Shown: one piece after another, positions 1 through 64,000 of the stretch
Position numbering within the stretch: position 1 is the stretch's first letter
Layout of the letters: every line of letters begins with the position of its first letter
From: Cytophagales bacterium
Lineage (GTDB): Bacteria; Bacteroidota; Bacteroidia; Cytophagales; Thermoflexibacteraceae
NCBI GenBank assembly: GCA_004294445.1
Contig: REAZ01000024.1
Coordinates: 1-64,000 of the forward strand
Direction: 5' to 3'
DNA: 64,000 nt
Translations under genes and position numbers: made by a program
The notes under the pieces: generated by a model
Seen by the model: the letters and a program-made list of their open reading frames with translations, nothing else
Told to the model about the DNA's origin: nothing
Database searches by the model: none

Positions 1-274
1 TCATAAAGCTATGGATTTGAGTGATTTTTTGTGTTTCCAATTCAAAAATACACTTTTTTCATAGCTTTTTCTTGTATATTATCCCAAGTTCACGTTACAT
101 AAATTTTTTGCTTTGCTTGCCTCCGAGCTAACAAAGGCATAAAAATAGGGGTTATTTATTGGAGGGTGCGGAACTGCTACCCATAAATCTACGTATCTGA
201 TTAATAAATATCTATTTCTTATATTTTTATTTCTCAAATTAAGTTATCTCATTACTGTATAAATAAAAGAAACT

Positions 275-1102
275 ATGGGCTTCAAATATTCTTTTTTAAG
301 TGCTTTATTCATTGTTTTCCTGTATTGGGGCTGCGCAAAAGCACCAGTAGAACCTGAAATAGACGCAAACAAATCTGGCAGTATAGTGCTAAGTTTTGAT
401 AACATAGCAGGCACAAAAGACCTCAAATTTGGTGATAGCTACACCAATGCCGCAGGAGAGCAGTTTAGCTTGGATATATTCCAATACTACATTAGTAACA
501 TCATACTAAAAAATGAAGATGGAACTAACTACATCATTCCGCAAGATGAAAGTTATTTTTTGGTGAAAGAGGAAGATGCCAAATCCCAAATCATCAAGCT
601 AAAGAATATCCCCGAAGGCAATTATAGTGCGGTTACGTTTACTATTGGTGTAGATAGCCTTCGCAACACCTCCGACATAAGCAAGCGGATAGGCGTGCTG
701 GATATTGGCAGCCCCGATATAGCCATGTATTGGTCGTGGAACTCTGGTTATATTTTTGTGAAAGCGGAGGGGCTTTCGCCGCAGGTAGCTATAGGCCCCG
801 ATGGGCAAAGGAGATTTCGATATCACATTGGCGGCTTTGGGGGATATAGTTCAAAAACGATTAATAACATCAAGACGACAACTATTTCTTTGGGTAGCGA
901 TAGGGCTACAGTGAGAAAAGACAAGATTACGCCCGAAATTTACCTGACTGCCGACGTGCTAAAAATGTTTGAAGGCAACACTAACATCAGTCTGGCTGCT
1001 AACCCTACGGTAATGTTTGCTGCATTTTCTACTAATGTGGCTGCTAACTATCTGAATATGTTTGCTTATAACCGCGTGTATAATGAAATGACTGATAAAT
1101 AA
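275..1102 (+). CDS. MbnP-like copper-associated lipoprotein
   Basis: 275 aa. The N-terminus is a lipoprotein signal with a likely lipobox ending at Cys20, so the protein is probably anchored in the cell envelope. The body resembles the MbnP family: an early GSIVLSF strand, a DIFQYYISNI segment, a middle LKNIPEGNYSAVTFTIGVD segment and the aromatic stretch MYWSWNSGY (Trp153, Trp155). In the known MbnP-MbnH system the di-haem partner oxidises a Trp of MbnP to kynurenine and the product binds copper. The next gene, 63 bases downstream on the same strand, encodes such a di-haem peroxidase, which supports the call. Which Trp would be modified here is inference. The ATG at 275 is the only start that includes the signal peptide. 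Confidence 0.8.
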   Translation: MGFKYSFLSALFIVFLYWGCAKAPVEPEIDANKSGSIVLSFDNIAGTKDLKFGDSYTNAAGEQFSLDIFQYYISNIILKNEDGTNYIIPQDESYFLVKEEDAKSQIIKLKNIPEGNYSAVTFTIGVDSLRNTSDISKRIGVLDIGSPDIAMYWSWNSGYIFVKAEGLSPQVAIGPDGQRRFRYHIGGFGGYSSKTINNIKTTTISLGSDRATVRKDKITPEIYLTADVLKMFEGNTNISLAANPTVMFAAFSTNVAANYLNMFAYNRVYNEMTDK

Positions 1103-1165
1103 TTTGAAGGTAATGCTTGTAGGCTCAAGGTTTGCAAGCGATTCTTCGCTAAACATCTATGATTT

Positions 1166-2206
1166 ATGAAAGAGATTGCCTTGCTAACAAGTATTTTACT
1201 TTTTGCTTTTGTTTCGTGCCAAAAACAAGCGAGCGTAGAGCCTGAAGTGGTAGTGCCTATTGTAGAAAAAGTCCAATTCACTGTTCCAAAAAATTTCCCC
1301 AAACTTACCTATGACCTGAGCCAAAACCCAATTACTACGGCAGGTTTTGAGCTTGGGAAAGCCCTGTTTTATGACGGTATTTTGAGTAAAGATGGTACAA
1401 TTAGTTGCGGTAGCTGCCATATACAGTCGTCAGGATTCACGCAGCACGGACACGACCTAAGCCATGGCATTAACGATTTGCTTACCTTACGCAACTCACT
1501 CCCTATCCAAAACCTGGCGTGGCAGCCTACTTTTTTCTGGGACGGTGGTGTTTTTCAGTTAGATTTGTTTGCCATTGCACCCATAGAGGCACACAACGAA
1601 ATGGACGAAACTCTGCCCAATGTGCTAAACAAATTACGCAATACTGCCAAGTACCCGCCTATGTTTGCAAAGGCATTCGGCAGCACAGAAATCACTACAG
1701 GACGATTTTTAAAGGCTCTTTCGCAATTCCAACTCATGTGCATCTCTGCCAATTCGCAATACGACAAATACATTCGCAACGAGGGGGTTACGCTTAGTGA
1801 TGACGAACTGGGCGGATTGCAAATCTTCAAGCAAAAATGTGCTACCTGCCATGCTGGAGAGTTATTTTCCGACTTTTCGTACAGAAATAACGGCTTGCCC
1901 ATCGGCAACCCCGAAGATACGGGCAGAGCAAGAATTACGCTTAATGAGCAAGACAAGTACAAATTTCGGGTGCCAAGCCTACGAAACGTAGAAGTTACAC
2001 TGCCGTATATGCACGATGGCAGATTCAGGACGATGGAGGCGGTGCTTAATCACTACGAAAAGGGAATAGCAGACAGCCCAACGCTGGATAGTCAGCTAAA
2101 AAAAGGAATTGCCCTTTCAGCAGAAGAAAAACGAAAACTTATTGCTTTTCTCAAAACACTCACAGACGAGCTATTCATTGAAAATAGGCTATTATCTGAA
2201 TTTTAA
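1166..2206 (+). CDS. Di-haem cytochrome c peroxidase, MbnH-like
   Basis: 346 aa, lipoprotein-type signal with lipobox FVSC near residue 18. Two CXXCH haem-binding motifs are visible: CGSCH at 81-85 and CATCH at 225-229. The spacing and the segments around them (LRNSLPIQNLAWQPTFFWDGG; FRVPSLRNVEVTLPYMHDGR) fit the bacterial CcP/MauG superfamily. Enzymes of this group reduce peroxide or oxidise a partner protein in the periplasm. Its position directly after an MbnP-like gene points to the MbnH role, oxidising that partner, rather than simple peroxide detoxification; this is inference from gene order. The two genes probably form one operon. Confidence 0.85.
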   Translation: MKEIALLTSILLFAFVSCQKQASVEPEVVVPIVEKVQFTVPKNFPKLTYDLSQNPITTAGFELGKALFYDGILSKDGTISCGSCHIQSSGFTQHGHDLSHGINDLLTLRNSLPIQNLAWQPTFFWDGGVFQLDLFAIAPIEAHNEMDETLPNVLNKLRNTAKYPPMFAKAFGSTEITTGRFLKALSQFQLMCISANSQYDKYIRNEGVTLSDDELGGLQIFKQKCATCHAGELFSDFSYRNNGLPIGNPEDTGRARITLNEQDKYKFRVPSLRNVEVTLPYMHDGRFRTMEAVLNHYEKGIADSPTLDSQLKKGIALSAEEKRKLIAFLKTLTDELFIENRLLSEF

Positions 2207-2334
2207 ATCTCTTTTAAATTTTCTAATGTTCTTTTGTAGTGGGGACGGAAGGGCGGTTGTTATCAGTAAAATGCCAAACTTGTTTTGAAAAAAAACGTTT
2301 ATCAACCTATAAACTTTACAAAACTTAGATTTTT

Positions 2335-2895
2335 ATGAAAAAAAATGTCTTTTTTACGATTGCCTTGTTCGCAATCTATTCTTTATCCAATCATTCTTTT
2401 GCCCAAAGCGAAAAGAAAAACATCATCAAAGTAAACCTATTAAGCCCTATCATCAGAACAGGCTCGTTCTTTTATGAGCGTGTCATCACCCCCAAAAGTA
2501 GTGGGCAATTAGGGTTTTACTATACGGGCTGGGCATTAGACGGCACTAAGCTAAGAGGGATTGGCATCACTCCAGAGTTTCGTTATTATGTTTCCGAAAG
2601 CAAGCAAGCTCCGCAAGGCTTCTTTGTTGCCCCTTTTCTTCGCTATCAGCGTTTAGAACTTTCTACAGATGCCACTACTGCCAAAGGCGTACTTAGCACT
2701 TTAGGCGTTGGCTTGGCTATTGGCGGACAGTGGATATTTTCAGACGTTATCTCCTTAGATATTTTTGGAGGTCCCACAGTAAACACCCGCAATTTTAAGG
2801 CATCGGCTAATGGAGTTACGGAAAGCGATTTTACGCTCACAGGCTTAGGGACTTTTGGGTTTCGTTTCGGCGTAACTGTAGGCATCGCCTTCTAA
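2335..2895 (+). CDS. DUF3575-like outer-membrane beta-barrel protein
   Basis: 186 aa with a classical signal peptide (about residues 1-24, ending SFAQ). The mature part alternates hydrophobic and polar residues and carries many Gly and aromatic positions typical of a small beta-barrel; the opening KVNLLSPIIRTGSFFYERVI and the later GIGITPEFRYYVSES resemble the DUF3575/outer-membrane protein family of Bacteroidota. The C-terminus ends in a hydrophobic strand with terminal Phe (VTVGIAF), as in barrels inserted by BAM. No substrate can be suggested. Probably monocistronic: 128 bases separate it from the peroxidase gene. Confidence 0.7.
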   Translation: MKKNVFFTIALFAIYSLSNHSFAQSEKKNIIKVNLLSPIIRTGSFFYERVITPKSSGQLGFYYTGWALDGTKLRGIGITPEFRYYVSESKQAPQGFFVAPFLRYQRLELSTDATTAKGVLSTLGVGLAIGGQWIFSDVISLDIFGGPTVNTRNFKASANGVTESDFTLTGLGTFGFRFGVTVGIAF

Positions 2896-3190
2896 AACAT
2901 AAGCAATAAGCCCGTTTCTATTTCTTTATTTACCTATCGAATTGGGCGAAATTTTCAGACCGTAGGCAGATTGGATTTTGATAGAGATGAAGTTGGCAGC
3001 AGCGAGATGCGGATACTAAAAATTTATGAGAGATAAAAAAATTATTTAGTTTTGAATTGTTGAAAAGTACTAAATTTGGAGGAAAAAATACTACTTTTAT
3101 GATAAATCATTTTATCAAGTTTGATGGCATAATGACAAAAGTAACCAACAAGACAATTCATAATTTATCATTTATAATTCATCACTAAAC

Positions 3191-4906
3191 ATGGACATCA
3201 CAATTCAAAAAAAAATAGACACTTGGAAATCAGGCAATTATGATACTGAAACCAAGGCTGCCATTGCTAAAATGGGCGAAGAAGAACTCATCGATTCTTT
3301 TTACAAAGACTTAGAATTTGGCACGGGTGGCTTAAGAGGCACGATGGGTGTTGGCTCGAATCGAATCAATAAATATACGGTAGGGGCGGCTACACAGGGC
3401 TTGAGCAACTACCTTAAAAAGGCTTTCCCTACCGAGCAAATAAAGGTGGCTATAGCCCACGATAGCAGGAATAACAGTCCACTTTTTGCTTCTATAGTAG
3501 CAGATGTATTTGCTGCCAACGGTTTCAAAGTATATTTCTTTGAGGCACTGCGACCTACTCCTGAGCTTTCTTTTGCTATTCGGCATTTTGGCTGTCATAG
3601 CGGCGTAGTGCTTACCGCCTCGCACAACCCCAAAGAGTATAATGGCTATAAGGCATACTGGGTAGATGGCGGGCAGGTTACTCCCCCACACGACAAAAAT
3701 ATCATTGATGAAGTAAACTCAATTACTTCCATAGACGAGATTAAATTTGACCGCATCGCCGAAAATGTCCAAATTATTGGTAAAGAGGTAGATGAGGCAT
3801 ATTTGCAAATGATATGTGGACTTTCTATCTCCAAAGATGCCATCGCTCGTCAGAAAGATTTGAAGATAGTTTTTTCACCTATTCATGGCACAGGCATCAC
3901 ACTTGTCCCTCAACTCTTGGAGAAAATGGGCTTTACCAACGTTCACATAGTAAAGGAGCAAGCAACTCCTGATGGTAATTTCCCTACCGTAGTCTATCCT
4001 AATCCCGAAGAAAAAGAAGCAATGAGCATAGGCTTGGCACAGGCAAAGGCTATAGATGCCGATGTATTGATGGCAACCGACCCCGATGCCGACCGAGTAG
4101 GCATCGCAGTAAAGAATCATAAAGGAGAATTTGTACTTCTGAACGGAAACCAAACGGGCAGTCTGCTCATTGGCTACATGATTCAGGCGTGGAAGGAAGC
4201 GGGCAAGATTACAGGCAAGGAAATGGTAGCGAAAACAATCGTAACTTCCGAACTCATAGACAAGATAGCAGAGGCAAACGGCGTGAAGTGCTACAATACG
4301 CTGACAGGTTTTAAGTACATTGCCGAAGTAATTAGGGAAAAAGAAGGCAAGGAAAAGTTCATAGCGGGTGGAGAGGAAAGCTACGGCTACCTGATAGGCG
4401 ATTCGGTGCGGGACAAAGATGCGATTGCGGCTTGTGGCTTGATAGCAGAATTGGTTGCGTACGCCAAAGACAAAGGAATGAGTCTTTTTGATATGCTCAT
4501 GGATAATTATTTGAAATATGGTTTCTACTATGAAAACTTGGTTTCTATCACCAAAAAGGGCAAAACAGGGGCAGAGGAGATAAAAGCAATGATGGCAAAC
4601 TGGAGAAAGAACCCGCCTACGGTCATTAACGGTAGCAAAGTAAGCCGAGTGCTTGATTATGAGGAAAGTATAGAAAAAGATTTGATTGCAGGAACTACAA
4701 AAACATTAGATTTTCTCAAATCGGATGTGCTACAGTTTTATACCGAAGACGGCAGCAAAATCTCTGCAAGACCATCAGGAACAGAGCCAAAAATAAAGTT
4801 TTACTTTAGCATCAGTACCAAACTGAACTCCAAAGCTGACTACGATGCTACGGAGCAAATGCTCAAAGATAGAATTACCGCCATAGTAAAAGATTTGGGC
4901 GTATAA
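3191..4906 (+). CDS. Phosphoglucomutase/phosphomannomutase
   Basis: 571 aa, the usual length for long bacterial alpha-D-phosphohexomutases. It has the catalytic phosphoserine loop TASHNP (Ser144), the metal-binding loop ATDPDADRVG around residue 298, a sugar-recognition GGEESYGY and the C-terminal phosphate-binding RPSGTEPKIKFY. It interconverts hexose 1- and 6-phosphates in the cytoplasm, feeding sugar nucleotide and storage polymer synthesis. It stands alone and is followed by a strong terminator hairpin. Whether glucose, mannose or both are the main substrate cannot be told from sequence. Confidence 0.95.
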   Translation: MDITIQKKIDTWKSGNYDTETKAAIAKMGEEELIDSFYKDLEFGTGGLRGTMGVGSNRINKYTVGAATQGLSNYLKKAFPTEQIKVAIAHDSRNNSPLFASIVADVFAANGFKVYFFEALRPTPELSFAIRHFGCHSGVVLTASHNPKEYNGYKAYWVDGGQVTPPHDKNIIDEVNSITSIDEIKFDRIAENVQIIGKEVDEAYLQMICGLSISKDAIARQKDLKIVFSPIHGTGITLVPQLLEKMGFTNVHIVKEQATPDGNFPTVVYPNPEEKEAMSIGLAQAKAIDADVLMATDPDADRVGIAVKNHKGEFVLLNGNQTGSLLIGYMIQAWKEAGKITGKEMVAKTIVTSELIDKIAEANGVKCYNTLTGFKYIAEVIREKEGKEKFIAGGEESYGYLIGDSVRDKDAIAACGLIAELVAYAKDKGMSLFDMLMDNYLKYGFYYENLVSITKKGKTGAEEIKAMMANWRKNPPTVINGSKVSRVLDYEESIEKDLIAGTTKTLDFLKSDVLQFYTEDGSKISARPSGTEPKIKFYFSISTKLNSKADYDATEQMLKDRITAIVKDLGV

Positions 4907-4915
4907 ACTTTTCAA

Positions 4916-4954
4916 CAAAAAAGCACCACCATTTTCTTTTGTGGTGCTTTTTTG
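4916..4954. terminator. Bidirectional intrinsic terminator
   Basis: Stem AAGCACCAC/GTGGTGCTT (4921-4929 with 4941-4949) flanked by A-run and T-run. It sits between the convergent phosphohexomutase and leuA genes and can stop transcription from both sides. Confidence 0.9.
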
Positions 4955-4979
4955 CTTGGACAAAACCGATTTAACAATC

Positions 4980-6137
4980 TTATTTTAGCACCAAAGCACC
5001 TTCCATGAGTTGTTCCAAATCAACATCATTTACGTCTTTGAGCCTGTCTGCCAAAATTAAAAACTTTTCATAAGTGCTATTCAATTCTTCCCTGCTAAGT
5101 ACAAACCCTAATTTTTCCAAACGATAATTGAGGGCAGCCCTGCCGCTTCTTGCCGTTAGCACTATTTGGCTATCGCCCGCCCCTACTGCTGCGGGGTCTA
5201 TTATTTCGTAGTTCTCTCTGTTTTTCAGCACGCCATCTTGGTGAATCCCAGACGAATGTGCGAAAGCATTTGCCCCTACTATAGCCTTGTTTGCCTGCAC
5301 AGGCATACGCATCATTCGCGATACCATCTTGCTGATAGGGTTCAAGTGCTGCGTATTGATATTTGTCTGTAGGTCTAAATATGGGTGCGTTTTTAGCACC
5401 ATCACCACCTCTTCGAGCGAGGTGTTGCCCGCCCTTTCGCCAATGCCGTTAATTGTACATTCCACCTGCCTTGCTCCGTTCATCAGCCCATAGACAGAGT
5501 TAGCGGTAGCCAAGCCCAAGTCGTTGTGGCAATGCACAGAAATAATTGCTTTGTCTATATTTTTGACATTTTCCATCAGGAATTTTATCTTTTCGCCATA
5601 TTCGTGTGGCAAGCAATAGCCCGTAGTATCAGGGATATTCACCACCGTAGCCCCAGCCCCAATCACTGCTTCTACCATTTTTGCTAAGAAAACCACATCA
5701 GCACGTCCCGCATCTTCGGCAAAAAACTCCACATCTTCCACAAAACTCTTGGCAAACTTTACCGCACGAACCGCCTGCTCCAAAATCTGCTCTCTTGTAC
5801 TTTTAAACTTGTTTTGTATATGAAAATCGGATGCCCCTAAGCCCGTATGAATACGCTTTCGCTTTGCATAAACTAATGCTTCTGCCGCCGTTTTGATGTC
5901 TATTTCTACAGCTCGACTTAGTCCACAAATCACAGGCTCTTTTACTGCCTTAGAAATCTCTTGAACAGACCTAAAATCAGCAGGACTCGAAATAGGGAAA
6001 CCCGCCTCAATGATATCAACACCTAAAAATTCTAGTTCCTTTGCCAACTCTATTTTCTCCTCTGTATTTAGCTGACAACCGGGAACCTGCTCTCCGTCCC
6101 TCAATGTAGTATCAAAAATATAAACCTTGTTATCCAT
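4980..6137 (-). CDS. leuA: 2-isopropylmalate synthase, short form
   Basis: 385 aa from the ATG at 6137, chosen because the family N-terminus ([16 protein letters not shown]) begins four residues later; a longer open frame to 6242 adds an unrelated leader. It condenses acetyl-CoA with 2-oxoisovalerate in leucine synthesis. Visible: the RDGEQ motif, [12 protein letters not shown] metal ligands, GIGERAGN, and [12 protein letters not shown], which is typical of LeuA rather than homocitrate synthase. The chain stops before the C-terminal allosteric leucine-binding domain found in forms of about 510 aa, so feedback inhibition by that domain is not expected. Other leu genes are not in the window. 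Confidence 0.88.
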
Positions 6138-6271
6138 ATATTTTAAACGTTTCTTGTTTGGCGTTTCTTGTCTTTTTAATCCATAGAAAATAACCGTGCG
6201 TAAAATTAATGACTGATAGTCTAAAAAATAAATAATAGTCAAAAAATATGCAAATTTTTTTTATTGCTAAT

Positions 6272-8404
6272 TTATATCTTAGGAAGTTCCACAAAAAAGG
6301 TGCTTCCCTGATTAGGTCTGCTTTCTACCCAAATGCGTCCCCCATCTTTTTCTATAAATTCCTTGCACAAAAGTAATCCTAAGCCCGTACCTTTTTCATC
6401 TTTTGTTCCTCTGGTAGTGAAGTGGGTATTGCGGTTAAATAATTTTTGTAATTGCTCTTCGGTCATGCCTATGCCACTATCTCTGACACCAATTTGCACA
6501 AACTCCTCATTATCTGTTGATACAACCTCAATTTTACCATTTTCGGGCGTAAATTTGATGGCATTACTCAGAAGATTGCGAAAGACAAGCCGCAAATGAT
6601 TAAGGTCTGCACAAACAAAGGTATGCTCAGGCACAAGGTTAATAAGTTTGATATTTTTTGCCTCTGCGTTCGCTATAAAAAGATTGATTTTCCCATTGAT
6701 AAGTGATTGTATTTCAATTTTTTCTTTGAAACTTATGCTACCGCTCATCTGCGATTTTGACCACACAAGAAGGTTATTAAGGGTATAATCTAATCCATCT
6801 AAGCGTTTTTTGATGTCTTTGCTAATCATTTGAATCTCCTCGTCAGAAAGCCCGCCCATTGCCAAAATAGTAAGCACGCCCTTCATTGCACCCAAAGGGC
6901 TACGGAGGTCATGCGAGATAATAGAAAACAGCTTGTCTTTGAGCTGATTGAGTTCTGAAAGTTCGTTCGATTGGGCTGTAATTGCCTTGTTCTGATTAGC
7001 AACTACATCTAAAGTATTTTTTAGCTCTTCGTTTATTTGGCTTAGTTCCTCATTTTTAGCAGAAATGTCTGCTTTTTGCAAATTCAAGAGTGTATTTGCT
7101 TTTATCTTATCGTTATTTACTGTATAAAGTGCATAAATCAGACTCGCTAAAAGCAAGAAAACAAGCGTAACTACTATAAATACCTTGTTTTTTAGTTCAT
7201 TTTCTGCTTTTTGTACTTCTAATTCTTTTAGTGTGTTTTTTCTCTGATATTCCGCGGTGATTTGCGTTTCTAACTTATTTGCTTCATTGATATTTTCCAC
7301 TTTGTTCATGCTGTCCGAAAAAGTCAGGTATCGGTTCAAATATGAGAAAGCACTCGTAAAATCCCCTTTTTTCTGAAAGTAAAGGGCAGAAACTTCATAA
7401 AACTCTTTGGTAAGCGAGGGTAGGTTTACCTTGGGTAGGTTCTTTTCTAAGGAATCTTTAAAAATTTTAGCACTGTCCATTTTTCCTAAGTGGGTGTAAG
7501 CGGCAGCAATACGGTTCATCGTAATCATGGCATTTTCATTGACCCTGTTTTTTTGGGATAGCAAACTGCTTTTGAGGTCTTCATACAGGTATGGGATTGC
7601 TTTTTCATATTTTTTTTCATAAAAATACGAATCGCCAATATTACCCCGTATTAAACCCTTCCAGAAAAAATCTTTGGGGTAAAGACTCGCATAAAAATAG
7701 GCGGTATCGTAATATGCTCTTGCCGAGTCAAAGTAATCTTTTTTACCTTCCATAAGCGCCTGCTTTTGGTAAGAAAGTGCAATTGTATTATAAATAGTAC
7801 GTAAAAAATCTTTGCTTTTAAGGTTATGACGCGCCACAAAATGGAGATATTTTCGGGATTTATCGTAATCTTTGATGCCGTATAAGATACTTCCCAACCG
7901 ATAAGATGCATCAAATACCAAAGTATCATCACCAATTTCTTTGGCAATTTCTATTTCTCTTTCTGCATACACCAAAGCAGAATCCAAGCGATGCCAACTC
8001 TGATAATTGGAGGCATTGCTCTCATATAAGTAATATAAGTTCCTATTTCTTTGTCCTTTATTTTCCTTTTCTGCTTTGTTAAAATATAGGAAGCCTCTCC
8101 TTAAATCTTTTTGAGAGAAGTAATAATTGCCTACTGAGAGGCAAGCAGCAACTCTTGAAAAAGATGGAAATTGGTCGTTATTAATGATTTCTTTTATCAA
8201 TTTTTCATTAATTCCCCTGCGTACAGAATCATGCTTATTTTTATCTATCCTGTCCAATAAACTTACATGAGAGATGTAATGAATTGTGCGCATTACTACA
8301 CGCTCCTCTTTGCTGTACAAACACCTAAATGCACTGTCTAAAAAAGATTGGGCTTTGGAAGACAGCGAGCAAAAGATTAATAGAAATAGAAAGTGAATTT
8401 TCAT
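6272..8404 (-). CDS. TPR-containing sensor histidine kinase
   Basis: 710 aa. A signal peptide (1-18) is followed by a helical region of TPR-like repeats (about 60-390), presumably periplasmic, one membrane segment (about 412-435), a coiled coil, then a cytoplasmic kinase: HisKA with SHDLRSPLG (phospho-acceptor His498) and HATPase with N box (NLLSNAIKFTPENG), DSGIGM and GTGLGL boxes. It should sense a protein or peptide cue through the TPRs. No response regulator lies next to it, so it is an orphan kinase; its partner is unknown. The C-terminus ends cleanly after the ATPase domain. Confidence 0.9.
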   Translation of the reverse strand: MKIHFLFLLIFCSLSSKAQSFLDSAFRCLYSKEERVVMRTIHYISHVSLLDRIDKNKHDSVRRGINEKLIKEIINNDQFPSFSRVAACLSVGNYYFSQKDLRRGFLYFNKAEKENKGQRNRNLYYLYESNASNYQSWHRLDSALVYAEREIEIAKEIGDDTLVFDASYRLGSILYGIKDYDKSRKYLHFVARHNLKSKDFLRTIYNTIALSYQKQALMEGKKDYFDSARAYYDTAYFYASLYPKDFFWKGLIRGNIGDSYFYEKKYEKAIPYLYEDLKSSLLSQKNRVNENAMITMNRIAAAYTHLGKMDSAKIFKDSLEKNLPKVNLPSLTKEFYEVSALYFQKKGDFTSAFSYLNRYLTFSDSMNKVENINEANKLETQITAEYQRKNTLKELEVQKAENELKNKVFIVVTLVFLLLASLIYALYTVNNDKIKANTLLNLQKADISAKNEELSQINEELKNTLDVVANQNKAITAQSNELSELNQLKDKLFSIISHDLRSPLGAMKGVLTILAMGGLSDEEIQMISKDIKKRLDGLDYTLNNLLVWSKSQMSGSISFKEKIEIQSLINGKINLFIANAEAKNIKLINLVPEHTFVCADLNHLRLVFRNLLSNAIKFTPENGKIEVVSTDNEEFVQIGVRDSGIGMTEEQLQKLFNRNTHFTTRGTKDEKGTGLGLLLCKEFIEKDGGRIWVESRPNQGSTFFVELPKI

Positions 8405-8510
8405 ATATCATGTTGAAAGACTATTGTTTATAAAATCAAAAATAGTAATCAAATGCAATAAAACTTACTAATAAGTACAGTAAATCAGGGTGTGCTAAGT
8501 AATATATTTT

Positions 8511-9590
8511 CTATTGGCTAATTCTCCCTCTCCTGATGGCTTTATCCGCACACTGCCCAAAGGCGTGTACTAAATAAATCAGGTTGGCAAACCGCTTGTC
8601 TTGGGTATATCCTTTTTTATAGCGTGCATAAATTTGCTGGACAATTACACCAATTTTAAAACAACCAAAAGCATAGTAAAAAATAATATTTTTTGATAAT
8701 TCATCAATATTTCTGCCTGTTTTTTGGGCATAGCGTTCTATGATTTGTTGCCTATTCAGGTTGCCTTTGAGCGAAGTAAGGGAAAAGTTACGTAATATTT
8801 CGGGGTCGTCATCTTCAGCCCAATAGCCGAGCGTAGTACCCAAATCCATGAGAGAGTCGCCTATAGTTGCCATTTCCCAATCCAATACCGCAATGATTTC
8901 GGTAAGTTTGTTTGGGTTAAGTATCACGTTGTCATACTTATAATCATTGTGAATGAGTGTAGCGGGCTGCTCTGCTGGCATATTGGCAAGTAGCCATGCG
9001 GCGGTGCTATCCATGAGGGGAATATCATCTGTTGCTGCTTTTTTGTAGCGTTCTGTCCAGCCTTCTACCTGCCGTTTTACATAGCCTTCGGGCTTGCCCA
9101 TCGAGCTAAGGTTATATTTTTGAATATCTATTGAGTGCAGTTCTGCCAAATTATCAATCGTGCTTTCTGCAATTCCCTGCATGAGTTCGGGCGTAAGCTC
9201 GATGCCTTCGGGTGCTTTTTGTCGGAGTATTACGCCCCGTACTCTTTCCATCATGTAGAACTCTGCTCCAATAATGCTTGTATCGTTGCTATAAATCAGG
9301 GGCTTAGGGACTTTTGAAAAGGCGGGGGCGATACTGTTTAAGATGTTGTATTCTCGTGCCATGTCATGAGCAGATTTGATGTTTGCCCCAAAAGGAGGGC
9401 GGCGAAGCACAAACTCTTTATCACCAATAGTAACCATATAAGTTAGGTTGGAGAAGCCCGAAGGAAATTGGGAAACGCTTATTTCTCCGATAAGGTCGGG
9501 GAGGTGCTGACGAAGAAATAACTGCAAATGGACTATATTTAGCTCTTCTCCTTGCCTGATTGCTTTGGGGCTATCAATATTCATTTCCAT
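8511..9590 (-). CDS. APH-fold phosphotransferase, ACAD10/11-like
   Basis: 359 aa. The kinase-like fold of the aminoglycoside phosphotransferase superfamily is shown by the nucleotide-binding FVLRRPPFG segment, the catalytic loop LIHNDYKYDNVIL and the metal-binding VLDWEMATIGDSLMDLG. The whole chain aligns in style with the N-terminal kinase domain of ACAD10/ACAD11, which phosphorylates 4-hydroxyacyl-CoA intermediates. A role in hydroxy-fatty-acid breakdown is therefore more likely than antibiotic resistance, although no acyl-CoA dehydrogenase is adjacent. ATG at 9590 or, two codons later, 9584. Confidence 0.8.
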   Translation of the reverse strand: MEMNIDSPKAIRQGEELNIVHLQLFLRQHLPDLIGEISVSQFPSGFSNLTYMVTIGDKEFVLRRPPFGANIKSAHDMAREYNILNSIAPAFSKVPKPLIYSNDTSIIGAEFYMMERVRGVILRQKAPEGIELTPELMQGIAESTIDNLAELHSIDIQKYNLSSMGKPEGYVKRQVEGWTERYKKAATDDIPLMDSTAAWLLANMPAEQPATLIHNDYKYDNVILNPNKLTEIIAVLDWEMATIGDSLMDLGTTLGYWAEDDDPEILRNFSLTSLKGNLNRQQIIERYAQKTGRNIDELSKNIIFYYAFGCFKIGVIVQQIYARYKKGYTQDKRFANLIYLVHAFGQCADKAIRRGRISQ

Positions 9591-9632
9591 AAATATCTTT
9601 AAAAATGGTTAAAAATAATTTATCTTTAATTT

Positions 9633-9777
9633 TTGTAAGTATAAAATAAATAATATTTTTGCAGAATAGATATAACTTTTGGCACAATTATTTGTTATTG
9701 TAAGATAAAAGTTTAAGTTTTTATATAAATTAATTTGACGATGAAAAAAGCCACGCTCCTTGAGCATGGCTTTTTTA
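9633..9777 (+). ncRNA. Candidate small RNA transcription unit
   Basis: On the plus strand a TTG (9633-9635) lies 18 bases before TATTTTTG (9654-9661), matching the Bacteroidota housekeeping promoter pattern. No plus-strand gene follows, but a terminator hairpin with a T-run lies at 9744-9777. The implied transcript is about 110 bases, starting near 9668. No coding frame of note is present. This is an inference from signals only. Confidence 0.35.
9744..9777. terminator. Bidirectional intrinsic terminator
   Basis: Stem GCCACGCTC/GAGCATGGC with one G-U type pair and a 3-base loop, flanked by A6 and T6. It directly follows the stop of the DUF1080 gene on the minus strand and could also end a plus-strand transcript. 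Confidence 0.88.
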
Positions 9778-9780
9778 TTT

Positions 9781-10524
9781 TTAAAGTTCTCTAATCCAGA
9801 TATTTCGGAAAGCTGTGGGGTTTCCGTGGTCTTGCAACCGCAATGCCCCTTTGCCGTGTGCTATGTTTTGTGGCGTGCCAATGTAGGGCGTAGTTCCCTG
9901 AATTACTGTACCGTTTTGAATGAGTACGCCGTTGTGAAGTACGGTTACTTTACCAAAAGAGGCAACTGCTCCGTTGTGCGGGTGAAATCTCGGTGCGGTA
10001 TAGATGATGTCATAAGTTTGCCATTCTCCCGATTTCTTTGAGGCGTTCACTAAGGGAGGCGTTTGCTTGTAGATGCTGCCCGCTTGCCCGTTGGAATAGG
10101 TGCGATTTTGGTAAGAATCAAGCACTTGCAGTTCATAACGCTCTTGCAAGAAAACACCACTGTTTCCCCTACCCTGCCCTTCGCTTTCCACCTTTTCGGG
10201 TGTGCGAAACTCAATGTGTAGCTGAAAGTCGCCAAAGGTTTGCTTGGTCTGTATGTCCCCTGTGCCTCCCGTTACTATCATAGCCCCGTCTTTAATAGTC
10301 CATTTGGGTGCGCCCCCCTCTTTGTTGCTGCTTACCCAGTTAGAAAAGTCTTTGCCATCAAAAAGGACAATAGCGTCTGATGGAGCTTTGTTACCTTCGG
10401 CAGGCGTAACAACCTTTGGTTCAGGCTCCCATACTTCGGTAGCCTTAGGGTCGCCTTGCTGTGCATAGCTTTCCGCCAAAAATGCGAAAGCAGTAACAAA
10501 TAACAAAAATTGAATTTTTTTCAT
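9781..10524 (-). CDS. Secreted DUF1080 (3-keto-disaccharide hydrolase) protein
   Basis: 247 aa with signal peptide (about 1-22). The rest is one DUF1080 concanavalin-like domain: [49 protein letters not shown], then [18 protein letters not shown] and the closing [20 protein letters not shown]. Members act on 3-keto sugars and other glycans in the periplasm. No oxidoreductase or transporter of a 3-keto-sugar pathway is adjacent, so the substrate is open. Followed at once by a terminator. Confidence 0.88.
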
Positions 10525-10599
10525 ATTACTTTAGATTTTATTGTTAAAAAATACTTAAGATAATTCACTTTGTCAAAGTTTAGAACTTTTGAACAACTA

Positions 10600-11388
10600 C
10601 TATAAAGAAGGCGTATTCCCCCCATCTACGGGCAGATTAATACCTGTGATAAAAGAAGCCGCAGGAGATGCCAAAAATGCTGCCGCCGCCGCTATTTCCT
10701 CTGCCTCGCCAAATCTACGCATAGGAATTGTTGCTTGCAAATTAGTCGAATATTCCTCTACATTCACGTTAGCATTTTTTGCGCGAGTCTGTATGAGTGA
10801 TTCTAAGCGTGAAGTTTTGGTAAAGCCCGGAAGAATATTATTGACAGTAATGCCAAAAGGAGCAAGCTCTGTCGCTAAGGTTTTTGCCCAGCTTGCCGTA
10901 GCCCCTCTGATGGTATTGGAAACGCCCAGACCAGCAATTGGCACTTTTACCGAAGTAGAGATAATATTGACGATTCGCCCGTATTTTGCTTTTTTCATTA
11001 GCGGCACAAGGGCTTGGCTAAGGTGCTGATTGCAAATAATATGTGCCGAAAAAGCATCCACAAAGGATTGAACGGTAGCGTCAAGAATAGCACCCGCAGG
11101 CGGTCCTCCTGTATTATTGATGAGAATGTGTACTTCCTCTTTGCTCGCCGCGTATTTATTTATTGCTTCTTTGACTGTTTCGGGCTTTGCAAAATCTGCT
11201 ACTATATAGTCGTGTTGCTGCCCTGAGGAAGTGTCTAACTCTGTTATTACTTGCCTAAGGGCTGCCTCGTTGCGTGCCAATAGTGTTACATTTGCCCCTA
11301 AGAGAGCAAGTTCTATGGCTATAGCCTTGCCGATTCCTTGCGTGCTTCCTGCTACTACTGCTTGTTTATTTTTTAAAGAAATATTCAT
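10600..11388 (-). CDS. SDR-family protein (BKR-like) with degenerate active site
   Basis: 262 aa Rossmann-fold short-chain dehydrogenase. The nucleotide loop is AGSTQGIG and the NNTGG motif is present, as is the late PGFTKT and the C-terminal LPVDGG. The catalytic Ser region reads VNIISTSVKVPIAGLGVSNTIRGATASW: where classical members carry YxxxK there is Asn and Arg. This matches the BKR-like subgroup known to deviate from the catalytic tetrad. A standard ketoreductase role is doubtful. The gene lies 75 bases upstream of the DUF1080 gene on the same strand, so co-transcription is possible. Confidence 0.82.
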   Translation of the reverse strand: MNISLKNKQAVVAGSTQGIGKAIAIELALLGANVTLLARNEAALRQVITELDTSSGQQHDYIVADFAKPETVKEAINKYAASKEEVHILINNTGGPPAGAILDATVQSFVDAFSAHIICNQHLSQALVPLMKKAKYGRIVNIISTSVKVPIAGLGVSNTIRGATASWAKTLATELAPFGITVNNILPGFTKTSRLESLIQTRAKNANVNVEEYSTNLQATIPMRRFGEAEEIAAAAAFLASPAASFITGINLPVDGGNTPSL

Positions 11389-11518
11389 TGGTATGAGTAA
11401 TTATAAATTATTAATGGTGCGCTTCTGCGATTATTTTTGTTTTAAATCATTCATTATAAAGCATTTATAAAAATAGCAAGTATAAAAATTCATAATTCAT
11501 AACTTATCACTGCTATTC

Positions 11519-13369
11519 TTACTTCACAAGAATCACTTTTTTCACTGCTCTTGCTTTTTCGTGTGTCAAATATAAAATATATAAGCCATTTGTAAAGCCA
11601 TTCAAGTCTAAAGTTTTGTCTGTTTCGTAGGGCATAAAAGTTTTTTCTACTAAAACTCTGCCTTGCAAATCTATGAGTTGGGCATGGCTTACTTGTCCGT
11701 CTATGCGTATTTCTCGGTTGGTAGGGTTTGGATAGACCGTAGCGGGCAGATTTTCCCAAATTTGCTCATTCGTACTCACCGCCAATCTATTGAGAAAGAC
11801 AGGGCGCATCATCAAACTGCCTTTTATGCTCTTGTTTTGCACCCATTCGTTGGTAGTATTTGAAAATATTTCTACCCCTGCATCTGTATTTTTATCAAAC
11901 CCAATAGAGAGGTTTTTGTCTGAAAGTTGCTCAAAACCTATGTAGAAAGTATCAGAAACAGCCAAGCGTCTGCTTAGTTCTATCCTTGTAAATTTATTAA
12001 TACTATCGGCATAGCTAAGGATTATGTTTTGAACTAATAGCACAGAGTCTTTGGCTCCTCTACCTTTAAAATCTAATTTTTTCCATATCCTCAAATTGTA
12101 CGTTTCCCCTTTGAGGTCTATCTCTATAGGTACGAACATGAGGTCTATGTTGGTAAGTACGGCAGGGCGATTAAGCACAAATCTGTAGGCAATTTTGCCA
12201 AACTTTTGGTTGATAGTAGCGGCAAATTCTGCTGTGCCATCATCATAGGCATAGTAGTTATCAAGCACATTCCTACCTACTATGGTGTCGTTATTTCGGA
12301 AATTAGCTCCTTTCATGTAGTCATCTTTCTCGCCTGTATTAAGTCTAAATTTGTACTCTAAAATGAGCTTTTCTCGATTCTGAGGAATGAGTACCCTATT
12401 GGTAGGAACGGCTACTTTTTGGAAAGAGCCTGCGCGAATAAAATAAGAAGAATCCCGCATTACGCCCAAGCGTTGCTGCGTAGCCAAATCGGAAAGTATG
12501 GCATCGTAATAAAAAATATTAAATTCCTTATCCAAATTATTGGTAATCATAAAGATACTATCAACTATCTCATTCTTCTGATTGGCATAGAACTGTTCTA
12601 AGGGCATGGCTCGGTATTTTTTCAAGAAATAGGTATCTATCCTACTTGTGGCAATATCGAGAATGGACTGCTCGTCCAATTTTCTATCTTTATTAAGGAG
12701 AATATAATCCAAATTCCACGTATCATACGCCCCAGATAGCTTGCAGTAGGTCTGAAATCTGAATTGAAAATCTTTGTGGAAAAACTCCACACTATTGACA
12801 GGAAGAGCCTCGTAGCGAAAAATATCTCCCGTAGTTACGTTGCCGTTGCGCTGCCACTGGGTAACCCAAGTGCCATTTTTGTCTTTGAACTGCAATGCCA
12901 AATAGTCTTCGGGGTCAGGCTTTGAGCCGTTGCCTTGTGATTGCCAATAAAAGCTAATCACCAACTTATCAGCCCCCGTTACTTGCGAAAGGTCTATGCG
13001 CCGAGAGGTGAGGTTATCTGCTTCGCCAATGGCAAATTTGTCTTTGAAATTATAAGGTTGCCCTGCATTGTTAATTCCGTCTAAGGTAGCTATGCGGTGG
13101 GAAGGCGGGCTAATTCCATAGCCATCATTAACAAACGCCCCACCGTTTTTTTGCCAAATAGCCGTATCGGGTATGCCCGTTTTAGCATATAAAGAAGCCG
13201 TAAAATCCTCAAAAATAGGGAGTTTTATCTTGATTGTATCCTCTTCAGTGCGTGCTACCGATAGCTCATTTGTCTGATATTGACGAGCTATACTTTTTAA
13301 GGTAATTCCCTGACTATGTGCTGACTGCCAAAAGAAAATAAAAACAACAACAAGTTGGTAGTATTTCAT
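11519..13369 (-). CDS. Secreted protein with type IX sorting domain
   Basis: 616 aa with signal peptide (about 1-19). The large middle part has no domain I recognise; it is rich in beta strands and aspartate. The last about 80 residues form a type A T9SS C-terminal sorting domain: VYPNPTNREIRI, AQLIDLQGRVLVEKTF, GLYILYLTHEKARAVKKVILVK. The protein should be exported by Sec, moved across the outer membrane by the type IX system and anchored or released at the surface. The PASTA gene ends 70 bases upstream on the same strand, and the two could be an operon. Confidence 0.88.
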   Translation of the reverse strand: MKYYQLVVVFIFFWQSAHSQGITLKSIARQYQTNELSVARTEEDTIKIKLPIFEDFTASLYAKTGIPDTAIWQKNGGAFVNDGYGISPPSHRIATLDGINNAGQPYNFKDKFAIGEADNLTSRRIDLSQVTGADKLVISFYWQSQGNGSKPDPEDYLALQFKDKNGTWVTQWQRNGNVTTGDIFRYEALPVNSVEFFHKDFQFRFQTYCKLSGAYDTWNLDYILLNKDRKLDEQSILDIATSRIDTYFLKKYRAMPLEQFYANQKNEIVDSIFMITNNLDKEFNIFYYDAILSDLATQQRLGVMRDSSYFIRAGSFQKVAVPTNRVLIPQNREKLILEYKFRLNTGEKDDYMKGANFRNNDTIVGRNVLDNYYAYDDGTAEFAATINQKFGKIAYRFVLNRPAVLTNIDLMFVPIEIDLKGETYNLRIWKKLDFKGRGAKDSVLLVQNIILSYADSINKFTRIELSRRLAVSDTFYIGFEQLSDKNLSIGFDKNTDAGVEIFSNTTNEWVQNKSIKGSLMMRPVFLNRLAVSTNEQIWENLPATVYPNPTNREIRIDGQVSHAQLIDLQGRVLVEKTFMPYETDKTLDLNGFTNGLYILYLTHEKARAVKKVILVK

Positions 13370-13439
13370 TGTAATAAAAGATGCTTGGTTAGCGTAGAGG
13401 TCTATTCATGGATTTTTCTGTTTGATTTCTTTGTCTTTT

Positions 13440-14237
13440 TTAGTTTTCTCCCGCTACCCAAATATCCACAATAGTCCCTACTTTAATTTTTGAATTTACA
13501 GTAGGCTTTTGCCGAAGCACAGTCCCCATTTCTTTGGTCGTATTTTCCTCATAGATAATAGCCCCAATTCCCAAACCTATGCCACGCAAATAAGTTTCTG
13601 CTTCTTCTTCTGGCATCCCTGTTAGGTCGGGCATCGTTATATCGTTTTTGCCCATGCCATCGCCTACTTGCAAATCTATTTTCGAGCCTTTGGCAAGCAT
13701 GAACCCTTCTTGCAACTGTTTTTCTATAATTTCTTTGTTATTTACAAACACCTTAATTACTGCATTTGCTGCAATATCAGGCACATAGCTTACTTTCCCA
13801 ATTTTAAATCCGTAGCTTTCCAATATTTGGCTTGCTTGTTTCATGGAGTTATCTATGATATTAGGCAACCGTTCCATAGGTGGCATAGTTGCGTTCACCG
13901 TGATATGAATACGGCGATTTACTTTCACTTTCGCACCTTTGGCGGGGTCTTGCTTCAGCACCGTAAGGGCGGGATAGCGGTGGTCATAAGTAGAATCGGA
14001 CACATAGTATCGTAAATCTCTATCATCTAAGAAAGAAGGTATTTGGGAAAGTTGCATTCCTTCCAAATCTGGAACTGTGATTGTTTCCCCATGATGAGTG
14101 GTGATGGGCAGATAAACATAGAAGAAAAGTATGACCAAGAACAAGCCAATACTCACCATTGCAGCCAAGTTAAACCAAAGAGCCTTGCGAGAATCTTCGG
14201 TGAAGGTTGCCTTTATTTCGTTCAAATCAAATTTCAT
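13440..14237 (-). CDS. PASTA-domain membrane protein (no kinase)
   Basis: 265 aa from the ATG at 14237; a longer frame to 14369 adds a Lys/Phe-rich leader without family support. A short cytoplasmic N-terminus precedes one membrane helix (about 21-45), followed by three PASTA repeats: starting at TVPDLEGM, at RLPNIIDNSMKQA and at MPDLTGMPEEEA. PASTA domains bind peptidoglycan-like ligands. Unlike Ser/Thr kinases of Gram-positive bacteria there is no kinase domain; stand-alone PASTA proteins are usual in Bacteroidota and their role at the wall is unknown. Confidence 0.88.
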   Translation of the reverse strand: MKFDLNEIKATFTEDSRKALWFNLAAMVSIGLFLVILFFYVYLPITTHHGETITVPDLEGMQLSQIPSFLDDRDLRYYVSDSTYDHRYPALTVLKQDPAKGAKVKVNRRIHITVNATMPPMERLPNIIDNSMKQASQILESYGFKIGKVSYVPDIAANAVIKVFVNNKEIIEKQLQEGFMLAKGSKIDLQVGDGMGKNDITMPDLTGMPEEEAETYLRGIGLGIGAIIYEENTTKEMGTVLRQKPTVNSKIKVGTIVDIWVAGEN

Positions 14238-14555
14238 AAATAATCTTGTTGTTTTTACAAGTGATATTTTTTGCAGTAAAAATAGGAGATTTATTTTGTT
14301 TTTTATTAAAATTTTCTGAAAAACCTTTGATTCCGAAATTTTCAAACAAGTTTTGCAGCTTATTACCAAAAATGATATTCCTAAAAATGCTTATTATTAA
14401 ATAAAAAAGCATTAATTTTTGTATCATATCTAAATAATTCTTTAATTTGAGTTGTTGAAAAAAAGTCTTTTGCTTAGTTTTGTATAAGGTTACCCTGACT
14501 TAACGTTATTATTTAGACACATTTGCCAATTTTATAATATTGGTTTCTTATATAT
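14238..14555. other. Divergent intergenic region
   Basis: About 318 AT-rich bases between the divergent PASTA and phosphatase genes. Apart from the plus-strand promoter listed separately I see no gene and no strong hairpin. Confidence 0.7.
14452..14482 (+). promoter_or_regulatory. Promoter of the SpoIIE-type phosphatase gene
   Basis: TTG at 14452-14454, a 20-base gap, then TAGTTTTG at 14475-14482, matching the TTG/TANNTTTG promoter pattern of Bacteroidota. The predicted start of transcription is near 14489, 67 bases before the ATG. Confidence 0.55.
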
Positions 14556-17210
14556 ATGAAAATACGGATAAAGTTTGTTTTTCCATCTCTTTTGTTCATT
14601 ATCTTACTGACAATGAGCAACCTTTCTCTTGCTCAAATTGTTACGGGTAAGGTTGTAGATGACAAGGGCAAAATCATGCAGGGAGTCGCAGTAACTATTA
14701 ACGACAGCGTTAGCTTGACTACGAATACAAAAGGGACTTTTAATACACTTGCGCTCCGAAGTGCAAAGCCTCGCAAAGTAAAAGCCACAAAAAAAGGATA
14801 TAGGGTAAAAACATGGGATTTCGTAGGCACTGAAATCCAAGTTGTTATGTACTCAGCCCCAAACGTACTTACAGGAAAAGTATTAGGAAGCACCGCACAA
14901 GCAGTAAGAAATATTGCCGTTTCGATAGCGGGAGAAAGCGAGATTCCTCCTACATTCACTAATGCTAACGGAGATTTTGTTTTGAACCTCCCCCCGCACA
15001 TAGAGCCTACCGAAGATACTAAGTTTGATATAGACGGCACAACAGTTACGAAGGAGAGTTATACTTTTGATAAGAATAAAGACTATTATGTCATTAAAAC
15101 TACCATATCGCATGGCGGCAGTGATAGTAATGGAGCTAACCTGAATGCAGATGGCACGCCTCAGTTATTCAATATCACAGTTTTATACCAAGAAGATTAT
15201 TCCCCTGTAGAAGGTCTAAGACTCAAGGTAGATGGAAAAGAATTTGTTACCGATAAGCAAGGAAAGTTTCAGGTAGTAACGGTGCAGATGCACGTAAGCA
15301 AATTTAAAATAGAGGAATATGACATTACTAAGTTTAATGTTGATGCCGAAGGTAATTATGTATTTCTGATTATCCGAACAAAGGCAGCAGGGATAGAAAA
15401 CGATGAACCTGTAGTGCCTATGGAGGAAAAATTAGACTCTATGATTTTGGACTATAACGCAGATTTTAAAAAAGTTATCAATCAATTAGAGTTTAAAAAG
15501 CAATTCTTGTTCGAAAAGGGGACAATGATAAGAAGCGAAATGGAAGAGATTGCTCAAAAACTTCGCAACGAAAAATCTATTTCGCCTCAGCAACGCAAAG
15601 CACTTAAAGTTTATTTGCGAAATTTGGAATATGCACTCATAGAGAATGATAGCACTTTTGAGCGTCTCCAAGACCAGTCCAACATGGTGGTAGAGGAACT
15701 TCGTGAGATTATTTTTAAGCAACAAGAGCAGATAGAAGTAGATGTAGAGCAGCAAAGAACCTTAGAAATAGAATTGTATATTGCCATCATTGCGGGTTTT
15801 ATCTTGCTTGGGGTCGTGATTGCTTTCTTTTTTCTCTACAAACGTCTTAGGAAACAAAAAGAAGAAATCCAACACGCCTACAATAATATCAAAAATATCA
15901 GTAGCATTGGACAAAAAGTTACTTCTACACTCGATTTTCGTACAATGGTGCAGACTGCTAACTCCAATATGGCATCGCTTATCCACTCTGCCTTTTTTGG
16001 AGTAGGTATTTTTGATGAGGCAGAGCAGCGTATCGAATTTCTCGATTTTGTAAAAAAAGGCGAAACGCAGCAAGACCATTTTGAGTACATGGAGGAAGAA
16101 GATAAACTAAGTATTTGGTGTTTTCAGAATAACAAACCTGTTACGATTAATAACATCGAAATGCAGTACAAAGATTATTTGAGTAAGCCAATAAAAATAG
16201 ATGCAAATACGCCTCAATCCCTGATATATCTGCCTTTAGCCTTTGAAAATAAGGTTTTGGGGGTCATTACCGCACAAAGTTTAGAAAAAAATGCGTTTAA
16301 TGAGATAGATTTGAAGATGATGCAGACCTTAGCTTCTTATGTTTCTGTAGCTCTTTCCAATGCAAATGCTTACGAAGTAATTAATATTAAAAATAAAAAT
16401 ATCACAGACAGTATCCGATATGCCCAAACTATTCAGGAAGCTATCATGCCCTCCGAAAGTCAGATGCATGCGTACTTTAGCGAATATTTTGTAATCTATC
16501 GCCCAAAAGACATTGTTTCTGGCGATATTTATTGGCTTGGGCATAACCCAATCATAGATAACAATAGAAGTTTGGTTTCATTTGCCCTCATAGATTGTAC
16601 TGGTCATGGTGTTCCAGGCGGTTTTATGTCGTTGGTGTCAAGCTACTTGCTTAACGACATAGAAAGCAACCTAACCAATATGCAAAAGAAAAAGCAGGAT
16701 AATTCATCTGCTATTTTTACGCCTGCTGTCGTGCTTGAATATTTAGACGGACGTTTTAGGGAATCGCTTAAACAATATGAGAAAAACAATGATGATGGCA
16801 TGGACATCGCATTCTGTACTTTAGAGCAAATGATTGATGGGCAAACAAAAGTTACCTTTGCGGGGGCAAAAAGACCTATTCTCTACTATCGCCAAGCAGA
16901 TGCAGTGTTGGAAACTATCAGAGGAGAAAAACGCTCGATAGGTGGGCAGTACAAAAAAGAACACCCTTTCCAAAACCATGAAATTATCCTAAGCAAGGGA
17001 GATATGCTTTATTTTACTACGGACGGTTTTGCAGACCAAAATGACGAAGAAAGACACCGTTTTACCTCGGCAAAACTCACCGAGCTAATAGAAGAAAACG
17101 CCAAATTGCCTACAAAGGAGCAGAAAGCAAATATAGAGACAATACTCGATTCTTATATGAAGAATACAGAGCAAAGAGATGATATTACTATCATAGGGAT
17201 ACGAGTGTAG
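14556..17210 (+). CDS. SpoIIE-family phosphatase with envelope sensor region
   Basis: 884 aa. Signal peptide (1-26); then two or three carboxypeptidase-regulatory-like beta-sandwich repeats (GKVVDDKGKIMQGVAVTIN; GKVLGSTAQAVRNIAVSI; a third near 210); a helical coiled-coil stretch (about 290-395); one membrane segment (about 403-428); a GAF-like domain (about 450-610); and a PP2C/SpoIIE phosphatase (about 620-884) with SGDIYWLGH, DCTGHGVPGGFMS and the end motif QRDDITIIGIRV carrying the metal-binding Asp residues. It probably dephosphorylates an anti-sigma antagonist in response to an envelope signal. No anti-sigma antagonist is adjacent. Transcribed convergently with the sigma-54 regulator. 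Confidence 0.9.
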   Translation: MKIRIKFVFPSLLFIILLTMSNLSLAQIVTGKVVDDKGKIMQGVAVTINDSVSLTTNTKGTFNTLALRSAKPRKVKATKKGYRVKTWDFVGTEIQVVMYSAPNVLTGKVLGSTAQAVRNIAVSIAGESEIPPTFTNANGDFVLNLPPHIEPTEDTKFDIDGTTVTKESYTFDKNKDYYVIKTTISHGGSDSNGANLNADGTPQLFNITVLYQEDYSPVEGLRLKVDGKEFVTDKQGKFQVVTVQMHVSKFKIEEYDITKFNVDAEGNYVFLIIRTKAAGIENDEPVVPMEEKLDSMILDYNADFKKVINQLEFKKQFLFEKGTMIRSEMEEIAQKLRNEKSISPQQRKALKVYLRNLEYALIENDSTFERLQDQSNMVVEELREIIFKQQEQIEVDVEQQRTLEIELYIAIIAGFILLGVVIAFFFLYKRLRKQKEEIQHAYNNIKNISSIGQKVTSTLDFRTMVQTANSNMASLIHSAFFGVGIFDEAEQRIEFLDFVKKGETQQDHFEYMEEEDKLSIWCFQNNKPVTINNIEMQYKDYLSKPIKIDANTPQSLIYLPLAFENKVLGVITAQSLEKNAFNEIDLKMMQTLASYVSVALSNANAYEVINIKNKNITDSIRYAQTIQEAIMPSESQMHAYFSEYFVIYRPKDIVSGDIYWLGHNPIIDNNRSLVSFALIDCTGHGVPGGFMSLVSSYLLNDIESNLTNMQKKKQDNSSAIFTPAVVLEYLDGRFRESLKQYEKNNDDGMDIAFCTLEQMIDGQTKVTFAGAKRPILYYRQADAVLETIRGEKRSIGGQYKKEHPFQNHEIILSKGDMLYFTTDGFADQNDEERHRFTSAKLTELIEENAKLPTKEQKANIETILDSYMKNTEQRDDITIIGIRV

Positions 17211-17246
17211 CAAAACAAAAATTGGTATTGAAGTTATATGTGCAAG

Positions 17247-17286
17247 GCACGATTTGTAGAAACTGATTTCTACAGACCGTGCTTTT
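17247..17286 (+). terminator. Terminator of the phosphatase gene
   Basis: GCACG, an internal mismatch, then TGTAGAAA, loop CTGA, TTTCTACA, mismatch, CGTGC and TTTT. The right arm overlaps the last codons of the convergent response-regulator gene. Confidence 0.75.
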
Positions 17287-18646
17287 CTAATCTTCTGTAT
17301 AGCGATGCCCTTGTGAGTCCGAGTTCTTTGGCTGCCTTCGATATATTTCCTCCATGCTTGCTTATTGCTTTCTGGATAACCAGCTTTTCCACACTTTCTA
17401 AGTTAAAATCTTGAATATCCATCTCCGAACTTTCCTCTTTCTGTAGCAAGAATAGGAAGTCCCCTGGCTGCAGAACAACATCATCACTCATAATGACAGC
17501 CCGCTCTATGGCATGCTGTAACTCGCGAATATTGCCAGGCCAGTGGTATTTTTGCAATTTTTTCAGCGTGTTTGCCGCAATATTTTTCATCGGCATTTTG
17601 TACTTCTCGCAGTATATCCTTACATAATAGTTGGCGAGCAGAGGAATATCCTCCTCTCTTTCCCTTAGCGAAGGCAAACGAAGCTCTACGGTATTGATAC
17701 GGTAAAGTAAATCTTGGCGAAATTCTCCGTCCTCTACCATCTCGTACAAGGGCATATTTGTGGCACATATCAAGCGAATATCCACAGAAACAGGCTGATT
17801 TGAGCCTACTCTAATAACCTCGCGTCTTTGTAGGGTAGTGAGCAGTTTGGACTGTAGGGACATAGATAAGTTACCAATCTCATCTAAAAATAAAGTACCT
17901 CCGTTAGCGGCTTCAAACCGCCCCGCCCTATCCTCTTTGGCATCGGTAAAAGAGCCTTTTTTATGCCCGAATAGTTCGCTTTCAAAAAGAGTTTCCGTAA
18001 TAGCTCCCATATCGGCACTTACAAAAATTTTGTCTTTGCGAAGCGAAGCCTGATGAATTGCTCTTGCTATCAGTTCTTTGCCTGTACCATTTTCGCCCAA
18101 AACTAAGATATTTGCATCTGTAAGTGCTACTTTGCTGATAATCGTAAATAAGTTTTGCATAGGCTCGCTTGTGCCTATGATGCTTGCAAAAGGATTATCT
18201 GCATTCTTGCCTTCTTTTTTTGCTTCTTTTGTTGCGGAACTGCCTGCCTTCATTGCTTTTTTGCTTTGAATGGCATTTTCGATGGTAGCTACTAATTTTT
18301 CGTTTTGCCAAGGCTTCAATACGAAGTCGGTAGCTCCTTCTTTTAAGGCACGCACAGCCATTTCCACATCACCGTAGGCAGTAATCATGATAACAGCCGC
18401 TGAGGGGTCTCTTTCTAATATCTGTTCTAACCAATAAAAACCTTCCTTGCCTGTAGCTGTATCTTTGGTAAAATTCATATCGAGCAAAATAATATCATAC
18501 TTCTCTTGGTTAAGCAAGAAAGGTATTTTTTGCGGGTTATACTCAGTCTGAACGAAATGAGCGTGTTTTTTTAGCAATAATTTTGCTGCTAACAAAATAT
18601 CTTCATTGTCATCAATGACTAAAATCTTTCCAAGTTCCTTATTCAT
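17270..18646 (-). CDS. Sigma-54-dependent NtrC-family response regulator
   Basis: 458 aa from the ATG at 18646 (MNKELGKILVIDDNE). Domains: receiver (about 8-125, phospho-acceptor Asp in ILLDMNF near 54), AAA+ (about 155-390) with Walker A GENGTGKE and Walker B GGTLFLDEIG, and a C-terminal Fis-type helix-turn-helix (about 425-458, ISKAAKELGLTRASLYRRL). The loop that contacts sigma-54, normally GAFTGA, reads GSFTDA here. It activates sigma-54 promoters after phosphorylation. No kinase is encoded beside it on the same strand; the phosphatase gene next to it is convergent, so a functional link is only a possibility. Confidence 0.93.
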   Translation of the reverse strand: MNKELGKILVIDDNEDILLAAKLLLKKHAHFVQTEYNPQKIPFLLNQEKYDIILLDMNFTKDTATGKEGFYWLEQILERDPSAAVIMITAYGDVEMAVRALKEGATDFVLKPWQNEKLVATIENAIQSKKAMKAGSSATKEAKKEGKNADNPFASIIGTSEPMQNLFTIISKVALTDANILVLGENGTGKELIARAIHQASLRKDKIFVSADMGAITETLFESELFGHKKGSFTDAKEDRAGRFEAANGGTLFLDEIGNLSMSLQSKLLTTLQRREVIRVGSNQPVSVDIRLICATNMPLYEMVEDGEFRQDLLYRINTVELRLPSLREREEDIPLLANYYVRIYCEKYKMPMKNIAANTLKKLQKYHWPGNIRELQHAIERAVIMSDDVVLQPGDFLFLLQKEESSEMDIQDFNLESVEKLVIQKAISKHGGNISKAAKELGLTRASLYRRLEKHGL

Positions 18647-18683
18647 GTAATATTTTAATAACAATTATATAGCACCCAAATAT

Positions 18684-18716
18684 AAAAAAAACCAAAGACT
18701 TTATGCCTTTGGTTTC
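18684..18716 (-). terminator. Terminator of tsf
   Basis: On the minus strand, stem ACCAAAG/CTTTGGT followed by an uninterrupted T8 run, 26 bases after the tsf stop codon. Confidence 0.88.
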
Positions 18717-18741
18717 AAAAATAAAATTTTATTGCTATAAA

Positions 18742-19572
18742 TTACGCACTGATGCCTACTCTTTTGAAAGCAGATACAGTTAAGCCTTTTTGCACACTTT
18801 CTAAGTATTGCGCAATGGTTTTGCTGTTATCTTTTACAAATTCTTGGTTGAGCAAAGTGCTATCTTTGTAGAACTTATTGAGTTTTCCCAAAGCAATTTT
18901 CTCAAGCATTGCCTCTGGCTTTCCTTCTTGTCTTGCTTGCTCTTTGCCTATCTCGATTTCTCTTTGGATAGTAGCAGGATCTACATCATCTTTGTCTAAG
19001 GCTACAGGCTTCATCGCAGCTATTTGCATAGCCACATCTTTTCCTGCTTCTTCTACACTACTACCGTTCACATTTTTCAATGCTACCAACACACCTACTC
19101 TTGTTCCGTGCAAATAAGAAATTATCTTTTCGCCTACTACTTTCTCGTAAGCTCCAACTTCTATTTTCTCTCCGATTTTACCAATCATCTCTGTCAAATG
19201 CTCTGCAACAGTTTTTCCTTCTACAGTAAGTGCATTGATTTCTTCGATAGATGAAGGCTTTGTTTCAAATACCTTATCCAAAATTTTATTACCTAAGGCA
19301 ACAAAATCATCATTTTTTGCTACGAAGTCTGTTTCGCAGTTCAAAGAGATTACAATTCCGTCAGTTTTTGCTTCGTTTGTTTTCACGAAAACAGCTCCCT
19401 CGCTTGCAGCACGGTCAGCGCGGGCAGCAGAGATTTTTTGACCTTTTTTGCGAAGTATGTCAATTGCTTTTTCAAAATCGCCTTCTGCTTCTGTAAGGGC
19501 TTTTTTGCAATCCATCATGCCTGCGCCTGTGAGTTGTCTTAATTTATTTACGTCTTGTGCTTTGATTTCCAT
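18742..19572 (-). CDS. tsf: Translation elongation factor Ts
   Basis: 276 aa, typical length. It has the N-terminal UBA-like segment (VNKLRQLTGAGMMDCKKALTEAEGDFEKAIDILRKKG), the core TDFVAKNDDF motif that inserts into EF-Tu, and the C-terminal dimer subdomain. It exchanges GDP for GTP on EF-Tu. In most bacteria tsf follows rpsB; here rpsB is absent and the upstream gene on the same strand encodes a 56-residue basic protein. A terminator follows directly. Confidence 0.97.
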   Translation of the reverse strand: MEIKAQDVNKLRQLTGAGMMDCKKALTEAEGDFEKAIDILRKKGQKISAARADRAASEGAVFVKTNEAKTDGIVISLNCETDFVAKNDDFVALGNKILDKVFETKPSSIEEINALTVEGKTVAEHLTEMIGKIGEKIEVGAYEKVVGEKIISYLHGTRVGVLVALKNVNGSSVEEAGKDVAMQIAAMKPVALDKDDVDPATIQREIEIGKEQARQEGKPEAMLEKIALGKLNKFYKDSTLLNQEFVKDNSKTIAQYLESVQKGLTVSAFKRVGISA

Positions 19573-19628
19573 TGTATTAAAAATTCAACGTTTCAGAAGT
19601 TTATATTAAAGTACGATAAAGTACAAAC

Positions 19629-19799
19629 TTATTTTCTCTTGCTTTTATAGACAGCAGCAGCCTCGTCTTTGAGTTTATTCATCTCTTCGCGGATAGCAGT
19701 AAGCGCAATTGTATCGCGCTTGTCTTTCTTTGTCTTCATTTGCTCGGCTTGCTTTATTTTCAAATCTTTCAGCTTGCTTTCAATTTCTGCGATATTCAT
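19629..19799 (-). CDS. Small lysine-rich coiled-coil protein, unknown
   Basis: 56 aa from the ATG at 19799; the open frame runs further upstream to 19988 but that part overlaps the BatD gene and looks non-coding. Nearly the whole chain is a charged amphipathic helix (MNIAEIESKLKDLKIKQAEQ at its start, KSKRK at its end). I do not recognise a family. It lies 56 bases upstream of tsf on the same strand, with its own -7-like element further upstream, and may share the tsf transcript. A nucleic-acid or ribosome contact would fit its charge but is guesswork. Confidence 0.65.
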   Translation of the reverse strand: MNIAEIESKLKDLKIKQAEQMKTKKDKRDTIALTAIREEMNKLKDEAAAVYKSKRK

Positions 19800-19862
19800 A
19801 TCAATTGTGGCGTTTAATGTTACAAAAATATATTTTGGAATCTCCTCTTGGAAATTAAGGCG

Positions 19863-19870
19863 CAAAATTA
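19863..19870 (-). promoter_or_regulatory. -7 promoter element before the small gene and tsf
   Basis: On the minus strand the sequence reads TAATTTTGCGCC, a TANNTTTG match 64 bases before the ATG at 19799. No clear TTG lies at the expected upstream distance, so confidence is modest. Confidence 0.4.
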
Positions 19871-19935
19871 CAAAATTTGATTTGTAATTACTAATAATTT
19901 TAGTATTAAATATATTTTTAGTATTGGCATGCGTT

Positions 19936-21390
19936 TTAGGTTTTGTCCTCTTTATGTAATGTATTGTTTTTGCTTTTCTTAAAGGCAAAAAAAGCGGTGA
20001 TAAGCAGTAGGCTCAAAACGCCAATGTTGGTAAACCCTTTGATGGCTTCATCTCGGTTTATGCTCACAAATTCGTTGTCTTTTTCGTCTATCAAATCATA
20101 GAATCCGCCTCTGTCATTAGATTCGATGGACACATTCATTTTGCTTTCCCCCGTAACATTTATGTTGAGGGAGGATTTGAGCGTATCGTAGGTTTGCGTT
20201 GCGGGGTTAAAATACACCCAATTAAAATAATTATCCAAGTCATATTTGCCCGGTTCTTTGGGAATAGCCATGTAGGTAAAAAGTTTGCTACCATATACGC
20301 TCCCGCCGCCACGATTAATTTGCTGTTTTACATTAGGCGGATATACTTCAAAATCTTTCATCTCAGGTAATATCGGCTCGCGTGCTGCCGAAATATTGCC
20401 CTCTCCTACTACTTTGAACCTATACTCAAAACTTTGCCCTGTTTCCAAATCTTGTGTGCTGATGGCTTCTTCTAATTTAAAATTTCCTACGGCTACTTTG
20501 TCTTTCAAAGGGTGTGCGGGTAGGTCTTTTACTCGAATTGTTTTGGGTTTTGAACGAAATGTAGTCATGTCTTTTTGATAAGAACCACCAAAAAAGCTCT
20601 GACTGTTCGACATTTTGAGTTTTATCATTTTAAATTCCATAGAGGGGAAAGTGATAGGCTTGTTATTCAGTGGATAAAAATTTGCCTGATATACTTTATA
20701 CTGCCTGTAGCCCTTGCCGCCTATGGTAACTCTTTCGGGGATAATTTCTTCTACACTAAAATTCTCTTCCCAGCAGTTGGAAGGCTTTATTTTTTTGAGT
20801 ATTTCGGTAAGTTGTTGCCCTACTTCGTACCATTCCATATTTGCTTGATTTTGGTCGGCTATATACATGGCAATATTGAGGTTAAAGCCTTCCCCTACAA
20901 ATACTTCGTCTTTGTTTGGGCTGATGGCAAAAAAAGCATCTTCTTTGACATTTACATAGTCTAAGGTTTCGCCTGCGTCATTGTCCATGCCAAAAAAAGC
21001 ATCCCAAGGGTCTCGCTGCTGTGCGGCAGCACTTACTCGCACCGTAGCCCCCCCAAAACTTACAGATTTGCCATTGACGCTCATGGTAAAAGCAGGAATT
21101 TGAAAAGTTCCTTCTTTGCTTGGCTTGTAGTTTTGAATAACGCTTTGAGATTGTGTAATTTTTCCATTTATAATATTAGTATAAGAGGACGAGCTTGTGC
21201 CTATTTTAGTGAAATTTTTGATTTCGGGGAAGCCACCTGCACCTGAAAGTTGCCCGTTAGTAACGGTTGCTGTAATTTGGAGTGCCTCGTTTAAGGCTAT
21301 TTCTGTTTTCCCTATTTCGATGGAGATTTCTTGTGCAAAAACCTTAGTAAGCCCAATTAGCAATACCAATGAGATGAATAACTTTTTCAT
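19936..21390 (-). CDS. BatD-family membrane protein (orphan)
   Basis: 484 aa from the ATG at 21390 (MKKLFISLVLLIGLTKVFAQ, a signal peptide). The start of the mature part (EISIEIGKTEIALNEALQITATV) and the strand pattern match BatD, with a C-terminal membrane helix (about 450-470) and a basic tail. BatD proteins have tandem beta-sandwich domains facing the periplasm and normally belong to a batABCDE aerotolerance/MoxR operon. None of the other bat genes or a MoxR ATPase is next to this copy, so it is an isolated paralogue or part of a dispersed set. Confidence 0.82.
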   Translation of the reverse strand: MKKLFISLVLLIGLTKVFAQEISIEIGKTEIALNEALQITATVTNGQLSGAGGFPEIKNFTKIGTSSSSYTNIINGKITQSQSVIQNYKPSKEGTFQIPAFTMSVNGKSVSFGGATVRVSAAAQQRDPWDAFFGMDNDAGETLDYVNVKEDAFFAISPNKDEVFVGEGFNLNIAMYIADQNQANMEWYEVGQQLTEILKKIKPSNCWEENFSVEEIIPERVTIGGKGYRQYKVYQANFYPLNNKPITFPSMEFKMIKLKMSNSQSFFGGSYQKDMTTFRSKPKTIRVKDLPAHPLKDKVAVGNFKLEEAISTQDLETGQSFEYRFKVVGEGNISAAREPILPEMKDFEVYPPNVKQQINRGGGSVYGSKLFTYMAIPKEPGKYDLDNYFNWVYFNPATQTYDTLKSSLNINVTGESKMNVSIESNDRGGFYDLIDEKDNEFVSINRDEAIKGFTNIGVLSLLLITAFFAFKKSKNNTLHKEDKT

Positions 21391-21474
21391 AACGAGCTTG
21401 TTTATTTGTACTGTCACAAATTTCGCAAACCAGATTTGAATATACTAATATTTAACATTCCTTAAATAGAAAGA

Positions 21475-21508
21475 AGGGTAGAAAATTTTAGTGATTTCCT
21501 ACCCTCAT
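21475..21508 (-). terminator. Terminator of thrA
   Basis: On the minus strand GGGTAG and CTACCC close a hairpin of about 30 bases with a partly paired inner part, followed by TTCTTTCT. It lies just after the thrA stop codon. Confidence 0.7.
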
Positions 21509-21512
21509 TATT

Positions 21513-23957
21513 TTACAAGTAATTTGCAATTCGAATCATGTCGGCAAATACGCCTGCCGCCGTAACTTCAGCACCTGCTCCTGCCCCTTTGACCAAAAGA
21601 GGGCGTTCGGGATAGCGTGCTGTGGTGAAGGCAATGATATTATCGCTCCCAGAGAGTTGGTAAAAAGAGTGTTCTTTGCCAACAGCCTGCAATGCAATGG
21701 TCGCTTTTCCTTCTTCGAATTTGGCGATGCAGCGAAGCACTTTTCCTTCTTTTTCCGCATCTGCCCGCATCTGCTCAAAGTAAGCATCAGATTTTTCCAA
21801 TTCTGCAAAAAACTCCTCTACTGAGGGTGCTTTTGTGCAGTTTTCGGGAATAAAGCCCTGAATGACAATATCTGTACTTTCCATTGCATAGCCACACTCT
21901 CTGGTGAGAATCAGAATCTTGCGGGCTACGTCAGAGCAACTCAAATCTTCGCGCGGGTCTGGCTCGGTAAAACCTTTGAGTTTGGCATCTTTGACTACTT
22001 CGCTAAATTTTTTGGTGCTATCGAAGGTATTAAAAATAAAAGAAAGTGTGCCAGAAAGCACTGCTTCTATTTTCATGATTTTATCACCACTATTCACCAA
22101 ATCTCGCAAAGTGCTAATCACGGGCAAAGCTGCCCCTACGTTAGTTTCATAGAGATACACAACATCATGCTTTTTTGCCAAATCTTTGAGCGTAATATAT
22201 TGATGATAATCACTCGAAGATGCTATTTTGTTGGGCGTAACGATAGAAATACTTGAGGAAAGTATTTTTTTATAAAAATCTGCTACTGTTCCACTTGCGG
22301 TATTGTCGATAAAGACAGAGTTCGGCAAATTGAGATTTATCATGTCTTGCATAAACTCTTCCATCGTCATCTTTTCAGGCGAATTTGCTAAGGCATCTTT
22401 CCATGTAGCTACTTGGATACCGTTGGCATCCATTATTTTCTTTTTGCTATTTGCCAAGCCTATCACCTTAAAATCAATATTATAGGCTTTGAGGAGATAG
22501 CTTTTTTGTTCTTCTATTTGCTTTAATAGCGTGCTGCCTATCAAGCCTACGCCTACCATAAAGACGTTAATTACTTTGATGTCGGATAGGAAAAACGCCT
22601 GATGCAAGGCGCGCAATGCCTTTATTTCGTCTTCTTTCTTGATAACAACCGAAATATTCAGCTCCGAGGATCCTTGCGCTATAGCAGAAATATTGATGCC
22701 ATTCTTGCCCAAAGATTGGAACATTTTGCCCGCAACACCTGAAGTTTTTTTCATGTTTTCACCCACAATCGCTACAATAGACAGGCTATATTCGGCTACT
22801 ATTTTATCTATTTCGCTGCGTTGGATTTCGTTGGCAAACTCAATATTAATAAGATTGACGGCGGCAGGTGCGTCTTCGGGCTTTACTGCAAAGCAGATAG
22901 AGTGTTCGGAAGAAGCCTGCGTAATCAAAATTACATTGATATTATCCTTTGCCAATGTACCAAATAATCTTGCTGAAACGCCCGCTACACCTACCATGCC
23001 GCTTCCCTGCACACGCAAAAGAGCTATGTTGCTGATGGAAGTAATGCCTTTGACTGCCTTGTCGTCTTGGCTGGATTGGTTATAAATAACAGAGCCTTTG
23101 AAAGGTGGATTGAACGTGTTGCGGATAAGAATCGGCACGTTTTTTTTGAGTGCAGGCACCATCGTAGGCGGATAAATAACCTTTGCCCCAAAGTGTGAAA
23201 GTTCCATTGCCTCCTCGTAAGTAAGCGAAGGAACGGAAAAGGCTTGAGCTACTTTGCGCGGGTCAGCCGTCATTACGCCATCTACGTCAGTCCAAATTTC
23301 TATTTCGGTAGCCTCCAAAGCCGCCCCAAAGATAGAAACAGTATAATCTGAGCCACCACGACCGAGCGTGGTAGTGATGCCATTTGCATTAGAGCCAATA
23401 AAACCTGTCGCTACTTGCAGTTCGGGATGTTCGGCAATATAGGTTTGAATGAGTTTGTCAGTAAGCTCGAAATCTACTGCGGCGTTGGTAAAATTACTGT
23501 TCGTTTTGATTACTTTTCTGGTATCCAAATAGGCAGCATTAAGCCCTGCATCTTTGCCGTACTCACTGATGATGTAGCAAGAAAAGCGTTCTCCAAAGCT
23601 CACAATGTTGTCTAAGGTTCGCTTGCTCAATTCTTTGAGTAGGAATATACCCTCCAGCAATTCTTCTAACTCATTGAGCATATTTTTGACCTGAGCCACT
23701 ACGCTACTTTGCCGTTTTACCTCGATAAGTTCTTTTGCCGCATCAATGTGTCTTTTCTCTATTTCTTTGAAAAGATTTTTGTAGCTACTGTCTCCTTGCT
23801 CTGCCAGTGTCGCCATGCCAATGAGTTGGTCGGTAACTCCACCGAAAGCAGAACATACTACGACCCTTGCTTGTTTGTCAGCTTTTACTATTTCTATTAC
23901 ATTACGAACTCTTTCTGGGGTCTGCACAGAAGAGCCGCCAAATTTTAGCACCTTCAT
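21513..23957 (-). CDS. thrA: Bifunctional aspartokinase/homoserine dehydrogenase
   Basis: 814 aa, usual length for the fused enzyme. The N-terminal kinase (about 1-290) starts MKVLKFGGSSVQTPERV and carries FGERFS and GRGGSDYTVS. Two ACT regulatory domains follow (about 310-455; SGMVGVAGVSARLF and SGVAGKMFQSLGKNGINI). The dehydrogenase (about 462-814) has the NAD(P) loop MVGVGLIGSTLL and the conserved EAVLSGTLSFIFN and GFTEPDPREDLSCSDVARK segments. It catalyses the first and third steps from aspartate to threonine and methionine; threonine inhibition through the ACT domains is expected. thrB and thrC are not adjacent. Confidence 0.97.
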   Translation of the reverse strand: MKVLKFGGSSVQTPERVRNVIEIVKADKQARVVVCSAFGGVTDQLIGMATLAEQGDSSYKNLFKEIEKRHIDAAKELIEVKRQSSVVAQVKNMLNELEELLEGIFLLKELSKRTLDNIVSFGERFSCYIISEYGKDAGLNAAYLDTRKVIKTNSNFTNAAVDFELTDKLIQTYIAEHPELQVATGFIGSNANGITTTLGRGGSDYTVSIFGAALEATEIEIWTDVDGVMTADPRKVAQAFSVPSLTYEEAMELSHFGAKVIYPPTMVPALKKNVPILIRNTFNPPFKGSVIYNQSSQDDKAVKGITSISNIALLRVQGSGMVGVAGVSARLFGTLAKDNINVILITQASSEHSICFAVKPEDAPAAVNLINIEFANEIQRSEIDKIVAEYSLSIVAIVGENMKKTSGVAGKMFQSLGKNGINISAIAQGSSELNISVVIKKEDEIKALRALHQAFFLSDIKVINVFMVGVGLIGSTLLKQIEEQKSYLLKAYNIDFKVIGLANSKKKIMDANGIQVATWKDALANSPEKMTMEEFMQDMINLNLPNSVFIDNTASGTVADFYKKILSSSISIVTPNKIASSSDYHQYITLKDLAKKHDVVYLYETNVGAALPVISTLRDLVNSGDKIMKIEAVLSGTLSFIFNTFDSTKKFSEVVKDAKLKGFTEPDPREDLSCSDVARKILILTRECGYAMESTDIVIQGFIPENCTKAPSVEEFFAELEKSDAYFEQMRADAEKEGKVLRCIAKFEEGKATIALQAVGKEHSFYQLSGSDNIIAFTTARYPERPLLVKGAGAGAEVTAAGVFADMIRIANYL

Positions 23958-23980
23958 ATAGAATATTTGATTTTGAGGTG

Positions 23981-23988
23981 CAAAAATA
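23981..23988 (-). promoter_or_regulatory. -7 promoter element of thrA
   Basis: On the minus strand TATTTTTGCACC, a TANNTTTG match 24 bases before the ATG, giving a very short leader. A T-rich stretch but no clear TTG is found at the upstream box. Confidence 0.45.
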
Positions 23989-24035
23989 AACGGAAAAATG
24001 ATTGAAAGGAAAAAATAAACGGATTTGTTCCTTAT

Positions 24036-24743
24036 TTATTTGTTTGCTTGGCGAAAAGTGAGTGTTCGCAGGCAAAAATATTGCAGATTATGTTTCCTAC
24101 CTGTAGAGGCGGTAAACCCCCAAATTAGTTGGGTTTGCCCACCAAATACCTCTTTGACTACATCACGGATTCCTCGATAGACTATCCTATCGTCTAAGTA
24201 CACTGTAACTTGTTTTGTGTCTGGCTCCCACTGAAAGCGAAAGTTATGGAGGTAGTCATCTTCCAAATTAAAGTTTTCGTCTTTGTTATTCCAATACTTT
24301 ATGTGGAAGTTTGTGCCATTTTCCAGATAAGCTACATGGTCGCAAGGCGGGTCATTTTGCCTACGATTGTAATAAGTATCAAATTCTACAGCTATGGAAG
24401 GGGCAATATAAGTGCCGTATAGTACGTCATAGTTCCATCTGCCGTAGCCCATGCACTCCCCCCAAGTGCCGTAAGCCTCATATTGTCTTTCATCATCATG
24501 AATCACGAAAGTAATTCCGTCTGCCCCTTCGTCTTTATCGCCCAAATAAATATCAAACTCCACTTGGAAATAATTTGCCAAATCGAGCTTAGTTTTGTAA
24601 TAGGCAATGCCTTCGCTGTACTGCACATCGGGCGTGAGCTGAATACAGTCGGGGTTCATGTAGGCAGCATCCCCGATGAGGTGATATTGGGCATGAAGCG
24701 GTAGCACAGCACAGAATAGGAAAATGAAAGCATAATATTTCAT
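24036..24743 (-). CDS. Secreted L-type lectin-domain protein
   Basis: 235 aa from the ATG at 24743 (another ATG lies two codons upstream at 24749). Signal peptide of about 18 residues. The rest is one legume-lectin-like jelly roll: FQVEFDIYLGDKDEGADGITFVIHDD, IAVEFDTYYNRRQNDPPCDHVAYLENG, and RFQWEPDTKQVTVYLDDRIVYRG. The Asp-Gly and Glu-Phe-Asp-Thr positions are those that bind metal and sugar in this fold. It probably binds an extracellular glycan. It carries no type IX sorting domain, so it may remain periplasmic. No operon partner is evident. Confidence 0.8.
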   Translation of the reverse strand: MKYYAFIFLFCAVLPLHAQYHLIGDAAYMNPDCIQLTPDVQYSEGIAYYKTKLDLANYFQVEFDIYLGDKDEGADGITFVIHDDERQYEAYGTWGECMGYGRWNYDVLYGTYIAPSIAVEFDTYYNRRQNDPPCDHVAYLENGTNFHIKYWNNKDENFNLEDDYLHNFRFQWEPDTKQVTVYLDDRIVYRGIRDVVKEVFGGQTQLIWGFTASTGRKHNLQYFCLRTLTFRQANK

Positions 24744-24788
24744 AGTCATTTGCTTTTTAGATTGTATGACAAATATGGCTAAAAAAAA

Positions 24789-25049
24789 CTATTTTTCCGA
24801 TTTCAAAATCTTTTCTTTCAACTCATCTATTTCCTTTTCTGTAATCTGCAATGCACTGTCTTCAGCCTTCTTTTCCTTGTTTATTATCCATTTTTCCAAC
24901 AGCAGACTTTGCTTTTCGTATCGTTGGCAGGCATCACAGAGAAGTTTGTGCAAGCTTAGTTGCATACCTTCGACAGTGGAAAGTTCAAAATTGATTTTCT
25001 TTTCTATCAGCTCACTTGCTTTTTGGCAGGAAAGGAATATTTTTTTCAT
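24789..25049 (-). CDS. Small zinc-finger-type anti-sigma factor
   Basis: 86 aa. The start carries Cys8, and the helix following has the pattern His34-x3-Cys38-x2-Cys41 (HKLLCDAC), as in zinc-binding anti-sigma domains. There is no membrane helix, only a charged C-terminal helix. The ATG overlaps the TGA of the sigma factor gene by the shared bases 25046-25049, which implies coupled translation and fixes its role as the cognate inhibitor. Cytoplasmic and possibly redox-sensitive through the Cys residues (inference). Confidence 0.8.
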   Translation of the reverse strand: MKKIFLSCQKASELIEKKINFELSTVEGMQLSLHKLLCDACQRYEKQSLLLEKWIINKEKKAEDSALQITEKEIDELKEKILKSEK

Positions 25050-25618
25050 CTTGCTCCTTGTTTCTTAAACCAATTATTTTCAATGCAACTTCTCAAATGT
25101 AGTTTTGCCCTATGAAGTAGTTGCCAATAATTGGTAGCAGAAATAGCTAAGTCCTGACAAATATCCTTGCTTTTTTTCTCTTCTAAGAATTTTAGCCTGA
25201 TACACGCCCCGAACTGTGCGGGAAGTTTTTGCAGACATACCTCTATTTGTTGGGTAAAAAGTGGATTATCCAATAGATTTTCGCTTTCACAGTCCCAATT
25301 TTGGGGCGCACTTTCTTTTCGCCAATGCGCTCTTTCATTAAAAAAACTTTCCAAAAAATCAATGGAAACATATTTTTGCGAACGCTGGTGTATTGTTTCT
25401 TTATAATAATCGGCAATTTTATTTTTCAAGATTGCCATGAGCCAAGTTTTTGGTTGGCTTTTCCTTTCAAATTTGTGCAGGTATTCTGCAGCTGTCAAAA
25501 AGGTATCTTGTACCAAATCTTCAGAAAGCATTTTGTCAGAAGTTTTATGCAAAGCCCATTTATACAAATCTTTGGTGTATAGATGTATCCATTCTACCAA
25601 TTCGTCAGTCCACTGCAT
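25046..25618 (-). CDS. ECF-type RNA polymerase sigma factor
   Basis: 190 aa from the ATG at 25618. The frame stays open far upstream, but that part lies in the DoxX gene and contains no other usable ATG before it. Region 2 is visible (LSEDLVQDTFLTAAEYLHKFERKSQPKTWLMAILKNKIADYYK), and region 4 ends the chain (LPAQFGACIRLKFLEEKKSKDICQDLAISATNYWQLLHRAKLHLRSCI). It directs transcription of a stress regulon under control of the following anti-sigma gene. Co-transcribed with YHS and DoxX genes, which may be among its targets. Confidence 0.92.
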   Translation of the reverse strand: MQWTDELVEWIHLYTKDLYKWALHKTSDKMLSEDLVQDTFLTAAEYLHKFERKSQPKTWLMAILKNKIADYYKETIHQRSQKYVSIDFLESFFNERAHWRKESAPQNWDCESENLLDNPLFTQQIEVCLQKLPAQFGACIRLKFLEEKKSKDICQDLAISATNYWQLLHRAKLHLRSCIENNWFKKQGAR

Positions 25619-25695
25619 TTCTTGTATCTTTTTTATAAAATAAAACTTTCCAAGTCCGTATAGAACAAGGAAAGTACTAAGTATTATCAATAAAA

Positions 25696-26094
25696 CTAAT
25701 TCGTTAAAAATTGCTTCAAAATAGGAATTTCTCTCCGCTTCAGAAAAACAACTATGCCGCACGCTACCAATACAATGACTGCCAAGTTGAATAACTCTCC
25801 GCCATCTCCCTGCACCTCTATTCCCAAGAGAGTAAGATGCGAAAAAATAGCCCCTGCCATTATACCAAAGCCAAGCAAGCTGCCCGCCCAAGCCGTTCTC
25901 GGAATGAGCAAAAGAATAACGGCAATAAGTTCTGCAACGCCACTCCCTATTCGCCCAATAGGTTCTATGCCCAAAGTAGAGAATATATAGACCGATTCTG
26001 GGGCTGCCGTAAATTTGAAAAACAGCGTCTGTGCCAAAATCGCGGCAGCAATTACCTGAGCTACCCAAGAGATAATATTTTGTGTTCTATCCAT
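25696..26094 (-). CDS. DoxX-family membrane protein
   Basis: 132 aa with four hydrophobic helices and the DoxX pattern: LAQTLFFKFTAAPESVYIFSTLG in the first part, GSGVAELIAVILLLIPRTAWAGSLLGFGIMAGAIFSHL in the middle. It sits in the inner membrane; DoxX-like proteins are linked to quinone or thiol redox chemistry in other systems. It starts 3 bases after the YHS gene stop and is followed by the ECF sigma gene, so it belongs to the four-gene operon. Confidence 0.88.
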   Translation of the reverse strand: MDRTQNIISWVAQVIAAAILAQTLFFKFTAAPESVYIFSTLGIEPIGRIGSGVAELIAVILLLIPRTAWAGSLLGFGIMAGAIFSHLTLLGIEVQGDGGELFNLAVIVLVACGIVVFLKRREIPILKQFLTN

Positions 26095-26097
26095 ATT

Positions 26098-26568
26098 TTA
26101 ATAAATTTTCTTCCAGTTTTCTTCTGCCTTCTTAAATAGCTTTGCTTCGTCTTTGTTCCACTCCTTCAACGTATTGTTAAAGAAGGCATTATAGAACAAA
26201 AAAAGTTTGCCGTTGGTGATTTTGTAGGTTTGTGGGTCTATCTCTACTTTTTCGCCTTTTGCCCCCATTGCATAGGCACACCAGCCACCGTATGCGGGTT
26301 CGTACTTAGCAGGGTTTCCCTTAAATTTATCCAAGTTTGCTTGTGTAGAAAAGCAATAGTTAATGCCCTGATAGGCATATTTGAGGGTTTTCTTGCCTTC
26401 AGTAGGCTTGCCATCAAAATAGGCTATGGGGTCATAGCCACTGATAGCAACGCCATCTTCTATGTTGAAGTTAGATTTTCTTTTGCTTGATTCGTCTTGG
26501 GCTGCCAATTCCTGCAAAATGAGCAGGGAAAAAGCAACAGTAAATAAAAATAAATTTAATTTTTTCAT
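26098..26568 (-). CDS. Secreted YHS-domain protein
   Basis: 156 aa with a signal peptide (about 1-23). The YHS domain begins at GVAISGYDPIAYFDGKPTEG and includes GINYCFSTQANLDKFKGNPAKYEPAYGGWCAYAM, with two Cys residues that could bind a metal. YHS domains occur in metal-handling proteins; here the domain is periplasmic. First gene of the operon YHS-DoxX-ECF sigma-anti-sigma, which suggests a metal or redox stress response (inference). Confidence 0.88.
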   Translation of the reverse strand: MKKLNLFLFTVAFSLLILQELAAQDESSKRKSNFNIEDGVAISGYDPIAYFDGKPTEGKKTLKYAYQGINYCFSTQANLDKFKGNPAKYEPAYGGWCAYAMGAKGEKVEIDPQTYKITNGKLFLFYNAFFNNTLKEWNKDEAKLFKKAEENWKKIY

Positions 26569-26678
26569 GCTTCAATCTTAATCGGTATTGAGTAATCTGA
26601 TTACTATTATTATACGCAAAGATATTGTAGCAGTCTAAGTCCTAATGTCAGCAAGACGACAACATAAAAACATTTTTT

Positions 26679-28412
26679 TTAATACTCTTGCAATCTCTGT
26701 TGGATGTTAAGGCGTAGTGAAACTGCCGTATAGTTTGTGTTTACATTTCTGCTTGCAAAGTCTGTTTGTTGGTTTCTGATAATCTGCTTTATGTCGATGA
26801 ATAAATTATGCTTTAGCTGGTAAGAAGCCGTTAAGTCTATGAAAGTCAAGTTAGTAGCTACTCCCTGCCCTATTCGGTTGTCATATTCATTTACGCGGGT
26901 CAGGTTATCAGTGAGGATGTCACTGCCCCAATTTTTTCCGTCCCAATCCCTACCCATTTTGGTAAAGAAACCTTTGGCAGTGAGGCTCAATCTCGGAATA
27001 GGTTGATAGCGAACTATAGCCAATAATTCACTGAAATTTGCCCCAAGCGGGTGCGCCAAAGGCTGGCTAAAATGCGTATAATTAGATAGTCGGGGCTTGT
27101 CGAAGTGTGTGTAAGTATATGGTCTGACCTGATTTAGCTCTACTTGTAAATCCAAATTTGGCACACCCAATACATCTATGTACTTAAAGCCTAATTGCCA
27201 GCCTTGCTTATTGCCCCACCAGCCTTTGCCCGAAGTCATTTCGCTCACTACCAGCTCGTCCAAGATAAGTTGCCCGTATAGCTGCAAACCTTTCACTGCG
27301 TTCCACTTAAAATCAATGCCCGCCAAAGAATTGTCTTGGCTACCAAATGCCTGCTCGATAGTACGGTAGAAAATAATAGGGTTCAGATAAGGCAACTCAA
27401 AAGTATCATTTTTATAGTTGTCCTCCCTGCTAAAAGCGACCGATTCAAACACTCCAATATTGAAATTTGGAGTCAAGTTTAGACTCAAATGATGAAAAAC
27501 AAGGTATTTTTTGGGATAGATTTTATTCGTGCCGAAAGACTCTGACGACATCTGACTGTAAAGGTTTGAATAATTGAATTTCCAAATCTTGGTATTGAGT
27601 TTCAAAAAGGTATAATTTCCCGCAAAATCTGAAAGTTGCAAAGAGCGATAGCCCACGCCGTAAGCGTTTTTATCTTGCCCAAACTGCAAAGAAACATAGT
27701 TTTTGACAATATCAAAGGTAATATACCCTCTTGCTGTCAGAAAATCTACACCGTTATTGATGCTTGTGCCTGTAGGGTCTTTGTAGGTTTTCCAGAAATT
27801 TTCGTAGGGTACAGTCTGAAAATCATTGATGAATTGCTGGGTATAAGAAGGAAAAATAGCCTGATTATCAGCTACATAAAAATAAAAGCCTACCTTCCGT
27901 GCTATCATGCCCCGAAGTTCTACTCCTCTCGTATTAGTAAAAGGATTTTTCAAGCTATTGCCATCATTGCCGTAGCTCAAGTACAAAACAGGGTTTATGT
28001 GAAAATCAAAATCCTTAGATGTATGATAATCAACGTCTTTGAGTCTAAATAAATCTGCTTTAGTTCTGTAAAACTGTTTCCAAACAGCCTTCTTGCTTTT
28101 ATTGTCCAAACTGTCCGCCCATTCCGAATTGTCGTTGAGCAGGTAAAGCAGATTGAATTTGTCCACCTCCGACCAACCCGACCGCAAAATCAGCGAATCT
28201 GCCAATGCCGCCACTCCCCTGCGGCTATATGGTTTGCAGGCGGTAAAAAGATGCTCGGCAAAAGAACCTTTTTTGATTTCGTACCTATCTACCAAATGAT
28301 AATAATCTGTATTGAAAGGAACAAAAGTGCTTTGTGCCTGCAAATTGGCAAAACATAAAAATAGAAAGGAAAAAAATAAAGATTTTTTTAGTTTGTATAT
28401 TTTTGGAATCAT
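26679..28412 (-). CDS. RemB/Wzi-like outer-membrane beta-barrel
   Basis: 577 aa with signal peptide (about 1-26). A short N-terminal helical part (residues 33-110, YYHLVDRYEIKKGSF...) is followed by a long series of amphipathic strands. Segments such as SLQFGQDKNAYGVGYRSLQLSDFAGNYTFLKLNTKIWKFNY, LNPIIFYRTIEQAFGSQDN and LAHPLGANFSELLAIVRYQP resemble the gliding protein RemB and the Wzi capsule-assembly barrel family. It probably lies in the outer membrane and interacts with surface polysaccharide. It starts with a divergent AT-rich region and has no operon partner. Confidence 0.8.
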   Translation of the reverse strand: MIPKIYKLKKSLFFSFLFLCFANLQAQSTFVPFNTDYYHLVDRYEIKKGSFAEHLFTACKPYSRRGVAALADSLILRSGWSEVDKFNLLYLLNDNSEWADSLDNKSKKAVWKQFYRTKADLFRLKDVDYHTSKDFDFHINPVLYLSYGNDGNSLKNPFTNTRGVELRGMIARKVGFYFYVADNQAIFPSYTQQFINDFQTVPYENFWKTYKDPTGTSINNGVDFLTARGYITFDIVKNYVSLQFGQDKNAYGVGYRSLQLSDFAGNYTFLKLNTKIWKFNYSNLYSQMSSESFGTNKIYPKKYLVFHHLSLNLTPNFNIGVFESVAFSREDNYKNDTFELPYLNPIIFYRTIEQAFGSQDNSLAGIDFKWNAVKGLQLYGQLILDELVVSEMTSGKGWWGNKQGWQLGFKYIDVLGVPNLDLQVELNQVRPYTYTHFDKPRLSNYTHFSQPLAHPLGANFSELLAIVRYQPIPRLSLTAKGFFTKMGRDWDGKNWGSDILTDNLTRVNEYDNRIGQGVATNLTFIDLTASYQLKHNLFIDIKQIIRNQQTDFASRNVNTNYTAVSLRLNIQQRLQEY

Positions 28413-28755
28413 CTCTGTTAAGATTTATTAAAAAAACAAAAGTAATAGCTTTCAAACTTTGGATAGAGCAAATATTCTCAAAATATCTTGGATTTAGGGC
28501 TAAAATCTCAAATAAAATCAAAACTGTGCCTTTATTTTCCCTAAAAACATCAAATAAATGTACGAAAATGAACACTATCTTAATAAAATCGTACACTTTG
28601 CTTGTCTATATAAAAGCATATTTTGACATAATACATTGTTTATCAATTTATTATATTTTTTGGCATATCGTTTGGCTAATAGAAAGACATCTAAGAAATA
28701 TTTTTAAATTTAAAAGTAAACTTAGCAAAACTTTATTAATTAAAAAAACAAAAAA
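28413..28755. other. AT-rich divergent intergenic region
   Basis: About 343 very AT-rich bases between the RemB-like gene and the small secreted protein. A minus-strand -7-like match (TACTTTTG, 28437-28444) lies 25 bases before the RemB ATG but lacks an upstream TTG. Open frames here look accidental. I see no RNA gene. Confidence 0.6.
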
Positions 28756-29124
28756 ATGGACGGTAGTAGTAGTAGTCAAAACTTTATTGACAGTATTTTA
28801 GTAAGAATTTTTATTTTGGTAGTTGTTTTTTCATCAATAGTGCTTACTGCCAAAGCAGACAACGGAAAAGGAAAATCTAAAAAGGAAACGAAATTAGCAC
28901 TAAGCATGGAGGAAGTAGTTTTTTTTGATGCCATAAGCGAAGCGGTGGAACAAAAAGCAAATAGGGCAATTTTTAATGCCTTGCATCATCAAAAAGAAAC
29001 AATAAGGGTAATTGACGCAAGCGGGAAGGTTGTTTTGGAAACTACAGAAGTGAGAGAAGTACCAGCAAATGCTGAAAAGCTAATGAATCAAGGAAAAATA
29101 GCATTTTATATTGTGAATTTATAG
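28756..29124 (+). CDS. Small secreted protein, unknown
   Basis: 122 aa. A short polar start with four consecutive AGT serine codons (MDGSSSSQ) precedes a hydrophobic signal-like helix (about 14-34, ending AKA). The rest is a charged helix (LSMEEVVFFDAISEAVEQKANRAIF) and a strand pair IRVIDASGKVVLETTEV. I do not recognise a family. A good terminator follows 26 bases after the stop, supporting expression as a single gene. Probably periplasmic. Confidence 0.65.
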   Translation: MDGSSSSQNFIDSILVRIFILVVVFSSIVLTAKADNGKGKSKKETKLALSMEEVVFFDAISEAVEQKANRAIFNALHHQKETIRVIDASGKVVLETTEVREVPANAEKLMNQGKIAFYIVNL

Positions 29125-29150
29125 GTTGATATGTTTTAATTGTTGTAGCT

Positions 29151-29189
29151 AAAAGCTACTCTCTCTGAGGGTAGCCTTTTCTTTTTTAT
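29151..29189 (+). terminator. Intrinsic terminator
   Basis: Stem GCTACTCTC/GAGGGTAGC with one G-U pair and loop TCT, extended by AAAA/TTTT and a T-rich tail. Confidence 0.88.
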
Positions 29190-29253
29190 AGGGTTTTTGT
29201 ATATTTGCTTTTCTAACGCACTCATATTTTTTATATATTTATATATTTGTTAT

Positions 29254-30381
29254 ATGACTTTTTCTTTTATTATCCCATATCGCAATCGAGAAATGGCAAG
29301 AGTGCGAAACTGCCTTCAATCTATTCAAAATCAATATTTTAAAGATTTTGAAATTGTTTTCGTGGATTACGGAAGTGATTTGCCTATCAAGATGCAAGTA
29401 GAAGAGTTGTGTGGCAACTATTCTCAAGTCAATTATTTTTATTTTGACGTACGCTATCAACTTTGGTCGCGCGCTCATGCCGTTAATCTGGGTATAAGCA
29501 ATTCAAAGGGAAAATTTTTGATAATAGTTGACATTGATTTGATTTACTCACCGCATTTTGCCACAGTAGTACACTCCCAAATTGATGAAGACCATTTTGT
29601 TCAATATCAATGCTACTACTTGCCTGAAAATGAGCATGATTACCAAAATTTAGACTTTAATAAGCCCTATCCTTATCGGGTCAGTAGCGTGGATATGGCT
29701 GCAGGCTTAATAGCTGTCCCTCGTAAAAAAATGTATGTTATTGGTGGTTTCGATGAATATTTCAAAGTGTGGGGTGTAGAAGATTTAGACTTAAAAAAAC
29801 GCTTACAAGCTATAGGCTTGAGCAGCAAAATTCTATCTATCAACCAATTAGCTAATTTTCATCAATGGCATCCTTCTGCCGCCCAAGAAGATTTAATGCC
29901 CACGCTTTGGCTGAGTGCGATGGAAAAGTATGCAAAAAATAAAAGTCTTGCCCCCCTACCCTATTTAGAAAAAAATAATGATTTCCGAAGACCAACTTTA
30001 GATTTTATAAATGGGAAAAGCATCGTTGGTAATTTTACATTCGAGTATCCAACTTTGCAGTCTTTCGTGAAGTTCGCCCAACTATTTTATTCACTCAATT
30101 CGGGAGAGTATCTAATTGTAAACCAATTATTTGAAACGATACAAGTAAGCAAGAAATCTCGCTTAGGTGGCTTGTTTTCAAAGGCAAACAATTTGCTTGA
30201 GAAAGTAGGTATTTCCTATAGAATTACAGAGTTGTTTACTTTTGAAACTGAAATAATAAGTTACATAAATATTAGAGATTTCTTATTTTATTTTATTGCC
30301 GAAAATAAAAACTATATTGCTGATTATCTGCTTGATAATACGCATTTGCAGCAGATTAAGTGCATATTATTAAAAGCCTAA
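29254..30381 (+). CDS. Family 2 glycosyltransferase
   Basis: 375 aa from the ATG at 29254 (MTFSFIIPYRNRE, the family N-terminus); an ATG-less extension upstream is not supported. GT-A fold: IIPYRNR nucleotide-binding strand, the DxD-type motif VDIDLIY near residue 103, and the acceptor-side segment IGGFDEYFKVWGVEDLDLKKRL of the galactosyltransferase-C type. The C-terminal about 130 residues are not recognisable. It probably adds a sugar to a surface polysaccharide or lipid; no other glycan genes are adjacent. Codons are more AT-rich than in flanking metabolic genes. Confidence 0.85.
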   Translation: MTFSFIIPYRNREMARVRNCLQSIQNQYFKDFEIVFVDYGSDLPIKMQVEELCGNYSQVNYFYFDVRYQLWSRAHAVNLGISNSKGKFLIIVDIDLIYSPHFATVVHSQIDEDHFVQYQCYYLPENEHDYQNLDFNKPYPYRVSSVDMAAGLIAVPRKKMYVIGGFDEYFKVWGVEDLDLKKRLQAIGLSSKILSINQLANFHQWHPSAAQEDLMPTLWLSAMEKYAKNKSLAPLPYLEKNNDFRRPTLDFINGKSIVGNFTFEYPTLQSFVKFAQLFYSLNSGEYLIVNQLFETIQVSKKSRLGGLFSKANNLLEKVGISYRITELFTFETEIISYINIRDFLFYFIAENKNYIADYLLDNTHLQQIKCILLKA

Positions 30382-30410
30382 ATTATTTTACAAAAAATTA
30401 CCCTAATCTA

Positions 30411-31157
30411 ATGAGAATTATTCGCCGTTTGCGCTCGCTTGCCACTTCTATCAAATTTACTCGCCCAAAAATGCGTCTGAACATGAGTAAGCGCTGGAGG
30501 GTTTATTTGGTGGTGTATCTTATCGAAACAATAGTGGTGATGATAGGCGTAACGGCGGGTTTTGGTTTGACCAACTGGGCGGAATCCAATAAGGAGAAAA
30601 AATTATCTGCCGAATATATGAAAAACTTGAGTTCAGATTTGGAGAATGACATAAAAAATCTGACGCTGAACGATAGCTTGACCTCCCAAAAAATTCAGGA
30701 TATGACGAACTTGCTTATTATCTTGAAAACCAATGATTTAGAGCAAGTAGATAGCATTGGAAAATTACTCAAAGCAGCATTTGAGAACGTGTTATTTTTC
30801 TATCCTTCGCAAACTACCTACGAGTCCATAAAGCAGGGCGGGCAGGTAAATATTATCAAAGATGTAAAACTAAAAAACGATTTGATTTACCTTTACGATT
30901 TTCAGTATGCCCAACTCAAAATCAATGAAAATGTAATTCTTAGTAGCATAAGGCAAGATATTGAGCCTTTTATTGTCGAAAATTTTGATTTGACGGAATA
31001 CAGAGTCATTAACAGGGATAAACTTTTTGATTATCGTTTTGCAAATCTCGTACAGCAACTTATTTACGACCTTTCCAAAAATATTGCCTATTACAAAGAA
31101 GCTCTTGCAAAATGTGAGGAAATTCGCGATAAGGTAGTCATAGATAAAAAAGAATAA
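30411..31157 (+). CDS. DUF6090-like membrane protein
   Basis: 248 aa from the ATG at 30411, 29 bases after the glycosyltransferase stop, so likely co-transcribed. A basic N-terminus precedes one membrane helix (about 39-62, VYLVVYLIETIVVMIGVTAGFGLTNW), then a largely helical domain with the SYxS/TYESIKQGGQVNIIKDVKLKNDLIYLYDF pattern seen in DUF6090. The function of this family is not known. The link with the glycosyltransferase is by position only. Confidence 0.75.
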   Translation: MRIIRRLRSLATSIKFTRPKMRLNMSKRWRVYLVVYLIETIVVMIGVTAGFGLTNWAESNKEKKLSAEYMKNLSSDLENDIKNLTLNDSLTSQKIQDMTNLLIILKTNDLEQVDSIGKLLKAAFENVLFFYPSQTTYESIKQGGQVNIIKDVKLKNDLIYLYDFQYAQLKINENVILSSIRQDIEPFIVENFDLTEYRVINRDKLFDYRFANLVQQLIYDLSKNIAYYKEALAKCEEIRDKVVIDKKE

Positions 31158-31193
31158 TGACGACTATTATCTTACGGGCAAGGCAACTTTCAA

Positions 31194-31225
31194 CCGTTGT
31201 CAAGGTCTGCCAATCTTGACAACGG
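31194..31225. repeat. REP-like palindrome
   Basis: Perfect 11-base inverted repeat CCGTTGTCAAG / CTTGACAACGG around a 10-base spacer, with weak extension of the arms outward (GGCAACTTTC / GAAATCGCC). It has no T-tail of its own and lies between the DUF6090 gene and a separate terminator. The form is that of a repetitive extragenic palindrome. No second copy is seen in this window. Confidence 0.55.
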
Positions 31226-31241
31226 TCAGAAATCGCCGAAT

Positions 31242-31290
31242 AAATAGTACAATTTTGGGAAAATCGTGCTATTTATTTTTTATTTTTTCA
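31242..31290 (+). terminator. Terminator of the glycosyltransferase-DUF6090 unit
   Basis: Arms 31242-31256 and 31260-31274 (AAATAGTACAATTTT with AAAATCGTGCTATTT, two wobble pairs), loop GGG, then a T-rich tail that covers the end of the convergent fadJ gene. Confidence 0.82.
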
Positions 31291-33466
31291 CACCATAAAA
31301 ACTTTCGCCATTGGCTGCCATCTCTCTTAGGCGTGCCGTAGGGCTGAATCTTTCGCCGTAAGTTGCTGCCAACTCATCGCAGTCCTTTACAAATTGGGCA
31401 ACGCCAACCATGTCTATATAGGACAGTGTACCACCTGTGTAGGCGGGGAATCCCCATGCCAAGATGGAGCCTACGTCTGCATCTGCTTTGCTTCGCAGTA
31501 CGCCTTCTTCTAAGCAGCGTACCGTTTCTAAGGCTTGGCGGTGCAAAAGACGTTTCTTCAAAAACTCGATGTTGGGTTGCTCACTTTTTAGCGGATATTG
31601 TTCCGATAAACCTTCCCATAGGTATTTTTTACCGCCTTCAGGGTATTCGTAAAAGCCTTTTTTGCTTACTTTTCCGCCTCTGCCGAGTGTTTCTACAAAG
31701 TGTTTTACCACCTTGCCGCCTGCAATATGCTCCATTTTTACGCCTGTGTCTATTTCAGATTGCTTCATTACTTTATAAGCCAACTCGATAGAAACGGCAT
31801 CGGCTACATCAAGCGAACCTACAGGCATTCCTGCTGCTTTTCCTGCATTTTCTATCAAAATCGGATTGATACCTTCTGCAAGCATTTCCATTCCCTCGGC
31901 GGTATAAGTACCAAAGCAACGAGAAGTGTAAAATCCTCGTGAATCATTGACGACTATAGGCGTTTTTTTGATTTTTTTGATGTAGTCTATAGTCATTGCA
32001 AGGGCATAGTCAGAGGTCTGTTTGCCCATTATGACCTCTACCAAAGGCATTTTGTCCACAGGGGAAAAGAAGTGAATCCCTATGAAGTTAGCGGGGCGAG
32101 CTGATGCTTCGGACAGTCCCGTAATGGGCAAAGTAGAAGTATTAGAGCCAAAAACGGCAGTTTCTGCTATTTGGGCTTCGGCATCTTTGGTAACTTTGGC
32201 TTTGAGTTCTCTGTTTTCAAAAACGGCTTCTATAATCAAATCGCAGCCTTTGAGGTCTTCATAATTGTCCGTAGGCTTTATTTTTGCCAAAATTCCTTCG
32301 GCTTGCTCTTGCGAATACCTGCCTTTTGCCACTTGAGATTTGAGCAAATTTCTCGAATATTCTTTGCCATACACGCCGCTTGACCGCTCGGCATTTTCTA
32401 AGGTTGTATCTTTTAAAACCACTTCCAAACCTGCTAAAGCAGATACATAAGCAATGCCCGAACCCATCATTCCTGCTCCTAAGATGCCTATTTTCTTCAA
32501 ATTGGTTTCAGGAACATTTTTTGGTCTTGCGATGCCTTTGTTGGCATCGCCGATGGCAAAAAACAAAGTGCGAATCATGTTTTTCGCTACGGGATTTATC
32601 AAGAGGGAAGTAAAATATCGAGATTCTATCACCAACGCCTTGTCTATAGGCACTTGCAAGCCTTCATAGACGGCTTTCATAATCGCTAACTGTGCGGGAT
32701 AGTTGCCGTAGGTTTTGCCCATCAGCAGTGCCGTACCTGGGAGTAATAGCTGCGCCCCTTTTGGGCTTTGGATATTGCCATTTGGCACTTTAAAATTCGT
32801 TTTCCCTACAATATTTCCCTTTTTATCTCTTTCGTCCCAAGCCTGCAAAGGACTCAGATTTGCCAAAATCCATTTTTTAGCGGCTGCAAACATTTCTTCT
32901 TTACTCGCTACCAACTCGTTAATCAAGCCTTGTTTGAGGGCATTTTCGGGGCTAAGTTCTGTACCTTCGAGCAAAAGCGGAGCCGCTATCTCCAACCCTA
33001 CCATTCGTGGCAAACGCTGTGTGCCACCTGCCCCAGGCAGCAAGCCAATTTTGGATTCGGGAAGTCCTATTTTTGTTTTCGGATTATTGACTGCAATTCT
33101 GTAGTGCGACATGAGGCAGACCTCAAAACCGCCACCCAAAGCATGACCATTGATGCACGCAACTATTGGCTTTCCACAGGTTTCAAACTTTCTGAAAAGC
33201 ATATTAAAAACTTTCGTGTTTTCGAAAGTAGTTTTCATGTCCGTATTTTCAACGGTGAGTTTTTGCAGCATTTTTAGGTCTGCACCCGCTATAAAGCTAT
33301 CTTTTTCAGAACTGATAGTGATGCCTTTTACTTCGCTATCTGCTATTGCTTTTTCCATTGCTTCCTTGAAAGCACTGATTGACTGGTCGTTAAGTACGTT
33401 CATTGGGTAGCCTTCCATGTTCCAACTTACATTGGCTATTCCCTCTTCTACTGTATATTTAATCAT
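31280..33466 (-). CDS. fadJ: Fused enoyl-CoA hydratase/3-hydroxyacyl-CoA dehydrogenase
   Basis: 728 aa from the ATG at 33466 (MIKYTVEEGIANVSW); the frame upstream belongs to the thiolase end. The crotonase half (about 1-190) shows the oxyanion-hole FIAGADLKML and GGGFEVCLM, and the catalytic Glu region LPESKIGLLPGAGGTQRLPR. The dehydrogenase half (from about 315) shows GAGMMGSGIAY, SNTSTLPI and GIHFFSPVDKMPLVEVI. It performs the two middle steps of fatty acid beta-oxidation, and pairs with the thiolase gene 22 bases upstream. The symbol fadJ or fadB is by family only. Confidence 0.93.
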   Translation of the reverse strand: MIKYTVEEGIANVSWNMEGYPMNVLNDQSISAFKEAMEKAIADSEVKGITISSEKDSFIAGADLKMLQKLTVENTDMKTTFENTKVFNMLFRKFETCGKPIVACINGHALGGGFEVCLMSHYRIAVNNPKTKIGLPESKIGLLPGAGGTQRLPRMVGLEIAAPLLLEGTELSPENALKQGLINELVASKEEMFAAAKKWILANLSPLQAWDERDKKGNIVGKTNFKVPNGNIQSPKGAQLLLPGTALLMGKTYGNYPAQLAIMKAVYEGLQVPIDKALVIESRYFTSLLINPVAKNMIRTLFFAIGDANKGIARPKNVPETNLKKIGILGAGMMGSGIAYVSALAGLEVVLKDTTLENAERSSGVYGKEYSRNLLKSQVAKGRYSQEQAEGILAKIKPTDNYEDLKGCDLIIEAVFENRELKAKVTKDAEAQIAETAVFGSNTSTLPITGLSEASARPANFIGIHFFSPVDKMPLVEVIMGKQTSDYALAMTIDYIKKIKKTPIVVNDSRGFYTSRCFGTYTAEGMEMLAEGINPILIENAGKAAGMPVGSLDVADAVSIELAYKVMKQSEIDTGVKMEHIAGGKVVKHFVETLGRGGKVSKKGFYEYPEGGKKYLWEGLSEQYPLKSEQPNIEFLKKRLLHRQALETVRCLEEGVLRSKADADVGSILAWGFPAYTGGTLSYIDMVGVAQFVKDCDELAATYGERFSPTARLREMAANGESFYGVKK

Positions 33467-33488
33467 TGTTTTTTTAGATTTTTTACCC

Positions 33489-34700
33489 TTAAATTCTCTC
33501 AATAATAGTTGCGATGCCCATGCCACCACCTATACAAAGCGTTGCAAAGCCCAATTGCTTGTCTTGGCGTTCCATTTCGTCTAAGAGTGTACCCAAAATG
33601 ATAGCCCCTGTAGCCCCAAGCGGATGCCCCAAAGCGATAGCACCGCCATTGACATTTACTTTGGATGCGTCCACGCCTATTGCTTGCATGAATAGCATTG
33701 GCACAACGGCAAATGCCTCATTTACTTCGTACAAATCGATGTCTGAAGGCTTCATGCCGTTGCGTTTGAACAGCTTTTGGGCAGCAGGAACGGGACCTGT
33801 GAGCATGATAGTAGGTTCAGAACCCACTATAGTAAAAGAGTGTATCTTTGCTCTGGGTTTCAAGCCCGATTTTTCGCCTGCTCGCTTGCTACCAATCATC
33901 ATCAGTGCCGCCCCATCTACTATCTGTGAGGAATTTCCTGCGTGATGAATATGGTTAATTTTATTGAGTTCGGGATATTTTTGTAGGGCTAAGGCATCTA
34001 AGCCACCCATTTCGCCCATCATTTGGAAGGAAGGGGCAAGTTTGGATAAGGATTCTTGAGTAGTTTCAGGTCTTACGCCCTCATCTCTGTCCAAAATGGT
34101 AAATCCTAAGAAATCTTTGACGGGAATAATAGCATTGGCAAAGCGATTTTCTTTTTGGGCAATCACTGCTCTCCTGTGCGATTCGGCAGCTAAAGCATCG
34201 GCTTCTGCCCTCGTAAAACCATATTTGGAGGCAATCAAATCGGCAGAAATACCTTGAGGAACGATTTTTAACTTCGAAATCATATCAGGGCTGGTAAACA
34301 TAGCTCCGCCGTCTGCTCCCATAGGTACGCGCGACATGGACTCTACGCCGCCCGCCAAAATCATTTCAGACTGCCCCGCCATCACGACTGCCGCCGCCAT
34401 ATTGATAGCCTCCAGACCTGAAGAACAAAAACGATTGAGCTGTACGCCTGCTGTAGCCTCGTTAAAGCCTGCATCGAGGACTGCGGTGCGGGCAATGTCT
34501 GCCCCCTGCTCGCCTATTGGGGCTACGCAGCCCGAAATGACATCTTCGACAATATTGGGGTCTAAACTTGGATTTCGCTGCTTGATAGCATTGAGAAGTG
34601 TGGTAAGTAAATGGACGGGCTGTACCTCGTGCAGCGAACCATCACTTTTGCCTCGCCCTCTGGGGGTGCGGACAAAGTCATAAATATATGCTTCTGCCAT
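33489..34700 (-). CDS. fadA: Acetyl-CoA C-acyltransferase (3-ketoacyl-CoA thiolase)
   Basis: 403 aa, usual length. The acylation Cys is Cys92 in NRFCSSGLEA; the C-terminal GGAIALGHPLGATGA contains the active His, and CIGGGMG the second Cys. The opening AYIYDFVRTPRGRGKSDGSLHEVQPVHLL is typical of the thiolase paired with FadB/FadJ. It cleaves 3-ketoacyl-CoA in beta-oxidation. First gene of a two-gene operon with the downstream fused hydratase-dehydrogenase. Confidence 0.94.
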   Translation of the reverse strand: MAEAYIYDFVRTPRGRGKSDGSLHEVQPVHLLTTLLNAIKQRNPSLDPNIVEDVISGCVAPIGEQGADIARTAVLDAGFNEATAGVQLNRFCSSGLEAINMAAAVVMAGQSEMILAGGVESMSRVPMGADGGAMFTSPDMISKLKIVPQGISADLIASKYGFTRAEADALAAESHRRAVIAQKENRFANAIIPVKDFLGFTILDRDEGVRPETTQESLSKLAPSFQMMGEMGGLDALALQKYPELNKINHIHHAGNSSQIVDGAALMMIGSKRAGEKSGLKPRAKIHSFTIVGSEPTIMLTGPVPAAQKLFKRNGMKPSDIDLYEVNEAFAVVPMLFMQAIGVDASKVNVNGGAIALGHPLGATGAIILGTLLDEMERQDKQLGFATLCIGGGMGIATIIERI

Positions 34701-34790
34701 AAAAAACTATTTTAGCGTTTTATATAATTTTGAAATAAAAAAATTACCTATTAATATGAACATACAAAGGAATAGAATGTTTTTTATACT

Positions 34791-34820
34791 TTTGACTTTA
34801 CAGTAAAAAGGCTAATTTTG
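34791..34820 (+). promoter_or_regulatory. Promoter of kdsB
   Basis: TTTG at 34791-34794, an 18-base gap, then TAATTTTG at 34813-34820 followed by CACC. This is the best match in the window to the Bacteroidota housekeeping promoter. Transcription would start near 34827, 41 bases before the ATG. Confidence 0.7.
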
Positions 34821-34867
34821 CACCCATCTTAGTTTTTATTTTTCAGCAAGCAATTTACGATAATTAT

Positions 34868-35602
34868 ATGAAAATTCTTGGAATTATACCTGCACGCTAC
34901 GCATCTTCCCGATTCCCAGCAAAAATGCTGGCAGATATCAAAGGGAAACCCATGATTCAGCACGTATATGAGCGAGCGAGCATGGCGAAGTGCATAGATA
35001 AGTTGGTGGTTGCTACTGATGACACGCGGATAGCAAAAGTAGTCCAAGCCTTTGGCGGTGAGGCTATTATTACCAAAGAAACGCATCAAAGTGGGACAGA
35101 TAGATGCTTTGAAGCACTAAGCCTCACAAATCAGCATTTTGACTATGTGATAAATATACAAGGAGATGAGCCATTTATTATTCCTGAACAAATAGCACTT
35201 TTGGCAAGCAAATTAGATGGGCAAACTGAAATAGCTACGCTGATAATTAGGGCGTTGGATAATGAAAAACTATTCAACATAGGCGAAGTAAAGGTAGTGC
35301 TTGACAAAGATGACAATGGCATTTATTTCAGTAGGCAAGTGATTCCTTTCTTGCGAAATATCCCACAAGAAGAATGGCTGAACCATCACCAATTTTATAG
35401 GCACGTAGGTATGTATGCGTATCGAGCGGATATATTGGCACAAATTACCGAACTTTTACCCTCCTCCTTAGAAAAAGCAGAAAGTTTGGAGCAACTCCGA
35501 TGGATAGAAAATGGCTTTAAAATAAAAACAGCTATCACTGAGCATGATAGCTACTGCGTGGACACGCCCGAAGATTTAGAAGCCTTGCTCAGAACACTGT
35601 AG
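34868..35602 (+). CDS. kdsB: 3-deoxy-manno-octulosonate cytidylyltransferase
   Basis: 244 aa, standard length. The N-terminal nucleotide-binding motif IIPARYASSRFPAKML, VVATDD, GTDRC, INIQGDEPF and the C-terminal DTPEDLE are all present. It makes CMP-Kdo from CTP and Kdo for lipopolysaccharide core synthesis. It stands alone, in front of a convergent TM2 gene. Confidence 0.97.
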   Translation: MKILGIIPARYASSRFPAKMLADIKGKPMIQHVYERASMAKCIDKLVVATDDTRIAKVVQAFGGEAIITKETHQSGTDRCFEALSLTNQHFDYVINIQGDEPFIIPEQIALLASKLDGQTEIATLIIRALDNEKLFNIGEVKVVLDKDDNGIYFSRQVIPFLRNIPQEEWLNHHQFYRHVGMYAYRADILAQITELLPSSLEKAESLEQLRWIENGFKIKTAITEHDSYCVDTPEDLEALLRTL

Positions 35603-35626
35603 CAAAACTTCTAAATTTGTATTTCC

Positions 35627-36547
35627 TTAGCCCATAGGCAAAATATCTGAGAAATCTATTTCGTTGGCTGCCTGTGCGAGTGCCGCTTTGAACTGCTGCT
35701 TGCCGCTTTGCTCGATTCGAAGTCTGATTTTTCGGGTATTGTCATAATAGTCCCAAACAATTACTTTCGCTGGGCTTGCTCCTGTAGATTTGTCAAAAGC
35801 GATGCCATCAAAACGGTTATCTCTGTAAAGCGTAAAATCTCCCTGCGAAATCTGGGCAGGTGGGTTTCCGTATTGGTTAATCTGAGCATCAATCGTCTGG
35901 TCTATGGAGTACAGATTCACCAAATTGCCCACGTAGCAGTTGAGGTACATTCCCTCTCTTTTAAGAGTCAGCACCATTACGTCACTACCACTTGCGAGTC
36001 TGAACTCTCTTTCCGAGCCGCCGTTTGTCCAATCGTACTGAATTTCACCTACAGCTTGCCATGTTTTGAAGTTATAATCTACCAAGTAGCTTAGTTGCAA
36101 AGACTCTACTGAGGGTCGCATGGGGTCATATTGCGGAATACCCAACTGACGAGGCTGCGGCGTATTCGGCATATAATTCCCTTTTGCAGCAGGTCGCGCT
36201 TCTGCCTTGAAGCGGTGCATTACGTAGCGAAGGCACTCATCTGCAATGGCTTTGTTTCTCTCTTGCACCAAAGAAGGCATACGAAACAAGTCCACAAGCC
36301 ACCAAATACCAAACCCTCCGAAAGTAAACCAAAAAAGAAGTTGGGTAATGAATTTGTCCAAATAGATATAATGGGCGGGAAGCAAAAAGTGAAGTACATA
36401 AGCAAGTACCACATTCTTTGCTTTGCGTCTGTATTCTATCAAGAACTCTCTTTGTGCCTCTTCGGGCAGTTCTGCTAATTGGGCAGTTACGGCAAAAGGC
36501 AAATCTTTTTCTACGTAGTATGGAATAATGGAAGTGTTATTTGACAT
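35627..36547 (-). CDS. TM2-domain protein with C-terminal unknown domain
   Basis: 306 aa. After about 35 polar residues two membrane helices form a TM2-type unit (about 45-100: KNVVLAYVLHFLLPAHYIYLDKFITQLLFWFTFGGFGIWWLVDLF). The DRF-type turn usual for TM2 is replaced by YLDKF. The C-terminal about 170 residues have a beta-rich segment (GEIQYDWTNGGSEREFRLASGSDVMVLTLKREG) without a family I know. Its role is unknown. Ends 25 bases from the convergent kdsB stop, with no obvious terminator between. Confidence 0.8.
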   Translation of the reverse strand: MSNNTSIIPYYVEKDLPFAVTAQLAELPEEAQREFLIEYRRKAKNVVLAYVLHFLLPAHYIYLDKFITQLLFWFTFGGFGIWWLVDLFRMPSLVQERNKAIADECLRYVMHRFKAEARPAAKGNYMPNTPQPRQLGIPQYDPMRPSVESLQLSYLVDYNFKTWQAVGEIQYDWTNGGSEREFRLASGSDVMVLTLKREGMYLNCYVGNLVNLYSIDQTIDAQINQYGNPPAQISQGDFTLYRDNRFDGIAFDKSTGASPAKVIVWDYYDNTRKIRLRIEQSGKQQFKAALAQAANEIDFSDILPMG

Positions 36548-36684
36548 TTTTACTTGCTATGAATTCGACGAAATAATGGATTGTAAAATCAAAACGATAC
36601 AAAATAAGTGTAAATTCTAACAAAGTTAAATTTTTCAGATGAATTAACAAATATAAATAATTAAAAAAACCAACAAAGATAATA

Positions 36685-37866
36685 TTAAATTACTTTTAGC
36701 CATTTGGCAACTACTGAAATAGTAGAGCCTTGCAGCAAAATAGAAGTTAGCACCACAAAAAAGGAGATATTGAAAAGTAAGTTTGCCTCTGGGACTTGGT
36801 AAAGCACAGGGTATAGAGCAAATACTATGGGAGTAGCCCCTCGCAACCCTACCCAAGAGATGTATAACTTTTCTTTGCTTGTTGCTTTGAAAAAAGCTAA
36901 ACTAACAAAAACGCTGATAGGTCTTGCTACAAACATAAGCACCGAAGATACTATCATGCCTATCCAAAACACTTCAGGCAAATCTTGAATAAATATCTGC
37001 AAGCCAAGCGTGAGGAATAAAATAATTTCCATGAGCCAAGAAATGCCTTCAAAGAAATTGGCAATGTAAGAGGCATTTCTTTTGTAGTTGCCGAAAACAA
37101 TGCCTGCGGTATATACTGCCAGCAAGCTATTACCACCAACAAGTTCCATGAGCGAAAAAATGAAAAGGATAATTGTGATGACCAATACGGGGGTTAAGCC
37201 AACTTTTAGCTTGAGTATTCTAAGTGCCAAAGTAGTTAGGTATCCCATTCCTACGCCCGTTAATGCTCCCACCCCCATGCTATACGCTAATTTTCCCAAA
37301 AAAGCCCAAACGGGAAACTCTCCTCCTTCTAAGATGAAAGCACTAAGGCTAATTGTGAGAAAGTATGCCATTGGGTCATTTGTGCCAGATTCTAACTCCA
37401 AAGTTGGGAAAATTTTGCCGCTAAGTTTCATACCTTTTGCCTCCAAGATAGAAAAGACTGCTGCCGCATCAGTAGAGGAAATAATAGCACCGAGCAAAAG
37501 GGAGGTAGGAAAATCGAGCGAGGTAAGCCAATAAATACTTGTTCCCGCTACCAATGCCGTAATCGCTACGCCAACTGTAGCCAAAGTAAGTCCCTGCCGC
37601 ATCACAGGTCTGATTTGCTCTATTTCTGTATTCAAACCGCCTGTAAATAAAATAATACTTAACGCAATCTGCCCAAGTCGCAGCGTAAATTCGGGATAGT
37701 CGTAATGGAAATCATATTCGCCGCCATTGCCAAAAACAAGCCCTAAGAGCAAAAAGCCCAGCAACGTAGGAACGCCCAATTTGTGTGTGAACTTACTAAG
37801 TAAAATGCTAAGAAACAGCAAAATAGAGCAAATAAGTAATATTACTTCAATAGGCAGTTTGAGCAT
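36685..37866 (-). CDS. Short CPA1-type cation:proton antiporter
   Basis: 393 aa, about twelve hydrophobic helices. The pattern VPTLLGFLLLGLVFGNGG, ISSTDAAAVFSIL and LELESGTNDPMAYFL is that of the NhaP2/CvrA-type K+/H+ antiporters; ISSTDAAAV and SGTNDP contain the ion-binding Asp/Asn positions. The chain stops right after the last helix (VAKWLKVI). Longer members of this family, 480 aa and more, continue with a TrkA-C/RCK ligand-binding domain, missing here, so regulation by that domain is not expected. Confidence 0.88.
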   Translation of the reverse strand: MLKLPIEVILLICSILLFLSILLSKFTHKLGVPTLLGFLLLGLVFGNGGEYDFHYDYPEFTLRLGQIALSIILFTGGLNTEIEQIRPVMRQGLTLATVGVAITALVAGTSIYWLTSLDFPTSLLLGAIISSTDAAAVFSILEAKGMKLSGKIFPTLELESGTNDPMAYFLTISLSAFILEGGEFPVWAFLGKLAYSMGVGALTGVGMGYLTTLALRILKLKVGLTPVLVITIILFIFSLMELVGGNSLLAVYTAGIVFGNYKRNASYIANFFEGISWLMEIILFLTLGLQIFIQDLPEVFWIGMIVSSVLMFVARPISVFVSLAFFKATSKEKLYISWVGLRGATPIVFALYPVLYQVPEANLLFNISFFVVLTSILLQGSTISVVAKWLKVI

Positions 37867-37909
37867 AATTATTCGTATTTTGCCCTAAATATAACAATTC
37901 CTTTGCATA

Positions 37910-37942
37910 AAAACAACAGTTTTGCTACTGCTGTTTTTTTAT
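37910..37942 (+). terminator. Terminator-like hairpin in a divergent promoter region
   Basis: Stem AACAACAG/CTGCTGTT (37912-37919 with 37928-37935, one G-U pair) followed by five to six T. There is no plus-strand gene upstream to end, and it lies 56 bases before the Rof gene, so it could be a leader element of that gene. Confidence 0.4.
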
Positions 37943-37997
37943 TGTATCTATTTAGAGAACTTTTTGAAGACAGAAATGTTGAACTGAAGATAAACCA

Positions 37998-38279
37998 ATG
38001 AAATATATGGATAATAAATATTTGCCAATAGATTGCAATTTTTATGACGTGCTTTTAGAAAAAGCTACTAAAAAAGAATTTTGTAAGATTCAGTATTTTA
38101 CTGATATACATGAGTTTATGACCGTAAATGCAGTAATCAAAGATGTATTTACGCAAAGAGGAGAAGAATTTATGCTCCTATCCACAGAGGAATCTATCCG
38201 CTTGGATAGATTAGTGAGTATCAATGGGATGCTTGCCCCTGCCCACGCAAATATCAACGATTTTAGCTGTAGTTGTTAA
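37998..38279 (+). CDS. Rof-like Rho-binding antiterminator
   Basis: 93 aa (start ATG 37998; a second ATG lies at 38007). The chain matches the Rof family: YLPIDCNFYDVLLEKATKK at the start, then CKIQYF, VIKDVFTQRGEEFMLLSTEESIRLDRLVSINGM. Rof binds Rho and inhibits Rho-dependent termination. The C-terminal Cys pair (SCSC) is unusual and of unknown meaning. It is divergent from the antiporter gene. Confidence 0.8.
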   Translation: MKYMDNKYLPIDCNFYDVLLEKATKKEFCKIQYFTDIHEFMTVNAVIKDVFTQRGEEFMLLSTEESIRLDRLVSINGMLAPAHANINDFSCSC

Positions 38280-38396
38280 AATTCTTTCTTTTCACTTTTT
38301 AGTTTTCTGGCAAAAAAGAAAAATAACGGTTTTTGAGTAAATATAATTTTTTCTCCTATTTTTACGCACAGTAACAACAAAGAAACTTTGAGAGAT

Positions 38397-38768
38397 ATGC
38401 AGATAATAGGGCAAATTTTAGTAGGATTGGTAGCTGTGGAACATTTGTACATCTTATGGATGGAAATGTTTGCTTGGGAAACAGTGGGAAAAAAGACATT
38501 CAGAAATGCCTTACCAGCAGAATTATTCAAGCCTACAAAAAGATTAGCAGCCAACCAAGGGCTTTACAACGGATTTTTAGCGGCTGGGCTTCTTTGGACA
38601 TTTGCGATTGACGACCTTTTGTGGAAAGCAAATGTATCATTTTTCTTTTTAGCCTGCGTAATAGTTGCAGGTGTCTATGGTGCTGTTTCGGCTGATAAGA
38701 AAATATTTTTTGTACAAGCATTGCCCGCCATCTTAGCTCTGCTGTTTGTGATATTGGCAAAAATGTAA
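38397..38768 (+). CDS. DUF1304 membrane protein
   Basis: 123 aa from the ATG at 38397 (MQIIGQILVGLVAVEHLYILWMEMFAW). Four hydrophobic helices and the DUF1304 pattern EHLYILWMEMF and NQGLYNGFLAAGLLW are clear. The function is unknown. The stop is 21 bases before the ATG of the large hybrid kinase on the same strand, so the pair is probably co-transcribed. Confidence 0.87.
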   Translation: MQIIGQILVGLVAVEHLYILWMEMFAWETVGKKTFRNALPAELFKPTKRLAANQGLYNGFLAAGLLWTFAIDDLLWKANVSFFFLACVIVAGVYGAVSADKKIFFVQALPAILALLFVILAKM

Positions 38769-38789
38769 TTTTTTGATACATAAAAAGAA

Positions 38790-41700
38790 ATGATGGGTAC
38801 TGAAAAGACCAAAGAAGAACTTTTGGAAGAAATAGCATTTTTGCAAAAAAAGCTGCAGATATTAGAACAACATAATAGGCAGCTTTCACCTTCTTTTTTG
38901 CCAAAAAATAGTGATGAAGCACCTCTCGCCTATCAAAAAAATGAAATAGAATCGAATGAATCGGCAAAGGAATTTATCTGTTTGCACGACCTTACGGGAA
39001 AAATCATTCGCGTAAATGACGAAGTTGCCGAAATTTTTGATATTTATAATAAAGACGGTTCTAACTACAACCTTAAGATTTTTCTTGCCCCAGATACAAG
39101 ACAGTATTTTTCGAACTACCTCAACGAGGTAATGAGAGATAAGAAATCTGAAGGGAGTCTGAAAATCATAGATAAAGAAGGGAACATACGTGTCATTCAA
39201 TACAAGGCTCATTTTGTAGAAGGCGAAAATCACCAACCCTATATTCACTGCAAAGCAAAAGACATCAGCCACAGCAAAGAGAAGTTCCTCAATGCAAGCA
39301 ATGAATTTTATAAAAGTCTTTATGAAAAAAATGTTTCTTATATTCTTTTGTTGAGTTTGGACGGGCAAATAGTGGATGCAAATGAAACAGCATTACAGCG
39401 ATTCCATTCGTTGAAAGAGGAAATAATAGGGGTAAAGTTTGCGGATTGGGCGTTGGCGAATAACATGGACATAGGGCAACATACGCTTACAAATATTTAT
39501 CACGAAGTACGGCAGGGAAAAACGATTAAAATTGCGGTTAGTGGCATTGAAGATGCTGAAAAATCTACTACCGAACTTGCTTTCAAAAAAGCAAAATTCT
39601 ATAAGCAAGACATGATTATCTGTTTTGGAGATGATATCACCAACACATACGATGGCGAGCAAGAAATTATTTCCAAATACAATGAACTTCGGGTAATTAA
39701 AGAAACAATACGCTATGTATCAGGGCAGTACAAAGTTACTGAAGTGCTGATGATGGCGTTAGAAAAATTATATGAATTAGATTATGTCAAATCTGCTGGT
39801 TTTTACAAAACGAATCAGAACGGGTTTAGCGCACGCCTAAGATTTCACCTCAATATAGAAAATGAAATTTTAGCACATATCTTAGAAATTAGAATAGAAG
39901 ACTATCTCGCTGTATTTTCTGAAAAACAACCTTATGAAATTCCTGCGGGTGTGCTTTACCCCGAACAGGAAGCCCTCATGTTTATCCCAATTATTGTAGA
40001 AAACAAAGTAAACTTTGCCTTACTTTTTAAATTAGATACTGAAACGCATGATGGCTCAAGTCTATTACTCAATCTATTAGGAGCAGAATTAAGTAGCTAT
40101 CTCACGCAAACACAGCTTAATAACAAGTTAGTTCAGAGTGAAAATAGATTTAGGATTATTGCAGACAATTCCCCTTCCTTGCTTAGAATGACCAACAGTC
40201 GTAATGAGTTTATATTTTTTAGTCAGCCGTGGTTCGTATTTACAGGCAAAAGCAATGAAAGACAACTCAGAGATAACTGGGGCGAACTCATTCACAAAGA
40301 GGATATTGAAGGAGTGAGGGACGTATTAAAAGACAATTTTACAGGTAGAAATAGTTTCGAACTTAGCTACCGTTTGCGGCGTAGTGATGGCGAATATCGG
40401 TGGATGCTCGAAAATGGAATGCCTTATTATGACCAAGAGAGAGAGTTTAAGGGGTATATCTGCTCCGCTGTAGATGTTACGGAAAGAAGGCAAAAAGAGA
40501 AAGAAAAAAGCCAAGAAGATGCCATCAAATACTCAAAGGAAAGATTACAAAAAGCACTTAATCAGGCAAATATATTTGCTATTACCGTAGAAACAAATGG
40601 CTTAATTTCTTATTGTAATCAGTTTTTTTATGAGAAAACAAGTTGGAAAGAAGAAGATGTGATAGGGAAATATCTATTCAATGTATTTGAGCCAGACATG
40701 GAAGGAGAAGCACAACTATTCCATATAGACGGATTTCTCAATACATTCGAAGGCACTTTGCATACGGCGGGCAAAGAGGCTGTCCATATCCGATTTAACT
40801 CTATAGTGCTTAACGACAGAACGGGAAATATAGCTTCGTTTACGATAGTAGGCGAAGACGTAAATGAAAAATACAGAGTGCAAGAGGCACTAAGAGAGAG
40901 CAATATGCGTTTACAAGACTTGTTTGATAATGCTAATGACCTCATTCAAGTTACTGGTTCAGATGGAAAGATTTTATTTGCCAATCGTGCATGGAAGCAA
41001 ACCTTAGGCTATTCGGACGAGGAACTTGAATCACTCAAGATTATGGATATTTTGCATCCCGACAAGGCTATAGACACATATAGAACATTTGGCAAAGTAA
41101 AGAAAACAGGCGAGGTAAGCAGTGCGCAAACGGCTTTGGTAGCCAAAAATGGCAAGAAAATAGACCTTTCGGGGAGGTTTAGCTATGATGAAAAAGAAAA
41201 TGAGTTCCGTGCGTATTTATACAATATCACCGAAAGAATTAGGTTAGACAATGCCCAAAATCTTTACTACAATATAGCAACGCTCACCCTAAATAGCACA
41301 AATTTAGAAAGTTTGTACGAGGGTTTTTACAATGCACTAAGGCGTGTGATAGAGGTAGATAGTTTTGTCATTGCTATCAAAGACAAATATGACGATAAGA
41401 AAATTTACTTCCCATATCATATCAATTCCAAATTTGCACCTAAAGAAGGTATCCAAGGCATCAACTTTGTAAACTATGCGGTAGCAAATTTTGAGCGACC
41501 TATTTTTATGTACGAGGGGGTAATTAAGCAAATTATTTCCAAAAAGAAACTTATTCCCGATACAGTCATTCCCAAAGTTTGGCTTGGCGTTCCGCTCAAA
41601 TTGGGCGAAAAAATTATTGGTATGATTGTTTTGCAGGCTTTCAAAGAAGCCAAACTCTACAATAAGAAAGATTTAACACTACTTTCTTTCATTTCTGGGC

Positions 41701-43778
41701 AACTTGCTATTGCGATAAAGCGAAGCCAAAATCAGGAAGAAATAAGCCAGCAAGCAGCCCGCCTCAAGGCTATTTTTGATAGCGGTACGCATTTGATGTG
41801 GACAGTAAACCGCCAAATGCTCGTAACTCGTTTCAACCAAAAAGCAAATACTAAAGCCAACAATAACGAAGGAAATACCATTGTTCCCTCCGATTTGGTA
41901 GGTTATGAGGATACGACCGACAAGCTAAAGCAAGGCGAGTTTCTCTATTTCTGGCTTAACAAATACCGCAAGACTTTCGAGGGCAAACAGCAACATTTTG
42001 AAAGCAAGATTATCAATGAGCATGGGATAGAGATTTGGTACGAGGTTTTTCTGAACCCTATCAAAGTAGTGGGGGCGGAAGACATAGACGAAATTTCGGG
42101 TGTTGCCAATAATATTACTGCCAAAAAACGCTACGAATTGGCATTGGCAGAGGCAAAAGAGGTGGCTGAAAAGTCTTTGGAAGTCAAAAAGAGTTTCCTC
42201 TCTAATATGAGCCATGAAATCCGTACACCTATGAATGGTATTATCGGCATGATTGAGCTATTGGCAGACTCAACCCTCGACGAGGAGCAACAAAGTTGGA
42301 TTACGACCATGCGAAAATCATCTGAAACCTTGCTCAATATCCTCAATGACATTTTAGATTTGTCGAAAATAGAGGCAGGAAAGATGGAACTTCGTAAAAC
42401 CCCTATTTCGCTCAAAGCAATTATTGACAAACTTTTTGCCCTTTTCATGCAAAGAGCCTTGTCCAAAGATATTACAATGATAGATTCTTTTGAGAAAGAA
42501 GTACCTATTTTCGTTAGTGCCGATGAAACTCGTCTTCTTCAGATTCTATCTAATCTTACTTCTAATGCTCTTAAGTTCACCGAGCATGGGGAAATAAACA
42601 TTCGTTTCCTGCACATTTCCCAAAATGGGAAACTACATAAAATAAAAGTAGAAGTCCAAGATTCGGGCATCGGGATTCCCGAAGAAAAATTGGCTATCTT
42701 GTTCAAAGCGTTCAGCCAAGCAGATAACTCATACACAAAGTCTTATGGCGGCACAGGCTTAGGGTTGGTCATTTCCCAAGAGCTTTGCAAACTGATGAAC
42801 GGAGACATCGGGGTAGAATCTATACTTGGCAAGGGAAGTACATTTTGGTTTACCTTTGAAGCCGAAGAATGTAGGGCGGAAGACGTGCCAATAGAGGAAA
42901 ACTTTATGAGCAAACAAGGTGGCGGACATATAGAGCGAATTTCATACATAGCAAAAATCTTGGTCGTTGATGATAACTCGGTGAACCTCAAAGTAGCAAA
43001 AAGTATTTTGCAAAAGGCAGGCTGTACGGTGGAAACCGCACAAAGCGGGCAGACTGCTATTAATTTGGTGCGGCAAAATCACTATGATATTATCTTTATG
43101 GATATTCAGATGCCAATCATGAACGGCGTTACCACTACTCAGCATATCAAAGCATTAAATTTGCAAATTATGCCGCCTGTAATTGCTATGACTGCGTTTT
43201 CTATGCAGGAAGAACGCCAAAGTTTCTTAGATGCGGGCATGGACGATTATGTTTCGAAACCCATAAAAGCTCAAATTCTGATTAATAAAGTAAAGGAATG
43301 GAGTGAGAAAATTGGGTTGCCACATAAGTTAGTGCCTATCGCAGAAGAAAAAGAAGATAGCAATGAGCCAATAAATATAGAACTCATCAGTCCGAAAAAA
43401 GAGGTCGAATCTTTATTCAGAGTTACCCACAAGCATATTATAGGCTTGATTATCAACAAGGAAATAGTTGACCAACTTCGCAAGTACGGTGATGATGAAA
43501 TGATAGAGGCTACTTACCAAGAATTTGAGGAGGAAACAACAAACATTATCAACGAACTTACGGATAAGATTGATAAGCACCTCATCAAAGAAGCAATGGG
43601 CTGTGCGCACACTATCAAAGGAAGTGCTGGCACACTCGGCATAGAACGCCTCGCTGCCCATGCTACAAAAATGGAACAAGAATTCAAAAATGGTATCTTC
43701 GATAATGCCAAGCAAGACTTAGATACCATGAATATTCTTTTTGATGAGTTTAAAGAAAATTACAGAGATTTGATATGA
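38790..43778 (+). CDS. Hybrid histidine kinase, multi-PAS/GAF, receiver and HPt
   Basis: 1,662 aa, soluble; no signal peptide or membrane helix is visible. Order as I read it: coiled coil (8-33), PAS (about 58-170), PAS (180-290), GAF-like (300-440), PAS (450-570), PAS (580-690), PAS (700-815), GAF (830-985), PAS (995-1120), HisKA with SHEIRTPMNG (His1142), HATPase (about 1250-1370) with DSGIGI and GTGLGL, receiver with IIFMDIQMP (Asp1438) and HPt with HTIKGSAGTLG (His1607). It therefore holds a complete His-Asp-His phosphorelay. The final response regulator is not adjacent. The PAS/GAF array points to cytosolic cues such as redox state or small ligands. Confidence 0.93.
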   Translation: MMGTEKTKEELLEEIAFLQKKLQILEQHNRQLSPSFLPKNSDEAPLAYQKNEIESNESAKEFICLHDLTGKIIRVNDEVAEIFDIYNKDGSNYNLKIFLAPDTRQYFSNYLNEVMRDKKSEGSLKIIDKEGNIRVIQYKAHFVEGENHQPYIHCKAKDISHSKEKFLNASNEFYKSLYEKNVSYILLLSLDGQIVDANETALQRFHSLKEEIIGVKFADWALANNMDIGQHTLTNIYHEVRQGKTIKIAVSGIEDAEKSTTELAFKKAKFYKQDMIICFGDDITNTYDGEQEIISKYNELRVIKETIRYVSGQYKVTEVLMMALEKLYELDYVKSAGFYKTNQNGFSARLRFHLNIENEILAHILEIRIEDYLAVFSEKQPYEIPAGVLYPEQEALMFIPIIVENKVNFALLFKLDTETHDGSSLLLNLLGAELSSYLTQTQLNNKLVQSENRFRIIADNSPSLLRMTNSRNEFIFFSQPWFVFTGKSNERQLRDNWGELIHKEDIEGVRDVLKDNFTGRNSFELSYRLRRSDGEYRWMLENGMPYYDQEREFKGYICSAVDVTERRQKEKEKSQEDAIKYSKERLQKALNQANIFAITVETNGLISYCNQFFYEKTSWKEEDVIGKYLFNVFEPDMEGEAQLFHIDGFLNTFEGTLHTAGKEAVHIRFNSIVLNDRTGNIASFTIVGEDVNEKYRVQEALRESNMRLQDLFDNANDLIQVTGSDGKILFANRAWKQTLGYSDEELESLKIMDILHPDKAIDTYRTFGKVKKTGEVSSAQTALVAKNGKKIDLSGRFSYDEKENEFRAYLYNITERIRLDNAQNLYYNIATLTLNSTNLESLYEGFYNALRRVIEVDSFVIAIKDKYDDKKIYFPYHINSKFAPKEGIQGINFVNYAVANFERPIFMYEGVIKQIISKKKLIPDTVIPKVWLGVPLKLGEKIIGMIVLQAFKEAKLYNKKDLTLLSFISGQLAIAIKRSQNQEEISQQAARLKAIFDSGTHLMWTVNRQMLVTRFNQKANTKANNNEGNTIVPSDLVGYEDTTDKLKQGEFLYFWLNKYRKTFEGKQQHFESKIINEHGIEIWYEVFLNPIKVVGAEDIDEISGVANNITAKKRYELALAEAKEVAEKSLEVKKSFLSNMSHEIRTPMNGIIGMIELLADSTLDEEQQSWITTMRKSSETLLNILNDILDLSKIEAGKMELRKTPISLKAIIDKLFALFMQRALSKDITMIDSFEKEVPIFVSADETRLLQILSNLTSNALKFTEHGEINIRFLHISQNGKLHKIKVEVQDSGIGIPEEKLAILFKAFSQADNSYTKSYGGTGLGLVISQELCKLMNGDIGVESILGKGSTFWFTFEAEECRAEDVPIEENFMSKQGGGHIERISYIAKILVVDDNSVNLKVAKSILQKAGCTVETAQSGQTAINLVRQNHYDIIFMDIQMPIMNGVTTTQHIKALNLQIMPPVIAMTAFSMQEERQSFLDAGMDDYVSKPIKAQILINKVKEWSEKIGLPHKLVPIAEEKEDSNEPINIELISPKKEVESLFRVTHKHIIGLIINKEIVDQLRKYGDDEMIEATYQEFEEETTNIINELTDKIDKHLIKEAMGCAHTIKGSAGTLGIERLAAHATKMEQEFKNGIFDNAKQDLDTMNILFDEFKENYRDLI

Positions 43779-43787
43779 AAGCTAATT

Positions 43788-46106
43788 TTATAAAGGTTTT
43801 AACACCAATTCTTCTCCTTTTTGGCAGTCTTTTTCCAACATACTTCCCTGACTTTCTTTTCCATTAAGCGAATATTTTTCGCCCAACGTATGGGCTAATT
43901 TGATTTTTCCCCCAAACGGAGCTTTCACCTTTATTTCAGTAGTTTTGCCGTTTTCTACCTTTGCACTGACAGAAAAGCCGCCTTCAACTCTGATATTTTC
44001 AAAGGAAAAAGTAGTGTTGAGCCACGCCAAAGGCACATCAGGAATTACATGGACTACGTCTTGTCGTTGCTGAACCAAAATTTCTAAGACGGCACTCAAA
44101 GCCCCTTGCCCCGCATCCAACTGCATCACTTCGCTATTTTTTACACTTTCGGGCATTTTGTACCACGTAGGCGAGCCAATGAGCGAAACGCCCGTACTAT
44201 TTGCATTGTGCAGCGTACCTCTGCCCTCGTTTACAAAATTTTCTCTCCACCAATGTAGCCACGATACCGCCGCTTCCGTTCTGCCACTTCGCATATTCAG
44301 AATAGATGCCCAAGGCACACACCAGCCACTCCATGCCCCAGAACCTTGAGTTACCCAACGGTTCAGTGTACTACTTACAATTTGCTTGTGCTGTGCCGCT
44401 TGCGGGTCTATAGTCCCAAAAGGATAAATACCGCCCAAGTGTGCGTGATGTCTGTGGCTATCTTCCAAGTCTGTTCCCTCCCAAAGGGCAATGAAAGTGC
44501 TATTATTTCCCCATCTTTCGGCGTTGTAAGCCCCTACTATAGTGCTGTAGGGTGGCAAACTTTCGCTTACTTTCTGCCAACGTGGGTCTATTTCTTGGTT
44601 TGTAAGTTTGGCTGCCTGAGGTAAAATCTGTGCAACACAGTGCAAAGCTGCCAACTGAAATGAGGCGTTTTTGCCCCATGCATCCATGTCCGCCCCTTTA
44701 AATTCGGGACTCACCGAAACGGGCAAACTCAATACCGTTCTGCCATCACCGTAACGAGATTCTTCGAGCATCGCCCAGTAGCCCTCGAAAGCACCAATGA
44801 GCAAGGGCATCGCTATTTCCTTCAAAATCTTTTCGTCCATCGTGTAGCGGTAGTGCTGCCACGCAAGCTGTGCCATCCAAGCCGTGCAAGCATGGTCTAT
44901 CGTCCCCGTCCAGAATGTACCTACTACTTGGCATCGGTCATCTACGGCGTGCGGAAGCATCAGCGCCTTTTCATTTCCAAAAAATTGCTTACCATTTTTC
45001 TGCATTTGGGGTAGCCAAGACATGAGCATTTTCCACAAGGGATTGAGATTATTCGCCTTTCCTGTAGCAAAATTGGGTAGGTAAATCATTTCCACATTGA
45101 TATTGAAATGATAGTCGTTGCTCCAAGGCGGAAGTTGGTACTCCTCCATGAAAACGCCCTGCAAAGTACACGCAACACCGTGTTCGGGCATGGTAGCGGC
45201 TTGTTTGTAAAGTCCATAATCAGCAATTTCTTGCAAAATAGGGTCGGGTAAAGAAATTTTTGGTACTTCAGCCCAATAGCTTTTCCACCAATTATTTTTC
45301 TGGATAAGCAGTTGTTTTATGTTGCCTTTGCCAAAATTTTCTACTATTTTTTCCTTGCCATTTTTGCCCAAGAAAGACCCCACTAAAATTTGATTTTCTT
45401 TTGAAATATAGCCCAAAGACAAAGGCTCGTCTGCGGGTAAGTTTTGTGTGAAACCCTTTCCGCCAGCCATTTCCCAAAGTTCGGGCGGGCTTACTCCCCA
45501 TCCACTCAATTTTTGCTTGGAAAACTCCCAAGCAGGAATCAACTTAATTTCGGTTTTGCCAACTAAGTTTTTAGACAATTCTATGGAAGTTAGTTCCTCA
45601 AAAACGGCTTGATTAATTGTAATTGTTTCATTGACAGGTGTTTTACCTGCCTTGTTTGTTCTGCTTTTATCGCCTATGACCACTACTAATTCTGCCTTTC
45701 CTAAATCCAACTTGGCGGTTTGGAGAACATAATTTTCAGGAAGTTTTATTTCCAACCTCCCTCCCCCAATCTGATAGGGTTCGTGCGGCTCATTTGCCGA
45801 TTTTTGAGGAACAGCAAAGGTTTTTCGTAAGGCTTGTTCGTCCTTTGCCTCCAACATTTTTTTTACTTCAAAATAAGTAGTACGGGCAGAAAAGTCATTG
45901 CCGCCTCTGTGGTCCCAAAAGCCCGCCCTACCAATGGTAATTTTTAGGGTATTGCCTTCACCCCAAACCATCAGCCCTTGTGTGCCGTTGCCTATAAGTG
46001 CGCCTGCGTGCGTTCGCTTCACGGGAAAAGTCCAAGTCAGCGTTTGCTGTGCTTGTAAATAGCTTTGCCAAAGCAAAAAAATACCAAGTAAAATAATTTT
46101 TTTCAT
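43788..46106 (-). CDS. GH95-like alpha-L-fucosidase/galactosidase
   Basis: 772 aa with signal peptide (about 1-19). The (alpha/alpha)6-barrel catalytic part shows NDYHFNINVEM (the Asn pair of GH95, near residue 335), SVSPEF (catalytic Glu, near 463) and MQLDAGQGALSAVLEIL (catalytic Asp, near 662). The N-terminal region (about 25-260) has the beta-sandwich PVKRTHAGALIGNGTQGLMVWG start. It probably removes terminal alpha-fucose or a similar sugar from glycans in the periplasm. No PUL-type SusC/D pair is adjacent. A fragment of this gene recurs just upstream at about 46287-46362. Confidence 0.83.
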   Translation of the reverse strand: MKKIILLGIFLLWQSYLQAQQTLTWTFPVKRTHAGALIGNGTQGLMVWGEGNTLKITIGRAGFWDHRGGNDFSARTTYFEVKKMLEAKDEQALRKTFAVPQKSANEPHEPYQIGGGRLEIKLPENYVLQTAKLDLGKAELVVVIGDKSRTNKAGKTPVNETITINQAVFEELTSIELSKNLVGKTEIKLIPAWEFSKQKLSGWGVSPPELWEMAGGKGFTQNLPADEPLSLGYISKENQILVGSFLGKNGKEKIVENFGKGNIKQLLIQKNNWWKSYWAEVPKISLPDPILQEIADYGLYKQAATMPEHGVACTLQGVFMEEYQLPPWSNDYHFNINVEMIYLPNFATGKANNLNPLWKMLMSWLPQMQKNGKQFFGNEKALMLPHAVDDRCQVVGTFWTGTIDHACTAWMAQLAWQHYRYTMDEKILKEIAMPLLIGAFEGYWAMLEESRYGDGRTVLSLPVSVSPEFKGADMDAWGKNASFQLAALHCVAQILPQAAKLTNQEIDPRWQKVSESLPPYSTIVGAYNAERWGNNSTFIALWEGTDLEDSHRHHAHLGGIYPFGTIDPQAAQHKQIVSSTLNRWVTQGSGAWSGWCVPWASILNMRSGRTEAAVSWLHWWRENFVNEGRGTLHNANSTGVSLIGSPTWYKMPESVKNSEVMQLDAGQGALSAVLEILVQQRQDVVHVIPDVPLAWLNTTFSFENIRVEGGFSVSAKVENGKTTEIKVKAPFGGKIKLAHTLGEKYSLNGKESQGSMLEKDCQKGEELVLKPL

Positions 46107-46140
46107 TTTCTTCTAATTTTTTATTGCCGTTTAAGTAGCG

Positions 46141-46165
46141 GGATAAATTTAAGGTATATTTATCC
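46141..46165. promoter_or_regulatory. Palindrome upstream of the GH95 gene
   Basis: Arms GGATAAAT (46141-46148) and ATTTATCC (46158-46165) around nine bases, with two further matching positions inside. It lies 35-59 bases upstream of the GH95 ATG (minus strand), where an operator would be expected. Confidence 0.45.
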
Positions 46166-46190
46166 TAAAAGGCGAATATACAATAATTTA

Positions 46191-46362
46191 TTCCGCTATT
46201 TGCTTTCGCTATTGTTTTGGACAACAGTAAAATTTTCTGAAATGTCATTCGGGAAAATAACTTCTGTATAGTTTTCATCTTTATCTCCCAAAGTTCGGAC
46301 GAACTTACTCCCCACCTGCTCAACTTTTGTTTGGGAAACTCCCAAGCAGACAGCTTCATTTA
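46191..46362 (-). pseudogene. Chimeric relic of efflux-adaptor and GH95 gene fragments
   Basis: Positions 46211-46292 match 52891-52972 (3' end of the RND adaptor gene) at 76 of 82 bases by my hand count. The match continues to about 46191 after a 19-base gap relative to the gene (52872-52890 missing). Positions 46287-46349 match 45473-45535 (inside the GH95 gene) at 54 of 63, and weaker similarity runs to about 46362 with a 3-base in-frame loss. Both parts are in the parents' orientation. They meet at CCCAAA, within TTTCCCAAA shared by both parents. An open frame of 64 aa (46165-46359) keeps the GH95 reading (AWEFPKQKLSRWGVSSSELWE) but leaves the adaptor frame. No function is expected. Confidence 0.85.
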
Positions 46363-46391
46363 GGTAAGCAAGACAAGCCTATTTTTTATTT

Positions 46392-47837
46392 TTACTTCGT
46401 ATATGTAAATGCTCTTGTGGCTACATTTCTGAATACGTAAGACTTGCCATCAACTTCCGTAAAAGAAACGTTTCTTGCTTCTATCGTGATGGTAAAGTTA
46501 AATCTGTCATCTACATTCGCAAGCTCTGCCCCTGTAAAAGTAATGCTTGTGGTGTTCGGCTGAAAAATCTTACTGACGGTAGAAATCCGAACATTGTTAG
46601 CATCTGTGGAGATAATAAAAACCTCTAATTCATCACAAGGAATGACGTTTGCCAATTGTAGTGTAAAGCCATTAGTTTTATCCAAATTGGTGAAAGAAGG
46701 AAAAGTCGTATCAGGCATTGGGGGATTAGGCTTATTGGTGTCGAAATTAATGGCAGGAATATCATTTGAGCCACTAACTGCCCAACTAATGGTAGGATTA
46801 TTAAACACCATACTATTATTTACATAAGCATTATTTATGGCATTTCTTGCCAATACCTGTCCATTACAACTTACCGTTCCCGCACTTACGAAAGGAGGCA
46901 TGTCTCTATTACCTAAATAGAAAATACTATTTGCAGACAAAGAAGTAGAAGCCGAAGTAGCTATTAACCTGCCACGAGATTCGGAAGAAGAAATCAAAGC
47001 AACCAAAGTGCCAACCAATCTACGCTGTACCAATATGGACGTACTTCTATTTGCGGTGTTGCCAAACTCATCTGTTACCACCAAATTAACGATTTTCATG
47101 CCTGAGCTTCTGAAGGCAAATACAGGATTCTGTACTGTGGAGCTAAAGCCTTCTTCTGGGGTAGAAGTCCATGCAAAAGTTCTTGCATCGCTTGTGCTTC
47201 TATTCGTAAAAGTAACCACATCAGCAGCAACGGGATTGGGGTTAGATACAGTAAAATCAGCACGTAAACTTGGAGCAGCAATGGTAATCATTTTGCTCAC
47301 AGTAGTACTACCTCCCGCACCCGTTACCTGTAGGGTAAGCGTATAATTGCCTGCGGTGGCAAAGCTAAAAGTAGGGTTTTGCTGGGAAGAGGTAAAACCT
47401 GCTGGTGAAGATGACCACGCAAAAGTTGTCCCATTCTGTACTGTGGTGGTGATGGCTACAGGCTGGCGCGTAATAGGGTTGGCGACACTGAATGCAAAAT
47501 CTACTGTAGGTTTTGCTTCTACCACAGTAATAGATTTTGTAATTGGAACACTCCCTCCATCACCAGTAGCCGTAAAGGTAACTTGGTAAGTCCCTGCCGT
47601 AGTAAATCGCTGACGTGCTGTGAGTTGTGTACTGCTCAATGCCGTAGGAGAGGAACTCCAAGTATATGTTTTGGCATTTTGTGCTGTACCAGTGAATACT
47701 ACTTCATCTTGGGTAGTAGGATTTTCAGGTGCAAAGGTGAAGTTTGCCGTTGGTAAAGGCGGAGTATCACTTTTTTTGCAAGCATTCATAATGATTAAAA
47801 AAGCCCCCAACAGTGCGAATAAAATGTGTTTTTTCAT
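46392..47837 (-). CDS. PKD-domain lipoprotein
   Basis: 481 aa. The signal ends in a lipobox at Cys20 (LIIMNACKKSD). Three PKD repeats follow (about 30-110, 110-190, 190-270), each with the TANFTF/VDFAFS/ADFTVS start, a YTWSSSP-type Trp and an AGTYQVTFTATGDGG-type strand. The C-terminal about 210 residues are beta-rich and unrecognised. PKD domains bind glycans or proteins outside the cell; the protein is likely a surface-exposed or periplasmic lipoprotein. No catalytic motif is seen. Confidence 0.85.
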   Translation of the reverse strand: MKKHILFALLGAFLIIMNACKKSDTPPLPTANFTFAPENPTTQDEVVFTGTAQNAKTYTWSSSPTALSSTQLTARQRFTTAGTYQVTFTATGDGGSVPITKSITVVEAKPTVDFAFSVANPITRQPVAITTTVQNGTTFAWSSSPAGFTSSQQNPTFSFATAGNYTLTLQVTGAGGSTTVSKMITIAAPSLRADFTVSNPNPVAADVVTFTNRSTSDARTFAWTSTPEEGFSSTVQNPVFAFRSSGMKIVNLVVTDEFGNTANRSTSILVQRRLVGTLVALISSSESRGRLIATSASTSLSANSIFYLGNRDMPPFVSAGTVSCNGQVLARNAINNAYVNNSMVFNNPTISWAVSGSNDIPAINFDTNKPNPPMPDTTFPSFTNLDKTNGFTLQLANVIPCDELEVFIISTDANNVRISTVSKIFQPNTTSITFTGAELANVDDRFNFTITIEARNVSFTEVDGKSYVFRNVATRAFTYTK

Positions 47838-47982
47838 AATTTTTTAGAGTCCAGTAACGTGAGTTATTGAATTAATTGAAATTTTTATCCCAAAAAAATG
47901 TGAGTCTTTAGTATCCATAGACTTTTGTAATTTTGGGATTTTTAGTAACTGTTTATGTATTTACTTAACACCTATTTTCTTA

Positions 47983-48492
47983 CTATTTTGTCTTAATAAA
48001 CACAAAATAAAGTGTATTCAGGGCAGATTTATTGGTAAGAATCATTTGCCCATCTTCAAAGGAAACCGTAAATTCAGGAGGCATACCATTAGCTTCCATA
48101 TACAAAATATCACCTTTTACTTCGTATCTTGCATTACCTGTTCCACCTTGAGGCATCTGGTCAGACTTTTTATAAGTAACACTTGCGGTGCCATCTTGCT
48201 TAAAATTCCAAACACTACCTTTGTAAGATGCATTATATTGTTTTTCTTGCTCTGTGATTTGGCTTTTCAGTGCCTCCATTTCTGTTGTTACTACCACGCC
48301 TTCTATTGTCCAGACACCTACAACAGTCTTGTCATTGGTGCTGGCTTCATCTTTTGTTGCATTGGTTTGAGCTGTAGCACTTTTTTTGAGAGCATCGGTA
48401 GCCTTACCTTTCAATGCCCCTAAACTTTGGGCTTGTGCAGTGCCTGTCAGCATCAGTAAGCCAACAAGCAAGCAATACATATTTTTTTTCAT
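47983..48492 (-). CDS. Secreted lipocalin-like protein, unknown
   Basis: 169 aa with signal peptide (about 1-21). A short polar helical linker rich in Lys, Ala and Thr (about 25-55) leads to a beta-rich domain beginning VVGVWTIEGVVV and containing VWNFKQDGTASVTYKK and ARYEVKGDILYME, the pattern of lipocalin-like domains in Bacteroidota. Ligand unknown. It starts 21 bases after the stop of the 400-aa secreted protein gene and is probably in one operon with it. Confidence 0.65.
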   Translation of the reverse strand: MKKNMYCLLVGLLMLTGTAQAQSLGALKGKATDALKKSATAQTNATKDEASTNDKTVVGVWTIEGVVVTTEMEALKSQITEQEKQYNASYKGSVWNFKQDGTASVTYKKSDQMPQGGTGNARYEVKGDILYMEANGMPPEFTVSFEDGQMILTNKSALNTLYFVFIKTK

Positions 48493-48513
48493 GAGAGTTT
48501 TTTGTTAAAAACT

Positions 48514-49716
48514 TTATTTTTTGATTTTACTACAATCAATTGGGTTTAAATCACCATTCGCCCAATGATATACTTTTTTGCCAGCGTAATTTTCTGTTTG
48601 CGAACCTACCGTATAAGCATTGTCCATACGAACTACAATAGTTTCAAAGGCACACTCCCCACTTGGCGTTTTCATCACTGCCACTATATTCATCTCTCTG
48701 GCTACCAATGTATTTAATAATTGTGGACCTACTTGCTTAATCACATTGCTCCATTCTTTGATTGGATAAACGGATATGATTGTTTCTTTCCAGCCAAATT
48801 CTTTTGCACGTGCCTGTGCAGCTTTTAGTAAATCTGCATTGGAAGGTTCTTCTTTGAATGTAATTTTGTTGGGCATAGTGGCATTGGCAGCATTCGCACC
48901 AAGCACCATAGCACATCTTATATCACTTTGACGCAATAATTCTTTGACGATTGCCTCTTTTGTCCATTTAGACACATTTTTACCTTTTTTGTAAATCAAG
49001 TTAAAGGGATAATATTTGAGATAGGCAGCTTGTTTATCTGCTTCGTCCTTAAAAAGTGAACCACCCACACAAGTAGTAACTCCGTTTACAGGTCTTACAA
49101 GCTCGTGCATCACAAAAACACCTGGCTCAAGCGTAGAAATATAATCCAAGTTTCTACCGTTTTTAGCAATTTTATCTTGATAATCAATAGAGTCTGTGTA
49201 AGTTCCCTCCCATCTGTACTCTGTTTCATTAGCAAATTTGGCGTTGAGAATTATTCCTTTTTCAAGAAGTTTTAAATCTGTACCAGTTGGGTCATTTTCG
49301 TTAGTAGGTTTTACTACAAAATTTTTGATAATGTTAGTAGTTCCCAAGTGTGTGAATACAATTTTTTTGCAGTCGGGGCTTGCTTGCACCGCAAATTTTT
49401 GAATGGTTATTTCAACACCTCTACTCAAATCTGTTGATAAACCAATGGCTTTTTGGGATACATAAATCCCGCTAATGTCCAACTTATCTTTGGTAAAAGT
49501 TGTGCCATCAAGTTTGGTATTTTCGAGGTCTTTTTGCCCATCTTTTTCAGTTGGCAAGGCAAAACCATTCCAATCTTTGTCGCCACCGCCAAAGCCAGCT
49601 TCACCAGCTTGCCCTACTTTTTCTTTTAGTTTTTTTAAAAACTGTGCTTGTGAGTCTTGTGTGATAACCAAAGCAAAAACAAAAACAAACGATTTTAAAA
49701 TTGTTGTGATTTTCAT
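48514..49716 (-). CDS. Secreted protein, unknown
   Basis: 400 aa with signal peptide (about 1-24, ending SQAQ). A Gly-rich segment (35-50) precedes a mixed alpha/beta body. I do not recognise a domain. Features: DLSRGVEITIQKFAVQASPDCKKIVFTHLGTTN in the first half, and an LLRQSDIRCAMVLGANAANATM helix; no membrane helix follows the signal. First gene of a two-gene unit with the lipocalin-like protein; both may be periplasmic partners (inference from spacing). Confidence 0.6.
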   Translation of the reverse strand: MKITTILKSFVFVFALVITQDSQAQFLKKLKEKVGQAGEAGFGGGDKDWNGFALPTEKDGQKDLENTKLDGTTFTKDKLDISGIYVSQKAIGLSTDLSRGVEITIQKFAVQASPDCKKIVFTHLGTTNIIKNFVVKPTNENDPTGTDLKLLEKGIILNAKFANETEYRWEGTYTDSIDYQDKIAKNGRNLDYISTLEPGVFVMHELVRPVNGVTTCVGGSLFKDEADKQAAYLKYYPFNLIYKKGKNVSKWTKEAIVKELLRQSDIRCAMVLGANAANATMPNKITFKEEPSNADLLKAAQARAKEFGWKETIISVYPIKEWSNVIKQVGPQLLNTLVAREMNIVAVMKTPSGECAFETIVVRMDNAYTVGSQTENYAGKKVYHWANGDLNPIDCSKIKK

Positions 49717-49752
49717 CTGAAAATATTAGATTTTGTGATGAGATAATTTTTT

Positions 49753-49790
49753 CTGTAGCTACAGACTTTAGTCCGCAGCACACTGTTACA
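49753..49790. repeat. REP-like palindromic sequence
   Basis: A perfect 12-base palindrome CTGTAGCTACAG (49753-49764) is followed directly by a second small inverted repeat (CAGACTTTAGTCCG). The nested layout resembles short extragenic palindromes found in many copies in some bacteria. It has no T-tail and lies upstream of the divergent secreted-protein gene. No second copy was seen here. Confidence 0.45.
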
Positions 49791-49965
49791 TTTTGTATTT
49801 TGACAAACAAAACTACATCACTTAGTATTATTATTTTCAGCAGATGAGTAACTGCGGGTTATGCGTGAGAATTTGCGGACTTTGTATGAGAATTTGAAAA
49901 TTTGGCGTATTATTTTTTGGAATATTTAAAAAAACATAGCATTTTGCAACAACTCTAAAATATGT

Positions 49966-51984
49966 ATGATGAGAATTTTTAATTTACTCATTCCTTATAC
50001 TTCCTCCCATACTATTAAATTTGTACTTTTTATCTACCTCTCATCGTGTTTGGTACAAAATATCACAGCACAAGATTATAGGTGGAGTAAAGATAGTTTA
50101 CAAAGGGCTTTCTACTCAGCCACAGTAGATAGCGTGAAAGCTAAAGTCTTAATGGATATAGCAGGTTTGTATGCTAAAACGAACTCAGATACTTGTATTT
50201 TATTAGCAAAACAAGCCTTAGAACTTAGCCAAAAAGCAAATTTTAAGCGTGGTAAAGTCCATAGTCTTAATGTCATTGGACTTGCTTATTACCGCAAAAA
50301 CGATTATCGAAATGCAATCCTATACTACGAACAAGTAAAAGCAGATATAGATATTTTAGCCCCTCCCCCACGTTGTGGACTATTCCTAAATTTAGGAAAT
50401 ATTTATATGAAACAGGCTAACTATCCCGAAGCTATAGAAGCCTATCAAAAAGCACTAAAGATAGGCGAATCTATAGGAAATAAACAAGCTATTTCTATCT
50501 GTCTTAACAATATCGGCAATATTTATGAGGCTCAAAAAGATGATGATTTAGCCTTGAAATATTATGAACAAAGCCTTAAAATTAAACAAGAACAGCAAGA
50601 TAAAAAAGGCATATCTGCCACCTTGAATAATATCGGTAATATTTATAAAAACAAAAAAAAGTACCCTTCATCCTTGGAATACTATAAATCTGCGCTAAAA
50701 ATACAGGAGGAATTAAATGATACAAAAGGGATAGCAATGACACTGAATAACATAGGTGCTATTGCCAATATGCAAAAAAAATATGACATAGGCTTAGAAA
50801 AGTATAAACAAGGACTTACGCTAAAAGAAAAGGTTGGAGATAAGTTAGGAATGATTTATTCTCTGAATGGAATCGCCGAAATCTATCAAAATCGTAAGGA
50901 ATATGATGAGAGCATAAAATATGCCCAAAAAGCACTGTTTATAGCCAAAGAAATAAAAGCATTAAGAGAAATAGGTATAGTTTATCAAACTTTTTATAAA
51001 ACTTACAGAGATAAAAATGATTATTCGCAAGCACTGAATTATTATGAGCTGTATAAACAAATAAATGATAGTATTTTTAATATTGCAAAGGCTAAACAAA
51101 TTGCCGAATTACAAACAGCTTTTGAGGTAGAGAAAAAAGAAATAGCACTTGAAAAACAAAAAATAGAAATACAGAAACAAGAAATGGAAATTAAAGCCTT
51201 AGCAAAAGAAAATAGAAATAAAGTTTTTGCTTTGCTTGGCTTGGGAGTTTTATTGATTATTCTGGGAATTGGTGGCTACTTATTTTATAAAAACCGCCAA
51301 GTGATAGCCAAATACAACTTATTACAAACAGAACAGCAAGTTTATCGTTTGCAGATGAACCCACACTTTTTCTTTAATGCTTTGGTAGCTATTCAGGATT
51401 TTGTGGTGCAGGCGGACGGACTAAAGGCAAGTTCGTATATCTCAAAATTTGCAAGGCTGATGCGACAAACTTTGGAACAGTCGCAACAAGAATTTACAAG
51501 TTTATCCTCTGAAATAGAAACTATTAAGTACTATTTAGATTTGCAACGACTTCGTTTTAATAGCAAATTTCAATACGAAATTACCGTTGATGAAAATTTG
51601 GAAATTGACGACATACAAATTCCCATCATGCTTATGCAACCTGTGATAGAAAATGCCATCGAACATGGTTTGAAAGAAAGTAACAATGGCAAAATAACAA
51701 TTTCATTTAGCCAAAAGTTAAATAAAATGACGGAAAATTTATTGCAAATTACGATTTCTGATAACGGAATTGGGCGAAATAAAGCAAGTCAAATCAATAC
51801 AGACAGTATAAATATTCCCCAAAAACATCATTCTATGGCAACTAAAATTTTGGCAAGTCGCAAGGAACTATTGCGAAAACAAGCTAATTTTAATTTAGAA
51901 ATAGAAATTACAGACAAAAGTGTAGAAACACACAAGGAAAGTGGCACAATAGTTTGTTTCTCAATGCCTTTGAAATACATATAG
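49966..51984 (+). CDS. TPR histidine kinase, LytS/YehU type
   Basis: 672 aa (ATG 49966 or 49969). An N-terminal signal-like segment (about 16-36) is followed by about seven TPRs (55-370; repeated NNIGNIYE-type motifs), a coiled coil (390-420), a membrane helix (about 422-442) and a HisKA_7TM/LytS-type kinase with MNPHFFFNALVAIQDF (His467) and a HATPase with MLMQPVIENAIEHGLKES and DNGIGRNK. It signals to the LytTR regulator, whose ATG lies 2 bases after its stop codon. TPRs probably face the periplasm and bind a protein or peptide cue. Confidence 0.93.
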   Translation: MMRIFNLLIPYTSSHTIKFVLFIYLSSCLVQNITAQDYRWSKDSLQRAFYSATVDSVKAKVLMDIAGLYAKTNSDTCILLAKQALELSQKANFKRGKVHSLNVIGLAYYRKNDYRNAILYYEQVKADIDILAPPPRCGLFLNLGNIYMKQANYPEAIEAYQKALKIGESIGNKQAISICLNNIGNIYEAQKDDDLALKYYEQSLKIKQEQQDKKGISATLNNIGNIYKNKKKYPSSLEYYKSALKIQEELNDTKGIAMTLNNIGAIANMQKKYDIGLEKYKQGLTLKEKVGDKLGMIYSLNGIAEIYQNRKEYDESIKYAQKALFIAKEIKALREIGIVYQTFYKTYRDKNDYSQALNYYELYKQINDSIFNIAKAKQIAELQTAFEVEKKEIALEKQKIEIQKQEMEIKALAKENRNKVFALLGLGVLLIILGIGGYLFYKNRQVIAKYNLLQTEQQVYRLQMNPHFFFNALVAIQDFVVQADGLKASSYISKFARLMRQTLEQSQQEFTSLSSEIETIKYYLDLQRLRFNSKFQYEITVDENLEIDDIQIPIMLMQPVIENAIEHGLKESNNGKITISFSQKLNKMTENLLQITISDNGIGRNKASQINTDSINIPQKHHSMATKILASRKELLRKQANFNLEIEITDKSVETHKESGTIVCFSMPLKYI

Positions 51985-51986
51985 AA

Positions 51987-52733
51987 ATGAAACTAATTAT
52001 CATTGATGACGAAGAACAACAAAGAAATTTCACCTCTTCGATTATCAAAAAATATTGTCCAATTATGGAAGTAGTAGCCCAAGCTGCCAATGTAAAAGAT
52101 GGTATTGAGGCTATTCAGAAATATGCACCTGATTTGATTTTACTTGATATCGAAATGCCTGATGGCACAGGTTTTGACTTGTTGAAAAAGCTGATGCCCA
52201 TAGATTTTCAAGTCATTTTTATTACTGCCCACAACGAATTTGCGGTAAAGGCTTTCAAATTTAGTGCTTTAGATTATCTGCTGAAACCGATTGACCCTGA
52301 AGAACTTGTGATGACTTTGCAAAAAGCACAACAAGTGCAAAAGCAAACACAAATTCAAATGCAATTAGCTATTTTGCTAAATAATATCCAGGATTTTGCG
52401 GGAGAAGTAAAAAAATTAGTATTGAAAGATGCTGATAATGTTCATATTGTGTCTATTGCAGAGGTGATGTATATGCAGGCGGACAATAATTACACAAGTT
52501 TTTTCTTGGCTGATAAACGCAAAATTGTGATTTCCAAAACCCTCAAAGAATACGAACAGCTGTTGGAAGGAAAAGGCTTTTTTCGTTGCCACCAATCACA
52601 TCTGATAAATCTAAATTATGTGTTGAGAATAGACAAACGTGAAGGTGGTTTTATTGTGATGAAAGACCAAACACAACTACCGTTGTCGAGTCGCAAAAAA
52701 GACCAATTATTGGAGTGGTTGGAGAATTTGTAA
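51987..52733 (+). CDS. LytTR-family response regulator
   Basis: 248 aa from the ATG at 51987 (MKLIIIDDEEQQRNF); an upstream in-frame start at 51954 would overlap the kinase gene. The receiver (about 1-120) has Asp54 in LLDIEMPDG, followed by a LytTR DNA-binding domain (about 145-248; VMYMQADNNYTSFFLADKRKIVISKTLKEYEQLL, FRCHQSHLINLNYVLRI). It acts on the output of the upstream TPR kinase. A 16-bp-stem terminator follows. Confidence 0.95.
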   Translation: MKLIIIDDEEQQRNFTSSIIKKYCPIMEVVAQAANVKDGIEAIQKYAPDLILLDIEMPDGTGFDLLKKLMPIDFQVIFITAHNEFAVKAFKFSALDYLLKPIDPEELVMTLQKAQQVQKQTQIQMQLAILLNNIQDFAGEVKKLVLKDADNVHIVSIAEVMYMQADNNYTSFFLADKRKIVISKTLKEYEQLLEGKGFFRCHQSHLINLNYVLRIDKREGGFIVMKDQTQLPLSSRKKDQLLEWLENL

Positions 52734-52743
52734 GTAAAAAAAT

Positions 52744-52786
52744 AAGCACAGCAATTCTTCTGTTATCATAAGAATTACTGTGCTTT
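52744..52786. terminator. Bidirectional intrinsic terminator
   Basis: Stem of 16 base pairs with one G-U pair (AAGCACAG CAATTCTT / AAGAATTACTGTGCTT), loop of about 11 bases, A-run and T-containing tails. It separates the convergent LytTR and efflux-adaptor genes. Confidence 0.85.
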
Positions 52787-52842
52787 AAAAAGTTGGCAAA
52801 GCCATTTTTTCAGCCCATTAACGAGTCTTTTGACTGATTTTA

Positions 52843-54018
52843 CTATTCATCTCCCGCCGCTTGCTTTCGCTGCATTTCCAAGGCGGCTACATTGTTTTGG
52901 GCAATAGTAAAATTTTCTGAAATATCATTCGGGAAAATAACTTCGGTATAGTTTTCATCTTTGTTTCCCAAATTGACCTTGTATTTTTTGATGGCGAGCT
53001 TGCCACTTCCTACAGCCGATTCCGTCCCAAAGACAAAAAAGTTGTCCTCCTCTTGCACGATGGCGGCAAGCGGAACAGCATGAGCCGTAACATCTTTGTA
53101 TTTGTTCAGCACAATAGCTCGCACGCTCATACCGGGAAGGACGAGCGCACCTTGTGGTGCTTTGAAAGTTACATGAACTTCTATGGCTTTGGTTTCGGGG
53201 TCTATGGAGCGCGAAATACTCTGCACCGTTCCTTTGACTGTAGCAAGTGCCTGATTTACGAAGTCAATTTCTACGGTTTGTCCATCTTCCACTAAGTCAA
53301 TGTCTTTGTCGTAAACATAAATTTCGGCGTGTAGCTCACTCACATTGACGATTTCCGCCAATACCGTTTGCACCGAAGCAAGCACGCCGACAGATACGGG
53401 CAAATTAATCACATAGCCATCTATCGGCGATTCGATAGTTACGGCATTCACTACATTGGCATTTTTGGGGTCTTGCAAGTTGGTAATGCTGATGCCGAGC
53501 AAGTCCAGCTTTGCTTTCAATGTTTTTTCCCTGCTCAGGCAAGCGTTGTATTTAGCCTCTGCCGTTTGCAAATCTACCAGCGCACCTACATTATTTTTTA
53601 TCAGTTCCTTTTGCCTATCAAGTTCTATGGTAGAAAAGTCTGTTTCGCTTTCTGCGGTCATGTAGGCATTTTGGAGTTCAATGAGTTCCATGCTCGATAG
53701 CGTCATGATTGGCTGCCCTTTTCTGACGATGCTGCCCTCTATCACAAAAATTTTATCCACTTTCCCCTCTATATTTGAGCTAACTGTAGCACTTAGATTG
53801 GGTAAAGATTTGACTTTGCCGTTGAGGTAAACATTGGTTACTATTTGTCTGCGTTCGGGTTTGGCAAATTTGATGTTTAGGGTTGCCAACTGGCTTTCGC
53901 TAAGTGTCATCAAATCGCTACTGACTTTTTTCGTTGTTTCAACTGTTTTTTTATCTTCACCGCACCCGACTAATAAAAATATTGCCGTAAAAAAGTATAT
54001 CAAAAATGTATTTTTCAT
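52843..54018 (-). CDS. RND efflux periplasmic adaptor (CzcB-like)
   Basis: 391 aa lipoprotein (lipobox ending at Cys19, LLVGCGEDKK). Typical membrane-fusion layout: two half-lipoyl segments (SNIEGKVDKIFVIEGSIVRKGQPIMTLSS; ITIESPIDGYVINLPVSVGVLA), a long alpha-hairpin (about 115-175) and beta-barrel parts with ETKAIEVHVTFKAPQGALVLPGMSVRAIV. It joins the inner-membrane pump to the outer-membrane channel. It starts 2 bases after the pump stop, so they form one operon. Its 3' end is duplicated in the relic near 46.2 kb. Confidence 0.92.
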   Translation of the reverse strand: MKNTFLIYFFTAIFLLVGCGEDKKTVETTKKVSSDLMTLSESQLATLNIKFAKPERRQIVTNVYLNGKVKSLPNLSATVSSNIEGKVDKIFVIEGSIVRKGQPIMTLSSMELIELQNAYMTAESETDFSTIELDRQKELIKNNVGALVDLQTAEAKYNACLSREKTLKAKLDLLGISITNLQDPKNANVVNAVTIESPIDGYVINLPVSVGVLASVQTVLAEIVNVSELHAEIYVYDKDIDLVEDGQTVEIDFVNQALATVKGTVQSISRSIDPETKAIEVHVTFKAPQGALVLPGMSVRAIVLNKYKDVTAHAVPLAAIVQEEDNFFVFGTESAVGSGKLAIKKYKVNLGNKDENYTEVIFPNDISENFTIAQNNVAALEMQRKQAAGDE

Positions 54019-54020
54019 GT

Positions 54021-57000
54021 TTATTTTTCTCCTTTTAAGTATTGGATATAAATAATAGATTGATTAAAGTTTTTTAAAGTTTCCAAATAATTTCCTTCTA
54101 TTTGGAAAGCCAATTCCAAGTTTTGCAAATAGGCATAATACGTAATGCTTCCCAAACGGTAGCTTTCTCTGGCATCCCGCAGTATCTCTCCTGCTTGCCT
54201 GATGCCCACATTTTCAAAATAGTTTAGGTTTTCATCTGCCTGCCTATACAGAGATAATGCATTGGTATATTCTGTATTGAGCTGTAGTGTATTGATGCGT
54301 GTTTGCGTTTGCGAAACCTCGACCTCTTTTGTTCTCGCCCTCACTGTAGCATTCTGGCTCCATAGCCAAAGCGGAACAGAAATGCCATACCTAAGGCGGT
54401 TTTGCAAAGGTGCGTAGCTGATATCGCTTGGGTTGGTAGAGCCTTGATTGAGGAAGCCAACAAATAAGTTTGGCAGACGTTTGCGTTTTTCTACCTTCAC
54501 CAAGCTTTTATTTAGGTTTTCTATTTGATAATTAAAACTCAAAATAGGGTTGCTCATGAAAGCAGTAGTATCTACCCGATAAGAAATTGGCAGTTCGGGG
54601 AGTTTTGATAGCTTGGTACTTGGCATCTGTGTAGTATCTGCGGCATTGCCCAAAAGCAAGCTAAACTGCAATTTTGAGTTGCGGAGTTCGACCTCTGTTT
54701 GGCGAAGGAGATACAAAATTTTCTTGTACTGCGACTCTCCGTTGATACGCTCCAGATTCGTAATTTGCCCTACCCTAAATCGTACTTCGTTCACCCTGAT
54801 AATATCCCGATAGATGGAATCTTGCCTTCGCAATAGCTTGGTTTTCTCGATGATAAACTGCAAATTGGTAAAAGCAATTTTTACACGATAGACTAAGTTA
54901 TTGGCTGAAATTTGCTTTTCTGCCTCTGCAATACCTATTCTATTATCTTGGGCTTGCGCCTGTGCGGTATAAACAGAGGGAAATTGTAGCCTTTGCATCA
55001 TGCCCGGTCGCATCACTGTACCTGTTGGGGCTTCAAAAACCAATTCTGGATTTTCTATATTGTAAGCCGTAGGTTTGAGCAACACTTGTTGTTGGATTTT
55101 CTGGTCGGCTAACCTCATTTGCGGATTCTTGTCCATAGCGATAGCTACTGCTTGCTCAATAGAGAGTTGCTGCTGCCCGTAGCCAATTTGCCCCGTCAAT
55201 AGCAAAAGTGCAATCATTACAACCTTGCTGTAAGGTACGTGAGATTTTTCCCGATTGCCCAAATCTTCATCTTCTTCCACTTTCCTTTTCCTGTTAAACA
55301 TACAATACAAAATAGGTAAAACTATGAGTGTGAGGATAGTAGTAGTTACCAAGCCGCCAATAACCACCGAAGCCAAAGGTTTTTGCACCTCTGCCCCTAC
55401 GCTTGTGGAAAGAGCCATTGGCATAAAGCCCAAAGCTGCTACCGCCGAAGTCATCAAAATTGGGCGGAAACGCTCTCTTAGCCCTCTCATTACCCGATGT
55501 TCTGGTTTAATCACTCCCATTTCTCCTAATTGATTAAAATGCTCTACTAACAAAATACCATTTAAAACGGCTACGCCAAAAAGTGCGATAAAGCCCACAC
55601 CCGCCGAAATACTGAAGTTCATATCCCGAATCAGTAGGGCAAAAACGCCACCCACCGCCGAAAGCGGCACCACAGTATAAATAAGCAAACTATCGCCTAC
55701 CGTCCCAAAAGAGGCAAAAAGCAAGCAAAAAATGATAAACAGGGCAATAGGAACAACGATGCCTAAGCGGGCTTTGGCACGGCTAAAGTTTTCAAACTCA
55801 CCGCCATATTCGAGTTCGTAGCCTTTCGGCAATACGATTTTTGCTTCTACTTTAGTCATTAAGTCCTTTACTATAGATTCCAAATCTCTCCCTCTTACGT
55901 TAAAGCCAATGTTAGACTTTCGCTTCAAGTTTTCATGCCCTATTTCAGAGGGACCTATTTTCTCCTCGATGTCTGCCAGCTCCCTCAAAGGAATATTTGC
56001 CCCTGAGTTTGTGCTGATGAGTAGGTTATTGATATTTTCTATTTTTTCTCTTTCTTGACCACTTAGCCGCAGAGTAAGGTCAAAACGCTTGTCGTTTTCA
56101 TAAATAGTCCCTGTAACTGCTCCCGCAAATGCCAACTGAATAGACCTATTCATCTGCGACACCGTAACGCCGTAGGTTGCCATCTGCTTGCGGTCATACT
56201 TGATGTTAATCTGTGGCAAGCCAAAAATCTTATTTTCCTGTACGTCCACAGCCCCTTCTATAGTTTTGATAAGGGCAATAATCTGATTACTCTTTGCCAC
56301 AATCGTATCCAAGTCAAAGCCATATACTTTCACGACCACGTCCGTTCTTGCCCCGCTCATTAGTTCGTTTACCCTATTCTCGATGGGCTGCTGAACAGAA
56401 ATAACAATACCAGGAAACTGCTTCATCACGTCAGAAACCATGTCGGCTAAGTCTTCTTGGGCAGTAGCTTTTTTCCAAAATTTCTTATCTCTCAAAACCA
56501 CTACTATCTCTTGTGCTTCTAAGGGCATCGGGTCAACGGGGACTTCGGAAGTTCCTATTTTTGATACGATTCGTTCTATTTCATCGGGGAACTCTTTGAG
56601 TAAGGTACTTTGAATTTTGTCGCCCAAATTAATCGCTTCGGTCATAGACGCACCCACAGGGAGGTTTACCTCTATTACCAAGTCGCCTTCTTGGAGTTTA
56701 GGAATAAACTCGCCCCCAATTTTGCTGAAGCCGATTCCCCCCGCCACAAGGATAAGCACCGCCGCCCCAACAGCTACGTAATTTCTTCTTAAACAGAACT
56801 TTACCGCAGGTTCTATAATTCTATAATAAATAAATTGTACAAAAACTTCAGAAATTCCGTGTGAGTGTGCAGACTTTGGCGGGCGGAGGAGCAAGGCACT
56901 CATCATAGGCACGTAGGAAACCGATAAAATTAAAGCACCCAAAATAGCAAAACCTACAGTTTTTGCCATAGGTCCAAACATTTTTCCTTCTACTCCCTCC

Positions 57001-58412
57001 AAAGTTAAAATTGGGAAATACACAATCAGGATAATCAAGCCCCCAAAAACTACGGATTTTTTTACTTCTTGTGCTGCATCTATGACTATCACTTGGCGTT
57101 TTTTGTAAGACATCGGCTTGCCCGAAGCACTTTTGTACTTGCTCATTGCATGGGCTAAAAATAGTACAACACTTTCTACGACAATAATGGCTGGATCCAC
57201 GAGCAGACCAAAGTCAATAGCTCCTAAACTCATAATATTGCCGACTACGTCAAAATATTTCATCCAACCAAAAGCAAAAAGCATCGCCAAGGGAATCACT
57301 GAGGCAGCAATCAAACTTGCTCGCCAGTTCCCCAAGAAGACAATAATCACCAAAACCACTATTAGCGCACCTTCTGCCAAATTAGTCATGACCGTTTTAA
57401 TGGCATTATTTACTAATTTGGAGCGGTCAATAAAAGGCTCAATCACCAATCCTTCGGGCAGTTTGGCTTCTATTTCCTTCATTTTCTCTTTGATACGAGT
57501 GATGACCTCATTGCCATTTGCACCTTTCGTCATCATGATAATACCGCCTACGGTTTCGCCTTCGCCATTATAAGTGATAGCCCCATAGCGGATACTACTC
57601 CCATAGCCTACATCAGCCACATCTCGCACCAAAACAGGCACTCTATCATTCATTTTAATGACCGTATTGCCTATTTCGTCTAAGTTAGTAGCAAGCCCTA
57701 TCCCTCTGATAGTAAACGCTTTATTTTGCTTTTCTATGTACGCTCCTCCCGTATTGCTATTGCCCTCGCTTAGGGCAGTATAAAGCTCATCAACTGATAC
57801 ATTCAAGGCTTTCATGCGTTCGGGGTTTATCCTCGCTTGGTATTCCTTTTTGTAGCCGCCAAAACCACTTACTTCGGCTATGCCCGAAATACCTAAGAGC
57901 TGTTTGCGAATTACCCAATCTTGTAAAGTACGTATCTCCATGAGGGAGAAAGACTTATCTTTTGGATCTTTGGGGCGAATGATGTACTGCAAGATTTCAC
58001 CTAAGCCTGTAGAGGCAGGACCCATATACGGCTTGCCTACACCCGCAGGGATTTCGTTGGCTACTTGGTCTAACCTTTCAAAAACCTGCTGCCTCGCCCA
58101 ATAAATATCTGTTTCGTCAGTAAAAACGACTTTTACTACCGAAAGCCCAAACTTAGAAATAGAGCGAATCTCTACCAACCCTGGTATATTGGACATTGCC
58201 ATTTCTATAGGGGCAGTTACAAACATTTCCATTTCCAGAGGGGCAAGGCTCGGCGTATTGGTGATGATATCTACCTGATTGCTTGTAACGTCAGGAACGG
58301 CATCGATAGGGAGATTTTTTAGCGAAATACCTCCCCAAATAATAATGAGTGTAACCATTATCCCTATAGTAAGGGGACGGCGCACACTAAATTCAATAAT
58401 TTTATCTATCAT
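54021..58412 (-). CDS. CzcA-type RND metal pump fused to a CzcC-like channel
   Basis: 1,463 aa from the ATG at 58412 (MIDKIIEFSVRRP, the family N-terminus); the frame runs on to 58586 but that part is not supported. Residues 1-1040 are an HME-RND pump: helix 4 reads GAIDFGLLVDPAIIVVES, with the two Asp and the Glu used for proton transfer in CzcA, which indicates divalent metals rather than Cu(I). Then a new signal-like hydrophobic stretch (SKVVMIALLLLTGQIGYGQQQ) leads to a TolC/CzcC-like outer-membrane channel (about 1060-1463). Such fusions are known in Bacteroidota. How the second part crosses to the outer membrane is not seen from sequence; cleavage at the internal signal is likely. Confidence 0.93.
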   Translation of the reverse strand: MIDKIIEFSVRRPLTIGIMVTLIIIWGGISLKNLPIDAVPDVTSNQVDIITNTPSLAPLEMEMFVTAPIEMAMSNIPGLVEIRSISKFGLSVVKVVFTDETDIYWARQQVFERLDQVANEIPAGVGKPYMGPASTGLGEILQYIIRPKDPKDKSFSLMEIRTLQDWVIRKQLLGISGIAEVSGFGGYKKEYQARINPERMKALNVSVDELYTALSEGNSNTGGAYIEKQNKAFTIRGIGLATNLDEIGNTVIKMNDRVPVLVRDVADVGYGSSIRYGAITYNGEGETVGGIIMMTKGANGNEVITRIKEKMKEIEAKLPEGLVIEPFIDRSKLVNNAIKTVMTNLAEGALIVVLVIIVFLGNWRASLIAASVIPLAMLFAFGWMKYFDVVGNIMSLGAIDFGLLVDPAIIVVESVVLFLAHAMSKYKSASGKPMSYKKRQVIVIDAAQEVKKSVVFGGLIILIVYFPILTLEGVEGKMFGPMAKTVGFAILGALILSVSYVPMMSALLLRPPKSAHSHGISEVFVQFIYYRIIEPAVKFCLRRNYVAVGAAVLILVAGGIGFSKIGGEFIPKLQEGDLVIEVNLPVGASMTEAINLGDKIQSTLLKEFPDEIERIVSKIGTSEVPVDPMPLEAQEIVVVLRDKKFWKKATAQEDLADMVSDVMKQFPGIVISVQQPIENRVNELMSGARTDVVVKVYGFDLDTIVAKSNQIIALIKTIEGAVDVQENKIFGLPQINIKYDRKQMATYGVTVSQMNRSIQLAFAGAVTGTIYENDKRFDLTLRLSGQEREKIENINNLLISTNSGANIPLRELADIEEKIGPSEIGHENLKRKSNIGFNVRGRDLESIVKDLMTKVEAKIVLPKGYELEYGGEFENFSRAKARLGIVVPIALFIIFCLLFASFGTVGDSLLIYTVVPLSAVGGVFALLIRDMNFSISAGVGFIALFGVAVLNGILLVEHFNQLGEMGVIKPEHRVMRGLRERFRPILMTSAVAALGFMPMALSTSVGAEVQKPLASVVIGGLVTTTILTLIVLPILYCMFNRKRKVEEDEDLGNREKSHVPYSKVVMIALLLLTGQIGYGQQQLSIEQAVAIAMDKNPQMRLADQKIQQQVLLKPTAYNIENPELVFEAPTGTVMRPGMMQRLQFPSVYTAQAQAQDNRIGIAEAEKQISANNLVYRVKIAFTNLQFIIEKTKLLRRQDSIYRDIIRVNEVRFRVGQITNLERINGESQYKKILYLLRQTEVELRNSKLQFSLLLGNAADTTQMPSTKLSKLPELPISYRVDTTAFMSNPILSFNYQIENLNKSLVKVEKRKRLPNLFVGFLNQGSTNPSDISYAPLQNRLRYGISVPLWLWSQNATVRARTKEVEVSQTQTRINTLQLNTEYTNALSLYRQADENLNYFENVGIRQAGEILRDARESYRLGSITYYAYLQNLELAFQIEGNYLETLKNFNQSIIYIQYLKGEK

Positions 58413-58579
58413 TTTTGTTAAAAAAAAATTTAATAAATAGCCAAAAGACCTTTTCAAAGCTATTATCTTGAAAATGTATTTTGGGGAAATCAAATAAAAC
58501 TCACTTGTAGCACAAAAGAAGAGCATTTGCGGTACAATTTGCAAGAATATTAAATCGTGAGATTTTAGACTTTTTTTAT

Positions 58580-58963
58580 TTAACAAATAAGCGCATGATG
58601 CTCAAGATAGAGACAGGGAGAAAGAAAACAAGAAACTGTTTTGGGGTGGTAAAAACTTAAAAATGATGCAAACTCGTTGCGATTTAGGAAAGCAAGAGGA
58701 GTAATAAAAATATTACTTAAAAAAATAGACCGCTCATTCGGAGCATCGTTTGCTCGCTTTGGAAAAGAAATCTTATTAGTAAAGCGGTGTGTGCTTTCGT
58801 CAAATACATCTTCTACCGATTGGAAATTGACAGAACGAGAAAAATCATGCAGCCAACGAACACTCTTAAAAAACCTATCCCCTTGCATCACACAAGTAAG
58901 CGTGAGCAGGTAAAAAGCCATAAATAAGGCTAATTTAGGGGCATAAAAAGTCTTATAATACAT
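58580..58963 (-). CDS. Small secreted protein before the efflux genes, uncertain
   Basis: 127 aa with an ATG at 58963. A hydrophobic signal-like helix (about 9-27) is followed by a domain with no recognised family. The tail has Cys and His residues (CFLSPCLYLEHHALIC) that could bind metal, as expected for a small protein next to a metal pump. The stop is 168 bases upstream of the pump ATG. Coding character is weak and the ORF overlaps a plus-strand frame, so the gene itself is uncertain. Confidence 0.4.
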   Translation of the reverse strand: MYYKTFYAPKLALFMAFYLLTLTCVMQGDRFFKSVRWLHDFSRSVNFQSVEDVFDESTHRFTNKISFPKRANDAPNERSIFLSNIFITPLAFLNRNEFASFLSFYHPKTVSCFLSPCLYLEHHALIC

Positions 58964-59157
58964 TTTTAAGTCACTTTATTGGCAAATATAACACTACCTA
59001 TGAAAAAATGTTTGTTTTTATTCAATTTTTAACATCAGAATCAATAGAATAACTATTGGAACAAGTGTTAAGATGTCAAAATTAAGTCTCAAATAGTTAA
59101 ATTAAATAAAGTAACGATTTATTCATATAAAAAAATGTTTTTTCACAAAAAAAATTC

Positions 59158-59165
59158 TACCTTTG
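59158..59165 (+). promoter_or_regulatory. -7 promoter element of typA
   Basis: TACCTTTG followed by CACC, a TANNTTTG match 54 bases before the ATG. A T-rich stretch (59137-59143) stands at the upstream box distance but without a TTG. Confidence 0.55.
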
Positions 59166-59218
59166 CACCTCGATTTAGCCCACCGATAAAACATGGGTTT
59201 ACAATTATTTGAAAAACA

Positions 59219-61033
59219 ATGAATAGCATCAGAAATGTGGCAATTATTGCCCACGTCGACCACGGTAAGACAACGTTGGTAGATAAAATTATCCACGCTT
59301 GCCAAGTATTCAAAGCGCATCAGGAAACAGGAGATTTGATTCTGGATAATAATGAGTTAGAGAGAGAAAGAGGTATCACTATCGTAGCTAAGAACGTTTC
59401 CGTTCGCTACAAAGATGTAAAAATTAACATCATTGATACCCCAGGACACGCCGATTTTGGCGGAGAGGTAGAGCGCGTACTCAAAATGTCTGACGGCGTG
59501 TTGCTATTGGTAGATGCCTTCGAGGGCGCTATGCCACAGACTCGTTTTGTACTGAGCAAGGCATTAGGATTAGGTTTGAAGCCTATAGTAGTTATCAATA
59601 AAGTAGATAAAGAAAACTGCCGACCCGACGAAGTACACGAATCAGTTTTTGATTTGATGTTCAACTTAGGGGCTACGGAAGAACAACTTGACTTTGTTAC
59701 TATTTACGGCTCTTCTAAGCATGGTTGGATGAGTACAGATTGGAAAGTGAAAACTGATAATATTTTTGAACTTTTAGATGCAGTTATCAAGGAGATTCCT
59801 CCCGCACCTTTTGTAGAAGGCTCGCCTCAGATGCAAATTGCTTCTTTGGATTATTCTACTTTTGTAGGGCGAATAGCCATCGGGCGCGTGTTCAGGGGTA
59901 CGCTCAAAGAAGGTATGCCTGTGATGCTTTGCAAGAAAGACAATGTTTTCAAAAAGACGAAAATCAAAGAATTGCATATTTTTGATGGCTTGGGCAAGAT
60001 GAAGGTAAGCGAAGTAAGGGCAGGCGATATTTGTGCGGTGATTGGTATCGAAGATTTTGAGATTGGTGATACTTTGGCAGATATTGATAATCCAGAAGTG
60101 CTTACTCGTATTCCTATCGACGAGCCTACGATGAGTATGCTTTTCTCTATCAATAACTCTCCATTTTTCGGCAGAGATGGCAAATATGTAACTTCACGTC
60201 ATTTGCGCGACCGATTGATGAAAGAAATTGAGAAAAATTTGGCTTTGCGTGTTCAGCCTACAGATACCGAGGACAGATTTTTGGTATTTGGTAGGGGTAT
60301 ATTACACTTGTCTATCCTGATAGAAACTATGCGCCGCGAGGGGTATGAGTTGCAAGTAGGTCAGCCACAAGTAGTTTATAAAGACATAGACGGCGAACGC
60401 TGCGAGCCTATAGAGGCTTTGGTAGTTGATTGTCCGCAAGAAAGCTCAAGCAAGGTGATAGACTTGGTGAGCCAACGCAAAGGTGAAATGCTTATCATGG
60501 AGCCTAAAGGAGATTTGATACACATGGAATTTAGCATTCCTGCTCGCGGGCTGATTGGTTTAAGAAATAATATTCTCACTGTTTCGGCGGGGGAGGCTAT
60601 CATGACGCACCGTTTCAAAGGCTACGAACCGTTTAGAGGAAATATTCCTGAACGTATTAACGGTTCTCTGATTTCGGGCGAACAAGGAGATACTACAGCC
60701 TATGCCATAGACAAGCTGCAAGACAGAGGCTCTTTCTTTGTCGACCCAGGCGAAGAGATTTACATGGGGCAGGTCATTGGGGAGCATACTCGTCAGAATG
60801 ACTTGGTAGTGAATATATTAAAAGGAAAAAAACTTACCAATATGCGCGCATCTGGCACAGACGACAACGTGAAAATTGCTCCTAAAAGACAGTTTTCTTT
60901 GGAGGAAGCCTTAGAGTATATTCAAAAAGATGAATATGTGGAAGTTACACCAAAAGGGATTCGTATGCGTAAGATTTTCTTAGATGAAAACGAGCGAAAA
61001 AGAATGGAAAAGAAAGACTTGGTAGAAGCATAG
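59219..61033 (+). CDS. typA: Translational GTPase TypA/BipA
   Basis: 604 aa, usual length. The GTPase domain has AHVDHGKTT (G1), the G2 region [22 protein letters not shown] (G3) and NKVD (G4). Domains II and III and the C-terminal domain are present ([79 protein letters not shown]). It binds ribosomes and supports growth and 50S assembly under stress. It is a single-gene unit ended by a strong terminator. Confidence 0.98.
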
Positions 61034-61048
61034 TTTTACCAATCGCGA

Positions 61049-61087
61049 TAAAAAAGGTTTTGAGTCAGCAGATTCAAAACCTTTTTG
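61049..61087 (+). terminator. Terminator of typA
   Basis: Arms AAAAAGGTTTTGA (61051-61063) and TCAAAACCTTTTT (61074-61086), 13 base pairs, 10-base loop. Confidence 0.92.
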
Positions 61088-61168
61088 CTTTTACCACAAG
61101 AACACAAAGTTTCACAAGATATTGTTCTTGCAAGAAACAGAGCAAGGTAGAGGATTAAGGTATATTAT

Positions 61169-62050
61169 TTATTTCGTTAATAAACCTCTCATTTTTAGCC
61201 AATCTCTGCATCTGTCTGTCCATGTGGAGTTTACAGAATCCTTAATCGTCATGCCGTAACCATGCCCTCCCCTTTCATAGATATGCAACTCGCAGGGAAC
61301 GTTATTTTCCCTAAGTGCCAAATAAAACAATACACTATTTTCTGGCGGTACTGCCCCATCATCTGTAGAATGAACCAAAAAAGTAGGCGGCGTGAGTGTA
61401 GTAACTTGCTTTTCGTTAGAAAGGCTATCCACCAAACTCGCCGAAGGATTTTGCCCAAGCAGTGCCTGTCGTGAGCCTCTGTGTACGTACTTGGTAGAGA
61501 GGGAGATAACGGGATAAATTAGTACCATAAAATCTGGTCTTGAACTTTGCCATTCTATTTTATCATTACTTTTTCCATTTCCCGCATCAAAGTGTGTTCC
61601 CAAAGTAGAAGCCAGATGACCGCCTGCCGAAAACCCTAAAATGCCAATTCGTTGCGGATTAATGTCATATTCTTTTGCTTTTTCACGTACCAACCGCATA
61701 GCCCTGCTTGCATCGCCGAGCATAGTAGGGTGTTTGTAGCCACTTCCGTCCCATTTTCCTACTCTATATTTCAGCACAAAAGCGGTAACGCCAATAGAAT
61801 TTAGCCACTTCGCTACAGCATAGCCTTCATGCCCCATTGCCTTCATGCCATAGCCACCGCCAGGGCAGACGATAACCGAAGTACCCGTTGCAGACTGCTT
61901 AGGTGCGGGGAATACCAAAATAGAAGGTTTGTCTGTGCTATCCTGCCCTACGGCATCGGGCGCACCTTTTTCCCAAAGAAAGACCTCCTCTTGGGCAAAG
62001 GCAAGCATGGAAACAACACAAAAAGCAATGGTAAAAATTAAGTTTTTCAT
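61169..62050 (-). CDS. Secreted alpha/beta-hydrolase, acetylesterase-like
   Basis: 293 aa with signal peptide (about 1-19). The fold is clear: VIVCPGGGYGMKAMGHEGYAVAKWL (oxyanion-hole HGGG-like PGGGY), nucleophile elbow GFSAGGH, Asp in LVHSTDDGAVPPENS and His in ERGGHGYGM. The family includes acetyl-xylan and other carbohydrate acetylesterases. It probably removes ester groups from glycans in the periplasm. It is 30 bases downstream of bshA on the same strand; the link with thiol metabolism is not obvious and may be fortuitous. Confidence 0.85.
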   Translation of the reverse strand: MKNLIFTIAFCVVSMLAFAQEEVFLWEKGAPDAVGQDSTDKPSILVFPAPKQSATGTSVIVCPGGGYGMKAMGHEGYAVAKWLNSIGVTAFVLKYRVGKWDGSGYKHPTMLGDASRAMRLVREKAKEYDINPQRIGILGFSAGGHLASTLGTHFDAGNGKSNDKIEWQSSRPDFMVLIYPVISLSTKYVHRGSRQALLGQNPSASLVDSLSNEKQVTTLTPPTFLVHSTDDGAVPPENSVLFYLALRENNVPCELHIYERGGHGYGMTIKDSVNSTWTDRCRDWLKMRGLLTK

Positions 62051-62080
62051 TTTCTTTTTACAATGATTAGAAATTTGGTT

Positions 62081-63223
62081 TTAAATAGTGAGTTCGTGGG
62101 TACATTCTTGTAAAACTCTTTCATAAACAGCTTCGTACATAGGTCTGATTTTGCTAAGTTCGAAGTCTTTGGCACGCGCAAGTGCATTTTCTTTGAATTT
62201 TGGTAAGTTATTGTCATCTAAGATGATAAGTGCATTTTTTACCATATCTTCCACATCTCCTACATTGCTCATAAAACCTGTAACGCCTTGAACGTTTAGT
62301 TCTGGTAGCCCACCCGTATTCGTAGAAATGACGGGTACTTCGCAAGCCATCGCTTCCAAAGCTGCCAAGCCAAAACTTTCTTTCTCTGAAGGCATCAAGA
62401 ACAAATCTGCTACAGAAAGCACTTCCTCGATAGCTTCCAACTTGCCCAAAAATCTTACATCATTTACCAAATCATTCTCTTGGCAAAAAACTTCCGCTTT
62501 TCGTCTTTCAGGTCCATCACCTACCATGAGCAGTTTGCAAGGAATTTCTTTTTTTAATCGATAAAAAACCTCCAAAATGTCATCTATTCGCTTTACCTTC
62601 CTAAAATTTGACGTATGAACAAGCAATTTTTCTCCATTCGGGCAGATTGCCATTTTGAAATGCTCTTTCTTTTGCTTTTTAAAGCGGTTCAAATCTATAA
62701 AATTCGGAATTACATCTATTTCTTTTGTGATAGGGAAATATTCATAAGTTTCTTGCTTCAGACTTTCAGAAACCGTAGTAATGCCATCAGACTGATTGAT
62801 ACTAAACGTAACTACAGGCTCATAGCTCTCGTCTTTGCCTACCAAAGTAATATCCGTTCCATGCAAAGTAGTAATAAAAGGAATATAAATGCCATGTGTT
62901 TTGAGAATTTGTTTTGCCATGAAAGCAGCAGAAGCATGAGGAATAGCATAGTGGACGTGCAGCAAATCAAGTTGCTCATATTTAACCACATTGACCATCT
63001 TGCTTGCCAAAGCCAACTCATACGGGGGATATTCAAAAAGTGGATAAGTGCGAATATCTACTTTATGATAGTATAAATTGGGATTAAAGAAGTCCAAGCG
63101 GGTAGGCTGGTCATAGGTAATGAAATGAATTTCATGCCCTTTTTCTGCCAATGCTTTGCCGAGTTCGGTAGCTACCACGCCACTTCCCCCGAAAGTCGGA
63201 TAACAAACAATGCCTATTTTCAT
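62081..63223 (-). CDS. bshA: GlcNAc-malate synthase of bacillithiol pathway
   Basis: 380 aa from the ATG at 63223 (MKIGIVCYPTFGGSGVVATELG, the family N-terminus); a frame to 63316 adds an unrelated leader. GT4 GT-B fold with donor-site motifs VGDGPERRKAE and PSEKESFGLAALEAMACEVPVISTNTGGLPEL. It transfers GlcNAc from UDP-GlcNAc to L-malate, the first step to bacillithiol. bshB and bshC are not in the window. Confidence 0.93.
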   Translation of the reverse strand: MKIGIVCYPTFGGSGVVATELGKALAEKGHEIHFITYDQPTRLDFFNPNLYYHKVDIRTYPLFEYPPYELALASKMVNVVKYEQLDLLHVHYAIPHASAAFMAKQILKTHGIYIPFITTLHGTDITLVGKDESYEPVVTFSINQSDGITTVSESLKQETYEYFPITKEIDVIPNFIDLNRFKKQKKEHFKMAICPNGEKLLVHTSNFRKVKRIDDILEVFYRLKKEIPCKLLMVGDGPERRKAEVFCQENDLVNDVRFLGKLEAIEEVLSVADLFLMPSEKESFGLAALEAMACEVPVISTNTGGLPELNVQGVTGFMSNVGDVEDMVKNALIILDDNNLPKFKENALARAKDFELSKIRPMYEAVYERVLQECTHELTI

Positions 63224-63377
63224 ACGATTGGTGTTGGTTTGCATAAGAAAAATATAATATATTGAAAAAAATATCTGAAAAAGTGTATCTAAAAAAACCA
63301 TACTTCCGTATAACAATTAAAGTCAAATTAATTCACAGAAAATTTAAAATTTAAACAAAATTTAATACTCAATGTAT

Positions 63378-63566
63378 ATGAACATAGTAAAATCGGAACG
63401 TCATAAAATGATAACAGGGGTATGTGGTGGTCTTGGTGAGCATTTTGGTATAGACCCTGCAATCGTCAGAATTGGCTTTGTAGCCTCTTTCTTTTTGGGT
63501 GTTGGCTTCCCTGTCATCGCTTATATAGTGCTTGCTGCTATCATGAAAAATGAAAATTATTATTAA
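63378..63566 (+). CDS. PspC-domain protein
   Basis: 62 aa from the ATG at 63378 (an in-frame ATG also at 63372). The sequence VKSERHKMITGVCGGLGEHFGIDPAIVRIGFV followed by a hydrophobic helix and a short polar tail is a PspC domain. PspC-like proteins are inner-membrane sensors in the phage-shock response. Too short for more. A terminator follows 28 bases after the stop. Confidence 0.9.
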   Translation: MNIVKSERHKMITGVCGGLGEHFGIDPAIVRIGFVASFFLGVGFPVIAYIVLAAIMKNENYY

Positions 63567-63593
63567 ATTCAATGAAAGTATAAAAAATACAAG

Positions 63594-63624
63594 AGAGGCA
63601 ACCAAAAAGAGGTTGCTTTTTTTG
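63594..63624 (+). terminator. Terminator of the PspC gene
   Basis: Stem GCAACC/GGTTGC (63598-63603 with 63611-63616) and a following T7. Confidence 0.85.
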
Positions 63625-63687
63625 TGTTCTTTTAGATAACCAAAATGTTTTCTTCTATTTACACTTTCAAAGTAACATAAATTTGAG

Positions 63688-63695
63688 TAATTTTG
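63688..63695 (+). promoter_or_regulatory. -7 promoter element of the AlbA_2 gene
   Basis: TAATTTTG, a TANNTTTG match 30 bases before the ATG at 63726. No TTG at the expected upstream distance. Confidence 0.4.
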
Positions 63696-63725
63696 AACCA
63701 CAAATGTACAAAAATAGGCTCGTAT

Positions 63726-64000
63726 ATGGACTTTATTAGTAAAAACTTAGCAATTATCGCTGAATGTATCCAAACAAATACCTACAAAGAGGTAGAAACA
63801 GACCGTTTCGAACTCAAAGATTTGTCAGCAGGCTGGGGTCATGATTGGTACAAAAGTGTATGTGCCTTCCTGAATACCAATGGCGGTGTGATAGTAATTG
63901 GTATTAAAGAAATAGATAATCCACCCAAAGGGCAAGTCAAAGCCTATAAACACATGGGCTACGACAATAGCAAATCTAATGAAAATCATATCAAACAAGA
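63726..64000 (+). CDS. AlbA_2/Schlafen-like ATP-binding protein, cut at window edge
   Basis: The first 91 codons are in the window and no stop is reached. The translation MDFISKNLAIIAECIQTNTY leads to ETDRFELKDLS and KSVCAFLNTNGGVIVIGIKE, which is the N-terminal AlbA_2 (AAA_4/Schlafen) putative DNA-binding domain found in proteins with an N-terminal AlbA_2 and a C-terminal helix-turn-helix or HATPase-like part. The full gene lies to the right, so the downstream domain and function cannot be given. Confidence 0.8.
   Translation, partial: MDFISKNLAIIAECIQTNTYKEVETDRFELKDLSAGWGHDWYKSVCAFLNTNGGVIVIGIKEIDNPPKGQVKAYKHMGYDNSKSNENHIKQ

Follow-up and report, generated by a model that had tools for sequence, protein, structure and literature searches.

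A chimeric relic of two neighbouring genes probably marks the junction of an old tandem duplication in a Cytophagales bacterium

A two-gene relic in the GH95-PKD spacer

Here, we analysed a stretch of 64,000 nucleotides from the genome of a Cytophagales bacterium (the window; contig REAZ01000024.1, positions 1 to 64,000). A 285-base spacer between a GH95 gene (43788..46106, minus strand; Pfam Glyco_hydro_95_cat) and a PKD-domain gene (46392-47837, minus strand) contains a relic at 46191-46362. The first part of the relic (46191..46292 with a core at 46211-46292, minus strand) corresponds to the 3' end of an RND (CusB/HlyD-type) adaptor gene, which is found intact at 52843..54018 on the minus strand with matches to Pfam HlyD_D23/HlyD_3. 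The second part (46283..46365 with an ungapped core at 46283-46349, minus strand) is an internal fragment of the likewise intact GH95 gene, covering codons 185-212 approximately. Both parts meet at the motif TCCCAAA (46286..46292), which is common to the relic and both parents, with breakpoints at 52966-52972 in the RND adaptor gene and at 45473-45479 in the GH95 gene.

An earlier note on this DNA had described the locus as a chimera of these two genes, and our comparisons bear this out. A search of the whole assembly with the relic returned E values of 1.9e-28 (RND) and 3.7e-15 (GH95), and dinucleotide shuffles gave Z values of about 25 and about 19 for the two halves, so that both matches are far above chance. 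In the RND half, 76 of 82 bases are identical (93%; 46211-46292 against 52891-52972, with mismatches at 46221, 46225, 46244, 46265, 46283 and 46285), the same count as reported in the note, while the GH95 half is identical in 57 of 67 bases (85%; 46283-46349 against 45469-45535), which agrees with the 54 of 63 given there for a slightly shorter segment. When gaps are permitted, the GH95 match reaches 46365/45554 at 80% identity and reveals a 3-base deletion in the relic; within the relic, the RND and GH95 matches overlap by about ten bases. The RND part carries a 19-base deletion between 46210 and 46211, to the left of which the match resumes in a gapped alignment, with TTGCTTTCGCT as an exact stretch, and continues until about 46191-46200, close to the RND stop codon. 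An assembly artefact was ruled out, as the copies are 85-93% identical rather than identical. Similarity to genes is found together with truncation, both deletions, a change of frame at the join and an upstream stop codon: the relic has decayed and appears to be non-functional, an ordinary footprint of the pseudogene type whose signature is clean.

Could the seam have been co-opted as a new gene? A 64-codon open frame runs across the relic on the minus strand (46165..46359), following the GH95 frame in its first half and RND sequence out of frame in its second half, and only 12 of 1000 spacer shuffles yielded a frame of such length. This length argues for a functional chimeric small gene, in which an ATG derived from decay would start a new small protein. 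However, half of the frame is open by GH95 descent, the remainder consists of out-of-frame RND sequence with the 19-base deletion, and the ATG arose through decay of GH95 sequence; the frame has neither a Pfam match nor a clear promoter, nor was it carried by any of the relatives searched. The relic region as a whole gave no Rfam match and no terminator, and promoter-like sites occurred at chance level. Judged from its sequence, the frame is probably not a gene, and a functional small protein at this site appears highly improbable.

Microhomology, age and source of the two halves

The earlier note had placed the join at a shared 9-mer. This 9-mer, TTTCCCAAA, is indeed common to both present-day parents (52964-52972 in the RND adaptor gene, 45471-45479 in the GH95 gene), but the relic reads TCTCCCAAA at 46284-46292, and the nine bases were probably not fully shared when the join was formed. 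Since RND codon 352 probably read GAT or GAC at that time, the homology available to the join was probably limited to the seven bases TCCCAAA; the ancestral shared run would have been longer, should GH95 codon 212 then have read GAG. The proposed microhomology-mediated joining itself is supported, as shared runs of at least 7 bases are expected in random RND-GH95 joins at a rate of about 9e-4 and runs of at least 9 bases at about 1.1e-4.

We compared the codons of the relic and its parents with those of the relatives G001 (a Cytophagales MAG with its GH95 gene on contig JAAFJS010000347.1), G002, G004 and G008, a comparison limited to few polarised sites and to distant relatives. Today's parent has AAC at RND codon 352, whereas the relic, G001 and G004 have GAT and G002 and G008 have GAC, which points to a change on the side of the parent. 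At GH95 codons 197 and 199, and at codon 189 in the gapped part, the relic agrees with G001, and here as well the change probably occurred in the parent. Because the relic keeps the bases of the sister genome where today's parents have changed, it can be read as an old within-lineage copy that has since decayed. It departs from both the parent and the nearest relative at GH95 codons 191, 201, 202, 206, 207, 208 and 212 and at RND codons 372 and 373. Most of these changes unique to the relic are C>T/G>A; P>S replacements are seen at three codons, and a stop and indels (the deletions of 19 and 3 bases) occur as well. Small as the numbers are, the pattern looks like neutral decay. Divergence from G001 at fourfold sites amounts to 57-60%, whereas the relic diverges from its parents by only 7-15%, indicating that it was formed after the species split. 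In the G001 assembly, the GH95 gene is split over two contigs overlapping by exactly 125 bases (L041:1-125, L042:1-125), which is an unjoined assembly overlap and not a pair of genes.

A further claim of the earlier note was that the two halves differ in identity and may therefore stem from paralogues, or that selection acted differently on the parents. The difference (6 of 82 bases in the RND half against 10 of 67 in the GH95 half) is not significant (Fisher p=0.18). In the assembly searched (3.44 Mb, 62% complete), the relic has no comparable third place, its other matches spanning 16-33 bases with E values of 0.0016 or worse, and the second copy that the note had recommended looking for did not turn up there for either gene, apart from the relic itself. 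The next RND adaptor homologue in the assembly is 27% identical. Two nearly complete genomes of the same genus have one close RND orthologue each; for GH95, G001 has one close gene and G002 a distant one only. Paralogue donors are thus unlikely, because no close paralogue is present in the assembly or in the same-genus genomes, and this part of the earlier account was not supported. The fragments might still derive from lost or unassembled paralogues, or have been acquired horizontally from a related strain: the assembly covers only about 62% of the genome, and 9 of the 16 differences fall on third codon positions, more than their share, which would fit a source that was under selection for a time. 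However, changes in the constrained parents also predict such an excess, the relic resembles the local genes much more closely than it does any relative, and the nearly complete genomes speak against a paralogue as well. We consider such an origin improbable.

No homologous relic locus was found in the relatives searched, the two same-genus genomes among them, and about 150 bases provide little power on constraint. The surroundings of the parents also differ: the GH95 gene of G001 sits between purH-like and dihydroorotase-like genes, the RND genes of G001 and G002 have other downstream neighbours than the one in the window, and a secreted-looking protein of 400 aa encoded in the window at 48514-49716, without Pfam match, is absent from both genomes.

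The order of the fragments and its explanation

How could the end of one gene come to be joined to the inside of another? Followed along the plus strand, the relic runs to RND position 52972 and then continues from GH95 position 45473, which is a backward jump. The relic and its parents all share one orientation, and the relic is located between the parents, both of them within 7 kb. The locus thereby shows what a duplication junction would display, namely the end of a unit followed by its start in the same orientation as both parents, and a short shared sequence at the join (TCCCAAA in the relic and both parents, nine bases in today's parents). This fit of order and orientation to a tandem duplication had been missed in the earlier note; for randomly placed fragments, we estimate that the backward order and orientation expected of a duplication seam would arise in about one of eight cases. 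An old direct (tandem) duplication of about 7.5 kb, extending from 45473 to 52972, is probably the origin of the relic, which would be its decayed junction.

In such a scenario, recombination or a replication template switch at TCCCAAA would have led from RND position 52972 back to position 45473 in GH95, and the interval 45473-52972 would then have been present twice in tandem, with a chimeric seam composed of the RND 3' end and a truncated N-terminal part of GH95. Two losses would have followed: in the first copy, the intervening genes, starting in the region upstream of GH95 and ending at the 3' end of RND, and in the second copy, whatever remained of the truncated GH95 gene as far as the spacer that precedes the PKD gene. 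About 170 bases of the seam would have stayed behind to decay neutrally, flanked by the intact GH95 and PKD genes. The same sequence would also result from several direct template switches within one event, i.e. a duplication with embedded deletions. In E. coli lac amplification, microhomology was present at 40 of 40 sequenced junctions, and two direct template switches accounted for one complex event, a partially deleted duplication (PMC3161906). We infer the former duplication of the full 7.5 kb as well as the order of the deletions. Against this reading, two further deletions must be assumed, and the other duplicated genes have left no relic. The flanks (46107-46190 and 46366-46391) have no significant match to the sequence predicted beside the seam, their extensions being reached by 36 of 500 shuffles on the left and by 293 and 63 of 500 on the right, and a complete deletion would look alike. 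Nor were the two parts of the spacer similar to each other (217 of 500 shuffles).

Large deletions would not be needed if the fragments had entered the GH95-PKD spacer by an MMBIR/FoSTeS-like templated insertion, and a 7.5-kb duplication would then never have existed. During repair of a broken fork, the new strand would have been extended by about 100 bases on the RND 3' end as template, would have changed to GH95 at TCCCAAA for about 80 bases and then returned, so that two short adjacent fragments from nearby templates would be explained by one event; template switching has been documented to leave inserts from nearby sequence at novel junctions (PMC3161906). The single orientation, the backward order and the position between the parents are, however, not required by such an insertion, each being neutral or mildly unfavourable to it and none decisive. 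We regard this route as rather unlikely, though it keeps an appreciable chance.

Other repeats and known systems

Across the window and a sample of 400 kb from elsewhere in the genome, no second two-gene seam was found. A local gene-end duplication was seen once more in the sampled stretches, on contig C46, where a 205-base direct repeat with 92% identity (L073:1171-1375 and 8483-8687; G000:C46:21171-21375, 28483-28687) carries the 3' ends of a 145-aa ORF and of a fatty acid desaturase gene, which are oriented convergently. The repeat flanks about 7.1 kb encoding a HlyD-type protein, a peptidase-C39 ABC exporter and small GG-motif peptides, a segment that looks like a bacteriocin-type cluster inserted between the convergent genes with duplication of the site. 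A 214-base direct repeat on the same contig (88%; L073:4437-4650 and 7575-7786; G000:C46) spans the beginning of a small GG-motif peptide gene together with its upstream region and has a third partial copy near C46:22729-22761. An intergenic inverted repeat pair of 163 bases, 95% identical and 28.5 kb apart, is located at G000:C8:63511-63673 and 35010-34848.

Our literature search yielded no paper directly on such bacterial relics, and three known systems offer partial parallels. In E. coli lac amplification, junctions of direct kilobase-scale duplications likewise lie at few shared bases and partial deletions have been described, but these are fresh, selected laboratory events, whereas in the relic an old seam would have decayed in a natural, Cytophagales-related genome from which most of the duplicated sequence has disappeared (PMC3161906). 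Footprints of mitochondrial gene rearrangement also reflect local duplication followed by loss, with short remnants at the breakpoints (PMC5569537); the relic, in contrast, is found on a bacterial chromosome, and a change of gene order cannot be shown without a syntenic relative. With the intergenic pseudogene fragments of prokaryotes that are sought by Pseudofinder (PMC9336565), it has in common that decayed partial gene copies lie between intact genes, but it is built from two neighbouring genes and its seam is still readable.

The process is known, and the relic is a tidy, modest single example. Tandem duplications are among the commonest large mutations of bacteria and usually revert without leaving a trace. 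A seam that is still readable and can be dated against sister genomes suggests that junctions can outlive the duplication, and a screen for adjacent fragments of two same-strand neighbours in backward order could thus provide a count of past duplications.
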